Source: Puniceibacterium antarcticum
GTDB taxonomy: Bacteria; Pseudomonadota; Alphaproteobacteria; Rhodobacterales; Rhodobacteraceae
Assembly: GCF_002760615.1 (NCBI RefSeq)
Contig: NZ_AWWI01000031.1
Span: forward strand, 1-40,008
DNA: 40,008 nt
Direction: 5' to 3'
Shown here: positions 1 through 40,008 of the stretch, piece after piece
Layout of the letters: the number at the start of each line of letters is the position of its first letter
Position numbering within the stretch: the first letter of the stretch is position 1
Program-made: the position numbers and the translations under genes
The notes under the pieces: model-generated
Seen by the model: the letters and a program-made list of their open reading frames with translations, nothing else
Database searches by the model: none
Told to the model about the DNA's origin: nothing

Positions 1-176
1 AGATTTTCGCGTGCCCGGCGCGCCGCATCAATGGGCCAGGCCCCCAGCGCCCCCGCGGCCAGCGTCACCGCCAGCGCGCGCCTGTGCCAGCCCGGGCCCT
101 GCATCCGGGCCTCCTCTGCCTCGGGCAACACAGCTCCATCTCCGAACCGCCCGCCCATGTCATGTACGCGGCTCAT
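1..176 (-). CDS. nthB: Nitrile hydratase beta subunit, N-terminal part (cut by window edge)
   Basis: Only the first 58 codons lie in the window; the gene continues beyond position 1. The minus strand starts with ATG at 176 and reads MSRVHDMGGRFGDG, the typical N-terminus of nitrile hydratase beta subunits, and then a WHRRALAVTLAAGALGAW stretch, also characteristic of the family. The ATG overlaps the TGA of the alpha-subunit gene in an ATGA, so the two subunits are translationally coupled, as expected for a heterodimeric enzyme made in equal amounts. Known role: with the alpha subunit it hydrates nitriles to amides in the cytoplasm. The downstream activator gene usual in such operons would lie outside the window. 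Family assignment is confident; the fragment cannot show whether the gene is intact. Confidence 0.85.
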   Translation of the reverse strand, partial: MSRVHDMGGRFGDGAVLPEAEEARMQGPGWHRRALAVTLAAGALGAWPIDAARRAREN

Positions 177-818
177 TCAGGCACCTTCACGAGCCCGGTC
201 CCCAGGCATCCGCGCCAAGCCAGTGCCGATCATCGAATCGCGGCTGACAAGCCGCATCAGCGCCTCCTCCTCCAGCCCCTCGCTGCCCTCGGGGCGCTGC
301 GGGATCACCAGGTAGCGAATCTCGGCCGTCGAATCCCAGACCCGCACCGCCTGACCCTCGGGCAGAGCCAGCCCGAAATCGCCAAGCACACGGCGCGGCT
401 CGCGCACGACGCGGGCGCGGTAGGCATCGGATTTGTACCAGGCCGGCGGAATGCCCAGCAGCGGCCACGGATAACAGGAACACAGGGTGCACACGACGAT
501 GTTGTGCACCGCCCCGGTGTTCTCGACCGCGACGATATGTTCGCCCTGACGGCCATAAAACCCCATTTCTGCGATCACCTCGGTCGCATCCGCCAGCAGC
601 CGCGCGCGAAACGCGGCATCGGCCCAGGCCCGGGCGACAACCCGCGCCCCGTTCTGCGGCCCGATCTTTGTCTCATAAGTGTCAATGATCACATCCAGCG
701 CCGCCGGATCGACCAGCCCCTTTTGCACCAGCAGGGTTTCAAGCGACCTGACCCGCAGCGCCGGATCGGGCGGCAGCAGGCTGTGGGGATGGTCGTGGTC
801 GGCATGATCATGGGGCAT
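177..818 (-). CDS. nthA: Nitrile hydratase alpha subunit, cobalt type
   Basis: 213 residues, close to the usual alpha-subunit length. The metal-binding claw motif VCTLCSC is at residues 109-115 (Cys110, Cys113, Ser114, Cys115). Threonine in the third position (CTLCSC rather than CSLCSC) is the signature of cobalt-type enzymes. The enzyme hydrates nitriles to amides; Cys113 and Cys115 are normally oxidised to sulfinic and sulfenic acid. I chose the start at 818 ([12 protein letters not shown]) because an upstream in-frame ATG at 854 gives an extension unlike the family. The His/Asp-rich N-terminus is common in these proteins. The stop overlaps the nthB start by ATGA. The gene is transcribed away from secG, and the 219-base gap between them carries a palindromic repeat. 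Confidence 0.92.
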
Positions 819-883
819 GGGTGCGATGATGCTCTGACAGCGGCCATTGGGCAAGAGGCAGCTGGAACATGCCCGGCACGCCT

Positions 884-930
884 TGGGGGCTTTGCCCCCA
901 AACCCCCGGGATATTTAGGGGCAGATGAAA
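884..930 (+). repeat. Palindromic repeat, copy 1 (GGGGGC-loop-GCCCCC with GATATTT tail)
   Basis: A 7-bp stem (884-890 with 894-900, loop TTT) is followed by CCCCCGGGATATTT and GGGGCAGATGAAA. Two related copies are at 9417-9482 and 13940-13990. Such elements are, as I recall, dispersed in Rhodobacteraceae intergenic regions. Here it lies between the divergent nthA and secG genes. Confidence 0.75.
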
Positions 931-1037
931 ACGGGGCGACCGCTCGGCACGGCTGTCGCGCGCACACGCCACAAGCGGGGTTGCGCAGAGGCCTGCGAAC
1001 TTCTAAGTACGCGACGATCCGTACCAAAGGCTGCCCA

Positions 1038-1427
1038 ATGGAAAACGTCGTCCTCATCATTCACCTGCTTCTGGCGCTTTCGCTGATTGGGGTGGTGCTC
1101 ATGCAACGCTCTGAGGGCGGTGGCCTTGGCATGGGCGGCGGCGGTGGCGGCGGCGCCATGACCGGCCGCGCGGCGGCAACGGCCCTTGCAAAGGTGACCT
1201 GGATCCTGGCCGCAGCCTTTATCTGCACGTCGATCACGCTCACGCTCTTTGCTGCGGCAGGCGGATCGGGCAGTTCGATCATGGACCGCCTGACCGGTTC
1301 CGCACCAGCCTCTGCGCCCGCAGCGGACATCACCACACCCGACATCAATACCGACGGCCTCCTGCCCCCGCCGAGCAGTTCCGAGGGCGACGCGACGTCG
1401 CCTCTGGTGCCTCGCGCGACCGAATAA
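1038..1427 (+). CDS. secG: Preprotein translocase subunit SecG
   Basis: 129 residues. SecG is the small auxiliary subunit of the SecYEG channel in the inner membrane and assists SecA-driven protein export. Two hydrophobic segments (about residues 3-22 and 50-73) flank the family motif VLMQRSEGGGLG and a run of glycines, which is the typical SecG loop. The start at 1038 (MENVVLIIHLLL) matches SecG N-termini; in-frame codons further upstream run through the antisense of nthA and are not SecG-like. The C-terminal tail from about residue 85 is Ser/Pro/Ala-rich and low in complexity, as in other alphaproteobacterial SecG proteins. pyrG follows on the same strand after 210 bases, an arrangement I recall as common in this family. 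Confidence 0.93.
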   Translation: MENVVLIIHLLLALSLIGVVLMQRSEGGGLGMGGGGGGGAMTGRAAATALAKVTWILAAAFICTSITLTLFAAAGGSGSSIMDRLTGSAPASAPAADITTPDINTDGLLPPPSSSEGDATSPLVPRATE

Positions 1428-1566
1428 GTCGACCGTCGATCCTGCGGGGGCGCCAAGCCCTCGCATCTCCACAACAATTTGAGATTTGTACCCCAATCGC
1501 AACAGCATCTTGCGGTTGGCTGGACAATTCGGTGCGAATCCTCTATTGGTTAAATCCCGTGATGCT

Positions 1567-1585
1567 GCGGTCCTTTCAGGACCGC
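1567..1585 (+). terminator. Perfect hairpin between secG and pyrG
   Basis: GCGGTCCT-TTC-AGGACCGC is an 8-bp perfect stem with a 3-base loop. It is not followed by a clear U-run (GGGTGACCATTTCTT follows), so it could be a weak secG terminator or a structure in the pyrG leader 50 bases before the start codon. The rest of the secG-pyrG gap shows no clear promoter. Confidence 0.4.
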
Positions 1586-1637
1586 GGGTGACCATTTCTT
1601 GAACAAACTCACGAATCAAATCACGGGGTCCGCGCCA

Positions 1638-3281
1638 ATGGCACGTTTCATTTTCATCACCGGCGGTGTCGTTTCTTCTTTGGGCAAGGGGCTCGCCTCG
1701 GCCGCTCTGGGGGCCCTTTTGCAGGCCCGCGGCTTTTCGGTCCGCCTGCGCAAGCTTGACCCTTACCTCAACGTCGATCCCGGCACGATGTCGCCGTTTG
1801 AACATGGCGAGGTGTTCGTCACCGACGATGGCGCTGAAACCGACCTTGACCTTGGCCATTACGAACGCTTCACCGGCGTCTCGGCGCGCAAGACCGATTC
1901 CATCTCTTCGGGCCGGATCTATTCCAACGTGCTGGAAAAGGAACGCCGCGGCGACTACCTTGGCAAGACCATTCAGGTGATCCCCCACGTCACAAACGAG
2001 ATCAAGGAGTTCATCTCGATCGGCGAGGATGAGGTTGATTTCATGCTCTGCGAGATCGGCGGCACCGTCGGCGACATCGAAGGTCTGCCGTTCTTCGAAG
2101 CCATCCGCCAGTTTTCCCAGGACAAGCCGCGCGGTCAGTGTATCTTCATGCACCTCACCCTCCTGCCCTTCATCAAGGCGAGCGGCGAGCTCAAGACCAA
2201 GCCGACCCAGCACTCGGTCAAGGAACTCCGCTCCATCGGCCTTGCCCCCGATATCCTCGTCTGCCGCTCCGAGGGACCGATCCCCGTCAAGGAACGCGAA
2301 AAACTTGCCCTGTTCTGCAACGTCCGCCCCGACAGCGTGATCGCCGCACAAGACCTCAAGTCGATCTACGAGGCCCCGCTCGCCTATCACCGCGAAGGGC
2401 TCGATCAGGCCGTCCTCGACGCCTTCCAGATCACCCCGGCCCCGCGCCCCGTGCTCGACCGCTGGGAAGATGTGGCAGACCGCATCTACAACCCCGAAGG
2501 CGAGGTGAACATTGCCATCGTCGGCAAATACACCCAGCTCGAAGATGCCTACAAATCTATCGCCGAGGCGCTGACCCATGGCGGCATGGCCAACCGGGTC
2601 AAGGTCAACATCCAGTGGGTCGATGCCGAGATTTTTGACAGCGAAGACCCCGCGCCCCACCTCACCGGCCTGCACGCCATCCTCGTGCCCGGCGGCTTTG
2701 GCGAACGCGGCACCGAGGGCAAGATCAAGGCGGCGCAATACGCCCGCGTCAACAAGATCCCGTATCTTGGCATCTGTCTCGGCATGCAGATGGCGGTGAT
2801 CGAGGCGGCGCGCAACGTCGCCGGGGTCAAGACCGCAGGCTCCGAAGAATTCGACCATGAATCCGGCAAGAAGCGCTTTGAACCCGTCGTCTATCACCTC
2901 AAGGAATGGGTGCAGGGCAATCAAAAGGTCAACCGCTCGGTCGGCGACGACAAAGGCGGCACCATGCGTCTGGGCGCCTATGACGCCGTGCTGAAAGAAG
3001 GCTCCAAGGTGGCCGAAATCTACGGCACCACGACCATCGACGAACGCCACCGCCACCGCTACGAGGTCGACATGCAGTACCGCGAGCAGCTGGAAAAGGT
3101 CGGCCTGAGCTTTTCGGGCATGTCCCCGGACGGCAAACTGCCCGAGATCGTCGAATGGGCTGATCACCCTTGGTTCATCGGCGTCCAGTTCCACCCCGAG
3201 CTGAAATCAAAACCCTTTGACCCGCACCCCCTTTTCAAGGACTTTGTGCGGGCGGCAAAGGATGTGAGCCGGTTGGTTTGA
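1638..3281 (+). CDS. pyrG: CTP synthase
   Basis: 547 residues, the normal length. Catalyses ATP-dependent amination of UTP to CTP, using ammonia from glutamine; cytosolic. The N-terminal synthetase domain begins [18 protein letters not shown] with the P-loop-like nucleotide-binding motif. The C-terminal class I glutamine amidotransferase domain has the nucleophile Cys380 in GICLGMQ and the His519/Glu521 pair in QFHPEL, all where the E. coli enzyme leads one to expect them. The start at 1638 was chosen by homology; an earlier in-frame ATG at 1599 adds 13 unrelated residues. The stop TGA is immediately followed by the ATG of the AT-rich orphan gene, an unusual junction for a housekeeping gene. 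Confidence 0.98.
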
Positions 3282-4055
3282 ATGTTTACGCTCAATCAGC
3301 ATAAATGGAATGTGCTAGCGATAACGAAGGGGCTAAAGCGAAAGTCCCCTATGCGCATTCCATTGAGCGGATTGGACCGTCTGAAAACGAGAAATTACTA
3401 TACTGTCCATCTATACTTTAATGCTCCAATGGGGCAGATTATTGTTGAAGAGATAGATGATGTATCTGTCTCTATTCTGATTTGGAACAGTGACGACCAT
3501 CAATCTTATCCAGCATCTATACCTACATCTCAACTTGCAGATGCTAGAGTAGAGATAACGCAATATTACAAAACGAACGAAATTAGATACAAATCTGCCT
3601 TGAGATTTATAGCTGCAGATTTTTTACATGTTGCCCAAATTTCTTACTATATTGGATATTTCAGACAATCTCTGTTCAACACCAGAACCTTGGCCCGCAA
3701 AGACAGAGCCGCTATACTTACGGAAATTTATGAAGAGTATATTAAGTCTGGTGAAACTAATTTTACGATATGGGCTGTTTGCAAAAGGAACTATGGCGAA
3801 CGTTGGATTTTTCACCCACAGAAAGATGAATTGATCAATCATCACAGATTGCTTCTGAATTCTCTTTGTGAAAGCGGTGAGTTGGCAAAAAATGCTGCCA
3901 ATTATACTATCAAGGCAAAAACGATTACAACCTTAAGCCAAATGTCTGAGGATGAAAGAAGGCATAAGGATCAAATAAACCAGCAAAAGACTCTTGGCTG
4001 GTTAACGTTGGCACTCGTTGTCGTCGGGTTAATACAGATTTTTTCGAAACCATAA
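3282..4055 (+). CDS. AT-rich orphan protein with C-terminal membrane segment
   Basis: I do not recognise this 257-residue protein. The DNA is visibly AT-rich, with AT-ending codons (AAT, AAA, ATA, TTT), in sharp contrast to GC-rich pyrG and rlmJ on either side, which suggests recent transfer. The body is mostly hydrophilic with many Tyr and Ile. Residues about 236-254 (LGWLTLALVVVGLIQIF) form a single C-terminal transmembrane helix after a charged stretch, so a tail-anchored protein facing the cytoplasm is likely. The first ATG directly abuts the pyrG stop and has no good ribosome binding site. A second in-frame ATG at 3351 (MRIPLSGLDRL) is a reasonable alternative start. No enzyme motif is apparent. 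A gene-free stretch rich in inverted repeats follows. Confidence 0.7.
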   Translation: MFTLNQHKWNVLAITKGLKRKSPMRIPLSGLDRLKTRNYYTVHLYFNAPMGQIIVEEIDDVSVSILIWNSDDHQSYPASIPTSQLADARVEITQYYKTNEIRYKSALRFIAADFLHVAQISYYIGYFRQSLFNTRTLARKDRAAILTEIYEEYIKSGETNFTIWAVCKRNYGERWIFHPQKDELINHHRLLLNSLCESGELAKNAANYTIKAKTITTLSQMSEDERRHKDQINQQKTLGWLTLALVVVGLIQIFSKP

Positions 4056-4107
4056 TAAGTAAGTTCTTTGGTTGCAGATTTATCGGCTAAATTTCCAACA
4101 CCACACA

Positions 4108-4267
4108 GGGCCAGCGCCTGCCCGTGGGGTGGCGCTCGCAACGCCAATGCCCGGCACTTTATGCCAGCAACGGCCCTCCTCCCTCAAAGTCACGCACACC
4201 CTCACCAAAGCCCCAGCCCGCCACGCCGGAGGCGTGCCTCTGGCACGACACGGGCAGGCGCTGGCCC
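4108..4267. repeat. 19-bp perfect inverted repeat in the 4056-4581 gap
   Basis: Arms 4108-4126 (GGGCCAGCGCCTGCCCGTG) and 4249-4267 are exact reverse complements separated by 122 bases. Between them is a smaller hairpin, CACGCC-GGA-GGCGTG (4222-4236). The rest of the 526-base gap between the orphan gene and rlmJ is GC-rich, and I see no convincing gene in it; possible reading frames have low-complexity Pro/Ala/Arg composition. The arms may be termini or remnants of an element, or a long-range RNA stem. Confidence 0.65.
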
Positions 4268-4581
4268 GGCGCGCTGCGCGCTTGAATCCGGGCCGGGACA
4301 CCCCTCAACCGATCCGGAAAAAGGCCAAGCCCCCTGCAGGAGGAAGCGTGTCCGCTGCCTCCCAAACATCCCCCTCAACCCTGCCGCGCAATCAAAGTGA
4401 GAATAACAGCCTGAACGCGTCCGGCATCCCCGCACGGCGGGCCTCCCTCTCCAGTCCGCCCCTGAAAACCGCGTAGTCCCGCGCGCGGCAGCCATATGAA
4501 AACCATACGCACTCCATACGGGTTCCATACGGCCCCCAGCGCCCTCTTGCGCCGCGCCCGCCCCCCGGCTAAGCCACGCTC

Positions 4582-5361
4582 ATGCTGTCCTATCAACACC
4601 ATTACCACGCCGGGAATCTGGCCGATGTCCACAAGCACGCCCTGCTTGCCTGGATGCTCAACTATCTGACGCAAAAGAACAAACCGCTCAGTTACATTGA
4701 AACCCATGCCGGGCGGGCCCTGTATGACCTCGCCGCACCCGAAGCGGTCAAAACGGGCGAGGCCGCAATGGGCATCACCCGCACCGCAGGCTGGTTCGCG
4801 AAGGACCACCCCTACCGCAAGTCACTGGAATCCATACAGAAAAATCACGGCGCCACCGCCTATCCCGGCTCACCTCTCATCGCCGCAACCCTGCTGCGCG
4901 ACGATGACACCCTGCATTTTGCAGAGCTGCACCCGGGCGAATTCACCGCCCTGCGCGATGCGCTTTGGCACTATAAAGGTCATACATATCAACAGGATGG
5001 CTTTCAGCTTGCGCAAAGCCTGTGCCCCCCCGAACCCCGCCGCGGCCTCCTGCTCATCGACCCGAGCTATGAGGTCAAGACCGACTACGACACGATCCCG
5101 CGGGTGCTGCAAACATTGAATCGCAAATGGAATGTCGGCATCCTAACCCTCTGGTATCCAATACTAAAATCCGGCGCACATCTCGACATGCTCGCCCAGT
5201 TGCAGCAAAATCACCCCACCGCCCTGCGCCATGAGGTCACCTTCCCCCCGATCCGCGACGGCCACCGCATGACGGGCTCGGGTCTTTTCGTGATCAACCC
5301 ACCCTATGGCATCGAAAGAGAGTGCAAGTTCTTGTCGGACAAGTTCCGCCGACTGACCTGA
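4582..5361 (+). CDS. rlmJ: 23S rRNA (adenine2030-N6)-methyltransferase
   Basis: 259 residues. Begins MLSYQHHYHAGNLADVHKH, the family N-terminus. RlmJ methylates N6 of A2030 in 23S rRNA with S-adenosylmethionine. Other family blocks are YPGSPLIA (about residue 95), FAELHPGEF, and the catalytic motif region LLLIDPSYEVKTDY near residue 155. The catalytic tetrapeptide reads DPSY, whereas E. coli has DPPY. The C-terminus is about 20 residues shorter than in E. coli, ending soon after the VINPPYG block. The gene stands alone and is followed by a good terminator. The family is certain; the DPSY change may be normal in this lineage. Confidence 0.93.
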   Translation: MLSYQHHYHAGNLADVHKHALLAWMLNYLTQKNKPLSYIETHAGRALYDLAAPEAVKTGEAAMGITRTAGWFAKDHPYRKSLESIQKNHGATAYPGSPLIAATLLRDDDTLHFAELHPGEFTALRDALWHYKGHTYQQDGFQLAQSLCPPEPRRGLLLIDPSYEVKTDYDTIPRVLQTLNRKWNVGILTLWYPILKSGAHLDMLAQLQQNHPTALRHEVTFPPIRDGHRMTGSGLFVINPPYGIERECKFLSDKFRRLT

Positions 5362-5434
5362 CGGGGGTAAATCCCGCCTGTCTCCGCTCTTCCAGCCCGA
5401 GTCATCATCACCCGCACAACCCCGGCAGATAGCA

Positions 5435-5475
5435 GTTCGCTGCCGATATTCCCGACAGCGAACAACCGTTTTTTT
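5435..5475 (+). terminator. Rho-independent terminator of rlmJ
   Basis: Stem GTTCGCTG (5435-5442) pairs with CAGCGAAC (5456-5463); a run of seven T follows at 5469-5475. Confidence 0.7.
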
Positions 5476-5555
5476 GACAGAATTTTAGGCACTTACGCGA
5501 TTTTGACTGTATCGACACAAAAATATAGGAGGTATGGCATTTTGTTCGCAGCCAA

Positions 5556-6014
5556 ATGGATTATATGCACGACATGTTTTCAGATTTCATCAATCGGCTG
5601 ACCCATCCGGCCCCAGCCCCCCTTCAGGATGCCGATGCGCGCTTGGCGCTGACGGCCCTGCTTGTGCGTGTGGCGCGGTCCGACGGATCCTATGATCAAG
5701 AAGAGCGGGAGCGTATAGATCGCATCGCAGCCACGCGCTATGACCTCTCTGCTTCAGGCGCGGCCGATCTGCGTGCTCAGGCCGAAGAGCTGGAATCGCA
5801 AGCTCCGGACACCGTCCGCTTTACCCGCGCCATCAAGGATGCCGTTGCCTATGATCACCGCATCGCGGTGATCGAGGCCTTGTGGGAGGTTGCCCTAGCG
5901 GACGGCGTGCGAGAGGCCGAAGAAGATTCGCTGCTGCGCCTTGTTGCCAGCCTGCTTGGCATAAGCGACGTTGACAGCGCCATGGCGCGACAGCGTATCG
6001 AAGCCAAAAAATGA
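5556..6014 (+). CDS. TerB-family (tellurite resistance TerB-like) protein
   Basis: 152 residues from the first ATG; in-frame ATGs at 5565 and 5574 are alternatives, and MFSDFINRL at 5574 resembles the N-terminus I expect for this family. TerB-like domains are helical bundles that may bind metal; this subgroup has the typical paired motif VARSDGSYDQEE (about 37-48) and ALADGVREAEED (about 119-130), each an acidic loop between helices. No signal peptide or membrane helix, so cytosolic. The biochemical function of stand-alone TerB proteins is not established. A consensus AGGAGGT lies at 5527-5533 but is 22 bases from the first in-frame ATG. The stop overlaps the next ATG by ATGA, coupling it to the PhnD-like gene. 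Confidence 0.75.
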   Translation: MDYMHDMFSDFINRLTHPAPAPLQDADARLALTALLVRVARSDGSYDQEERERIDRIAATRYDLSASGAADLRAQAEELESQAPDTVRFTRAIKDAVAYDHRIAVIEALWEVALADGVREAEEDSLLRLVASLLGISDVDSAMARQRIEAKK

Positions 6015-6733
6015 TCGCCAATCTTCCGATGTACGACTGGCCCGAAACTGTTTGGGCCAATGATGCATTGTGGGCTGCGATCAGGGCGCGTCTTGGATAT
6101 GGTCCCGAACGGCTGGACCGCAGTCTGGGCTTGTGGGAGGCATGGGAACATCTCGATCTTTTGCTGTCGCAGACCTGTGGATTGCCCTATCGCACCCGAC
6201 TTCTGGGCAAGGTAACGCTTGTAGCAAGCCCCGACTACGGCCTTCCCGGCTGTGCCCCAGGTTATTATAACTCGGTGCTGGTGGCTCGCTCAGACGACCA
6301 GTCCACCGTACAAGATCTTTTCTCAAGACGGCTCGTGATCAACCAGAGCCACAGCCAGTCCGGGCATGCCGCCTTGATCAGCCACGCGCAGAAGTTGAAT
6401 GCGAAGCTGGGCCCAAAGGTCGAAAGCGGTGCACATATCGAATCTGCACGTATGGTCGCCCGGAACGAAGCCGATCTGGCGGTCATCGACGCTCATACTT
6501 GGCGGCTCATTCAGCGGTACGAGGATGTCGCGCGCTTACTGCGGGAATGCGACCGAACCACCCCCACGCCCGCAACGCCCTTCATCACAGCCCGAGGAAA
6601 CGACCCCGATCCCTTGCGGCGTGCACTGACTTCGGCCCTTGCCGATCTCTCCCCCGAGACCCGCGCCATCCTCAACCTGCGCGCAATCGTCGAAATCCCC
6701 CACGAAGTCTACATGGCCGTACCGAACCCCTGA
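6011..6733 (+). CDS. PhnD-like periplasmic-binding-protein-fold protein without a signal peptide
   Basis: 240 residues. Similar in layout to phosphate/phosphonate-binding PhnD-like proteins: an N-terminal MYDWPET block, then QTCGLPYRTRL, a VASPDYGLPGC segment and, near residue 105-120, NQSHSQSGHAAL, which corresponds to the ligand-loop region (S-x-SG) of this fold. A later EADLAVIDAHTW matches the usual 'DVAAID' segment. Unlike transport binding proteins it has no signal peptide (it starts MIANLPMYDWPE), so it probably acts in the cytosol as a sensor or scavenger. Translationally coupled (ATGA) to the TerB-like gene. The ABC importer begins 137 bases downstream and may be a separate unit. Ligand unknown. 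Confidence 0.72.
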   Translation: MIANLPMYDWPETVWANDALWAAIRARLGYGPERLDRSLGLWEAWEHLDLLLSQTCGLPYRTRLLGKVTLVASPDYGLPGCAPGYYNSVLVARSDDQSTVQDLFSRRLVINQSHSQSGHAALISHAQKLNAKLGPKVESGAHIESARMVARNEADLAVIDAHTWRLIQRYEDVARLLRECDRTTPTPATPFITARGNDPDPLRRALTSALADLSPETRAILNLRAIVEIPHEVYMAVPNP

Positions 6734-6751
6734 CTGCGCCTCAAAAACAGG

Positions 6752-6766
6752 CTGACCTATGGTCAG
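6752..6766. promoter_or_regulatory. Inverted repeat upstream of the ABC importer
   Basis: CTGACC-TAT-GGTCAG is a perfect 6-bp-arm palindrome in the 137-base gap before the importer ATPase gene, with no T-run after it. It could be an operator for the importer operon, or a weak end structure for the PhnD-like gene. Confidence 0.35.
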
Positions 6767-6870
6767 TTTGCAGGCAGATTTTCCCTGCCGCCCGTTTTGC
6801 ACGTTGCATTACATGGATTTTTACCTGCACTCTGCACAGCAAGAACGATTCACAATATGGTAAGGCCTTC

Positions 6871-7641
6871 GTGAAAGACAGCACCCCCGTGATCGCCATC
6901 CGTAATCTCCACAAGCAGTATGGCGCGCTTGAGGTCCTAAAGGGTGTCGACATCACAGCCCGCCGCGGCGATGTAGTCTCGCTCATCGGTTCGTCCGGCT
7001 CGGGCAAATCGACACTTCTGCGCTGCGCCAATCTGCTTGAGGACAGTCAACAAGGCGATATTCTGTTCAAGGGCGAACCCGTGGTCTGGAAGGGCAGCGC
7101 CATGGCGCGCCGTCCCGGCGACCCCAAACAGGTCCTGCGCATCCGCACAAATCTGTCCATGGTGTTTCAACAGTTCAACCTCTGGTCACATCTGACAATC
7201 CTGGAAAACGTGATGGAGGCGCCATTGACTGTCCTCGCGCGCGCCCCAGGCGAAGTCGAAAAATCCGCGCGCCGCTATCTCGACAAGGTCGGCATCGGCG
7301 ACAAATGCGATGCCTATCCGGCTCAACTCTCGGGCGGACAGCAGCAACGCGCGGCCATCGCGCGCGCCCTGTGCATGGAACCCCAGGCGATCCTGTTTGA
7401 CGAGCCGACCTCGGCACTGGATCCAGAGCTGGAGCAGGAAGTCGTCAAGGTTATCAAGGATCTTGCTTCCGAAGGGCGCACCATGCTGATCGTGACACAC
7501 GACATGAAGATGGCCCGTGACGTCAGCAATCACGTGGTGTTCCTGCATCAGGGCCTGATCGAAGAGGAGGGCCCGCCTGAAACGCTGTTTGGCAATCCCA
7601 AATCTGAACGGCTGCAGGGTTTTCTGCACTCAACAACATAA
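6871..7641 (+). CDS. Polar amino acid-type ABC transporter, ATP-binding protein
   Basis: 256 residues from a GTG start at 6871 (reads VKDSTPVIAIRNLHKQYG); another in-frame GTG at 6889 is possible, and no ATG fits. Walker A GSSGSGKST (about 44-52), Q-loop VFQQFNLWSH, signature LSGGQQQR and Walker B ILFDEPTSALD are all intact, followed by the switch His in IVTHDM. The spacing and the FNLWSHLTILENV segment are those of the HisP/GlnQ/ArtP subfamily, which energises uptake of polar amino acids and related amines. It is first in an operon with a family 3 binding protein and two permeases, upstream of the amine gamma-glutamylation genes. Substrate cannot be read from this subunit. Confidence 0.93.
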   Translation: MKDSTPVIAIRNLHKQYGALEVLKGVDITARRGDVVSLIGSSGSGKSTLLRCANLLEDSQQGDILFKGEPVVWKGSAMARRPGDPKQVLRIRTNLSMVFQQFNLWSHLTILENVMEAPLTVLARAPGEVEKSARRYLDKVGIGDKCDAYPAQLSGGQQQRAAIARALCMEPQAILFDEPTSALDPELEQEVVKVIKDLASEGRTMLIVTHDMKMARDVSNHVVFLHQGLIEEEGPPETLFGNPKSERLQGFLHSTT

Positions 7642-7695
7642 GGGTCCGGCGACACAAACGCCCTTAGCCCTAGACATAAACCAACGGAGACTCAC

Positions 7696-8424
7696 ATGAA
7701 AAAAATCCTTTTAGGTACCGCTGCACTGACGCTTTGCGCCAGCATGGCGTTTGGAGCCAGCCACACCGTGGTCCGCCTGGGCACCGAGGGCGCTTATCCT
7801 CCGTACAACTACATCAACGACGCAGGCGAAGTTGACGGCTTTGAACGCGAGCTGGGCGACGAGCTGTGCAAACGTGCCGAGCTGACTTGCGAATGGGTCA
7901 CCAATGATTGGGATAGCATCATCCCGAACCTTGTGTCGGGCAATTACGATGCGATCATTGCCGGCATGTCGATCACCGATGAGCGTAAGGAGGTCATCGA
8001 CTTCACCTCGAACTACACCCAGCCTGATCCCTCTGCCTATCTGGCCCTGGACGGTGCAGAACCTGACTTCACCGGCGGTGTCTTTGCGGCGCAGGCAGGC
8101 ACGATTCAGGCCAGCTACATTGCCTCTTCCGGTGCCAGCCTGGTCGAATTCGCCACACCTGACGAAAGCGTCGCCGCCGTGCGCAGCGGTGAAGCGGACG
8201 CCGTTCTGGCCGACAAGGCCTATCTTCAGCCGATCGCGGACGATGCGAGCGGTCTTGCCATCGTCGGGGACGACGTTCTCATCGGGGGCGGCATCGGCCT
8301 TGGCATTCGCAAAAGCGACACCGAACTGAACGAGAAGTTCTCAGCCGCCATCGACGCGATGAAGGCAGACGGCACGCTCAACACGATGATCGAAAAATGG
8401 CTGCCAGGATCGGCGACATTCTGA
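7696..8424 (+). CDS. Family 3 periplasmic substrate-binding protein of the ABC importer
   Basis: 242 residues. The signal peptide MKKILLGTAALTLCASMAFG is followed by a likely cleavage before ASHTVV. The mature protein has the HisJ/ArtJ/AotJ-type family 3 solute-binding pattern: GTEGAYPPYNY near the N-terminus, WDSIIPNLVSGNYDAIIAGM and then SITDERKEVIDFT, the segment whose Arg usually holds the ligand carboxylate. A strong ribosome binding site (ACGGAGA) precedes ATG 7696. It captures the substrate in the periplasm for the adjacent permeases. It belongs to the amino-acid rather than the PotD polyamine class, so the ligand is more likely an amino acid or amino-acid-like amine. A strong hairpin follows the gene. 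Confidence 0.93.
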   Translation: MKKILLGTAALTLCASMAFGASHTVVRLGTEGAYPPYNYINDAGEVDGFERELGDELCKRAELTCEWVTNDWDSIIPNLVSGNYDAIIAGMSITDERKEVIDFTSNYTQPDPSAYLALDGAEPDFTGGVFAAQAGTIQASYIASSGASLVEFATPDESVAAVRSGEADAVLADKAYLQPIADDASGLAIVGDDVLIGGGIGLGIRKSDTELNEKFSAAIDAMKADGTLNTMIEKWLPGSATF

Positions 8425-8432
8425 AGACGCCT

Positions 8433-8454
8433 AGGGGGGCGCCAACGCCCCCCT
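8433..8454 (+). terminator. Strong hairpin between binding-protein and permease genes
   Basis: AGGGGGGCG-CCAA-CGCCCCCCT is a perfect 9-bp stem, followed by the pyrimidine-rich TCTTGTCTTTG. Such intra-operon hairpins usually reduce read-through or protect the upstream mRNA, which would leave the binding protein in excess over the permeases. Confidence 0.65.
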
Positions 8455-8504
8455 TCTTGTCTTTGTAAAATACACAAAATCCGACTCCAGCCAGAGGCGC
8501 TGCC

Positions 8505-9389
8505 ATTTTCAGTTTCTGTACAGATCCCAGCGCCCTGTCCGATGCCGCCTGGCTCGGCTGTTACCTGACGACCGGCAAACATTTGGGGCTGTACTGGTCC
8601 TTCGGAACGGTGCTCCTGCTGCTGGCAATCACGGCGCCTGTGGCACTGGCCTTCGGCTTCGGCGGGGCTGCGGCAGCGCGGTCGCGGTTTCTGCCGCTGC
8701 GCTGGTTCGGGCATGGCTATATCGCCATCGTGCGCGGCGTGCCCGACATTGCGTTTTTCCTGTTCTTCGTCATCGCCCTGGATCAGGCGTTCGAATATCT
8801 CCGTCACAAGGTCAAATGCCCCGACTGGGATCAGCCGATCCGGCAAGGCAATGACTTTGTGGTCTGCGCAGCGGCCAAGCTGCCACTGAACAATGCGGCG
8901 CAATGGGTGCATGAAACCTACGGCTTTTTCTTGGCCGTACTGACTTTTTCCATCGTCTTTGGGGCCTTTGCGGCCAATGTGCTTTATGGTGCCATGCGTG
9001 CCGTGCCCCGCGCCCAGATGGAAACTGCCGAAGCCTATGGCATGAGCCCTCGCCAGATCTTTCGCCGCATCCTCGTGCCGCAGATGTGGGTCTATGCCCT
9101 GCCCGGTCTGTCCAACCTGTGGATGGTGCTGATCAAGGCGACACCGCTGCTGTTCCTTTTGGGGGTCGAGGATATCGTCTACTGGGCCCGGGAACTGGGC
9201 GGGACTAAAACGCCGCGGTTCACCGACTACCCCCATGGGGACTGGCGTGTCTGGTATTTCCTCGGTCTGCTGGTGTTTTACCTCTGTTTCACACGCGTAT
9301 CTGAAATCGTTCTGGAACGGCTCATGGTGAAGCTGACTCATGGTCAGGCGACACTCGGTGGTGAAGCGCAGAGAAAGGCCGAGACATGA
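8505..9389 (+). CDS. Polar amino acid-type ABC transporter permease (first), probable ATT start
   Basis: 294 residues if translation starts at ATT 8505 (I/MFSFCTDPSALSDAAWLGCY). The first ordinary alternative is TTG 8583, which would remove 26 residues that read well as protein and fit my recollection of the family N-terminus. A GAGG ribosome binding site at 8494-8497 is ideally spaced for 8505, and the frame contains no ATG, GTG or TTG near it. The protein is a HisM/HisQ-type inner-membrane permease with about five hydrophobic segments. The EAA loop that contacts the ATPase reads METAEAYGMSPRQIFRRILVPQ. A large periplasmic insert with Cys residues (residues about 105-130) is notable. The stop overlaps a short ORF by ATGA. 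Confidence 0.85.
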   Translation: MFSFCTDPSALSDAAWLGCYLTTGKHLGLYWSFGTVLLLLAITAPVALAFGFGGAAAARSRFLPLRWFGHGYIAIVRGVPDIAFFLFFVIALDQAFEYLRHKVKCPDWDQPIRQGNDFVVCAAAKLPLNNAAQWVHETYGFFLAVLTFSIVFGAFAANVLYGAMRAVPRAQMETAEAYGMSPRQIFRRILVPQMWVYALPGLSNLWMVLIKATPLLFLLGVEDIVYWARELGGTKTPRFTDYPHGDWRVWYFLGLLVFYLCFTRVSEIVLERLMVKLTHGQATLGGEAQRKAET

Positions 9390-9505
9390 CCATTTTTCGC
9401 GACGACACCAGTCTCAGGGGGCGCTGCCCCCGTCCCGGACGCTGTCCGGGACTCCCCCGGGATATTTTCGGGCAGATGAAACCTGCAGTGATGGGCTTGT
9501 CATGA
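9386..9505 (+). CDS. Short coupling ORF (39 codons) made mostly of repeat sequence
   Basis: ATG 9386 overlaps the stop of the first permease (ATGA), and its own TGA (9503-9505) overlaps the ATG of the second permease (again ATGA). The product begins MTIFRDDTSLRGRCPRP and runs straight through palindromic repeat copy 2. It looks like the original N-terminus of the second permease, separated from it by insertion of the repeat but kept open so that ribosomes can pass from one permease gene to the next. No function is claimed for the peptide itself. Confidence 0.4.
   Translation: MTIFRDDTSLRGRCPRPGRCPGLPRDIFGQMKPAVMGLS
9417..9482 (+). repeat. Palindromic repeat, copy 2 (double hairpin), inside the importer operon
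   Basis: Hairpin GGGGGC-GCT-GCCCCC (9417-9431) is followed by a second hairpin GTCCCGGAC-GCT-GTCCGGGAC (9432-9452), then CCCCCGGGATATTTT and CGGGCAGATGAAA. Same family as 884-930 and 13940-13990, but with an extra hairpin. Confidence 0.75.
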
Positions 9506-10308
9506 GCTGCTGGGACACCCTCGCCGATTATGGTCTGCGCTCGATCGGGATTGGCGAGCGTCTTTTGCCGCGCTCGGATTTCACCCTTTGCCAGCAGGTG
9601 GTGCTGATCGGGTCCGGCATGATCTGGAACATCTACTTCGGCATCATTGCCCTGACGACGGGATTTCTGCTCGCCACCGCAGTGGCGGTTGGCAAGGCGT
9701 CCAATCACAAGGTCACCCGCAAGCTGTCGGAATGGTTCATCTTCATTTTCCGCGGCTCGCCACTCTTCATCCAGTTCTTCTTTGCCTACTTCGCCTTTCA
9801 AAGCCTCAAATCCGTCTCACCGATCTTCGATCCATTTTCTGCAGCATGGCTCGGGGCGCTGATCGTGCTGTTTCTCAACACCGCCGCTTATACCGGAGAG
9901 ATCTTTTATGGCGCCCTTCGCTCAGTCCCCAAGGGCGATGCCGAAGCGGCTGACGCCTATGGCCTCTCCGGTTGGCCCCGGTTCCGGCGCATCATCTGGC
10001 CTACCATGCTACGTCTCGCCTGGCCCGCCTACACGAACGAGGCAATCTTTCTGTTCCATGCCACGACGCTGGTCTATTTCTCGGGATTTCCAGCCTGGCA
10101 GCAGCGGGGCGATGCGCTTTACTATGCCAGTTACTTTGCCGACAAGACATTCAACCCCTTTATCCCCTACCCCATTCTTGCAGGCTATTTCATCCTTTTG
10201 ACGCTGTTCATCGTGTCCTGTTTTGGCCTTATAAACCGGCGGCTCAACCGCCATCTTCCGCAGGAACAGCAGGCGCGGTTGCGCATCCGTCCCAATCTCA
10301 TTCGCTAA
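9502..10308 (+). CDS. Polar amino acid-type ABC transporter permease (second)
   Basis: 268 residues from ATG 9502 (MSCWDTLADYGLRSIGIGERL). Five or so hydrophobic segments, including GSGMIWNIYFGIIALTTGF and ALIVLFLNTAAYTGEIFYG. The EAA-type loop reads AEAADAYGLSGWPRFRRIIWP. It forms the membrane channel with the first permease. Usual HisM/HisQ pairs have overlapping or adjacent genes; here a palindromic repeat separates them and a short ORF bridges the gap with ATGA overlaps at both ends. The gene ends the importer part. A weak hairpin (10320-10336, TGCCCG/CGGGCA) follows without an immediate T-run, so the downstream ligase genes may be partly co-transcribed. Confidence 0.92.
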   Translation: MSCWDTLADYGLRSIGIGERLLPRSDFTLCQQVVLIGSGMIWNIYFGIIALTTGFLLATAVAVGKASNHKVTRKLSEWFIFIFRGSPLFIQFFFAYFAFQSLKSVSPIFDPFSAAWLGALIVLFLNTAAYTGEIFYGALRSVPKGDAEAADAYGLSGWPRFRRIIWPTMLRLAWPAYTNEAIFLFHATTLVYFSGFPAWQQRGDALYYASYFADKTFNPFIPYPILAGYFILLTLFIVSCFGLINRRLNRHLPQEQQARLRIRPNLIR

Positions 10309-10412
10309 GGGAAACCCGGTGCCCGCAGGACGGGCATCCAAGAGCGGTAATCAAGGACCAGAGGATTTGTCGGTTTTTTTGCTTGCCAGCCCCCCCGGGC
10401 ACTCGCTATCCC

Positions 10413-10428
10413 TAATTTGATCAAATTA
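10413..10428. promoter_or_regulatory. 16-bp perfect palindrome, likely operator of the gamma-glutamylation cluster
   Basis: TAATTTGATCAAATTA is an exact palindrome ending 19 bases before the first ligase start codon. Its AT content contrasts with the GC-rich surroundings. Form and position suit a dimeric repressor site; no candidate regulator is encoded nearby. Confidence 0.5.
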
Positions 10429-10447
10429 CCCTCATAATCGGTGTCCC

Positions 10448-11794
10448 ATGTCTTCCGTCATGAAGAACTACCTGCGCAAACATCCAGAGGTCCGCACGAT
10501 CCGTGTCGCGGCAGCTGACCTCAACGGCCAACCGCGCGGCAAGCGCGTGCCGTCGCGCTTTGCCGACAAGGTGGTCGAGGATGGTACACGCTTTCCTCTC
10601 TCTGTCCTGAACCTCGACATCTGGGGCGAAGATATCGATGACAGCCCGCTGGTGTTCGAATCCGGCGATGCGGATGGCGTGCTGAAACCGACCGAGCGTG
10701 GCTTTGTCCCCATGCCCTGGCTTGAGGCACCGACCGCTCTGCTGCCCATCTGGATGTTCCGCGAAGACGGCCGACCTTACGAAGGCGACCCGCGCCAGAC
10801 ACTGAAAACCGTGCTCGACCGGTTCAAGGACAAGGGGCTGACCCCGGTCGTTGCGGTCGAGTTGGAATTCTTCCTGATCGACGATTCCGGGCGCAACCTT
10901 CAGGTCCCGATTTCGCCACGTTCCTCCAAGCGCCGCAAGGCCGCCGAGACGATGTCGATCCGGGCGCTGGACAGCTTCGACACCTTTTTCACTGATCTTT
11001 ATGATGCCTGCGAGGCTATGGACATTCCCGCCGATACCGCAATTTCCGAGGCGGGCCTTGGCCAGTTCGAGATCAACCTGATGCATGGCGACGATGCGCT
11101 GCGTGCAGCAGACGACGCCTGGCTGTTCAAGCTGCTGGTCAAGGGGCTTGCCCGCCGCCACGGCTTTGCAGCATCGTTCATGGCAAAGCCTTACGAGGAT
11201 TACGCCGGGTCCGGGCTGCACACGCATTTTTCCATCGTGGACAAGAACGGTGCAAACATCTTTGATGATGGCGGTCCACGCGGCACCGCCCTCATGCGCC
11301 ATGCTGTCGCCGGATGCCTGAATGCAATGCACGACTGTTCGCTGATTTTTGCACCACATCAGAATTCCTTCGACCGGATGGTGCCAGGCGCACATGCGCC
11401 CTCTGGTCTCAGCTGGGCATATGAAAACCGTACCGCAGCCATCCGCATTCCGTCGGGAAATTCTGCTGCGCGCCGGATCGAACACCGTGTGGCCGGGGGC
11501 GACGTGAACCCCTACCTGATGCTTGCCGCCATCTTGGGCGCGGCGCTGAACGGGATAGAGGATGGAGTCGAGCCTCCCGAGCCGATCACCGGCAATGCGT
11601 ATGCGCTTGACCTGCCCCGTATCCCCACAACTTGGGGAGAGGCCATTGACGCCTTCGAGAAAAGCACGATCGTGCCACGCATCTTTTCGGCTGAACTGAT
11701 CCGCAACCTCGTATCAACCAAGCGGCAAGAGCTGTTCTACATGGCTGAGCTCAGCCCCAACGAACAGGTCGAGATCTATCTCGACACCGTCTGA
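10448..11794 (+). CDS. Glutamine synthetase-family ligase (PuuA-like gamma-glutamyl-amine ligase), paralog 1
   Basis: 448 residues. It has the glutamine synthetase fold: a short beta-grasp N-domain with DLNGQPRGKRVP, then the catalytic domain with VAVELEFFLID (metal-binding Glu), GLGQFEINLMHGD, GLHTHFSIVD (His), a region NSFDRMVPGAHAP, RTAAIRIPSG (ATP/substrate Arg) and RRIEHRVAGGDVNPYLMLAA. Length and the lack of an adenylylation-type C-terminus place it with GlnA-III/PuuA-type enzymes, which ligate glutamate to an amine with ATP. Neighbours (second ligase, amidohydrolase-type GATase, FAD oxidase, aminotransferase) support amine catabolism through gamma-glutamyl intermediates. The actual amine is unknown. 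Start at 10448; ATG 10460 is an alternative. Confidence 0.88.
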   Translation: MSSVMKNYLRKHPEVRTIRVAAADLNGQPRGKRVPSRFADKVVEDGTRFPLSVLNLDIWGEDIDDSPLVFESGDADGVLKPTERGFVPMPWLEAPTALLPIWMFREDGRPYEGDPRQTLKTVLDRFKDKGLTPVVAVELEFFLIDDSGRNLQVPISPRSSKRRKAAETMSIRALDSFDTFFTDLYDACEAMDIPADTAISEAGLGQFEINLMHGDDALRAADDAWLFKLLVKGLARRHGFAASFMAKPYEDYAGSGLHTHFSIVDKNGANIFDDGGPRGTALMRHAVAGCLNAMHDCSLIFAPHQNSFDRMVPGAHAPSGLSWAYENRTAAIRIPSGNSAARRIEHRVAGGDVNPYLMLAAILGAALNGIEDGVEPPEPITGNAYALDLPRIPTTWGEAIDAFEKSTIVPRIFSAELIRNLVSTKRQELFYMAELSPNEQVEIYLDTV

Positions 11795-11878
11795 CATTGA
11801 ACAGGGACAGTCGGCCCCTTGCCGCCCGTCCCTGTCGTCTCTACCTGTGATCTGATATTTCCAAAAAATCGGTGCCTC

Positions 11879-12562
11879 ATGAAAATCGGCATTCTGCAAA
11901 CCGGCCACGTCGCGGATGACCTTGTCGCCGGGAACGGCGACTACCCTGAAATCTTCGCAAATTTCCTGTCAGGGCGCGGCCTAACATTTGAAACCTTTGC
12001 CGTGGTCGACGGACAATTCCCCGACGGCCCCGATGACGCCGATGGCTGGCTGATCACCGGATCGCGCTTTGGCGCCTATGAAGATCACCCCTGGATTGTG
12101 CCTCTGGAACAGCTGATCCGGGAGATCTATGCCTTGGGGCGCCCGATGATTGGCGTGTGTTTCGGACACCAGATCATAGCCCAAGCGCTGGGGGGCAAGG
12201 TCGAGAAATTTGCCGGCGGCTGGTCCATCGGGCGCAACACCTATGAGATCAACGGCGAAGCTATGAACTTAAATGCCTGGCATCAGGATCAAGTGACCGT
12301 GCTTCCCGAAGGCGCCAAAACCGTTTCTGGCACCGACTTTTGCAAACATGCCGCCGTGCTGTATGGTGACCGTGCTTTTACCATCCAGCCGCACCCCGAA
12401 ATCAACCGCACTTATATCAAGGATCTGCTCGAAACCCGCGCCCCCGGCGTGGTACCCGAGGCCCTACGCCAATCGGCGCTGGCGCAGCTGGATAGTACCA
12501 CAGACAGCGCGCGGCTTGCCGAGATGTTCGCCCTGTTCTTCACTGAAAGGAAGATTGCATGA
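11879..12562 (+). CDS. Class I glutamine amidotransferase, probable gamma-glutamyl hydrolase of the cluster
   Basis: 227 residues. The class I amidotransferase triad is complete: Cys94 in GVCFGHQ, His172 and Glu174 in QPHPEIN. The start MKIGILQTGH at 11879 is supported by homology; codons upstream do not resemble the family. Free-standing enzymes of this type hydrolyse the gamma-glutamyl amide bond. In an amine cluster the likely job is release of glutamate from a gamma-glutamylated acid, as PuuD does, although E. coli PuuD is longer and this protein looks closer to the GMP-synthase-like GATase subgroup. Its stop overlaps the next ligase start by ATGA, indicating coupled expression. Cytosolic. 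Substrate is inferred from context only. Confidence 0.85.
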   Translation: MKIGILQTGHVADDLVAGNGDYPEIFANFLSGRGLTFETFAVVDGQFPDGPDDADGWLITGSRFGAYEDHPWIVPLEQLIREIYALGRPMIGVCFGHQIIAQALGGKVEKFAGGWSIGRNTYEINGEAMNLNAWHQDQVTVLPEGAKTVSGTDFCKHAAVLYGDRAFTIQPHPEINRTYIKDLLETRAPGVVPEALRQSALAQLDSTTDSARLAEMFALFFTERKIA

Positions 12563-13920
12563 GCGACTGGACCGACGAACTGCCCGAGGCAGCGAAGGCC
12601 TTTCTTGAAAACCGCCGCCTGGACGAGGTTGAATGTATCATCTCGGACCTGCCCGGCATCGCTCGGGGCAAGGCAGTGCCCGCCTCGAAATTCGCACGCC
12701 AAAAGTATTTTCACCTGCCGGATTCAATCTTTTTCCAGACAATCACAGGTGACTGGGGCGAAGCGGCGGATGAGAACGAGGGTTTCATCGAACGCGACAT
12801 GATCCTGAAACCGGACATGAGCACCGCCACTGCCGCCCCTTGGACCGGTGACTGGACGCTGCAGATCATACATGACGCCTATGACCGCAAGGATCGCCCG
12901 GTGGGGTGCGCCCCGCGCAATGTGCTGAAACGTGTCTGCGCCCTGTACGAGGCGCAGGGTTGGCAGCCAGTTGTCGCCCCCGAGATGGAATTCTTCCTTG
13001 TGGCCCGCAACATCGACCCGGCCAAGAGCATCGAGCCGATGATGGGCCGTTCGGGCCGTCCCGCCGCAGCACGTCAGGCCTATTCCATGACCGCCGTGGA
13101 TGAATTCGGCCCCGTGATCGACGACATCTATGACTTTGCCGAAGCGCAGGGTTTCGAGATCGACGGCATCACCCAGGAAGGCGGCGCCGGACAGCTGGAA
13201 ATCAACCTGCGCCACGGCGATCCTGTAAAGCTTGCGGATGAGGTGTTCTATTTTAAGCGTCTGATCCGAGAGGCCGCTCTGCGCCACAACTGTTTCGCGA
13301 CTTTCATGGCGAAACCCATCGCGGATGAGCCGGGGTCGGCCATGCATATTCACCACTCGGTGCTGGATATGGAAACAGGCAAGAGCATTTTTACCGGCCC
13401 TGCGGGCGGTGAGACAGATGCCTTTTTCAACTTCATCGCTGGTCTGCAAGTGCATATGCCCGCAGCCCTCGCCGTGATGGCACCCTATGTGAACAGCTAT
13501 CGTCGCTACGTGAAAGATCATGCCGCCCCAATCAATCTGGAATGGGGCCGCGACAACCGCACCACGGGCATCCGCATCCCACTGTCGAGCCCGGATTCGC
13601 GCCGTGTCGAGAACAGGATTGCTGGCATGGACTGCAACCCCTACCTCGGGATCGCGGCGTCGCTGGCCTGCGGCTATCTTGGCATGATGCAAGAGCTGCG
13701 CCCCACCAAGCAGTTCAAGGGTGATGCCTATGAGGGCGAGGGCGACATTCCCCGGGTTCTGGGTCAGGCGCTCGATCTGTTCGACGCGTCCAAAGAGCTG
13801 CACGACGTTCTTGGGCCGGAATTCGCGCGGGTCTATTCGATTGTAAAGCGCACCGAATACGAGGAATTCTTGCAGGTGATTTCCCCCTGGGAACGTGAGC
13901 ATCTTCTGCTGAACGTCTGA
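12559..13920 (+). CDS. Glutamine synthetase-family ligase (PuuA-like), paralog 2
   Basis: 453 residues. Second ligase of the cluster, clearly diverged from the first. Motifs: DLPGIARGKAVP in the N-domain, VAPEMEFFLV (metal Glu), GGAGQLEINLRHGD, AMHIHHSVLD, NSYRRYVKDHAAPINLEWG, RTTGIRIPLS and RRVENRIAGMDCNPYLG. The KDHAAP and NRTTGIRIP blocks are those of PuuA-type gamma-glutamylputrescine synthetases. With two ligases, the cluster may handle two amines, or both ends of a diamine, or the two may form a hetero-oligomer. It is coupled by ATGA to the preceding amidotransferase gene. Palindromic repeat copy 3 follows the stop. Confidence 0.88.
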   Translation: MSDWTDELPEAAKAFLENRRLDEVECIISDLPGIARGKAVPASKFARQKYFHLPDSIFFQTITGDWGEAADENEGFIERDMILKPDMSTATAAPWTGDWTLQIIHDAYDRKDRPVGCAPRNVLKRVCALYEAQGWQPVVAPEMEFFLVARNIDPAKSIEPMMGRSGRPAAARQAYSMTAVDEFGPVIDDIYDFAEAQGFEIDGITQEGGAGQLEINLRHGDPVKLADEVFYFKRLIREAALRHNCFATFMAKPIADEPGSAMHIHHSVLDMETGKSIFTGPAGGETDAFFNFIAGLQVHMPAALAVMAPYVNSYRRYVKDHAAPINLEWGRDNRTTGIRIPLSSPDSRRVENRIAGMDCNPYLGIAASLACGYLGMMQELRPTKQFKGDAYEGEGDIPRVLGQALDLFDASKELHDVLGPEFARVYSIVKRTEYEEFLQVISPWEREHLLLNV

Positions 13921-13939
13921 GCCTGTGTCATTTGCCGGA

Positions 13940-13990
13940 CCGGGGGCGCTGCCCCCGGACCCCCGGCGTATTTTAAAAGAGAAGAAGCAG
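13940..13990 (+). repeat. Palindromic repeat, copy 3
   Basis: Stem CCGGGGGC-GCT-GCCCCCGG (13940-13958), then CCCCCGGCGTATTTTAAAAG. The tail diverges from copies 1 and 2 (GCGTATTTT instead of GGGATATTT, and no GGCAGATGAA). It fills most of the gap between the second ligase and the FAD oxidase genes. Confidence 0.7.
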
Positions 13991-14003
13991 GGGAGCCGGG
14001 CGG

Positions 14004-15308
14004 ATGGATCTGCTGTTTTCCAACGACAAACGCGGCGCGTATCCGCAAAGCTGGTACGCCGCCACGGCGGATGTGCTTGAGCCATTTGCCCCTCTGAAAG
14101 GCGACACGCGGGCGGATGTCTGCATCGTCGGCGGCGGCTATACGGGGCTGTCGGCGGCGCTGCATCTGGCACAGGCCGGGCTGGACGTGGTGGTGCTTGA
14201 GGCTCATCGCGTCGGCTTTGGCGCCTCGGGGCGCAATGGGGGTCAGCTTGGATCGGGCCAGCGGCAGGATCAAAAGGTGCTCGAGTCGATGGTGGGGCTG
14301 GATGCCGCCCGCAAGCTGTGGAATTTGGCAGAAGATGCCAAGTCCTTGGTGAAGAGCCTGATCTCTGAACATGACATCGACTGCCATCTGAAGCCCGGCG
14401 TGGCTTGGACAGCATCAGCCCAGAGCGATGTTGAGAAGCTGCACGGATATTCCGATCATCTGTCGCGGGTCTATGGCTATGATCAGGTCAAGGCGCTGGA
14501 TCGCGACGCCTGTTTCGCGCTCTGCCCCTCTCCCGATTACAAGGGCGGGATGCTCGACATGGGCGCGGGGCATCTCCACCCCCTGCGCTTTGCCCAAGGG
14601 CTGGCGCGGGCAGCGACAGCTGCGGGCGCGCGTATCCATGAGACAAGCCATGTGCAGCACATCACCAAAGGCGATCCCGCAATGGTTCAGACGGATTCGG
14701 GCCGCGTGACAGCGCGGCATGTGATCCTGGCCGCAAACGGCTACCTTGGCGGGCTGGAGCGTGATGTGGCAGCCCGGGTCATGCCGATCAACAACTTCAT
14801 TGTGGCGACCGAACCACTAGGCGATCGTGCCCAAGAGGTCCTGACTCAGGATGTTGCCGTCGCGGATTCGCGTTTTGTCGTCAATTACTTCCGCCTGAGC
14901 GATGACAAACGCCTGCTGTTTGGCGGTGGCGAAAGCTATGGCTACCGCTTTCCCGCAGACATCCGCGCACTGGTGTCAAAACCCATGCTCAAGGTGTTCC
15001 CGCAGCTTCGGGATGTGAAGCTCGATTATGCCTGGGGTGGCACGCTTGCGATCACCATGAAGCGAATGCCTTACCTTGCGCGCCCTGCACCAAACGTGCT
15101 CTCGGCCTCAGGCTACTCCGGGCACGGTGTAGGTACGGCTGTGCACGCGGGCCAGCTGATGGCGCGGGCGATCCAAGGGCAGGCCGAAGGGTTCGACACC
15201 ATGGCCGCTGTGCCCCTGCCGGCCTTTCCCGGCGGCCCCGCCATGCGCGCACCCCTTCTGGCACTGGCAATGAGCTGGTATGCGCTGCGCGACAGGATAG
15301 GATTCTGA
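14004..15308 (+). CDS. FAD-dependent oxidoreductase, PuuB-like gamma-glutamyl-amine oxidase
   Basis: 434 residues. N-terminal FAD-binding Rossmann motif VCIVGGGYTGLSAAL (about residues 36-50) ending at the acidic VVVLEA, then GASGRNGGQL, the DAO-family segment typical of PuuB. The C-terminus has the second FAD motif SASGYSGHGVGTAVHAGQL. PuuB-type enzymes oxidise the amino group of gamma-glutamylputrescine to the aldehyde, making hydrogen peroxide and ammonia. It lies 83 bases after the second ligase gene, with a palindromic repeat in the gap and GGGGAG as ribosome binding site, and very probably belongs to the same operon. No aldehyde dehydrogenase is encoded in the window, so the next oxidation step must be supplied from elsewhere. 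Confidence 0.88.
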   Translation: MDLLFSNDKRGAYPQSWYAATADVLEPFAPLKGDTRADVCIVGGGYTGLSAALHLAQAGLDVVVLEAHRVGFGASGRNGGQLGSGQRQDQKVLESMVGLDAARKLWNLAEDAKSLVKSLISEHDIDCHLKPGVAWTASAQSDVEKLHGYSDHLSRVYGYDQVKALDRDACFALCPSPDYKGGMLDMGAGHLHPLRFAQGLARAATAAGARIHETSHVQHITKGDPAMVQTDSGRVTARHVILAANGYLGGLERDVAARVMPINNFIVATEPLGDRAQEVLTQDVAVADSRFVVNYFRLSDDKRLLFGGGESYGYRFPADIRALVSKPMLKVFPQLRDVKLDYAWGGTLAITMKRMPYLARPAPNVLSASGYSGHGVGTAVHAGQLMARAIQGQAEGFDTMAAVPLPAFPGGPAMRAPLLALAMSWYALRDRIGF

Positions 15309-15399
15309 GGGCGCAGGTCGCTAGTGTCACAGGATTTTCACTTGGGGAAACCCGGCAGCTGTTTTACAAAACCTGAAACCAACTTTCAGGAATTTAAAA

Positions 15400-16581
15400 A
15401 TGACCCAGATCCCGGACATGCACGATGCTGAACCGATCCCTGACGCTGCGCGCGCCGAGATCGACCGGCTGCTGCGCTCTGGCGATCTGTTTCGCTATCA
15501 CGCGCCGTCCGATTCCCCGGTTGCGCTGCTCGAAGGGGAATTTGCGACCCATCTGGGGTCAAAATATGCGCTTGCGGTCAGCAGTTGTTCCGCGGCGTTG
15601 TTCCTGTCGCTCAAGGCGCTGAACCTGCCACGCGGCGCGCGTGTCCTGATCCCGGCCTTTACCTTTGCCGCCGTGCCTTCGGCCGTCGTACACGCGGACT
15701 GCCATCCGGTGCTGTGCGAAGTGGGTCGCGACTATCGCATTGATATGAATGATTTTGTGGCAAAGCTCGACACTGTTCAGGCCGTCCTTATCAGCCATAT
15801 GCGTGGCCATACCTCGGACATGGATGCCATTCTGGCGCTGTGCGGCGCCCGTCAGATTCCGGTGATCGAGGATGCGGCCCATAGCCTTGGAGCCACCTGG
15901 AATGGGCGCAACATCGGCACGCTGGGTCGGATCGGCTGTTTCAGCTTCCAAAGCTACAAGCTGATCAATGCGGGCGAAGGCGGCATCCTTGTGACTGACG
16001 ACGCCGATCTGATTGCCCGCGCCATCATCATGTCCGGCGCTTACGAACACAACTGGGCCAAGCATCCTGTCCTAGGCGCAGCCTGCGCGAAATGGCAGAA
16101 CCAGTTGCCGCTATACAATCTGCGCCTTTCCAACCTGTCCGCCGCGATCATACGTCCCCAGATATCACATATCGCAGGTCGTGTTGCGGATGGACGGCGA
16201 AACCACGACCATGTGGCCAAGGCTCTGAACGCCTGTCCTTGGATCGATGTGCCTGACAAGCTTCCGCAGGAACAGCGCGCACCGGATTCTCTGCAGTTCA
16301 ACCTCATTGGGATGTCGGATGCACAGGTGCTTGCTTTTGCAGAAACAGCAAAAAGCGCAGGCGTCAGGATTCAAGTATTTGGCCTGAGCCGTGACAATGC
16401 CAGGGCCTTCTGGAACTGGCAGTTCCTGTCCGATCTTCCCGATCTGCCCCTGACCCGCGCCATGCTGATGCGTGCCTGTGACACCCGCCTTCCCGCAAGG
16501 CTAACCTCTGAAGATTGTTCAGCCGTGGCAGATGTCCTGCTGCAGGCGGCGCATCAGGTCATGGGCAGTGCCGCAGCCTAG
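15400..16581 (+). CDS. DegT/DnrJ/EryC1/StrS-family PLP aminotransferase
   Basis: 393 residues. Fold type I PLP enzyme. The phosphate-binding SSCSAALFLSL is near residue 61, Asp158 in VIEDAAHSLGA contacts the pyridine ring, and the Schiff-base Lys187 is in FSFQSYKLINAGEGG. Family members transaminate keto-sugars or other ketones with glutamate, or act as dehydratases when Lys is replaced; Lys is present here. It lies 91 bases after the FAD oxidase gene on the same strand. No sugar-nucleotide genes are nearby, so a role in amine metabolism (for example moving the amino group of an intermediate) is more likely than cell-surface sugar synthesis. The substrate is not readable from sequence. Confidence 0.85.
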   Translation: MTQIPDMHDAEPIPDAARAEIDRLLRSGDLFRYHAPSDSPVALLEGEFATHLGSKYALAVSSCSAALFLSLKALNLPRGARVLIPAFTFAAVPSAVVHADCHPVLCEVGRDYRIDMNDFVAKLDTVQAVLISHMRGHTSDMDAILALCGARQIPVIEDAAHSLGATWNGRNIGTLGRIGCFSFQSYKLINAGEGGILVTDDADLIARAIIMSGAYEHNWAKHPVLGAACAKWQNQLPLYNLRLSNLSAAIIRPQISHIAGRVADGRRNHDHVAKALNACPWIDVPDKLPQEQRAPDSLQFNLIGMSDAQVLAFAETAKSAGVRIQVFGLSRDNARAFWNWQFLSDLPDLPLTRAMLMRACDTRLPARLTSEDCSAVADVLLQAAHQVMGSAAA

Positions 16582-16697
16582 CGCGCGGCCCCCGCTTTGC
16601 CCTCATCTATCATTGGATATCTCGGGTAATGCGAGGTGCTGGCCCTCGCACCGAAAGTCGACATAGGCATACCGGTCCGAGGGCGCGAATTAGGGCT

Positions 16698-17246
16698 TCA
16701 GCCACCAAGCTTGTTGAGTTTCGCCTGCAGCGCCGCGAGTTCTTTCTTGATCGCGTCAAAATCTTCGGGCTTGTCCTTTTCATCGGCCTCAGGTCCTGAC
16801 CACTGCTTCCCCACCGACCCTGTCATCGCCTTAAGGAACGCTTCCTGCTGTGCCTGGACCGCTTCAAATCCGGGCATTTTGGTCATCGGGTTGATCGAGC
16901 TCATGTTTTCGACCCATTTTGACTGGCTATCGCGGAACATCTCAAAGCTTTGCGCCAGGAACTGTGGCACAACGCTGGTTGCCTGCGTCGTGTAGCTGCG
17001 CACAAGGTCGGTCAAAACGTTGATCGGCAAGACGCTTTCACCCTTGCTCTCGTGCTCGGCCACGATCTGCAGAAGGTATTGGCGGGTCAGGTCGTCGCCG
17101 GATTTCAGATCGACGATCTTGACTTCGCGGTGATCGCGGATGAATCCGGCAATGTCCTCAAGTGTCACGTAATCGCTGGTCTCGGTGTTATAGAGCCTGC
17201 GGCTGGCATAGCGTTTGATCAGCAGTGGTTTGTCTGGGTCAGCCAC
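16698..17246 (-). CDS. phaR: Polyhydroxyalkanoate synthesis repressor PhaR
   Basis: 182 residues with a GTG start at 17246 preceded by GGGAGGGA. The N-terminal PHA-accumulation regulator domain reads IKRYASRRLYNTETSDYVTLEDIA, followed by a second conserved block around QYLLQIVAEHESKGE. PhaR binds both DNA and PHA granules: it represses phasin and its own gene until granules titrate it away. The C-terminal third is Gln/Lys/Glu-rich with a likely helix ending in a lysine- and glycine-containing tail. It is downstream of phaP on the same strand but separated from it by a terminator, so it probably has its own promoter; an inverted repeat containing TGCA/GGTGCGG lies in that gap. Convergent with the aminotransferase gene. 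Confidence 0.95.
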   Translation of the reverse strand: MADPDKPLLIKRYASRRLYNTETSDYVTLEDIAGFIRDHREVKIVDLKSGDDLTRQYLLQIVAEHESKGESVLPINVLTDLVRSYTTQATSVVPQFLAQSFEMFRDSQSKWVENMSSINPMTKMPGFEAVQAQQEAFLKAMTGSVGKQWSGPEADEKDKPEDFDAIKKELAALQAKLNKLGG

Positions 17247-17269
17247 GGGGTCCCTCCCAAAAATGCAGC

Positions 17270-17326
17270 GGTGCGGAAAACACTAGGGCCCCGTTTCACA
17301 AAAGAAAAGACCAAGCTTTCCGCACC
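17270..17326. promoter_or_regulatory. Inverted repeat upstream of phaR
   Basis: GGTGCGGAAA (17270-17279) is the exact reverse complement of TTTCCGCACC (17317-17326), and both are flanked by TGCA on the outer side. The pair brackets the likely phaR promoter region and could serve autoregulation. It is not a match to CTGC-N3-GCAG. Confidence 0.35.
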
Positions 17327-17348
17327 TGCAAACAGATCGCGCAAGACG

Positions 17349-17377
17349 AAAAAAGGCGGGTTCCGAAGAACCCGCCT
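17349..17377 (-). terminator. Rho-independent terminator of phaP
   Basis: On the minus strand a perfect 10-bp stem AGGCGGGTTC/GAACCCGCCT with a TTCG loop is followed by six T (complement of A17349-17354). This is a textbook terminator about 80 bases after the phaP stop. Confidence 0.9.
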
Positions 17378-17458
17378 GTCGAATTGCGCCGCTTGGGAGG
17401 AGAACAGCGCAATTCTCAAAGCTGTGCTTGCTTTGATGCGTCGAGAGCCTGAGCGAGC

Positions 17459-17908
17459 TTATGAGGCAGGAGCTGCTTTCTTGGCAGCCGCGGTAGCATC
17501 GTTGGTGGCTTTCTTGATGGCTGCGGATGCATCCTCGGTCATGTCCTTGCCAGCTGCCATCATCAGCTCGACGGTGTCCATCTGAACCTTTTTCGCGATT
17601 TCAGCGAAGGCAGACATATTCTCTGCAGCAGTTTCGGCCTGAGCGGAGGCAAAATCGGTCATCGCCTTTGCGTAATCGGCGGGCTCGGTCTTGGCTTTGG
17701 ACATTTCTGCCAGCTTGGACAACGTATCTTTGGCCCATTTGGTCGAGATCTCGGTCGACTTGCCAGCGGCTTCCAGAGCGACGCCCGACAGCTTTTCGTT
17801 CAGCGTTGCAGTGGTTTTGAACGCGTCGTCCATGGCTTTGGTGTCCACGGGGAATGCGCCCATCATGTCTTTCATTGCGGTGGTGAAATCTTGTGCTTTA
17901 GCAGCCAT
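17459..17908 (-). CDS. phaP: Phasin, PHA granule-associated protein
   Basis: 149 residues, of typical phasin size and composition: rich in Ala, Lys, Met and Thr, almost entirely helical, no Cys, amphipathic repeats such as KAMTDFASAQAETAAENMSAFAEI. Phasins coat PHA granules and control their size and number. The Ala/Lys-rich C-terminus (KKATNDATAAAKKAAPAS) resembles the phasin_2 family. Ribosome binding site AAAGGAT precedes ATG 17908. The promoter region carries two PhaR-type palindromes, one of them between the -35 and -10 hexamers, and a strong terminator ends the transcript. It sits between phaC and phaR, all on minus. Confidence 0.92.
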   Translation of the reverse strand: MAAKAQDFTTAMKDMMGAFPVDTKAMDDAFKTTATLNEKLSGVALEAAGKSTEISTKWAKDTLSKLAEMSKAKTEPADYAKAMTDFASAQAETAAENMSAFAEIAKKVQMDTVELMMAAGKDMTEDASAAIKKATNDATAAAKKAAPAS

Positions 17909-17964
17909 AATAGTGATCCTTTCGCTTATGGCGGGCCCACCCCGCCTTTTCTTAAGCTGGACCT

Positions 17965-17993
17965 AATATGCATGCTGCAGCGCGGCATTTCAA
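17965..17993 (-). promoter_or_regulatory. phaP promoter
   Basis: On the minus strand, TTGAAA (17993-17988) and CATATT (17970-17965) are separated by exactly 17 bases. PhaR box 1 fills the spacer, which would let the repressor block RNA polymerase directly. Confidence 0.6.
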
Positions 17994-18015
17994 GTATAAA
18001 TGCTGCGCTGCAGCA
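17974..18015. promoter_or_regulatory. Paired PhaR-type operators upstream of phaP
   Basis: Box 1 (17974-17988, TGCTGCAGCGCGGCA) and box 2 (18001-18015, TGCTGCGCTGCAGCA) are inverted copies of each other with one difference. Box 2 holds a perfect CTGC-N3-GCAG (18003-18013), the site described for Rhodobacter PhaR; box 1 has it with one mismatch (17976-17986). Confidence 0.7.
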
Positions 18016-18027
18016 AATTCGTGCAAG

Positions 18028-19830
18028 CTATTGATTAGCTTGCCTGGCTTTGACCTTTACATAGGTTCCGGGGGCAGTTTCCAAACTTGGATGATCCGAA
18101 TCGCCCGGCTCCCGGGCCTCGATCCATTTGCCGGAGCGCTTGGCAAGCCAGGCCTCCCAACGCGGCCACCACGAACCGTTGGTAAACTCGGCCGAAGCCA
18201 GCCACTCCTCTGGCGTTGCTGCCGTGTCTTCGTTGGTATAGTGGCCGTACTTTTTCTTGCTGGGTGGATTGACGATCCCCGCAATATGTCCCGACTCTGA
18301 AACTACAAAGATCTTGGATCGGCTGCCCATCTTCTGCACGCCCCTGTAGCAGTCCTTCCAGGCTGCTATATGGTCCGTCTCGCAAGCAACGGACATCAGC
18401 GGGACCGACACATCCTTCAGGTTCAGCGTATGCCCCATAAGTTCGAACCCGCCCTCGGCAAACCTGTTGTCTTGGCACAGCTTGCGCAGGTACTGCACCG
18501 CCATCTTACCGGGAAGGTTCGCTCCGTCGCCGTTCCAGTAAAGCAGATCAAAGGCAGGGGGTGTTTCGCCCATCATGTAGCTCTTGATCGCCGGGCCATA
18601 GATCAGATCGTTCGAGCGCAGATAAGAGAAGGTCCGCGCCATTATGAATGACTTCAGCAGCCCGGTTTCGCCGATCTCGCTTTCGATCCCGTCGATAAAA
18701 TCGTTCTGCAGGAAGGGTGTGAATTCCCCTTGGTCGCTGAAATCGGTCAGCGCCGTAAAGAAGGTTGCCGATTTGATCGATGTATCGCCTCGTTGCTTCA
18801 TCAGCGACAGGGTCAGCGCCAGCGTGGTGCCCGCAATGCAATAGCCCACAGCGTTGACCTTGTCCTGCCGAGTGATTGCCTTGACCTCGCGGATCGCGGT
18901 CAGGAACCCTTCTTCAATATAGGCGTCCAGGCCAGCGTCGGAATAGCTCTCGTCAGGGTTGATCCAACTGACGACGAAGAGAGTGTAGCCCTGATCGACG
19001 ACCCAGCGGATCAAACTGTTCTCAGGCTTGAGGTCGAGAATATAGAACTTGTTGATCCATGGCGGGAACAGCACGATGGGCGTCTGTCGCACCTTTTCCG
19101 TGGTGGGGCTGTACTGGATCAGCTCCATCATCCGGTTGCGATACACAACCGCACCCTTCGCGGTCGCAATATTTTCACCAATTTCAAAGGCACCTTCATC
19201 CGCGAGGCGGACCACAAGCTCACCGTTGTTGGCTTCAAGATCGGCGACCAGATTCTCAAGCCCCTTGACCAGCGATGCACCCTCAGTCTCAACCGCCTTC
19301 TGCAAAGCATCCGGATTAGTCGAGAAAAAGTTGGTCGGCGCCATCATGTCCACGATCTGGCGCGCAAAATACCGCAAGCGACGCTTTTCCACTGGCGCCA
19401 TATCGTCGATATCTTCAACTGCCTGCTGCACCGCAGTGGCATTGATCAGATACTGCTGTTTGATAAAGTTGAAATAAGGATGCGTGTCCCATAGCGCATT
19501 CGAGAACCGCCGGTCCTTGGGCCCGGGATTATCAGGCGCCTGCAGCTTCCCTTTGGAAAGCGCCTGCTGCGCCTCGACAAAATGGGTGACAGACTGACCC
19601 CAGAAACTTATCTGATGTTCTATGATCTTTGACGGATTCTGAACCCATTCCTGCCAGTATGCCGTCATTGCCTTGCCGTACAGATCCTGTCCAGGACCGG
19701 ACAGCGCAGGATTCACGCGCTGCTTGCTGCCCATCGCCGTCAAAAGTCTCTGGGTCAGCACCTCTACCTTGGTCAGGTTTTCGTTCAGTCGCTCCAGCTC
19801 TTCGGTTGCGACTATGTCATCAGTTGTCAT
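18028..19830 (-). CDS. phaC: Class I poly(3-hydroxyalkanoate) synthase
   Basis: 600 residues, as expected for a class I single-subunit synthase. It polymerises (R)-3-hydroxyacyl-CoA to PHA at the granule surface. An N-terminal domain of about 220 residues precedes the alpha/beta-hydrolase core. The triad is readable: Cys331 in the lipase-like box GYCIAGT, Asp486 in ACETDHIA and His515 in SESGHIAG, with the conserved PPWINKFYILDL at about 256-267. The box reads G-Y-C-I-A-G, where many class I enzymes have G-Y-C-x-G-G. The C-terminus has the SWWPRWEAWL block. Its stop lies just upstream of the PhaR boxes of phaP. Divergent from phaZ, with a PhaR-type site in the shared 109-base promoter region. 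Confidence 0.97.
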   Translation of the reverse strand: MTTDDIVATEELERLNENLTKVEVLTQRLLTAMGSKQRVNPALSGPGQDLYGKAMTAYWQEWVQNPSKIIEHQISFWGQSVTHFVEAQQALSKGKLQAPDNPGPKDRRFSNALWDTHPYFNFIKQQYLINATAVQQAVEDIDDMAPVEKRRLRYFARQIVDMMAPTNFFSTNPDALQKAVETEGASLVKGLENLVADLEANNGELVVRLADEGAFEIGENIATAKGAVVYRNRMMELIQYSPTTEKVRQTPIVLFPPWINKFYILDLKPENSLIRWVVDQGYTLFVVSWINPDESYSDAGLDAYIEEGFLTAIREVKAITRQDKVNAVGYCIAGTTLALTLSLMKQRGDTSIKSATFFTALTDFSDQGEFTPFLQNDFIDGIESEIGETGLLKSFIMARTFSYLRSNDLIYGPAIKSYMMGETPPAFDLLYWNGDGANLPGKMAVQYLRKLCQDNRFAEGGFELMGHTLNLKDVSVPLMSVACETDHIAAWKDCYRGVQKMGSRSKIFVVSESGHIAGIVNPPSKKKYGHYTNEDTAATPEEWLASAEFTNGSWWPRWEAWLAKRSGKWIEAREPGDSDHPSLETAPGTYVKVKARQANQ

Positions 19831-19854
19831 TGCGAGATTTCCCCCCTATCTTCG

Positions 19855-19865
19855 CTGCTGTGCAG
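19855..19865. promoter_or_regulatory. PhaR-type site in the phaC-phaZ divergent promoter
   Basis: CTGCTGTGCAG is a perfect CTGC-N3-GCAG, 25 bases upstream of the phaC start and 75 bases upstream of the phaZ start. It suggests that PhaR also controls the synthase and/or the depolymerase. Confidence 0.55.
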
Positions 19866-19939
19866 AATTCCGTCGCCTCAGTCGGGGGGCAAAGCGACGA
19901 TTTGGCCCGGACCCCGCTCCGGAAACAAGGAGACGCATC

Positions 19940-21205
19940 ATGCGCTACATGGCAACCTACGACCTGATGGAGACCGTCAGGAATACCAATCAATGGATGG
20001 GCGCGACCGCTCGCACCGCTGCATCCTACCCGGCATTCGCGCTCTTTTCCAACCCTGCAATCCAATGGATGTCTGCCTGGGGCGAGGTGGCCGAACGTAG
20101 CTTTGAACGGATGACCGCCAAGCCCGACTGGGGAATTCGATCCATCACTTGCGCTGATGGCAAAGACCACATCGTGAATATTGAAACGATGGTCAAGCGT
20201 CCGTTTGCTAATCTGCTCCACTTCAACGTAACCGACCGTGCGGAACAGCCGCGCAAAGTGCTGCTGGTTGCTCCGATGTCCGGTCACTATGCCACACTGC
20301 TGCGCTCGACGGTCATTTCGCTTATCCCCGATTGCGAAGTCTATGTCACTGACTGGCACAACGCCCGGGACGTACCGGTTAGTGCCGGCAAGTTCGACAT
20401 TGAGGATTATACCCTCTACCTCGTTGAATTCATGCGCCATCTTGGTCCCGATACCCATGTGATCGCAGTTTGTCAGCCAGCCCCCCTTACTCTGGCGGCC
20501 ACCGCCTATCTTGCCGAGGAAGATCCCGACGCGCAGCCCCGTTCCCTTACATTGATCGGCGGTCCGATCGACCCCGATGCAACTCCGACTGATGTGACCG
20601 ACTTTGGACGTCGTGTCACCATGGGTCAACTGGAAGAGACCGCTATTCAACGTGTTGGCTATTCTTGGCCGGGTGTGGGACGACTTGTCTATCCCGGTTT
20701 GCTGCAGCTGACCTCCTTCATCTCGATGAATCTGGATCGCCATTCCCAAGCCTTCAGCGATCAGATCATGCGGGTCGCCCGAGGCGAGGCGTCGGATCAC
20801 GATGCCCACAATCGGTTCTATGACGAATATCTTGCTGTCATGGACATGCCGGCAGAATTCTATCTGTCCACGGTCGAACGGATCTTCAAGAATGGCGAGA
20901 TTGCCAAAAACGAATTCGTTGTGAACGGCAAGCATGTGGATATCGGCAAGATCACAAAGGTCGCGGTCAAGACCGTCGAAGGCGCGAATGACGATATCTC
21001 TGCCCCCGGCCAGTGCGTTGCCGCCCTTGCCCTGTGCACCGGCCTGCCTGATTCCATGAAGGGAAACCATCTGGAGCCTGGTGCCGGACACTATGGCATC
21101 TTCGCAGGCAAGAGCTGGCGCAACAACATCCGCCCGCTTGTACTGGAATTCATCGATGAGAATTCAGGGAAGAAGCCAAAGGCGGCCAATACAAACGCCG
21201 CCTGA
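19940..21205 (+). CDS. phaZ: Intracellular polyhydroxyalkanoate (PHB) depolymerase
   Basis: 421 residues. Intracellular PHB depolymerase family: it releases hydroxybutyrate from native granules inside the cell, and accordingly has no signal peptide (starts MRYMATYDLMETVRNTN). The nucleophile is Cys178 in HVIAVCQPAP, which replaces the serine of ordinary lipase boxes, as in Cupriavidus PhaZ1. Other conserved blocks: VLLVAPMSGHYATLLR (oxyanion region), VYVTDWHNARDVP, the FYDEYLAVMDMPAEFYL helix and LEPGAGHYGIFAGKSWR with the catalytic His. The start at 19940 has a clear AAGGAG ribosome binding site. Divergent from phaC, so synthesis and mobilisation share one regulatory region. Confidence 0.95.
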   Translation: MRYMATYDLMETVRNTNQWMGATARTAASYPAFALFSNPAIQWMSAWGEVAERSFERMTAKPDWGIRSITCADGKDHIVNIETMVKRPFANLLHFNVTDRAEQPRKVLLVAPMSGHYATLLRSTVISLIPDCEVYVTDWHNARDVPVSAGKFDIEDYTLYLVEFMRHLGPDTHVIAVCQPAPLTLAATAYLAEEDPDAQPRSLTLIGGPIDPDATPTDVTDFGRRVTMGQLEETAIQRVGYSWPGVGRLVYPGLLQLTSFISMNLDRHSQAFSDQIMRVARGEASDHDAHNRFYDEYLAVMDMPAEFYLSTVERIFKNGEIAKNEFVVNGKHVDIGKITKVAVKTVEGANDDISAPGQCVAALALCTGLPDSMKGNHLEPGAGHYGIFAGKSWRNNIRPLVLEFIDENSGKKPKAANTNAA

Positions 21206-21289
21206 TCCATGGCGATTCTGCATTACCACGTAGGCCTGACAGTTTCTGCCGGGCCTAAAGCGCTTCTGGCTTAACCTGAGCAAACGGAA

Positions 21290-21335
21290 ATCGGATTTCG
21301 CGTTCGACCAAAGGGAGAGACCGCGAATATCCGAT
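21290..21335. repeat. Hairpin-forming inverted repeat between convergent phaZ and the Gfo/Idh gene
   Basis: ATCGGATTTCGCG (21290-21302) pairs with CGCGAATATCCGAT (21322-21335) with one bulged base. The flanking AAGCGCTTCTGGCTTAACCTG looks like a typical dispersed intergenic element. No T-run follows on either strand, so the terminator role is uncertain. Confidence 0.45.
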
Positions 21336-21366
21336 CCAAGTCAAAACCGAAACGCTGTATCTTGGA

Positions 21367-22335
21367 TCAACGCTCTGCGTCGAATACCATATCCATCATG
21401 GCTTGCGTGCCACGCGAAAACTCCAACGGACAGGCAAAATCTGCCCCCTGAGTGACTGCAGCGTTAAAAGCCTCGACCTGCCGCAGATACTGGTTATCGG
21501 CGGTGAATCTCCAGACCTGCGAGGATTGATCCGCACCCGACAGATCGATGCGTGCCTCGCCATAGCTTCCGGCGTTGAACGGTGCTGACAGCCGCATAAG
21601 TCCGTTGTCACCATGGAACACCATTTCCTGAAAGGGTGCGAGGCGCATCGACACCATGCCGGTGTAGTGAAACGACGGGAACTGCGCCGTCAGATGCGCG
21701 GTGGTATCTACATCTCCGTCCCAGTCGATTCTGGACGACAGGATCAATTCAGGCTCCTCACCGCTCACGAATCGGGTCGCTCCAAAGATATAGACGCCTA
21801 TATCACGCAGGCCCCCGCCGCCAATATTGCGACGGTTGCGAATATTGCTTGGGTCGGTGTTGTTGTAGCTGAAGACCCCCGAAACCCGACGGATTTGGCC
21901 CAGAACACCCTCGCGAAACAATTCCCGCGCCTTGATCCACTGCGGATGGTGCACGATCATGTATGCTTCCGCGATCAGCAGCCCTGTACGGTCGCGCAGC
22001 GCGATCAGTTCATCAATGTCACCCGCCTCAAGCGCGATGGGTTTTTCGCACAGCACGTGTTTGCCCGCCTCAGCCGCCTTGGTCGCCCATTCCACGTGGA
22101 GATGGTTCGGCAGTGGAATGTAGACAGCATCTATATCCGGATCGGCTAGCAGAGCATCATAACTGTCATGCACTCGAAGATCCGGCGCAATGCCGACAAA
22201 ATCTTCAGCCTTCACCATATCCGAGGTCGCCAGCGCAACCAACTGCCCGCCGGGTGCCAAATGAATCGCGGGGGCCATATGTTTCTTGGCAAAGGTTGAT
22301 GCCCCCAAGATGCCCCACTTTACTAAATTTGACAT
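21367..22335 (-). CDS. Gfo/Idh/MocA-family NAD(P)-dependent oxidoreductase
   Basis: 322 residues. The N-terminal Rossmann domain begins VKWGILGASTFAKKH. The sequence VYIPLPNHLHVEWATKAAEAGKHVLCEKPIAL holds the nucleotide-contacting N-H and the EKP motif whose Lys is catalytic (in pieces: IPLPNHLH, then EKPIAL near residue 97). The C-terminal half is the alpha/beta substrate domain with RNIGGGGLRDIGVY. Family members oxidise or reduce hydroxyl groups of sugars, inositols and similar compounds. The gene stands alone on minus with no sugar transport genes near, so the substrate is unknown. A short gap with no obvious feature other than the rpoH terminator separates it from rpoH. Confidence 0.88.
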   Translation of the reverse strand: MSNLVKWGILGASTFAKKHMAPAIHLAPGGQLVALATSDMVKAEDFVGIAPDLRVHDSYDALLADPDIDAVYIPLPNHLHVEWATKAAEAGKHVLCEKPIALEAGDIDELIALRDRTGLLIAEAYMIVHHPQWIKARELFREGVLGQIRRVSGVFSYNNTDPSNIRNRRNIGGGGLRDIGVYIFGATRFVSGEEPELILSSRIDWDGDVDTTAHLTAQFPSFHYTGMVSMRLAPFQEMVFHGDNGLMRLSAPFNAGSYGEARIDLSGADQSSQVWRFTADNQYLRQVEAFNAAVTQGADFACPLEFSRGTQAMMDMVFDAER

Positions 22336-22533
22336 GCCTTGCTCCTATTTTGTTCTCTGCAGTGCTAGCGCAAACGAACACGCAAAAGCCAGCGTAACAC
22401 CTTGAGGGCAGCGCATGGCGCTAGGCTTGGTGGTGCGTCTCTGGAAAGAGAAGAGCGTGAGCCAGTTACTCTGCATCAGATTTTTGCAGATAGCCCGACA
22501 GAAAATGCAAAGCACTTTGGCGCGCCGGTATTG

Positions 22534-22564
22534 AAAAAACGGCGGCCGAAAGTACGACCCCCGT
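22534..22564 (-). terminator. Rho-independent terminator of rpoH
   Basis: On the minus strand ACGGGGG pairs with CCGCCGT (one mismatch) and is followed by TTTTTT. It starts 22 bases after the rpoH stop. Confidence 0.65.
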
Positions 22565-22586
22565 TCATCTTCTCAAAGAAATCAGA

Positions 22587-23483
22587 TCATGCCTGTGCCA
22601 GCATGCCCTGCTCGCGCGCGAGGTCACGCATTCGTTTCTGCAGCTTTTCAAACGCGCGCACCTCGATCTGGCGGATACGTTCACGGCTGACGTCGTACTG
22701 GCTGCTCAGATCCTCAAGCGTTACCGTCTGATCCGAAAGGCGTCGCTGGGTCAGAATGTCCTTTTCGCGATCATTCAGCACGTCCATCGCACTGGCAAGC
22801 AACGCGCGACGCGCTTCAAGCTCGTCACGCTCGGCATAATCGCCAGCCTGATCGGCATCTTCATCCTCAAGCCAGTCCTGCCATTGCATGGTCCCTTCGC
22901 CTTCGGATCCGACAGTCGCGTTCAAGGACGCATCCCCACCTGACAAGCGGCGGTTCATCGAGATCACTTCGGTTTCGGTCACACCAAGATCGGTTGCGAT
23001 CTTGGTCACATGTTCGGGACGCAGGTCGCCGTCTTCCAAGGCGCCGATACGCGACTTGGCCTTGCGCAGGTTGAAGAACAGTTTCTTCTGGCCCGAAGTC
23101 GTTCCCATCTTCACAAGAGACCATGACCGCAGAATATATTCTTGGATCGAGGCACGGATCCACCACATGGCATAGGTCGCCAAACGGAAGCCTTTTTCCG
23201 GGTCGAACCGCTTGACAGCCTGCATCAGGCCCACGTTGGCTTCAGAGATCACCTCTGCCTGGGGCAGACCATAACCTCGATAGCCCATCGCGATCTTAGC
23301 CGCGAGACGGAGGTGCGAGGTGACCATACGGTGTGCCGCTTCGGTGTCCTGCTCCTCGACCCAACGCTTGGCGAGCATGTATTCTTCTTCCGGCTCAAGC
23401 AGCGGAAATTTCCGGATCTGTTGCAGGTAGCGGCTCAGCCCACCTTCCGGTGACGGGGCCGGCAGATTGCCGTAGTTGCTCAT
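22587..23483 (-). CDS. rpoH: RNA polymerase heat-shock sigma factor RpoH
   Basis: 298 residues. Sigma-70 regions are in order: region 2.1-2.4 with VISEANVGLMQAVKRFDPEKGFRLATYAMWWIRASIQEYILRSW (shown here in part: ANVGLMQAVKRFD and ATYAMWWIR), the RpoH box QKKLFFNLRKAK right after it, and region 4 with DLSSQYDVSRERIRQIEVRAFEKL. It directs transcription of heat-shock and stress genes. The start at 23483 (MSNYGNLPAP) is chosen for the GGAGGGAAGAGGG ribosome binding site; an in-frame ATG at 23498 would sit upstream of that site. Rhodobacterales usually have two RpoH paralogs and this window cannot tell which one this is. The leader carries two tandem 23-bp repeats and a heat-shock-like promoter. 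Confidence 0.95.
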   Translation of the reverse strand: MSNYGNLPAPSPEGGLSRYLQQIRKFPLLEPEEEYMLAKRWVEEQDTEAAHRMVTSHLRLAAKIAMGYRGYGLPQAEVISEANVGLMQAVKRFDPEKGFRLATYAMWWIRASIQEYILRSWSLVKMGTTSGQKKLFFNLRKAKSRIGALEDGDLRPEHVTKIATDLGVTETEVISMNRRLSGGDASLNATVGSEGEGTMQWQDWLEDEDADQAGDYAERDELEARRALLASAMDVLNDREKDILTQRRLSDQTVTLEDLSSQYDVSRERIRQIEVRAFEKLQKRMRDLAREQGMLAQA

Positions 23484-23515
23484 CCCTCTTCCCTCCAATA
23501 TATCGGGGCCGCACC

Positions 23516-23561
23516 ATGTTTAGATGCTTAACATCCACATGTTTAGATGCTTAACATCCAT
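23516..23561. repeat. Two tandem 23-bp repeats in the rpoH leader
   Basis: Units 23516-23538 and 23539-23561 differ only in the last base. Each contains the near-palindrome GATGCTTAACATC flanked by ATGTT...AACAT-type arms, so either the DNA (tandem operators) or the RNA (repeated small hairpins) could be the functional form. Confidence 0.7.
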
Positions 23562-23588
23562 ATGTGTTGCTGCCCGAGGGGTTTCAAG
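23560..23588 (-). promoter_or_regulatory. Heat-shock-like promoter of rpoH
   Basis: On the minus strand CTTGAA (23588-23583) is followed after 17 bases by ACATAT (23565-23560). The CTTGAA form of the -35 element is the one preferred by RpoH, so autoregulation is possible. The transcript would begin within the tandem repeats. Confidence 0.4.
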
Positions 23589-23690
23589 CGCAGTTACGCG
23601 CCTTTCATTCATGGAAGGTTAACGCAAATACAGGCGATGTGGATCCCTCATGTCAGTGCCTTCACGCTCATGTGCTGTTTGTGTGAGGAG

Positions 23691-24716
23691 TCAACAGCGC
23701 AGGTGCGCCATCAGCGTTTCCATATCCTCAGGCAACGGTGCTTCGAACTGCATCCATTCCCCTATCACAGGATGTACAAAACCCAGTTCTGCCGCGTGCA
23801 GCGCCTGACGCGGAAAGTCATGCACAGCCTCTGCCGCCGCGACAGACACGGCTGATGCGGCCAGTTTGCGGCGTCCGCCATAGGTCGGATCACCGACCAA
23901 ACCGTGGCCGATATGCGCCATATGCACCCGGATCTGGTGGGTGCGTCCGGTCTCCAGACGACATTCCAGCAAAGCCAATGTCGGGGGCGTGCCAAAACTT
24001 TCCAGCAAATGCGCGCGGGTCACCGCATGCCGACCCTGCCCAAAGAAAACCGCCTGTTTCTGCCGATCTGTACGGTGCCGCGCTAGCTGGGTGGTGACCT
24101 TGATCACAGCCCCTGGTTCGGCAGACACGCCGCGGATCCCGCGCAGACGCGGGTCGCCGGTATCAGGAACACCGTAACACAGGGCAAGATAGCTGCGCGC
24201 CGCCGTATGGGCCGCGAACTGAGCGGCAAGTCCGTGATGCGCGCGATCCGACTTTGCCACCACCAGAACGCCACTTGTGTCCTTGTCGATGCGGTGCACG
24301 ATGCCGGGTCGCTTTTCACCACCTACGCCGGAAAGGTCATCGCCGAAATGATGCAGCAACGCATTCACCAGTGTGCCCGTTGGCGATCCCGGCGCAGGGT
24401 GCACCACCATCCCCGCCCGCTTGTTCACCACGATGAGGTCTGCATCCTCATAGATGATGTCCAAGGCGATCGCCTCGGGGGAGATGTGACTTTCTTCGGC
24501 TTCAGGCACGAGAATGTCGATCTCGTCCCCCTCAGCCACTTTGGCCTTGGGGTCCTCGATCACATCCGCTCCACGCGACACATGGCCGTCGCTGATCAGC
24601 CGGGCCAACCGGGTGCGTGACAGCGCCGCTTCCTCTGGCACATCACGCGCCAGAGCCTTATCAAGACGCGGCGGCGGTGCCGCACCTATCACCACCCGCA
24701 ACATGTTGGACGCCAT
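23691..24716 (-). CDS. rluD: RluD-type 23S rRNA pseudouridine synthase
   Basis: 341 residues from ATG 24716, which has GGGAG eight bases upstream; an internal ATG at 24704 lacks this. Domain order: S4-like RNA-binding N-domain with RLDKALAR and SRTRLARLISDG, then the RluA/RluD catalytic domain with GMVVHPAPGSPTGTLVNALL and the catalytic Asp (about residue 144) in HRIDKDTSG, and RLETGRTHQIRVHMA. It isomerises uridines in helix 69 of 23S rRNA (positions 1911/1915/1917 in E. coli) if it is truly RluD; the assignment within the RluC/RluD group is by resemblance. The start codon overlaps that of the divergent DUF6476-like gene. The stop is about 100 bases from the presumed rpoH promoter on the same strand. 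Confidence 0.9.
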   Translation of the reverse strand: MASNMLRVVIGAAPPPRLDKALARDVPEEAALSRTRLARLISDGHVSRGADVIEDPKAKVAEGDEIDILVPEAEESHISPEAIALDIIYEDADLIVVNKRAGMVVHPAPGSPTGTLVNALLHHFGDDLSGVGGEKRPGIVHRIDKDTSGVLVVAKSDRAHHGLAAQFAAHTAARSYLALCYGVPDTGDPRLRGIRGVSAEPGAVIKVTTQLARHRTDRQKQAVFFGQGRHAVTRAHLLESFGTPPTLALLECRLETGRTHQIRVHMAHIGHGLVGDPTYGGRRKLAASAVSVAAAEAVHDFPRQALHAAELGFVHPVIGEWMQFEAPLPEDMETLMAHLRC

Positions 24717-25014
24717 GACTGATACTCCCGAGCCGCCCCTACCCGAGCCGGCCAATCTGAAATTCCTGAGGTTGCTGGTCACAACGTTGACCGCCACCAT
24801 GATTGTCGGGCTTCTAATCCTCATCTCGCTGATTGTCATCCGCTACCGTGATCAGTCCGCACCGCTACCAGAAACGATCAGCCTGCCCGACGGCGAAACC
24901 GCTACCGCCTTTACCCAAGGTCCAGATTGGTATGCAGTGGTGACGGCAAAAAACCAAATCCTGATTTTTGATCGCGCCACAGGCAAATTGCGCAGGACGA
25001 TCAAGGTAGACTAA
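24715..25014 (+). CDS. Small membrane protein (DUF6476-like)
   Basis: 99 residues. Pro/Glu-rich N-terminus (MTDTPEPPLPEPANLKFLR), one transmembrane helix at about 18-41 (LLVTTLTATMIVGLLILISLIVI) followed by RYRD, then a periplasmic or cytosolic beta-type domain ending in FDRATGKLRRTIKVD. It looks like the Rhodobacteraceae family DUF6476; function unknown. ATG 24715 overlaps the start codon of the divergent pseudouridine synthase gene by two bases (CATG read on both strands), so its promoter must lie inside the synthase coding region. An in-frame ATG at 24703 is a possible alternative start. Confidence 0.8.
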   Translation: MTDTPEPPLPEPANLKFLRLLVTTLTATMIVGLLILISLIVIRYRDQSAPLPETISLPDGETATAFTQGPDWYAVVTAKNQILIFDRATGKLRRTIKVD

Positions 25015-25158
25015 TTCCCTCGACCAGATACCACTTGCGCTGATCACTGTCCTGCTTGCATTTCAATGGTCCGCAGCGTAGGAAATCGCCCTTGAAACAG
25101 ACCGCTGCCAAGACGCCCGTACAGGCAGATGTGCAGCCCCCCGCCCCCGGAGCACGCC

Positions 25159-25359
25159 ATGAGCATCAATACCGAACGCGACGTCGAAGCCAACCTGCAG
25201 ATCGGACCCACCGATATTGGCATGGTGCGCCTCTTCATCCTGACCGACCAGATCGAGATCCCAATGGATTTCACCCCAGAAGAAGCCGAGGAAATCGCCG
25301 AGGAAATCCGCGCGGCCGCTGCAGCAGCCCGCAAGGTCAAGCCGCGCAGCAAACGTTAA
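25159..25359 (+). CDS. Small conserved protein (DUF6324-like)
   Basis: 66 residues: MSINTERDVEANLQIGPTD, then an acidic EEAEEIAEEIRAAAAAARK helix and a basic C-terminus. No membrane helix or signal peptide. It resembles a short family known from Rhodobacteraceae genomes (DUF6324); function unknown. GGAG precedes the start. The last four bases overlap the end of the convergent mmcB gene (TTAATA region shared by both stop codons). The 144 bases upstream contain no other recognisable feature. Confidence 0.75.
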   Translation: MSINTERDVEANLQIGPTDIGMVRLFILTDQIEIPMDFTPEEAEEIAEEIRAAAAAARKVKPRSKR

Positions 25360-25814
25360 TAGGGCGTCAGGCCAAAGTCCGGATCCCTGAGCAATTGCAG
25401 CCGCCGCGCCGCTTGGGCTGCAAACTTGCGGATCAATGCATTTCGCCGCGACCCGGGCAACTTTTCCTCGGGCGCCATGCGCAAAACCTCGGCATCATAG
25501 GCGTCTGCGATGATAAGTCCGGTGCCATCCGGCAGCAGATCCGTGGGAAAGTCCTGATCAACCGCCCAGAAATACCGGTCACACCATTCCAGATAGCCCC
25601 GCCATTTCCCGTCGGTCATAAAATCGGCGCGCGATGATTTACATTCCACCACCCATATCTCACCGTTCGGACCAAGCGCCATCACATCAACCCGCTTGCC
25701 ACGTTCAGGCGTGAATTCTTCGATCACGGCAAAACCTTGGCTTGCCAGATGGCGGCAGACTCCACGCGCCAGCAACTGGCCGGGCATTAATGGGGAATCA
25801 GTGTTTTGAGACAT
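25356..25814 (-). CDS. mmcB: MmcB-family DNA repair protein (PD-(D/E)xK nuclease fold)
   Basis: 152 residues. The nuclease-like core reads GKRVDVMALGPNGEIWVVECK, shown here as D in RVDVMAL and E-x-K in VVECKSS, spaced as in PD-(D/E)xK enzymes, followed by the family-specific DGKWRGYLEWCDRYFWAVD. MmcB was linked to DNA-damage tolerance in Caulobacter; its biochemical activity is not well established. The start MSQNTDSPLMPG at 25814 was chosen by family length; codons further upstream are not family-like. Convergent with the 66-residue gene (4-base overlap) and divergent from the membrane coiled-coil gene across a 112-base gap. Confidence 0.88.
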   Translation of the reverse strand: MSQNTDSPLMPGQLLARGVCRHLASQGFAVIEEFTPERGKRVDVMALGPNGEIWVVECKSSRADFMTDGKWRGYLEWCDRYFWAVDQDFPTDLLPDGTGLIIADAYDAEVLRMAPEEKLPGSRRNALIRKFAAQAARRLQLLRDPDFGLTPY

Positions 25815-25926
25815 GGCTGAAAATATGAACAATGCGTGAACACATGCAACCCCGGGTCGGCAAAGTCTTCCATCAGCGCATCCGGACATTAGATTAAGTC
25901 GGACAAATGCACCCTGAGGAGCCGAA

Positions 25927-27276
25927 ATGACCGATGAAATCAAGCTGACTTCGGCTCAGGCGCGCGGCGTGCGCTACGCCCGCGAACTCGAAGACCACCT
26001 CAGCTGGCTTGAGACGTTTTCTGGCACGGCGCTTGGCGTTCTGGCAGTCGCCTCGGGGATCTATACCTATCTTGGCGTTTCGACCCTGCTGGATGACACC
26101 GGCGCGATGTCCGTCTTTGCCGCCATCGCCTATTCCGTCGCCGTGTCTGTCGGGATATTTGTATTCTGGTCCTACCTCATGCGGCTGTTCCCCGCCGTCC
26201 GTTCGAAAGGTGCTAAGGCCGGATTGCTGGCGGCCATGGGCCTCGGCTCGCTCGCCATCATTGCAATGTCTTCCTGGCTCAATGCCGCAGCACTGGCTGG
26301 ATCGGCTGCAGTCGAACAGCACCTTGCCAAGACCGTGCAGGATTATCAGGCCTCGCTTGAACGGGTTCATGAGGTTGCGCTGACGGGCCAGTCCTTGGAA
26401 CGCGACGTGGCCCGAGTGCGCCAGAGCTTTGAGGATTTGTCGGAACAAGAAGCTGCAGGGTCTTTGTCCGGTCTTGCAGGGCGCGGCGCTGTGTTCCGTG
26501 TGCTGCGCCAGAAATCTGCAGAGCTTTCTGCGCTTGAAACGCAGATCGCGTCACAGACACCGCTGGTAGAACAGGCCTTTGCCCAAGGCAACACCATCCT
26601 GTCGCGGATGCGGGCGCTGACAGTCGAGCCCGGCCCGGTCGAGGCCAGATCGGTCGAATTTTCCGAATCCGCCGTCCAGCTGCAGGGTCTCATCGCCCAG
26701 ATGCGCCAGCTTTCGGTTGCAGCTCTGGTGGAGCGCGCAGCACAGGATCTGGCGGCCTCGGTCGTCCTGCCAGAGCTCGATGGCAGCACAGAGGCGAACA
26801 GGGGGAATCAGGCCGCGACCATCACCTCGGTGCTCGAAGTTCTGGCGCAGCGCGCGACAACTCTGGAACGCGCCGCTCAGGATGTACTTGCCCTGCAACC
26901 GGCCGAAGAGGTCACTTATACGCCGATTTCCTCGGCGGATGCGGTTATCCTTTACGCGCGCAACTTCGTACCGTCCTGGGCTGGGGCGATCGCAATCGAC
27001 CTGCTGCCCGCGGTGCTGGTCCTCATCCTTTCTGTAACGCAATCCGCAATCCGGTCGGGCCGCGAGGGTGTAGGGGTCGAGGATACCATGACCCTCGCCG
27101 AACTGCGCGCTGCCCTGCATGCCGTGCGCGACGTCGAAGAGGCGATCAATATCCGTGCCACCCCTGTCGCATCGGACATCGCCAGCACCCCCAAGCCTGC
27201 GCCGCCGCCGGATGCGAGCGCAGAGCATGCCCCCTATTCAGCCGAGATCCCCCGCCTGCCAGGAAAATCCGCCTGA
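25927..27276 (+). CDS. Membrane protein with large coiled-coil domain, function unknown
   Basis: 449 residues, not assigned to a family by me. Three hydrophobic helices at about 31-50, 62-83 and 97-125, a long Gln/Glu/Ala-rich region of about 200 residues (130-340) with heptad-like patterns such as SAELSALETQIASQTPLVEQAF, and a fourth helix at about 353-377 (IAIDLLPAVLVLILSVTQ). The coiled coil would lie on one side of the inner membrane between helices 3 and 4, probably the periplasm. The C-terminal tail is Pro/Ala-rich. Ribosome binding site GAGGA precedes ATG 25927. The stop overlaps the ATG of the ClpP-like gene (TGATG), so the two are made together and probably form one envelope complex. 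Confidence 0.75.
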   Translation: MTDEIKLTSAQARGVRYARELEDHLSWLETFSGTALGVLAVASGIYTYLGVSTLLDDTGAMSVFAAIAYSVAVSVGIFVFWSYLMRLFPAVRSKGAKAGLLAAMGLGSLAIIAMSSWLNAAALAGSAAVEQHLAKTVQDYQASLERVHEVALTGQSLERDVARVRQSFEDLSEQEAAGSLSGLAGRGAVFRVLRQKSAELSALETQIASQTPLVEQAFAQGNTILSRMRALTVEPGPVEARSVEFSESAVQLQGLIAQMRQLSVAALVERAAQDLAASVVLPELDGSTEANRGNQAATITSVLEVLAQRATTLERAAQDVLALQPAEEVTYTPISSADAVILYARNFVPSWAGAIAIDLLPAVLVLILSVTQSAIRSGREGVGVEDTMTLAELRAALHAVRDVEEAINIRATPVASDIASTPKPAPPPDASAEHAPYSAEIPRLPGKSA

Positions 27277-28019
27277 TGCGGGGCATTTCCGTCCCGCGCA
27301 TCCTGACAGGGGCGCTGGTGGTCCAGCTGATCATCGGCGCGCTGCTGGTCTTGGGTGATGTGCGCGACGGCGGATTCCATCTGCCGGGGTTCGGCCCCGC
27401 CGCCCCGCGACTGACCGAGCCAGTGCGCCCGGGCGATCAGCGTCGCACCTTCAACCCCTCCCGTGACCGCCCACCTACGTCGCCACTTCGGGATGCAGGC
27501 ACCCTTCCCGACAGGCTGACCCTGACGCAGGAGGACGGCAGCCTCTGGCGGCTTGAAGGCGGAATCGAACCCGGTGACGCCTCGCGCATCATCGCTCAAA
27601 TCGATGCGGCAGAGCCTGCGATCCAAACACTGATCCTGCAAAGTCCCGGCGGTGCAGTCTCCGATGCGCTGGACCTGGGCCGCCACCTGCGTGCACAAGG
27701 ACTCGCCACACGGATGCTGGACGGAGAATACTGTTATTCCGCATGCCCGTATATGCTGGCGGGCGGCGCCACCCGCGATATTGCAACAGGCGCATCCGTC
27801 GGGGTGCACCAACACTATTTTGGTCAAAATACACTGCTGCCCGCCTTTGTCGCGGTCGAGGATATCCAACGCGGTCAGGGCGAAGTGATGATCTATCTTC
27901 AGGAGATGGGCATCGACCCTCTGGTCATGCAGCACGCGCTGACCACGCCTTCGGATGAAATCTATGTTCTTTTACCCGAGGAACTGGAACAGTACGGCTT
28001 CATCCAGACCCAAGACTAG
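27276..28019 (+). CDS. Membrane-anchored ClpP/crotonase-fold protein with an apparent serine-protease triad
   Basis: 247 residues. N-terminal helix at about 9-27 (ILTGALVVQLIIGALLVLG) works as an uncleaved anchor, then a Pro/Arg-rich linker (about 40-75) and a ClpP-like domain. Key positions line up with ClpP: oxyanion loop LQSPGG (121-126), nucleophile Ser155 in CYSACPYM, His178 in VGVHQH (compare IHQP in ClpP) and Asp227 in SDEIYVLLPEE, preceding the PEE..YG end seen in ClpP. Two Cys (153, 157) flank the serine and could form a disulfide. It resembles predicted periplasmic proteins of the COG3904 type. The serine protease activity is inferred; the domain could also be catalytically silent. 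Coupled by TGATG to the coiled-coil gene. Confidence 0.8.
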   Translation: MRGISVPRILTGALVVQLIIGALLVLGDVRDGGFHLPGFGPAAPRLTEPVRPGDQRRTFNPSRDRPPTSPLRDAGTLPDRLTLTQEDGSLWRLEGGIEPGDASRIIAQIDAAEPAIQTLILQSPGGAVSDALDLGRHLRAQGLATRMLDGEYCYSACPYMLAGGATRDIATGASVGVHQHYFGQNTLLPAFVAVEDIQRGQGEVMIYLQEMGIDPLVMQHALTTPSDEIYVLLPEELEQYGFIQTQD

Positions 28020-28158
28020 AGCGCAATCTTGAAAATCTTATTTGGATCTTTGATTCTAAGAGTTCAGCAAATGACTGCCGCTCATTGTCGTTCAGGGTCA
28101 CTGGCCCGCATTTAGCATAAAAACTTTGAACGAATCTCGTTCTCCGCGTCACGCCCCC

Positions 28159-28187
28159 TTGTCGCAAGGCATCACACCTCCTATTTT
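28159..28187 (+). promoter_or_regulatory. Promoter of the structured RNA
   Basis: TTGTCG (28159-28164), exactly 17 bases, then TATTTT (28182-28187). Each hexamer matches the sigma-70 consensus at four of six positions. Transcription would begin near A28195, just before the closing stem of the RNA. Confidence 0.5.
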
Positions 28188-28194
28188 GAATATC

Positions 28195-28395
28195 AGGCGG
28201 GTTTCTGCTCTTCTCGTTTATGGTTGCATTCCGGTGGCCTTAAGCAATTCCGAGGGAGTTGGCTCTGTCCGGATCCTGGTCCGGTTACCTGACGCCCACC
28301 TGTACATACAGGTCCTCGGGAATGAGATAACCACACGGTTGCTGCGGTTCCCGCCGCTGAAAAACGCCTCTTCCAGCCGGAAGAGGCGTTTTTGA
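28195..28395 (+). ncRNA. Candidate structured non-coding RNA, about 165-200 nt
   Basis: A nested fold is readable. The closing stem GGCGGG (28196-28201) pairs with CCCGCC (28350-28355). A second stem CCGGTGG (28231-28237) pairs with CCACACGG (28331-28338, one bulge). A third stem ATTCCGAGG (28247-28255) pairs with CCTCGGGAAT (28314-28323, one bulge). Inside this a three-way junction carries hairpin GTTGG/CCTGAC (28258-28262/28288-28293) with inner CCGGA/TCCGG, and hairpin ACCTGT-ACAT-ACAGGT (28298-28313). A promoter lies at the correct distance upstream and a perfect terminator directly after. No gene follows within range on plus, so a free RNA is more likely than a riboswitch. I could not match it to a known family; 6S RNA fits in length but less well in fold. 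Confidence 0.6.
28360..28393. terminator. Perfect bidirectional terminator after the structured RNA
   Basis: AAAAACGCCTCTTCC-AGCC-GGAAGAGGCGTTTTT: 15 perfect base pairs with A-run and T-run. It ends the candidate RNA on plus and could also end the short minus-strand ORF at 28416-28565. Confidence 0.9.
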
Positions 28396-28415
28396 TGAGA
28401 CGCCATTGTTACAGC

Positions 28416-28565
28416 TCACAGCGGCTGAACGGGCGGTTTCCCATCCAGTAAATCGCTGAACAATGCCTCGAGTTCGGCCCGGCTCACGGCAGAGACAGTC
28501 TCGGGTTCACATTTCTTCTCGCTTCTCACCTCGTTCGATCCAACGAACCGAGTAATCTCAGCCAT
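28416..28565 (-). CDS. Possible 49-residue protein
   Basis: A short open frame from ATG 28565 reads MAEITRFVGSNEVRSEKK and ends with ELEALFSDLLDGKPPVQPL, a balanced, non-low-complexity composition with a plausible amphipathic C-terminal helix. It is divergent from the ECF sigma gene and ends just before the bidirectional terminator, both of which favour a real gene. No strong ribosome binding site is visible and I do not recognise a family. It does not resemble NepR anti-sigma factors. Confidence 0.4.
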   Translation of the reverse strand: MAEITRFVGSNEVRSEKKCEPETVSAVSRAELEALFSDLLDGKPPVQPL

Positions 28566-28602
28566 GTAATTCCGCAGCATCGGTCTTAAGCCTTTTAAGT
28601 TT

Positions 28603-28615
28603 TGTTGTTACAACA
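28603..28615. promoter_or_regulatory. Palindrome in the region upstream of the ECF sigma gene
   Basis: TGTTGT-T-ACAACA is a perfect odd palindrome with 6-base arms, between the divergent 49-codon ORF and the sigma-factor gene. Possible operator. The remaining bases to 28785 show an AT-rich promoter-like region but no clear ECF-type GAAC/CGT pair. Confidence 0.35.
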
Positions 28616-28785
28616 CATACGAACTCAGACAGCGACAGGTTTCAAATCAGGTCAAAAGAATCCGAACCTTCCTTGCAACAGTTTGAAAATCATCCCAAAC
28701 ATTCCTGACGTTTTCCCGGCCCCCCCCGCTAACTTTCGTCATTAAGCATCACGGGGCCCCTGTATTCGGACAAAGGATCACACCC

Positions 28786-29328
28786 TTGGCACAGCTCGTC
28801 GATATCGAAAGTCTGATCGCCCGCGTGGCCCTTGGCGACCGCAAGGCCTTCTCGACACTCTATGATCAGACCTCCGCGAAACTCTTTGGGGTCGCGCTGC
28901 GTGTCTTGAACAACAGGGCCAGCGCAGAAGATGTCCTGCAGGAGACGTATATGAAAATCTGGCGACGTGCGGACCGCTATGCCTCCAACGGGATGAGCCC
29001 GATGAGCTGGCTGATTGCGATTGCCCGCAACACGGCCATCGACAGGCTGCGCGCTACGCGTGACAGCGCGAATCTAGACGACGTATCAAATCACCTTGTT
29101 GCCAGCGGTCCCACGCCCGAACAATCCGTCGTCGCCGCAGGCGAAGCCGCGCGGATCACAGAATGCCTTGGCAAGTTGGAAGCGGAAAAAGGTCAGGCCG
29201 TCAGGGGAGCCTACCTACAAGGTCTGAGTTACGCTGAACTGGCGGAAAAATTCAGCGTGCCCCTGAACACAATGCGGACCTGGTTGCGGCGCAGCCTCAT
29301 AAGCCTGAAGGAATGCATGGAACAATGA
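28786..29328 (+). CDS. ECF sigma factor (SigK-like group, partner of an RskA-type anti-sigma factor)
   Basis: 180 residues from TTG 28786; AAGGA lies at 28772-28776, and no in-frame ATG occurs before residue 60. Region 2 reads FSTLYDQTSAKLFGVALR and AEDVLQETYMKIWRRADRY, with PMSWLIAIARNTAIDRLR; region 4 ends GLSYAELAEKFSVPLNTMRTWLRRSLISLK, a helix-turn-helix. No region 3, as expected for ECF factors. It would direct an envelope- or oxidative-stress regulon in response to release from its anti-sigma partner, encoded next and coupled by ATGA. The length, the coupling and the RskA-like partner are the reasons for the group assignment. Confidence 0.92.
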   Translation: MAQLVDIESLIARVALGDRKAFSTLYDQTSAKLFGVALRVLNNRASAEDVLQETYMKIWRRADRYASNGMSPMSWLIAIARNTAIDRLRATRDSANLDDVSNHLVASGPTPEQSVVAAGEAARITECLGKLEAEKGQAVRGAYLQGLSYAELAEKFSVPLNTMRTWLRRSLISLKECMEQ

Positions 29329-30023
29329 CATCAACTTCAGACACTCCAGAGGATGGGATCCTTGCCGCGGAATACGTCCTGCGTCTACTTTCTCCGGCCG
29401 AGGAAGCCGCATTCGAGGCGCGACTCACGCTTGAGACACACCTGATGGACTATGTAGCGTTCTGGGCAAGCAGGCTGTCCGGCCTCAATGACGAAATCGC
29501 CGAGACGACGCCGCCCAGCCGGACACGCAGACAACTGATGGCCCGCCTGTTCGGGCCAATAGAACCTCTTTCGTTCTGGCAGCGGGCCAGTCTGTGGCAG
29601 GGCCTCAGCTTTGCGTCTATCGTCCTTTCGGGGTTTCTGGCCCTGCAGATGCTGCAAATCCCCGAACCGACACTTCCCGCCGGGCCAAAAGCCCTGCTGA
29701 TCAGCGAAATCTCGGCAGAGGATCAGTCCCTGCGCGTGCTTGCGATTTACAAGGCAAATACAAACCACCTTGAGATCGCCAGAACCGCCGGACAGGCAGC
29801 ACCGGGCCGGGTTCTAGAGCTTTGGGCGATCGCCGAGGGTGCAGCGCCGGTATCTCTGGGTGTTCTGCCGGAGGGGGCAAACACCTCTGTCATCTTGCCA
29901 GAGGGTATGAGCGCCCAGCTTGCCAGCCTGACACTTGCCATCTCAGACGAACCGCCGGGTGGTTCGAACACCGGTGCACCGACAGGCGCTGTTCTGGCTG
30001 TTGGCCAAGTGAGCGAGCTTTAG
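29325..30023 (+). CDS. Membrane anti-sigma factor, RskA-like
   Basis: 232 residues from ATG 29325, which overlaps the sigma-factor stop (ATGA); an in-frame ATG at 29313 is less likely. The N-terminal cytosolic part (DGILAAEYVLRLLSPAEEAAFEARL) is the helical sigma-binding domain, without the zinc-binding HxxxCxxC of ZAS anti-sigma factors. One transmembrane helix lies at about 96-114 (LSFASIVLSGFLALQML), and the C-terminal part is an RskA-type periplasmic domain with the block GRVLELWAIAEGAAPVSLGVLP. It holds the ECF sigma factor inactive at the membrane until its periplasmic domain senses a signal or is cleaved. A weak hairpin CGCCG-GAAAAG-CGGCG follows at 30079-30094. Confidence 0.9.
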   Translation: MTSTSDTPEDGILAAEYVLRLLSPAEEAAFEARLTLETHLMDYVAFWASRLSGLNDEIAETTPPSRTRRQLMARLFGPIEPLSFWQRASLWQGLSFASIVLSGFLALQMLQIPEPTLPAGPKALLISEISAEDQSLRVLAIYKANTNHLEIARTAGQAAPGRVLELWAIAEGAAPVSLGVLPEGANTSVILPEGMSAQLASLTLAISDEPPGGSNTGAPTGAVLAVGQVSEL

Positions 30024-30251
30024 CTAGCGATAAGCCAGAAGGAGCAACTCACAATATCCAAATCTTAAAAAAGAAACGCGCCGGAAAAGCGGCGTGCTTC
30101 TGCATTTAAATGAGCGTCAAACTAAGTTCAGCACCCTGTGACATGTTGAGCGGCATTCGAGCGACCTGATCCGGAAACTCCGCTGGCGTAAACCCACCTG
30201 CTTAGCATAATCTAGGTCTTAAAGCCGCATACGAGCGGGCTTAAACCCCAT

Positions 30252-30734
30252 TTAGAAAGCTTCGGGCCGTGCCTCGCGCGCCATGTGATCAAGGACCGCG
30301 TTCACAAAGCTGGGTTCCTTGCCTTCGGGGTAAAAGGCACCAGCAATGTCGACGAATTCCTTGATGATCACACGCGGCGGGGTATCTGAATTGACCAGCT
30401 CGGCACCTGCGGCGCGAAACAGCGCGCGCAAGGTCGGATCTATCCGGGCGATCGCCCATCTCGCAACAATCGCACGGTCGGCCATCTGGTCGATCTTGCC
30501 CTGCCAAGCCACAGCATCCTCAAGGATCTTGGTGAAAAGGTCGACATCCCCTTCCATCATCTCGTCCCCCTCATAGATCGCGCCAAAGCGGTGATCCAGA
30601 AATTCGAGCCGCACCTGATCGACGGTCAGACTGGAATGCTCCATCTGGAACAGCGCCTGCACAGCATAGAGCCGGGCTGCCGATTTCATCTTGCGCTTCA
30701 TGTTGCCCGAGGGGGCAGTGGCTGGCGTGGTCAT
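30252..30734 (-). CDS. nusB: Transcription antitermination factor NusB
   Basis: 160 residues. All-helical NusB fold: MKSAARLYAVQALFQMEHS at the N-terminus corresponds to the R-x-x-A-x-Q-x-L-Y/F RNA-binding helix; later WAIARIDPTLRALFRAAGAEL and PPRVIIKEFVDIAGAFYPEGKEPSFVNAVLD are the family's most conserved blocks (quoted here in part: RIDPTLRALFR and VIIKEFVDIAG). NusB with NusE (S10) binds boxA and promotes full-length rRNA synthesis. The start at 30734 overlaps the ribH stop by ATGA. A ribB-ribH-nusB order is common in alphaproteobacteria, tying riboflavin synthesis to a transcription factor by coupling rather than by function. Confidence 0.95.
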   Translation of the reverse strand: MTTPATAPSGNMKRKMKSAARLYAVQALFQMEHSSLTVDQVRLEFLDHRFGAIYEGDEMMEGDVDLFTKILEDAVAWQGKIDQMADRAIVARWAIARIDPTLRALFRAAGAELVNSDTPPRVIIKEFVDIAGAFYPEGKEPSFVNAVLDHMAREARPEAF

Positions 30735-31285
30735 GCGGAGGTCTTGCCCTTGCTGCTGGCAGCGATCTGATATTCGTCCCGGACAGGTTTGAACCCCACT
30801 CCTTCGCGCTGGCCGCCCCACTTACGGCTGAGCGCGATCAGATGCAAGGCCGCAGCAGCAGCGCCGCCACCCTTGTTCTGGCCGGTGGCTTCGGCACGCG
30901 CCTCAGCCTGTGCCGTATTCTCCACCGTGAGGATGCCATTGCCGATGCAAAGCCCCTGCAGACCCAGCAGGGCCAGTCCACGGGATGAATCGTTGCACAC
31001 GGTGTCATAATGCGTCGTCTCACCGCGGATGATGCAACCCAGCGCGACATAGCCGTCAAAGTTGCTCAGACGTTCGGCGATACCGACTGCGGTGGGCACT
31101 TCCAGCGCGCCGGGCACCTCAACCGTCTCATGTGTTCCGCCAGAAGCCTCGATTTCGGCGCGTGCACCGGCCAGCAGCTGGTCGGCGATATCGCGGTAAT
31201 AAGGCGCGACAACGATCAGAAGCTTCACCGGCTTTTCGAACTCTGCCCGAGGCAGGGTGTAATGTGTTTCGCTAGACGCCATCAT
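30731..31285 (-). CDS. ribH: 6,7-dimethyl-8-ribityllumazine synthase
   Basis: 184 residues, somewhat long because of an N-terminal extension (MMASSETHYTLPRAEFEKP). Lumazine synthase condenses 3,4-dihydroxy-2-butanone 4-phosphate with 5-amino-6-ribitylaminouracil in riboflavin synthesis. Conserved blocks: LIVVAPYYRDIADQLLAGA, the EVPGALEVP substrate loop, LGCIIRGETTHYDTVC with the catalytic His, and GILTVENTAQAEARA. Two adjacent ATGs (31285 and 31282) can serve as the start; the first overlaps the ribB stop by ATGA. It supplies the step after RibB, with which it is co-transcribed, and overlaps nusB at its 3' end in the same way. Confidence 0.95.
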   Translation of the reverse strand: MMASSETHYTLPRAEFEKPVKLLIVVAPYYRDIADQLLAGARAEIEASGGTHETVEVPGALEVPTAVGIAERLSNFDGYVALGCIIRGETTHYDTVCNDSSRGLALLGLQGLCIGNGILTVENTAQAEARAEATGQNKGGGAAAAALHLIALSRKWGGQREGVGFKPVRDEYQIAASSKGKTSA

Positions 31286-32409
31286 CCAAGCTCCGAAATT
31301 TTCTGAGTTCCCACGATTTCAAGGCCATAGGCCTCAAGCCCGACAATCTTGGGTGTCGGGGAGTTGGTCAGCAGCGTCAGCCTCGACAGACCCAAAGAGG
31401 ACAGGATCTGCGCGCCCAGCCCGTATTGGCGCAACGTCTTGGGCGAAACTTCGTCGCTGACATCCAGCTTCATCGATGTGTCGCGCAGCAGCACGACCAC
31501 ACCGCGACCAGCCTTAGCCACCGCTTCCATCGCGTGATGAAATTCACCCGCACGCCCCTTTGGCCCGGCACCGACGATGTCCAACATCGGATCCATCGCA
31601 TGCATCCTCACCAGAACTGGCGCGTCACCTGTCAGATCACCCTTGGTCAGTACGATATGTTCGTCCCCGTGGGTTTCATCCGTATAGATCCGCATGTTCC
31701 AGTCACCGCCGAATTCGCTGGCAATGACCTCCTCCTTGCGCACCCGGACAAGATTGTCGTTGCGGCGACGGTAGGAGATCAGATCACTGATCGTCCCGAT
31801 CTTAAGCCCGTGCCGCTGCGCAAAGGCCACCAGTTCAGGCAGCCGGGACATGGTACCGTCTTCGTTCATGATTTCGCAGATTACGCCGGACGGGTTCAGC
31901 CCGGCCAAACGGGCCACATCCACCGCGGCCTCGGTATGACCGGCACGCACCAGCACGCCGCCATCCTTGGCTCGCAGCGGGAACACGTGTCCCGGCGTCG
32001 CTATATCCTGTTCGCCTTTGGACGCATCGATCGCCACGGAAATGGTCCGGGCCCGGTCAGCCGCAGAAATACCAGTTGTGACCCCTTCGCGGGCTTCAAT
32101 GGAGGTGGTGAAAGCGGTTTCATGGCGCGACGAATTATTGGTCGACATGAGCTTCAGGCCCAACTGCTCGACCCTGCCGGCGGTCATGGCAAGACAGATC
32201 AGCCCGCGGCCATAGAGCGCCATGAAATTGACCGCATCCGGCGTTGCCCATTGGGCGGGGATCACCAGATCGCCTTCGTTCTCGCGGTCTTCATGGTCGA
32301 CCAGAATAAACATGCGCCCGTTGCGCGCATCTTCGATGATCTCCTCGACAGTGGAAATCGCGTCTTTCCAGTCCATTTCGACCGTACCTGGGGTTTCGTA
32401 ATCCGCCAT
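31282..32409 (-). CDS. ribB: 3,4-dihydroxy-2-butanone-4-phosphate synthase with degenerate RibA-like C-terminal domain (RibBX type)
   Basis: 375 residues. The N-domain (about 1-210) is a full RibB with FILVDHEDRENEGDLVIPA (acidic catalytic loop), STNNSSRHETAFT, GISAADRA and GHVFPLRAKDGGVLVRAGHTEAAVD (conserved His/Glu), shown here in part. It makes the four-carbon unit of riboflavin from ribulose 5-phosphate. The C-domain resembles GTP cyclohydrolase II (RibA), but at the zinc site, where RibA has HSECLTGD and CDCG, this protein reads HAMDPMLDIVG and has no cysteine. It is thus unlikely to hydrolyse GTP. This is the RibBX architecture. A separate RibA is needed elsewhere. GGAGGT precedes ATG 32409. 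I see no FMN riboswitch in front. Confidence 0.93.
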   Translation of the reverse strand: MADYETPGTVEMDWKDAISTVEEIIEDARNGRMFILVDHEDRENEGDLVIPAQWATPDAVNFMALYGRGLICLAMTAGRVEQLGLKLMSTNNSSRHETAFTTSIEAREGVTTGISAADRARTISVAIDASKGEQDIATPGHVFPLRAKDGGVLVRAGHTEAAVDVARLAGLNPSGVICEIMNEDGTMSRLPELVAFAQRHGLKIGTISDLISYRRRNDNLVRVRKEEVIASEFGGDWNMRIYTDETHGDEHIVLTKGDLTGDAPVLVRMHAMDPMLDIVGAGPKGRAGEFHHAMEAVAKAGRGVVVLLRDTSMKLDVSDEVSPKTLRQYGLGAQILSSLGLSRLTLLTNSPTPKIVGLEAYGLEIVGTQKISELG

Positions 32410-32537
32410 GGGACCTCCGCAATTTTCGCCGCCAAATGCGCGGCCAGTGGTTAGGCCCGCAGATAAGCCACGAAAGCGCATTTGACCAGAGCGACCTGAC
32501 GCAGCGGTTTACCCCGGTCCGGGCTGCATGACCAATT

Positions 32538-32585
32538 ACCGCACGGCGGCAGATGTCCTAAACCGCACGGCGGCAGATGTCCTAA
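32538..32585. repeat. Perfect tandem duplication of a 24-bp unit
   Basis: Two identical units, 32538-32561 and 32562-32585, each beginning ACCGCACGGCGG and ending GATGTCCTAA. They lie in the 257-base gap between ribB and the RlmB-type gene (both minus). The remainder of that gap shows no RFN element and no clear promoter. Confidence 0.85.
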
Positions 32586-32666
32586 GACGTCACTCCCAGT
32601 TCCAAAGCCGGCGCGGCGCGGTCGCCTGAATCGTGTAGGCAGGCCAAGGCCCGCAGACATGACAGC

Positions 32667-33446
32667 TCAGCCGCGCGCCGCGTAAAGCGACACAGCTGCT
32701 GCGTTCGAGACATTGAGAGAGCCAAAATCACCGGCAAAATCGATCCGAACCAAAGCGTCACAGGTTTCTTTTGTCTTCTGGCGTAGGCCAGGCCCTTCTG
32801 CACCCAAGACCAGCGCGACGGCACGGTCACGCCGCCCCTCAAGCGCGGCCTCGATGGTCTGATCGGCCTCACCGTCCAGTCCAACGACGAAATAGCCCAT
32901 CGCCTTGAGCCGCTCCATCGTCTCGGCCAGATTGCGCTCTCGCAGATAGGGCTGACGTTCAAGCGCGCCGCTGGCGGTCTTCGCGAGCGCCCCCGTTTCA
33001 GGCGCGCTGTGATGCAGCGTACCGATCACCGCACAGGCGCCGAAGACCTCGGCCGAGCGCAGGATCGCGCCGACGTTGTGCGGATCGGTAACGCGGTCCA
33101 GCAGCAGAATACGCGGCGGACGCGTGCCGTCCCCCAAAGCAACGTCTTCCAGACGACCCCAGTTCAGCGCTTTCACCTCAAGCGCGGCGCCCTGGTGAAC
33201 AGACTGAGGATCCAGCGGCGCAGAAAACCGGCGTGGATCATTGATCTCGGCTTCGATTCCTGCGAACGAAATCGCATCCTCCAGCTTGTTCTGCGCATTC
33301 AGCGTGACGACCAGCCGAAGCTTTTCACGTTTCGGGTTCATCAGCGCATCGCGCACCGCATGCAGGCCGAAGAGCCAAACTGTCTCCGCAGCTGACGCCT
33401 TGCGCGACTGTTCTTTTTCGACGACCCATTTGGGTTTCTTCATCAT
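32667..33446 (-). CDS. rlmB: RlmB-type 23S rRNA (guanosine-2'-O)-methyltransferase (SPOUT/TrmH family)
   Basis: 259 residues. A short basic N-terminus leads to a substrate-binding L30e-like domain beginning VWLFGLHAVRDAL. The SPOUT domain then shows all three motifs: motif 1 DRVTDPHNVGAILRSA (about 117-132), motif 2 LVLGAEGPGLR and motif 3 IDFAGDFGSLNVSNAAAVSLY. These form the trefoil knot that binds S-adenosylmethionine. RlmB methylates the ribose of G2251 in 23S rRNA. The assignment within the TrmH group is by resemblance and size. Two adjacent ATGs (33446, 33443). Divergent from the tRNA-Tyr gene, with a 133-base gap. Confidence 0.9.
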   Translation of the reverse strand: MMKKPKWVVEKEQSRKASAAETVWLFGLHAVRDALMNPKREKLRLVVTLNAQNKLEDAISFAGIEAEINDPRRFSAPLDPQSVHQGAALEVKALNWGRLEDVALGDGTRPPRILLLDRVTDPHNVGAILRSAEVFGACAVIGTLHHSAPETGALAKTASGALERQPYLRERNLAETMERLKAMGYFVVGLDGEADQTIEAALEGRRDRAVALVLGAEGPGLRQKTKETCDALVRIDFAGDFGSLNVSNAAAVSLYAARG

Positions 33447-33514
33447 GTTCCAGCCCTTTTCGAGATGCGCGCGACCATGGGCAAAGCAGACTGCGTCCGC
33501 AAGGGATTTTCCAG

Positions 33515-33541
33515 TTGACGCCAGTTTTATGCGCGGTTAAT
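33515..33541 (+). promoter_or_regulatory. Possible promoter of the tRNA-Tyr gene
   Basis: TTGACG at 33515-33520, and GTTAAT at 33536-33541 (spacer 15) or TAATCA two bases later (spacer 17). The transcript would start about 30 bases before the mature tRNA. The -35 is good, the -10 weak. Confidence 0.4.
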
Positions 33542-33579
33542 CACCCCCTCACGTTGAGGCGCCGCGGTGCTTCGACAGT

Positions 33580-33663
33580 GGGCGACAGGCCGCAAGGTGT
33601 GGCAGGGGACTGTAACTCCCTCGCGGAGACGCACGCCAGGTTCGATTCCTGGGTCGCCCACCA
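33580..33663 (+). tRNA. tRNA-Tyr (anticodon GUA)
   Basis: 84 nucleotides with encoded CCA. Acceptor stem GGGCGAC (33580-33586) pairs with GTCGCCC (33653-33659), discriminator A33660, CCA 33661-33663. The D-arm has GCC/GGC. Anticodon stem GGGGA/TCCCT encloses loop CTGTAAC, anticodon GTA at 33612-33614. A long class II variable arm (33622-33635) contains GCG/CGC, as expected for bacterial tyrosine tRNA. T-arm CCAGG-TTCGATT-CCTGG (33636-33652). Confidence 0.95.
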
Positions 33664-33737
33664 TTTCACTCCAAAGCAGTACGTTGATGGCTGTTTCGTT
33701 CAAGTGCGCCATCAAGGTGCGACACTGATCATGCACT

Positions 33738-33950
33738 TTGCGTCCAATCTCGGGCAATGCCCGGCACAACGCCAAGGCATTATGGAAGCGCTGGACCGGG
33801 CACCACGTCCGAAGCCGGATCGAAGCGAAGATGCAATGCGTCGAGGCCTTCGGTGAACGCATCGCCGAGAGAGACCCCGACCCCTGGACCGCAGAAATCC
33901 AGTTCCGCGTCGCACTGATATACAGCTTCAACGCACTCGGCACTGCCTAG
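33738..33950 (+). pseudogene. C-terminal remnant of an insertion-sequence transposase
   Basis: An open stretch of about 70 codons contains ALWKRWTGHHVRSRIEAKMQ, then CVEAFGERIAERDPD, TAEIQFRVALIYSFNALGTA and a stop. The pattern 'WKRWTGYHxRSRIEAKM..L..FGERI..RDPDRQTAEIQIR.AL..RFxALGTA' is, as I recall it, the C-terminal end of transposases common in this family. Changes such as PDPWTAE and IYSFNAL point to decay. The N-terminal catalytic part and terminal inverted repeats are missing, so it is not functional. It lies just after tRNA-Tyr, the usual kind of site for accumulated insertions. The remaining gap to oppA (33951-34175) shows nothing recognisable. Confidence 0.6.
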
Positions 33951-34175
33951 ATCGTTCACGTGCCATGACGTCAGTGCGGAAAGGGCAAGGATCGCCCCAG
34001 GCAAAAGTTCTGCAATGGTGCCTGAGCACACAGTAAATTTAGCCTTTGCAAAGCCCCACGTACCGCGCCCAACGTAGTCGACAATCAAAGCCTCGCGAAG
34101 GACCAATCATCGTAATGGTTCAGTTTACCGCCAAGTCATCATTGCATGTGTAGCTGCCTTTACGTTCAAATGGTG

Positions 34176-34211
34176 CAAAGTTGAGTCGAAAATGACCAAA
34201 TTTCAACTTTG
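34176..34211 (+). promoter_or_regulatory. Stem-loop reaching the oppA ribosome binding site
   Basis: CAAAGTTGA (34176-34184) pairs perfectly with TCAACTTTG (34203-34211) around an 18-base loop. The right arm ends at the first base of the GGGGAG ribosome binding site (34211-34216) of oppA. In mRNA this hairpin could modulate initiation; in DNA it could be a repressor site. Confidence 0.45.
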
Positions 34212-34223
34212 GGGAGAATCTTC

Positions 34224-35837
34224 ATGAACGTTACCAGGACACTTGCATCATCCGTACTGGCCTTGAGTCTGGCGTGGCAGGCACAGGCCGCCAATGTGCC
34301 AGACGGCGTGACGCTGGCCGAGAACCAGACCTATACCTTCTGGCTGCTTGACGCGATAAAGTCGATGGATCCTCAGATCAACACGGATGCCGAAGGGTCG
34401 GACGTGCTGCGCAACCTGTTCGAAGGCCTCTATAACGAAGATGAAAAAGGAGGGCTGGTCCCCGGCGTCGCGCTGGAACATGAGGTTTCCGAGGACGGAA
34501 AGACCTACACCTTCAAGCTGCGTGACAACGCAAAATGGTCGGACGGCGCCCCTGTGACGGCAAATGATTTCGTCTATGCTTGGCGCCGTCTGGCCGATCC
34601 TGCCACCGCTTCTGAATACGCCTGGTACATGGAGCTGATGCAGGTCGAAAACGCCTCGGCTGTGGTTGCAGGTGACATGGCGCCTGACGAGCTGGGCGTA
34701 AAGGCCGTTGATGAGCATACGCTTGAGGTCAAGATCGACGCGCCGATGCCCTATTTCCCGCAGATGCTGGTCCATGCGTCGACTTTTCCGGTCCCGCAAT
34801 CGGTGATTGATGCGAATGGTGACAACTGGACCCGTGCCGGCACTCTGGTCGGTAACGGAGCTTACACTCTGGTTGAGCACCAGCTTGGCGAACGCGTCGT
34901 GATGGAAAAGAACGACACCTATTGGGATGCCGAACATACGGTTCTGCAAACCGTGATCGCGCTGACCATTAACGACGTCAATCAGGGCCTGACCCGGTAC
35001 ATGGCGGGCGAACTTGACCGTGTGGATATGCCCGCGGGTCAGTATCCCCGGATGGAAAAGGAATACCCCGATCAGGCAACCTCAGTGCCTTACAACTGTT
35101 CCTATATCTACATGCTGAACGTCGGAGAGAAGGGCCCCGAGGCGTTGAAGGATGTGCGTGTGCGCAAAGCGCTGAGCTATGCCATCGACCGGGACATCAT
35201 CGTCGACAAGATCCTGCAGGGCGGACAGCACCCGTCGTATAACTGGACCCATTGGGCAACGGCAGGCTTCGAGATTCCCGATATCGAATACGCAGATTGG
35301 ACCCAGCCAGAGCGACTGGAAAAGGCCAAGGAGCTGCTGACCGAGGCAGGGTATGGCCCCGACAAACCGCTATCGCTGCGGCTTCAGTACAACACCTCAG
35401 AGGATCACAAGAAGATCGCCATCGCTGCGTCGCAGATGCTGAAGCAGATTGGCGTGAACCTGACCTTGGACAACTACGAATGGAAGGTACACACCGACCG
35501 CATGCAGAGCCAGGACTTCGATATGGCGCGCTACGCCTGGTGTGGCGATTACAACGAGGCCTCGACCTATCTGGATCTGATGGCATCCTATTCGGGTCAC
35601 AACAACGGCGAGTTCTTCAACGACGACTATGACGCCGTGATCAAGGATTCAAAAACTGCCGAAGATCCGCTGCCGCTCTACCAGAAGGCCGAGATGATCC
35701 TGGCAGATGAGATGCCGATCATCCCCCTCTATCACTACGCCAAGGTCTTCATGCTGAAAGAAGACATCAAGGGCTGGCCTCTGGATAACCTCAACCAGAG
35801 CTGGTACGCCAAAGACCTGTATCGCGTCGCCGAGTGA
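34224..35837 (+). CDS. oppA: Oligopeptide ABC transporter, periplasmic binding protein
   Basis: 537 residues. Signal peptide of 22 residues (MNVTRTLASSVLALSLAWQAQA) before ANVPDG. The family 5 solute-binding fold is clear: SMDPQINTDAEGSDVLRNLFEGLY, LRDNAKWSDGAPVTANDFVYAWRR (quoted in part: KWSDGAPVTANDFVYAWRR), GNGAYTLVEH and RKALSYAIDRDIIVDKIL. The set of blocks, including ASEYAW and YNYSY-like YNCSYIYMLN, fits OppA/MppA-type peptide binders. It collects short peptides (possibly murein peptides) in the periplasm for OppBCDF. Start at ATG 34224, with GGGGAG upstream; an in-frame TTG at 34209 overlaps that site and is unlikely. First gene of a complete operon. Confidence 0.95.
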   Translation: MNVTRTLASSVLALSLAWQAQAANVPDGVTLAENQTYTFWLLDAIKSMDPQINTDAEGSDVLRNLFEGLYNEDEKGGLVPGVALEHEVSEDGKTYTFKLRDNAKWSDGAPVTANDFVYAWRRLADPATASEYAWYMELMQVENASAVVAGDMAPDELGVKAVDEHTLEVKIDAPMPYFPQMLVHASTFPVPQSVIDANGDNWTRAGTLVGNGAYTLVEHQLGERVVMEKNDTYWDAEHTVLQTVIALTINDVNQGLTRYMAGELDRVDMPAGQYPRMEKEYPDQATSVPYNCSYIYMLNVGEKGPEALKDVRVRKALSYAIDRDIIVDKILQGGQHPSYNWTHWATAGFEIPDIEYADWTQPERLEKAKELLTEAGYGPDKPLSLRLQYNTSEDHKKIAIAASQMLKQIGVNLTLDNYEWKVHTDRMQSQDFDMARYAWCGDYNEASTYLDLMASYSGHNNGEFFNDDYDAVIKDSKTAEDPLPLYQKAEMILADEMPIIPLYHYAKVFMLKEDIKGWPLDNLNQSWYAKDLYRVAE

Positions 35838-35917
35838 CGCCGCTGCAGAGCCGGATCGTTCCTGATGGTCCGGTTCTGCACACAATAGCTTCATCGATTT
35901 TCCAAGGGGGCTGACGT

Positions 35918-36835
35918 TTGTTCAGTTACATTCTCAAACGCATCGCGATCGCGATCCCCACCCTGCTTGTGTTGATCGTGATCTCTTTTGTGCTGATGCA
36001 CGCAGCCCCCGGTGGGCCGTTCACTGCCGAGCGTGAACTGCCGCCCGAGGTGATGGCGAACCTCAACGCCAAATATGGTCTTGATGATCCACTGTGGAAA
36101 CAGATCGGCACCTATGTCTGGAACATCGTCAGTGCCTTCGATTTCGGGCCAAGCTTTGTCTACAAGGATCGGACGGTGAACGAGATCATCGCCCAGGGCT
36201 TTCCGATCACTCTGACCTATGGGCTGATATCCTTTGTCTTGGCCGTTCTGGTTGGGGTCACGCTGGGCGTCGCCGCAGCCATCCGGCACAACTCCATGCT
36301 CGACTACATCGCCGTCGGCATGTCGATCGGGGCGCAGGTGCTGCCCAATTTTGTGATGGCCCCCATCCTCGTGCTGGTCTTCACCCTGTGGCTTGGCTGG
36401 TTGCCGGGCGGCGGTTGGCAGGGGCCGGAATACTGGATCTTACCGGTGATCGCACTTTCGACGTCTTTCATGGCATCCATCGCGCGCATCACGCGATCTT
36501 CGATGCTCGAAGTGTTGACGTCGAACCACATCCGCACCGCCCGCGCCAAGGGCCTGCCAGAGCGGCGGGTCATCCTGCGCCATGCACTTAAGCCTGCGAT
36601 GCTGCCGGTGATTTCCTATCTCGGCCCGGCCTTTGTGGCGATGATCACCGGATCGGTCGTTGTGGACATCTACTTTTCCACCGGTGGCATCGGCAAGGCC
36701 TTCGTCGACAGCGCGCTGAACCGGGATTACGCCGTTATGATGGGTGTGACGATCCTGGTGGGCGCCCTGACCATCTTTTTCAACCTCGTGGTCGATATCC
36801 TTTACGGATGGATCGACCCCAAGATCAGGTACTGA
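35918..36835 (+). CDS. oppB: Oligopeptide ABC transporter permease OppB
   Basis: 305 residues from a TTG start at 35918, supported by AAGGGGG seven bases upstream and by the standard OppB N-terminus FSYILKRIAIAIPTLLVL. About six transmembrane helices; the EAA-type loop reads HIRTARAKGLPERRVILRHAL near residue 205-225 and contacts the ATPases. The C-terminal NRDYAVMMGVTILVGAL and DILYGWIDPKIRY are family-typical. It forms the membrane channel with OppC. It lies 80 bases after oppA and one base before the next gene's ATG. Confidence 0.95.
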   Translation: MFSYILKRIAIAIPTLLVLIVISFVLMHAAPGGPFTAERELPPEVMANLNAKYGLDDPLWKQIGTYVWNIVSAFDFGPSFVYKDRTVNEIIAQGFPITLTYGLISFVLAVLVGVTLGVAAAIRHNSMLDYIAVGMSIGAQVLPNFVMAPILVLVFTLWLGWLPGGGWQGPEYWILPVIALSTSFMASIARITRSSMLEVLTSNHIRTARAKGLPERRVILRHALKPAMLPVISYLGPAFVAMITGSVVVDIYFSTGGIGKAFVDSALNRDYAVMMGVTILVGALTIFFNLVVDILYGWIDPKIRY

Positions 36836-36836
36836 C

Positions 36837-37751
36837 ATGGTGTCCACCAGAGAAAACACTGTCTCAGCACAAGCTCTGCCGGCCAAGGGCCGTTCGCCCT
36901 GGGCAGATGCACGCCGCCGCTTTTTCCGCAACAAGGCCGCGATGATGGGTCTGGTGATCCTGGTCTTTGTGGCGCTCTTTGCGATCTTTGGCGGATACGC
37001 CGCGCAGTGGTCGAATGAAGAACTGGATTACAACGTCATGGGGCAGGTGGCTGAACTGGGCGGCCCGTCTTTCGAGACAGGACATTATTTCGGCACCGAC
37101 GATCTGGGGCGCGACCTGTTCGCGCGCACCGTGCAGGGCACACAGATCAGCCTGGCCGTGGGTGTTGTCGGCGCAATCATCGCCTGCGTCGTCGGAACGC
37201 TTTACGGTGCAACGGCAGGCTATGCCGGCGGGCGCATTGACGGCCTCATGATGCGGCTGGTCGATATCTTCATGGCTGTGCCCTACATGTTTGTGCTGAT
37301 CCTGCTGCTGGTCATGTATGGCCGCTCCATCACCATCCTGTTTGTGGGCATCGGACTGATCTCCTGGATGGAAATGGCGCGGATCGTGCGCGGCCAGACG
37401 CTCAGCCTCAAGGGCCGCGAATTTGTCGAGGCGGCGCGCGCCACGGGTGTCGCCGCACCTGTCATCATCCTGCGCCATATCGTGCCAAATCTGATGGGCG
37501 TGATCGCTGTCTATGTCACGCTCCTGGTGCCGCTGATGATCCTGACAGAAAGCTTCATTTCCTTCCTCGGCCTCGGGATTCAGGAGCCGCTGACATCGCT
37601 TGGCGCACTGATTTCCGAAGGCGCCGGAACCATCGCTTATGGCACCACTTGGCAGCTGGGTTTCCCGCTGCTGTTCTTCTGCCTCACCCTGTTCGGCTTC
37701 TTCTTCGTGGGCGACGGCCTGCGAGATGCGCTCGACCCCAAGGATCGCTGA
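36837..37751 (+). CDS. oppC: Oligopeptide ABC transporter permease OppC
   Basis: 304 residues. The N-terminal extension (MVSTRENTVSAQALPAKGRSP) and DARRRFFRNKAAMMGL before the first membrane helix are the OppC/DppC hallmark, then FGTDDLGRDLFARTVQG (here in part), the conserved periplasmic loop of DppC-type permeases. The EAA loop reads FVEAARATGVAAPVIILRHI. About six helices. Partner of OppB. The stop overlaps the oppD start in TGATG, so translation is coupled. Confidence 0.95.
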   Translation: MVSTRENTVSAQALPAKGRSPWADARRRFFRNKAAMMGLVILVFVALFAIFGGYAAQWSNEELDYNVMGQVAELGGPSFETGHYFGTDDLGRDLFARTVQGTQISLAVGVVGAIIACVVGTLYGATAGYAGGRIDGLMMRLVDIFMAVPYMFVLILLLVMYGRSITILFVGIGLISWMEMARIVRGQTLSLKGREFVEAARATGVAAPVIILRHIVPNLMGVIAVYVTLLVPLMILTESFISFLGLGIQEPLTSLGALISEGAGTIAYGTTWQLGFPLLFFCLTLFGFFFVGDGLRDALDPKDR

Positions 37752-38719
37752 TGCCTCTTTTGCAGATCAAGGACCTGTCTGTCACCTTTGACGGTGACGA
37801 CGGCACCGTTCACGCCGTAAACAACCTGTCGCTGTCCATCGACAAAGGACAGACGCTGGGGATTGTCGGCGAAAGCGGATCGGGAAAATCACAGACCGCC
37901 TTTTCCATAATGGGGCTTCTGGCGAAAAACGGGCGCACCGACGGATCCATCCTGTTCGACGGGCAGGAAATCCTCGGGGCCAGCACCAAGGTGCTCAACA
38001 CTTTGCGTGCGCGGCGCATCGCGATGATTTTTCAGGATCCGATGACCTCGCTCAATCCCTACATGCGCATCTCTGAACAGATGACAGAGGTTCTGACCCT
38101 CCACAACGGCATGTCCAAACGCGACGCGCTCACGGAATGCACGCGCATGTTGGATGCGGTGAAAATTCCGGCAGCCAAAGAACGCATCCGCCTCTATCCG
38201 CACGAGTTTTCCGGCGGGATGCGCCAGCGCGTGATGATCGCCATGTCGCTGTTGTGCAAACCCGACCTGCTGATCGCGGATGAACCGACAACTGCGCTCG
38301 ACGTCACGGTACAGGCGCAGATCATGGATCTGCTGTCTGATCTGCAGCGCGAATTCGGCATGGCGACGATCCTTATCACCCATGATCTGGGCGTGGTCGC
38401 GGGCTTCTGCGAACAGGTGCTGGTCATGTATGGGGGCCGCGTAATGGAACAGGCGCCAACCGACCCGCTGTTCGCGCAACCAAGTCATCCCTACACCCGC
38501 GGCCTGCTGGCGGCTGTGCCCCGCGTCGATGACGATGACGCGATCATGAAATCCATTCCGGGCAATCCACCCAACATGGCCGATCCGCCCGAAGGCTGCC
38601 CGTTCCGCCCCCGCTGCACCTTTGCCGGCGAAGATTGTCGCACCATGCCGCCGCTTGCCCTCTTTGCAGGCGACCGCGCGCGTGCCTGCCGCCGTCCGAT
38701 CGAGGAGCTTACCGCATGA
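37751..38719 (+). CDS. oppD: Oligopeptide ABC transporter ATP-binding protein OppD
   Basis: 322 residues from ATG 37751, which overlaps the oppC stop. Walker [10 protein letters not shown] (about residue 40), Q-loop [12 protein letters not shown], signature FSGGMRQRV, Walker [13 protein letters not shown], switch ITHDLGVV. The C-terminal oligopeptide/dipeptide extension carries the Cys-rich [15 protein letters not shown], which in this group binds an iron-sulfur cluster or forms a structural motif. It powers uptake with OppF. ATG of oppF overlaps its stop in ATGA. Confidence 0.95.
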
Positions 38720-39714
38720 GCCCGCTTCTGTCTGTCCGCGACCTCAGCGTGACCTTTCCCATCACCCGTGCAGGCGACATGCCATGGACCGCCCCGCGAG
38801 AGCTGCGCGCGGTCAAAGACGTCAGCTTCGATCTCGAAGCAGGTCAGACGCTTGGCGTCGTCGGGGAATCCGGCTGCGGCAAATCCACAATGGCGCGCGG
38901 CCTGATCCAGATGGTGCCAGCCCGCGGCACCGTGATGTGGCGGGGTGAGACCAATCTGCTGTCCTTGTCGCCGCGCCGGATGAAGCCATTCCGGTCGGAA
39001 ATCCAGATGGTGTTCCAGGACCCGCTCGCCTCGCTCAACCCGCGCATGACCCTGGGCCAGATCATTGCCGAACCCCTGCGCACCCACCGCCCCGATGTGT
39101 CCCCGACCGAGCGGCGCCGGCGCGTGGCGCAGATGATGGAACGGGTCGGCCTGCTGCCGCAGATGATCAACCGCTATCCGCACGAATTCTCTGGCGGTCA
39201 GTGCCAGCGCATCGGCATCGCACGGGCGCTGATCGTCGAGCCAAAGCTGCTGATCTGCGACGAACCCGTCTCGGCGCTGGATGTCTCGATCCAGGCGCAG
39301 GTGATCGAGCTGTTGAAGGAACTTCAGAGAGATCTTGGCCTCGCGATGATATTCATCGCCCATGACCTCAGTGTGGTGAAGAACATCTCGCATGATGTCA
39401 TGGTGCTGTATCTGGGCCGTGTAATGGAAAAGGCGCCCAAGAAAGAGCTCTACGCCCTGCCCAAGCACCCTTATACGCAGGCGCTGCTGTCCGCCGTACC
39501 GGTGCCCGACCCGGTGGCGGAACGCGCAAAAAAGATCATCCCCCTGACCGGGGACATGCCGTCCCCCATGGCCCCTCCATCGGGTTGCGTGTTCCGTACA
39601 CGCTGCGTCAGGGCGACCGAAGAATGCACGCACACCATCCCCTTGCCCGAGGGAGGCGCCCACAGCGTCGCGTGCCTGCATCCTGGGCCTGTCCGTGATC
39701 ACGAACTGACCTGA
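38716..39714 (+). CDS. oppF: Oligopeptide ABC transporter ATP-binding protein OppF
   Basis: 332 residues from ATG 38716. Walker A GESGCGKST, Q-loop MVFQDPLASLNPRM, signature FSGGQCQRI, Walker B LLICDEPVSALD, switch IAHDLSVV, and the C-terminal GCVFRTRCVRATEEC extension. The N-terminal DLSVTFPITRAGDMPWTAPRELRAVKDVSF (in part) is typical of the F subunit. Last gene of the operon; I see no clear hairpin terminator directly after. The segment 39715-39769 has no recognisable feature and then the IS66 remnant begins on the other strand. Confidence 0.95.
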   Translation: MSPLLSVRDLSVTFPITRAGDMPWTAPRELRAVKDVSFDLEAGQTLGVVGESGCGKSTMARGLIQMVPARGTVMWRGETNLLSLSPRRMKPFRSEIQMVFQDPLASLNPRMTLGQIIAEPLRTHRPDVSPTERRRRVAQMMERVGLLPQMINRYPHEFSGGQCQRIGIARALIVEPKLLICDEPVSALDVSIQAQVIELLKELQRDLGLAMIFIAHDLSVVKNISHDVMVLYLGRVMEKAPKKELYALPKHPYTQALLSAVPVPDPVAERAKKIIPLTGDMPSPMAPPSGCVFRTRCVRATEECTHTIPLPEGGAHSVACLHPGPVRDHELT

Positions 39715-39769
39715 CCGCGCGAAAAGGTAGCGACTGAATATGAAAATAACCGGAAAGTTTAATCCAGCA

Positions 39770-39999
39770 GGAGCCCACGGGCGCTTCAATTGCTCATCGC
39801 CTGTCCCGTCCCAGTAGAGCAGCTTCAGCCGGTCAACCCACGTCGAGAGGGACAAAAACACGGTGCCGGTAAACGGTTCCTTGCGCAGTTCATCATTCAC
39901 CAACACCGCCAACCCGCCATGCCCCTCGCAGAATCCCACCGGTTTGGTCGTGACGTTGCCCCCTGCAGCTAATCCAGTTTGAGATAGACTCTGGCCCAA
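39770..39999 (-). pseudogene. IS66-family TnpB (Orf2) remnant
   Basis: On minus the reading frame gives TTKPVGFCEGHGGLAVLVND, then ELRKEPFTGTVFL and DRLKLLYWDGTG (about 39799-39970). This is the TnpB pattern 'TKPVDFRKGHDGLAALV..L..DPFSGTVFVFR.KRADRLKILYWDGTG'. The usual FRxKRA reads LSTWV, and the segment after DGTG does not continue as the normal YKRLE end, so the gene is damaged by substitutions and probably a frameshift or deletion. The N-terminal part lies at the window edge and may be incomplete. Together with the remnant at 33738-33950 it brackets the opp operon. Confidence 0.65.
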
Positions 40000-40008
40000 C
40001 CGAAAGGA

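Follow-up and report, generated by a model that had tools for sequence, protein, structure and literature searches.

The window, a 40,008-nucleotide stretch of Puniceibacterium antarcticum contig NZ_AWWI01000031.1, contains a 766-base gap between an ORF of 247 aa that ends at 28019 and an ECF sigma factor ORF that begins at 28786 on the plus strand. According to Pfam, the ECF ORF encodes sigma-70 regions 2 and 4 and the next gene an RskA_C anti-sigma protein. The gap harbors a free-standing gene for a structured RNA with its own promoter (28158–28187) and its own intrinsic terminator (28360–28393), as a first-pass annotation of the sequence had proposed. The RNA, of about 160 nt, extends from 28196 to 28355 on the plus strand; its ends were deduced from a closing stem and from conservation. 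We identified it as a 6S RNA (ssrS), a widespread regulator that obstructs RNA polymerase and a member of Rfam family RF00013. A putative coding ORF of 89 aa (28126–28395) also spans the RNA region; homologues carry indels of varying length.

The promoter associates CTTGTC (28158–28163), 17 bases and CTATTT/TATTTT (28181–28187). Read as the hexamers TTGTCG (28159–28164) and TATTTT (28182–28187), it has the spacing of exactly 17 bases noted in the first annotation and, by hand count, shares 8 of 12 bases with the E. coli consensus; a mechanical promoter scan, which needs 9 of 12 matches, reported no promoter. Among 52 places, one of them in the window, 46 have a site in the register.TTG..-N-.TA..T 5 to 9 bases ahead of the RNA, each time with a 17-base spacing, in a search that allowed 16 to 18 bases. 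This register was picked after inspection of the sequences. The identical pattern served to measure the background and occurs in 40 of 3210 stretches of 60 bases taken from the loci, a figure that includes true sites and overlapping loci. The alternative register TTG...-N-TA...T was found in only 15 of the 52 places. The register of the window promoter resembles the rhizobial consensus CTTGAC-N17-CTATAT. In the excerpted text of PMC3616915, neither the hexamer CTTGAC nor CTATAT is found.

The RNA opens with GGCGGG (28196–28201), which pairs with CCCGCC (28350–28355) to form the predicted 6-bp closing stem. In 16 of the 29 relatives, the DNA alignment starts at the opening base of this stem (28196, query position 77). 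A second species of the genus carries the same 160 nt without a single difference, whereas its flanking sequences on both sides differ. The terminator is formed by 15 perfect pairs (28360–28374 with 28379–28393) around a 4-base loop and is followed by a T run. By a simple pattern, a terminator lies behind the RNA in only 6 of the 52 places, window included, versus 7 of 393 in the background, and is therefore not a feature of the RNA's family. It is a local feature.

At the Rfam gathering thresholds, no family was reported in the window. With an E-value setting, an Rfam scan of positions 28000–28800 gave a full-length match to RF00013 at 28199–28354 on the plus strand (model 1–187 of 187), with a score of 43.4 bits, 3 bits under the gathering score of 46.4, and an E-value of 2.4e-7 in 801 bases. 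Genome-wide (5.5 Mb, 189 contigs) its E-value is 4.0e-7 and it is the sole match at E ≤ 1. Neither RF00013 nor the lineage model R1 described below revealed a second, better 6S gene in this genome. Seven further Rfam matches in 28000–28800 are weak (E 0.04–9.8) and all under the cut-off; six of them overlap the terminator hairpin and one lies at 28169–28208. The window RNA shares with RF00013 a closing stem, stems, a central bubble and a terminal arm in the same order and over the full length, and the consensus fold of its relatives reproduces the 6S rod, its 5' bubble strand being open. It differs from the family by its score below the gathering threshold, by a compact apical arm, where the Rfam alignment shows deletions, and by a hairpin already formed in the 3' strand of the bubble. 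It also corresponds to the free-standing gene of about 150–200 nt with its own promoter, normally one per genome, typical of 6S RNA. The locus is thus almost certainly the 6S RNA gene of a Puniceibacterium-like Rhodobacterales bacterium, and 28196–28355 is an ordinary member of a known family, one that escapes the standard threshold.

Ruegeria pomeroyi and Rhodobacter sphaeroides belong to the same order as the window organism. In R. pomeroyi, a 6S RNA of 158 nt was detected by RNA-seq and Northern blot, and is more abundant under carbon than under nitrogen limitation (PMC4809877, in excerpt). The likeness to the RNA of about 160 nt described here is one of size and order. A 6S deletion in R. 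sphaeroides is the subject of a paper by Elkina (2017), cited in the excerpt of PMC8414754. With a 6S RNA already described in the order and a match to RF00013, the window RNA cannot be called undescribed, as the first-pass annotation had called it. That annotation had itself named an Rfam comparison, with RF00013 first, as a check, and a match to a known family as the outcome that would speak against novelty; this is the outcome we obtained, with a full-length match 3 bits short of the gathering score and homologues that exceed it.

In the family, RF00013 matches 111 of 120 genomes (own genome counted) at E ≤ 0.1. Only 22 are above the cut-off; in the other 89, among them the window copy, the best 6S match falls below the gathering score. 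With the Rfam cut-off as the criterion, 98 of the 120 family genomes would appear to lack 6S RNA, against 111 with a match; the RNA named here is one that annotation by threshold would overlook. A plain DNA search found the RNA in 30 of 60 genomes, own genome included. As a partly independent route, we built the lineage model R1 from an alignment (A1) of 51 of these RNAs. The window RNA scores 182.9 bits with R1, a value high by construction, and R1 rates the family copies far above RF00013. R1 matches 70 of 96 genomes of the class, at one place each (own genome and one family member being among the 70), and gave no match in the other 26. We submitted 19 of the 20 best R1 loci, all except the window's own, to an Rfam scan. 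Eighteen of them come from other families, and 15 of these reach the RF00013 gathering score; the other three and the single same-family locus do not. R1 also recovered the RNA in four of the nine family genomes lacking an RF00013 match.

Five family genomes (G018, G061, G087, G096, and G141), four of them rated 97–100% complete, match neither RF00013 nor R1. The gene may have been lost there, may have diverged strongly, or may have been missed by the filter. Conversely, one genome among the 120 (G012, 82% complete) carries two diverged 6S genes, L056 and L117, on contigs C260 and C266.

The region 28187–28395, terminator included, folds at −88.7 kcal/mol (z −4.29), and none of 200 shuffled sequences folds as well. 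The nested stems and the 15-bp perfect terminator that had been read from the sequence are both seen in this fold. The three-way junction with two hairpins also reported there corresponds to the single-sequence minimum-energy fold, in which the bubble is closed; the open form is 3.4 kcal/mol worse. Both hairpins persist in the comparative consensus, where the 5' strand of the bubble is open. This RNAalifold consensus (A1, 51 sequences) is a rod with a closing stem, a large asymmetric central bubble and a terminal arm. Above the lower stems, the bubble is flanked by the stem P2, in which AUUCC (28228–28232) pairs with GGAAU (28319–28323); its five pairs are all present in 46 of the 51 rows. The 5' strand of the bubble (28240–28253) is unpaired. 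The terminal arm (28254–28297) consists of a GGG/CCC base and a covarying apical stem. The 3' bubble strand holds a small hairpin, ACCUGU-ACAU-ACAGGU, at 28298–28313. In this alignment, 14 of the 38 consensus pairs show double changes.

The open fold covaries. In a larger alignment (A3, 100 sequences), which was fitted to the structure of the model, 88.9% of the cells are paired and 28 of the 48 pairs have changed on both sides, in line with the compensatory stem changes anticipated for a genuine structured RNA. Double-change cells amount to 343, versus 118.6 in shuffled alignments and 36–66 in slid controls. A3 is free of antisense matches; an earlier version (A2) had 10 weak ones among 110 sequences. 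In A3, double changes affect 5 of 5 pairs of the closing stem, with 68.4% of its cells paired, and the apical stem of the terminal arm is among the helices that covary. The 3'-strand hairpin is paired in 94.3% of the cells.

We searched for the window neighbors by tblastn within 1.5 kb on either side of 51 homologous places, 43 of which share at least one of them. Upstream, an mmcB-like gene on the opposite strand recurs in 30 places and a DUF6324 gene in 24; downstream, nusB recurs on the opposite strand in 21. A gene that we take to be ribH is shared by 16. The ancestral order was probably mmcB-6S-nusB-ribH, with the sigma pair as a local arrival. The ECF sigma and RskA_C pair (28786–30023) is located between 6S and nusB, and was seen near 6S only in loci of the genus itself.

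This neighborhood bears on the idea that the RNA controls the ECF sigma gene as its leader or as a riboswitch. The gene lies on the same strand as the RNA and starts 392 bases past the end of the terminator stem, and the statement in the first-pass annotation that nothing regulated follows on the plus strand needs this caveat: a sigma factor gene does follow at 28786, past the terminator. However, the 15-bp terminator stands between the two, and an ECF gene was found near the RNA in only 2 of the 51 places and an anti-sigma gene in 3, all in its own genus. No link to the sigma pair is therefore supported, and we rejected the leader on these counts as vanishingly improbable. The proposal of a new, trans-acting structured RNA drew on the lack of any Rfam family at gathering score in the window; the full-length RF00013 match, sole in the genome, and the homologues above the cut-off rule out an unknown RNA class, and leave this proposal extremely improbable. 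Its suggestion of a trans-acting RNA of housekeeping type agrees with what membership of the 6S family would predict. The RNA might also be a 6S relative that binds polymerase with an altered partner and lacks a product RNA (pRNA) cycle, like Ms1, which binds the core enzyme (PMC9130861, in excerpt). Its low RF00013 score would fit such a relative, and the sequence alone is silent on the form of polymerase bound. Against it stand the continuous homology with 6S RNAs above the threshold and the conservation of the bubble strand and of an alternative helix, both needed for pRNA release, and we regard it as highly improbable.

As an ordinary 6S RNA, the molecule would act as its relatives do. Background on 6S function comes from excerpts of PMC8876501: 6S RNA blocks RNA polymerase carrying the primary sigma factor, and pRNA made from the 5' bubble strand into P2 leads to release. 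In E. coli-type 6S RNAs, a 9-bp hairpin forms in the 3' bubble strand after P2 is unwound; in Bacillus subtilis 6S-1 RNA, a small 3'-bubble hairpin is already present. By analogy with the family, the housekeeping-type promoter would produce a free rod of about 160 nt whose central bubble mimics an open promoter and traps the primary-sigma holoenzyme as growth slows. When nucleotides return, the polymerase would copy a short pRNA off the 5' bubble strand. Its start is predicted near U28240/U28241, a position that we assume from analogy with U44 of E. coli, and it would run into P2. Synthesis would unwind P2 and free its 3' strand GGGAAU for pairing with UUCCGAGG, the distal part of the 5' bubble strand; the bubble would collapse and the polymerase would be released.

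The last step would rely on a second helix. The segment UUCCGAGG (28248–28255) is complementary to CCUCGGGA (28314–28321), which lies beside the hairpin 28298–28313, and the resulting "collapse helix" excludes P2. This helix also covaries, less firmly than the open fold. It shows 23 double-change cells versus 5.1 in shuffled alignments, with none of 500 as high; there is no enrichment of further pair types, for which 124 of the 500 shuffles are as high. In two of its pairs the base on the 3' side stays unpaired in the open fold; these pairs show double changes in seven and five sequences, which a rough tree drawn from the RNA itself resolves into six and three events with both bases changed. 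A partner shifted by −1 does equally well in pairing (91.7 vs. 89.5%) and covariation score (0.214 vs. 0.212), but has only 5 double-change cells against 23. Among 25 unique divergent arm pairs (26 rows), the mean longest helix is 7.8 for own arms and 5.9 for swapped arms, with 0 of 5000 permutations as good. At 18 loci from other families, own arms form a duplex of −10.0 kcal/mol versus −8.7 for swapped arms (26 of 10000 permutations), whereas for helix length 760 of 10000 permutations do as well, a non-significant difference.

The collapse helix, with at least 5 pairs, appears in the minimum-energy fold of 33 of 100 sequences when free, of 67 when the pRNA site is blocked, and of 27 when another stretch is blocked as a control. 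The window RNA contains it in all three states, the free one included, and this result, like that of the −1 slide, speaks against the helix.

These observations, with the caveats given, suggest that a release step of the Bacillus type may operate in alphaproteobacterial 6S RNAs, the one modestly new point of this analysis. With its small hairpin in the 3' bubble strand and its complementary collapse arms, the window RNA resembles B. subtilis 6S-1 RNA (PMC8876501, in excerpt), and differs from the E. coli type, where the excerpt describes an extended 3'-bubble hairpin instead of a collapse helix. Unlike the window organism, B. subtilis belongs to another phylum, and the helix proposed here is drawn from comparison and folding alone. 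Alphaproteobacterial 6S RNAs might then be conserved two-state switches, in which the 3' strand of P2 pairs either with P2, polymerase being held, or with the distal 5' bubble strand once pRNA has unwound P2; in our judgment this wider proposal has an equal chance of holding or failing. If true, the Bacillus-type release helix would be general in the class rather than a peculiarity of Firmicutes and Aquifex. The literature that we found on a 6S collapse helix concerns B. subtilis (PMC8876501, in excerpt; PMC12005410), and an alphaproteobacterial report may exist. The covarying helix offers a cheap and testable hypothesis on polymerase release at outgrowth.

Gene neighbors may differ between the window 6S gene and those of R. 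pomeroyi and R. sphaeroides. In the latter, a membrane protein gene related to salt stress lies just downstream of 6S on the other strand (PMC8414754, in excerpt). The fau gene, encoding 5-formyltetrahydrofolate cyclo-ligase, is often linked to 6S in Proteobacteria (PMC7641849, in excerpt); such a linkage was ruled out here, the gene being on another contig. Two adjacent ORFs of 449 and 247 aa (25927–28019) gave no Pfam match. Each is located upstream of 6S in 7 of the 51 places, and the 449-aa ORF lies downstream in 3.
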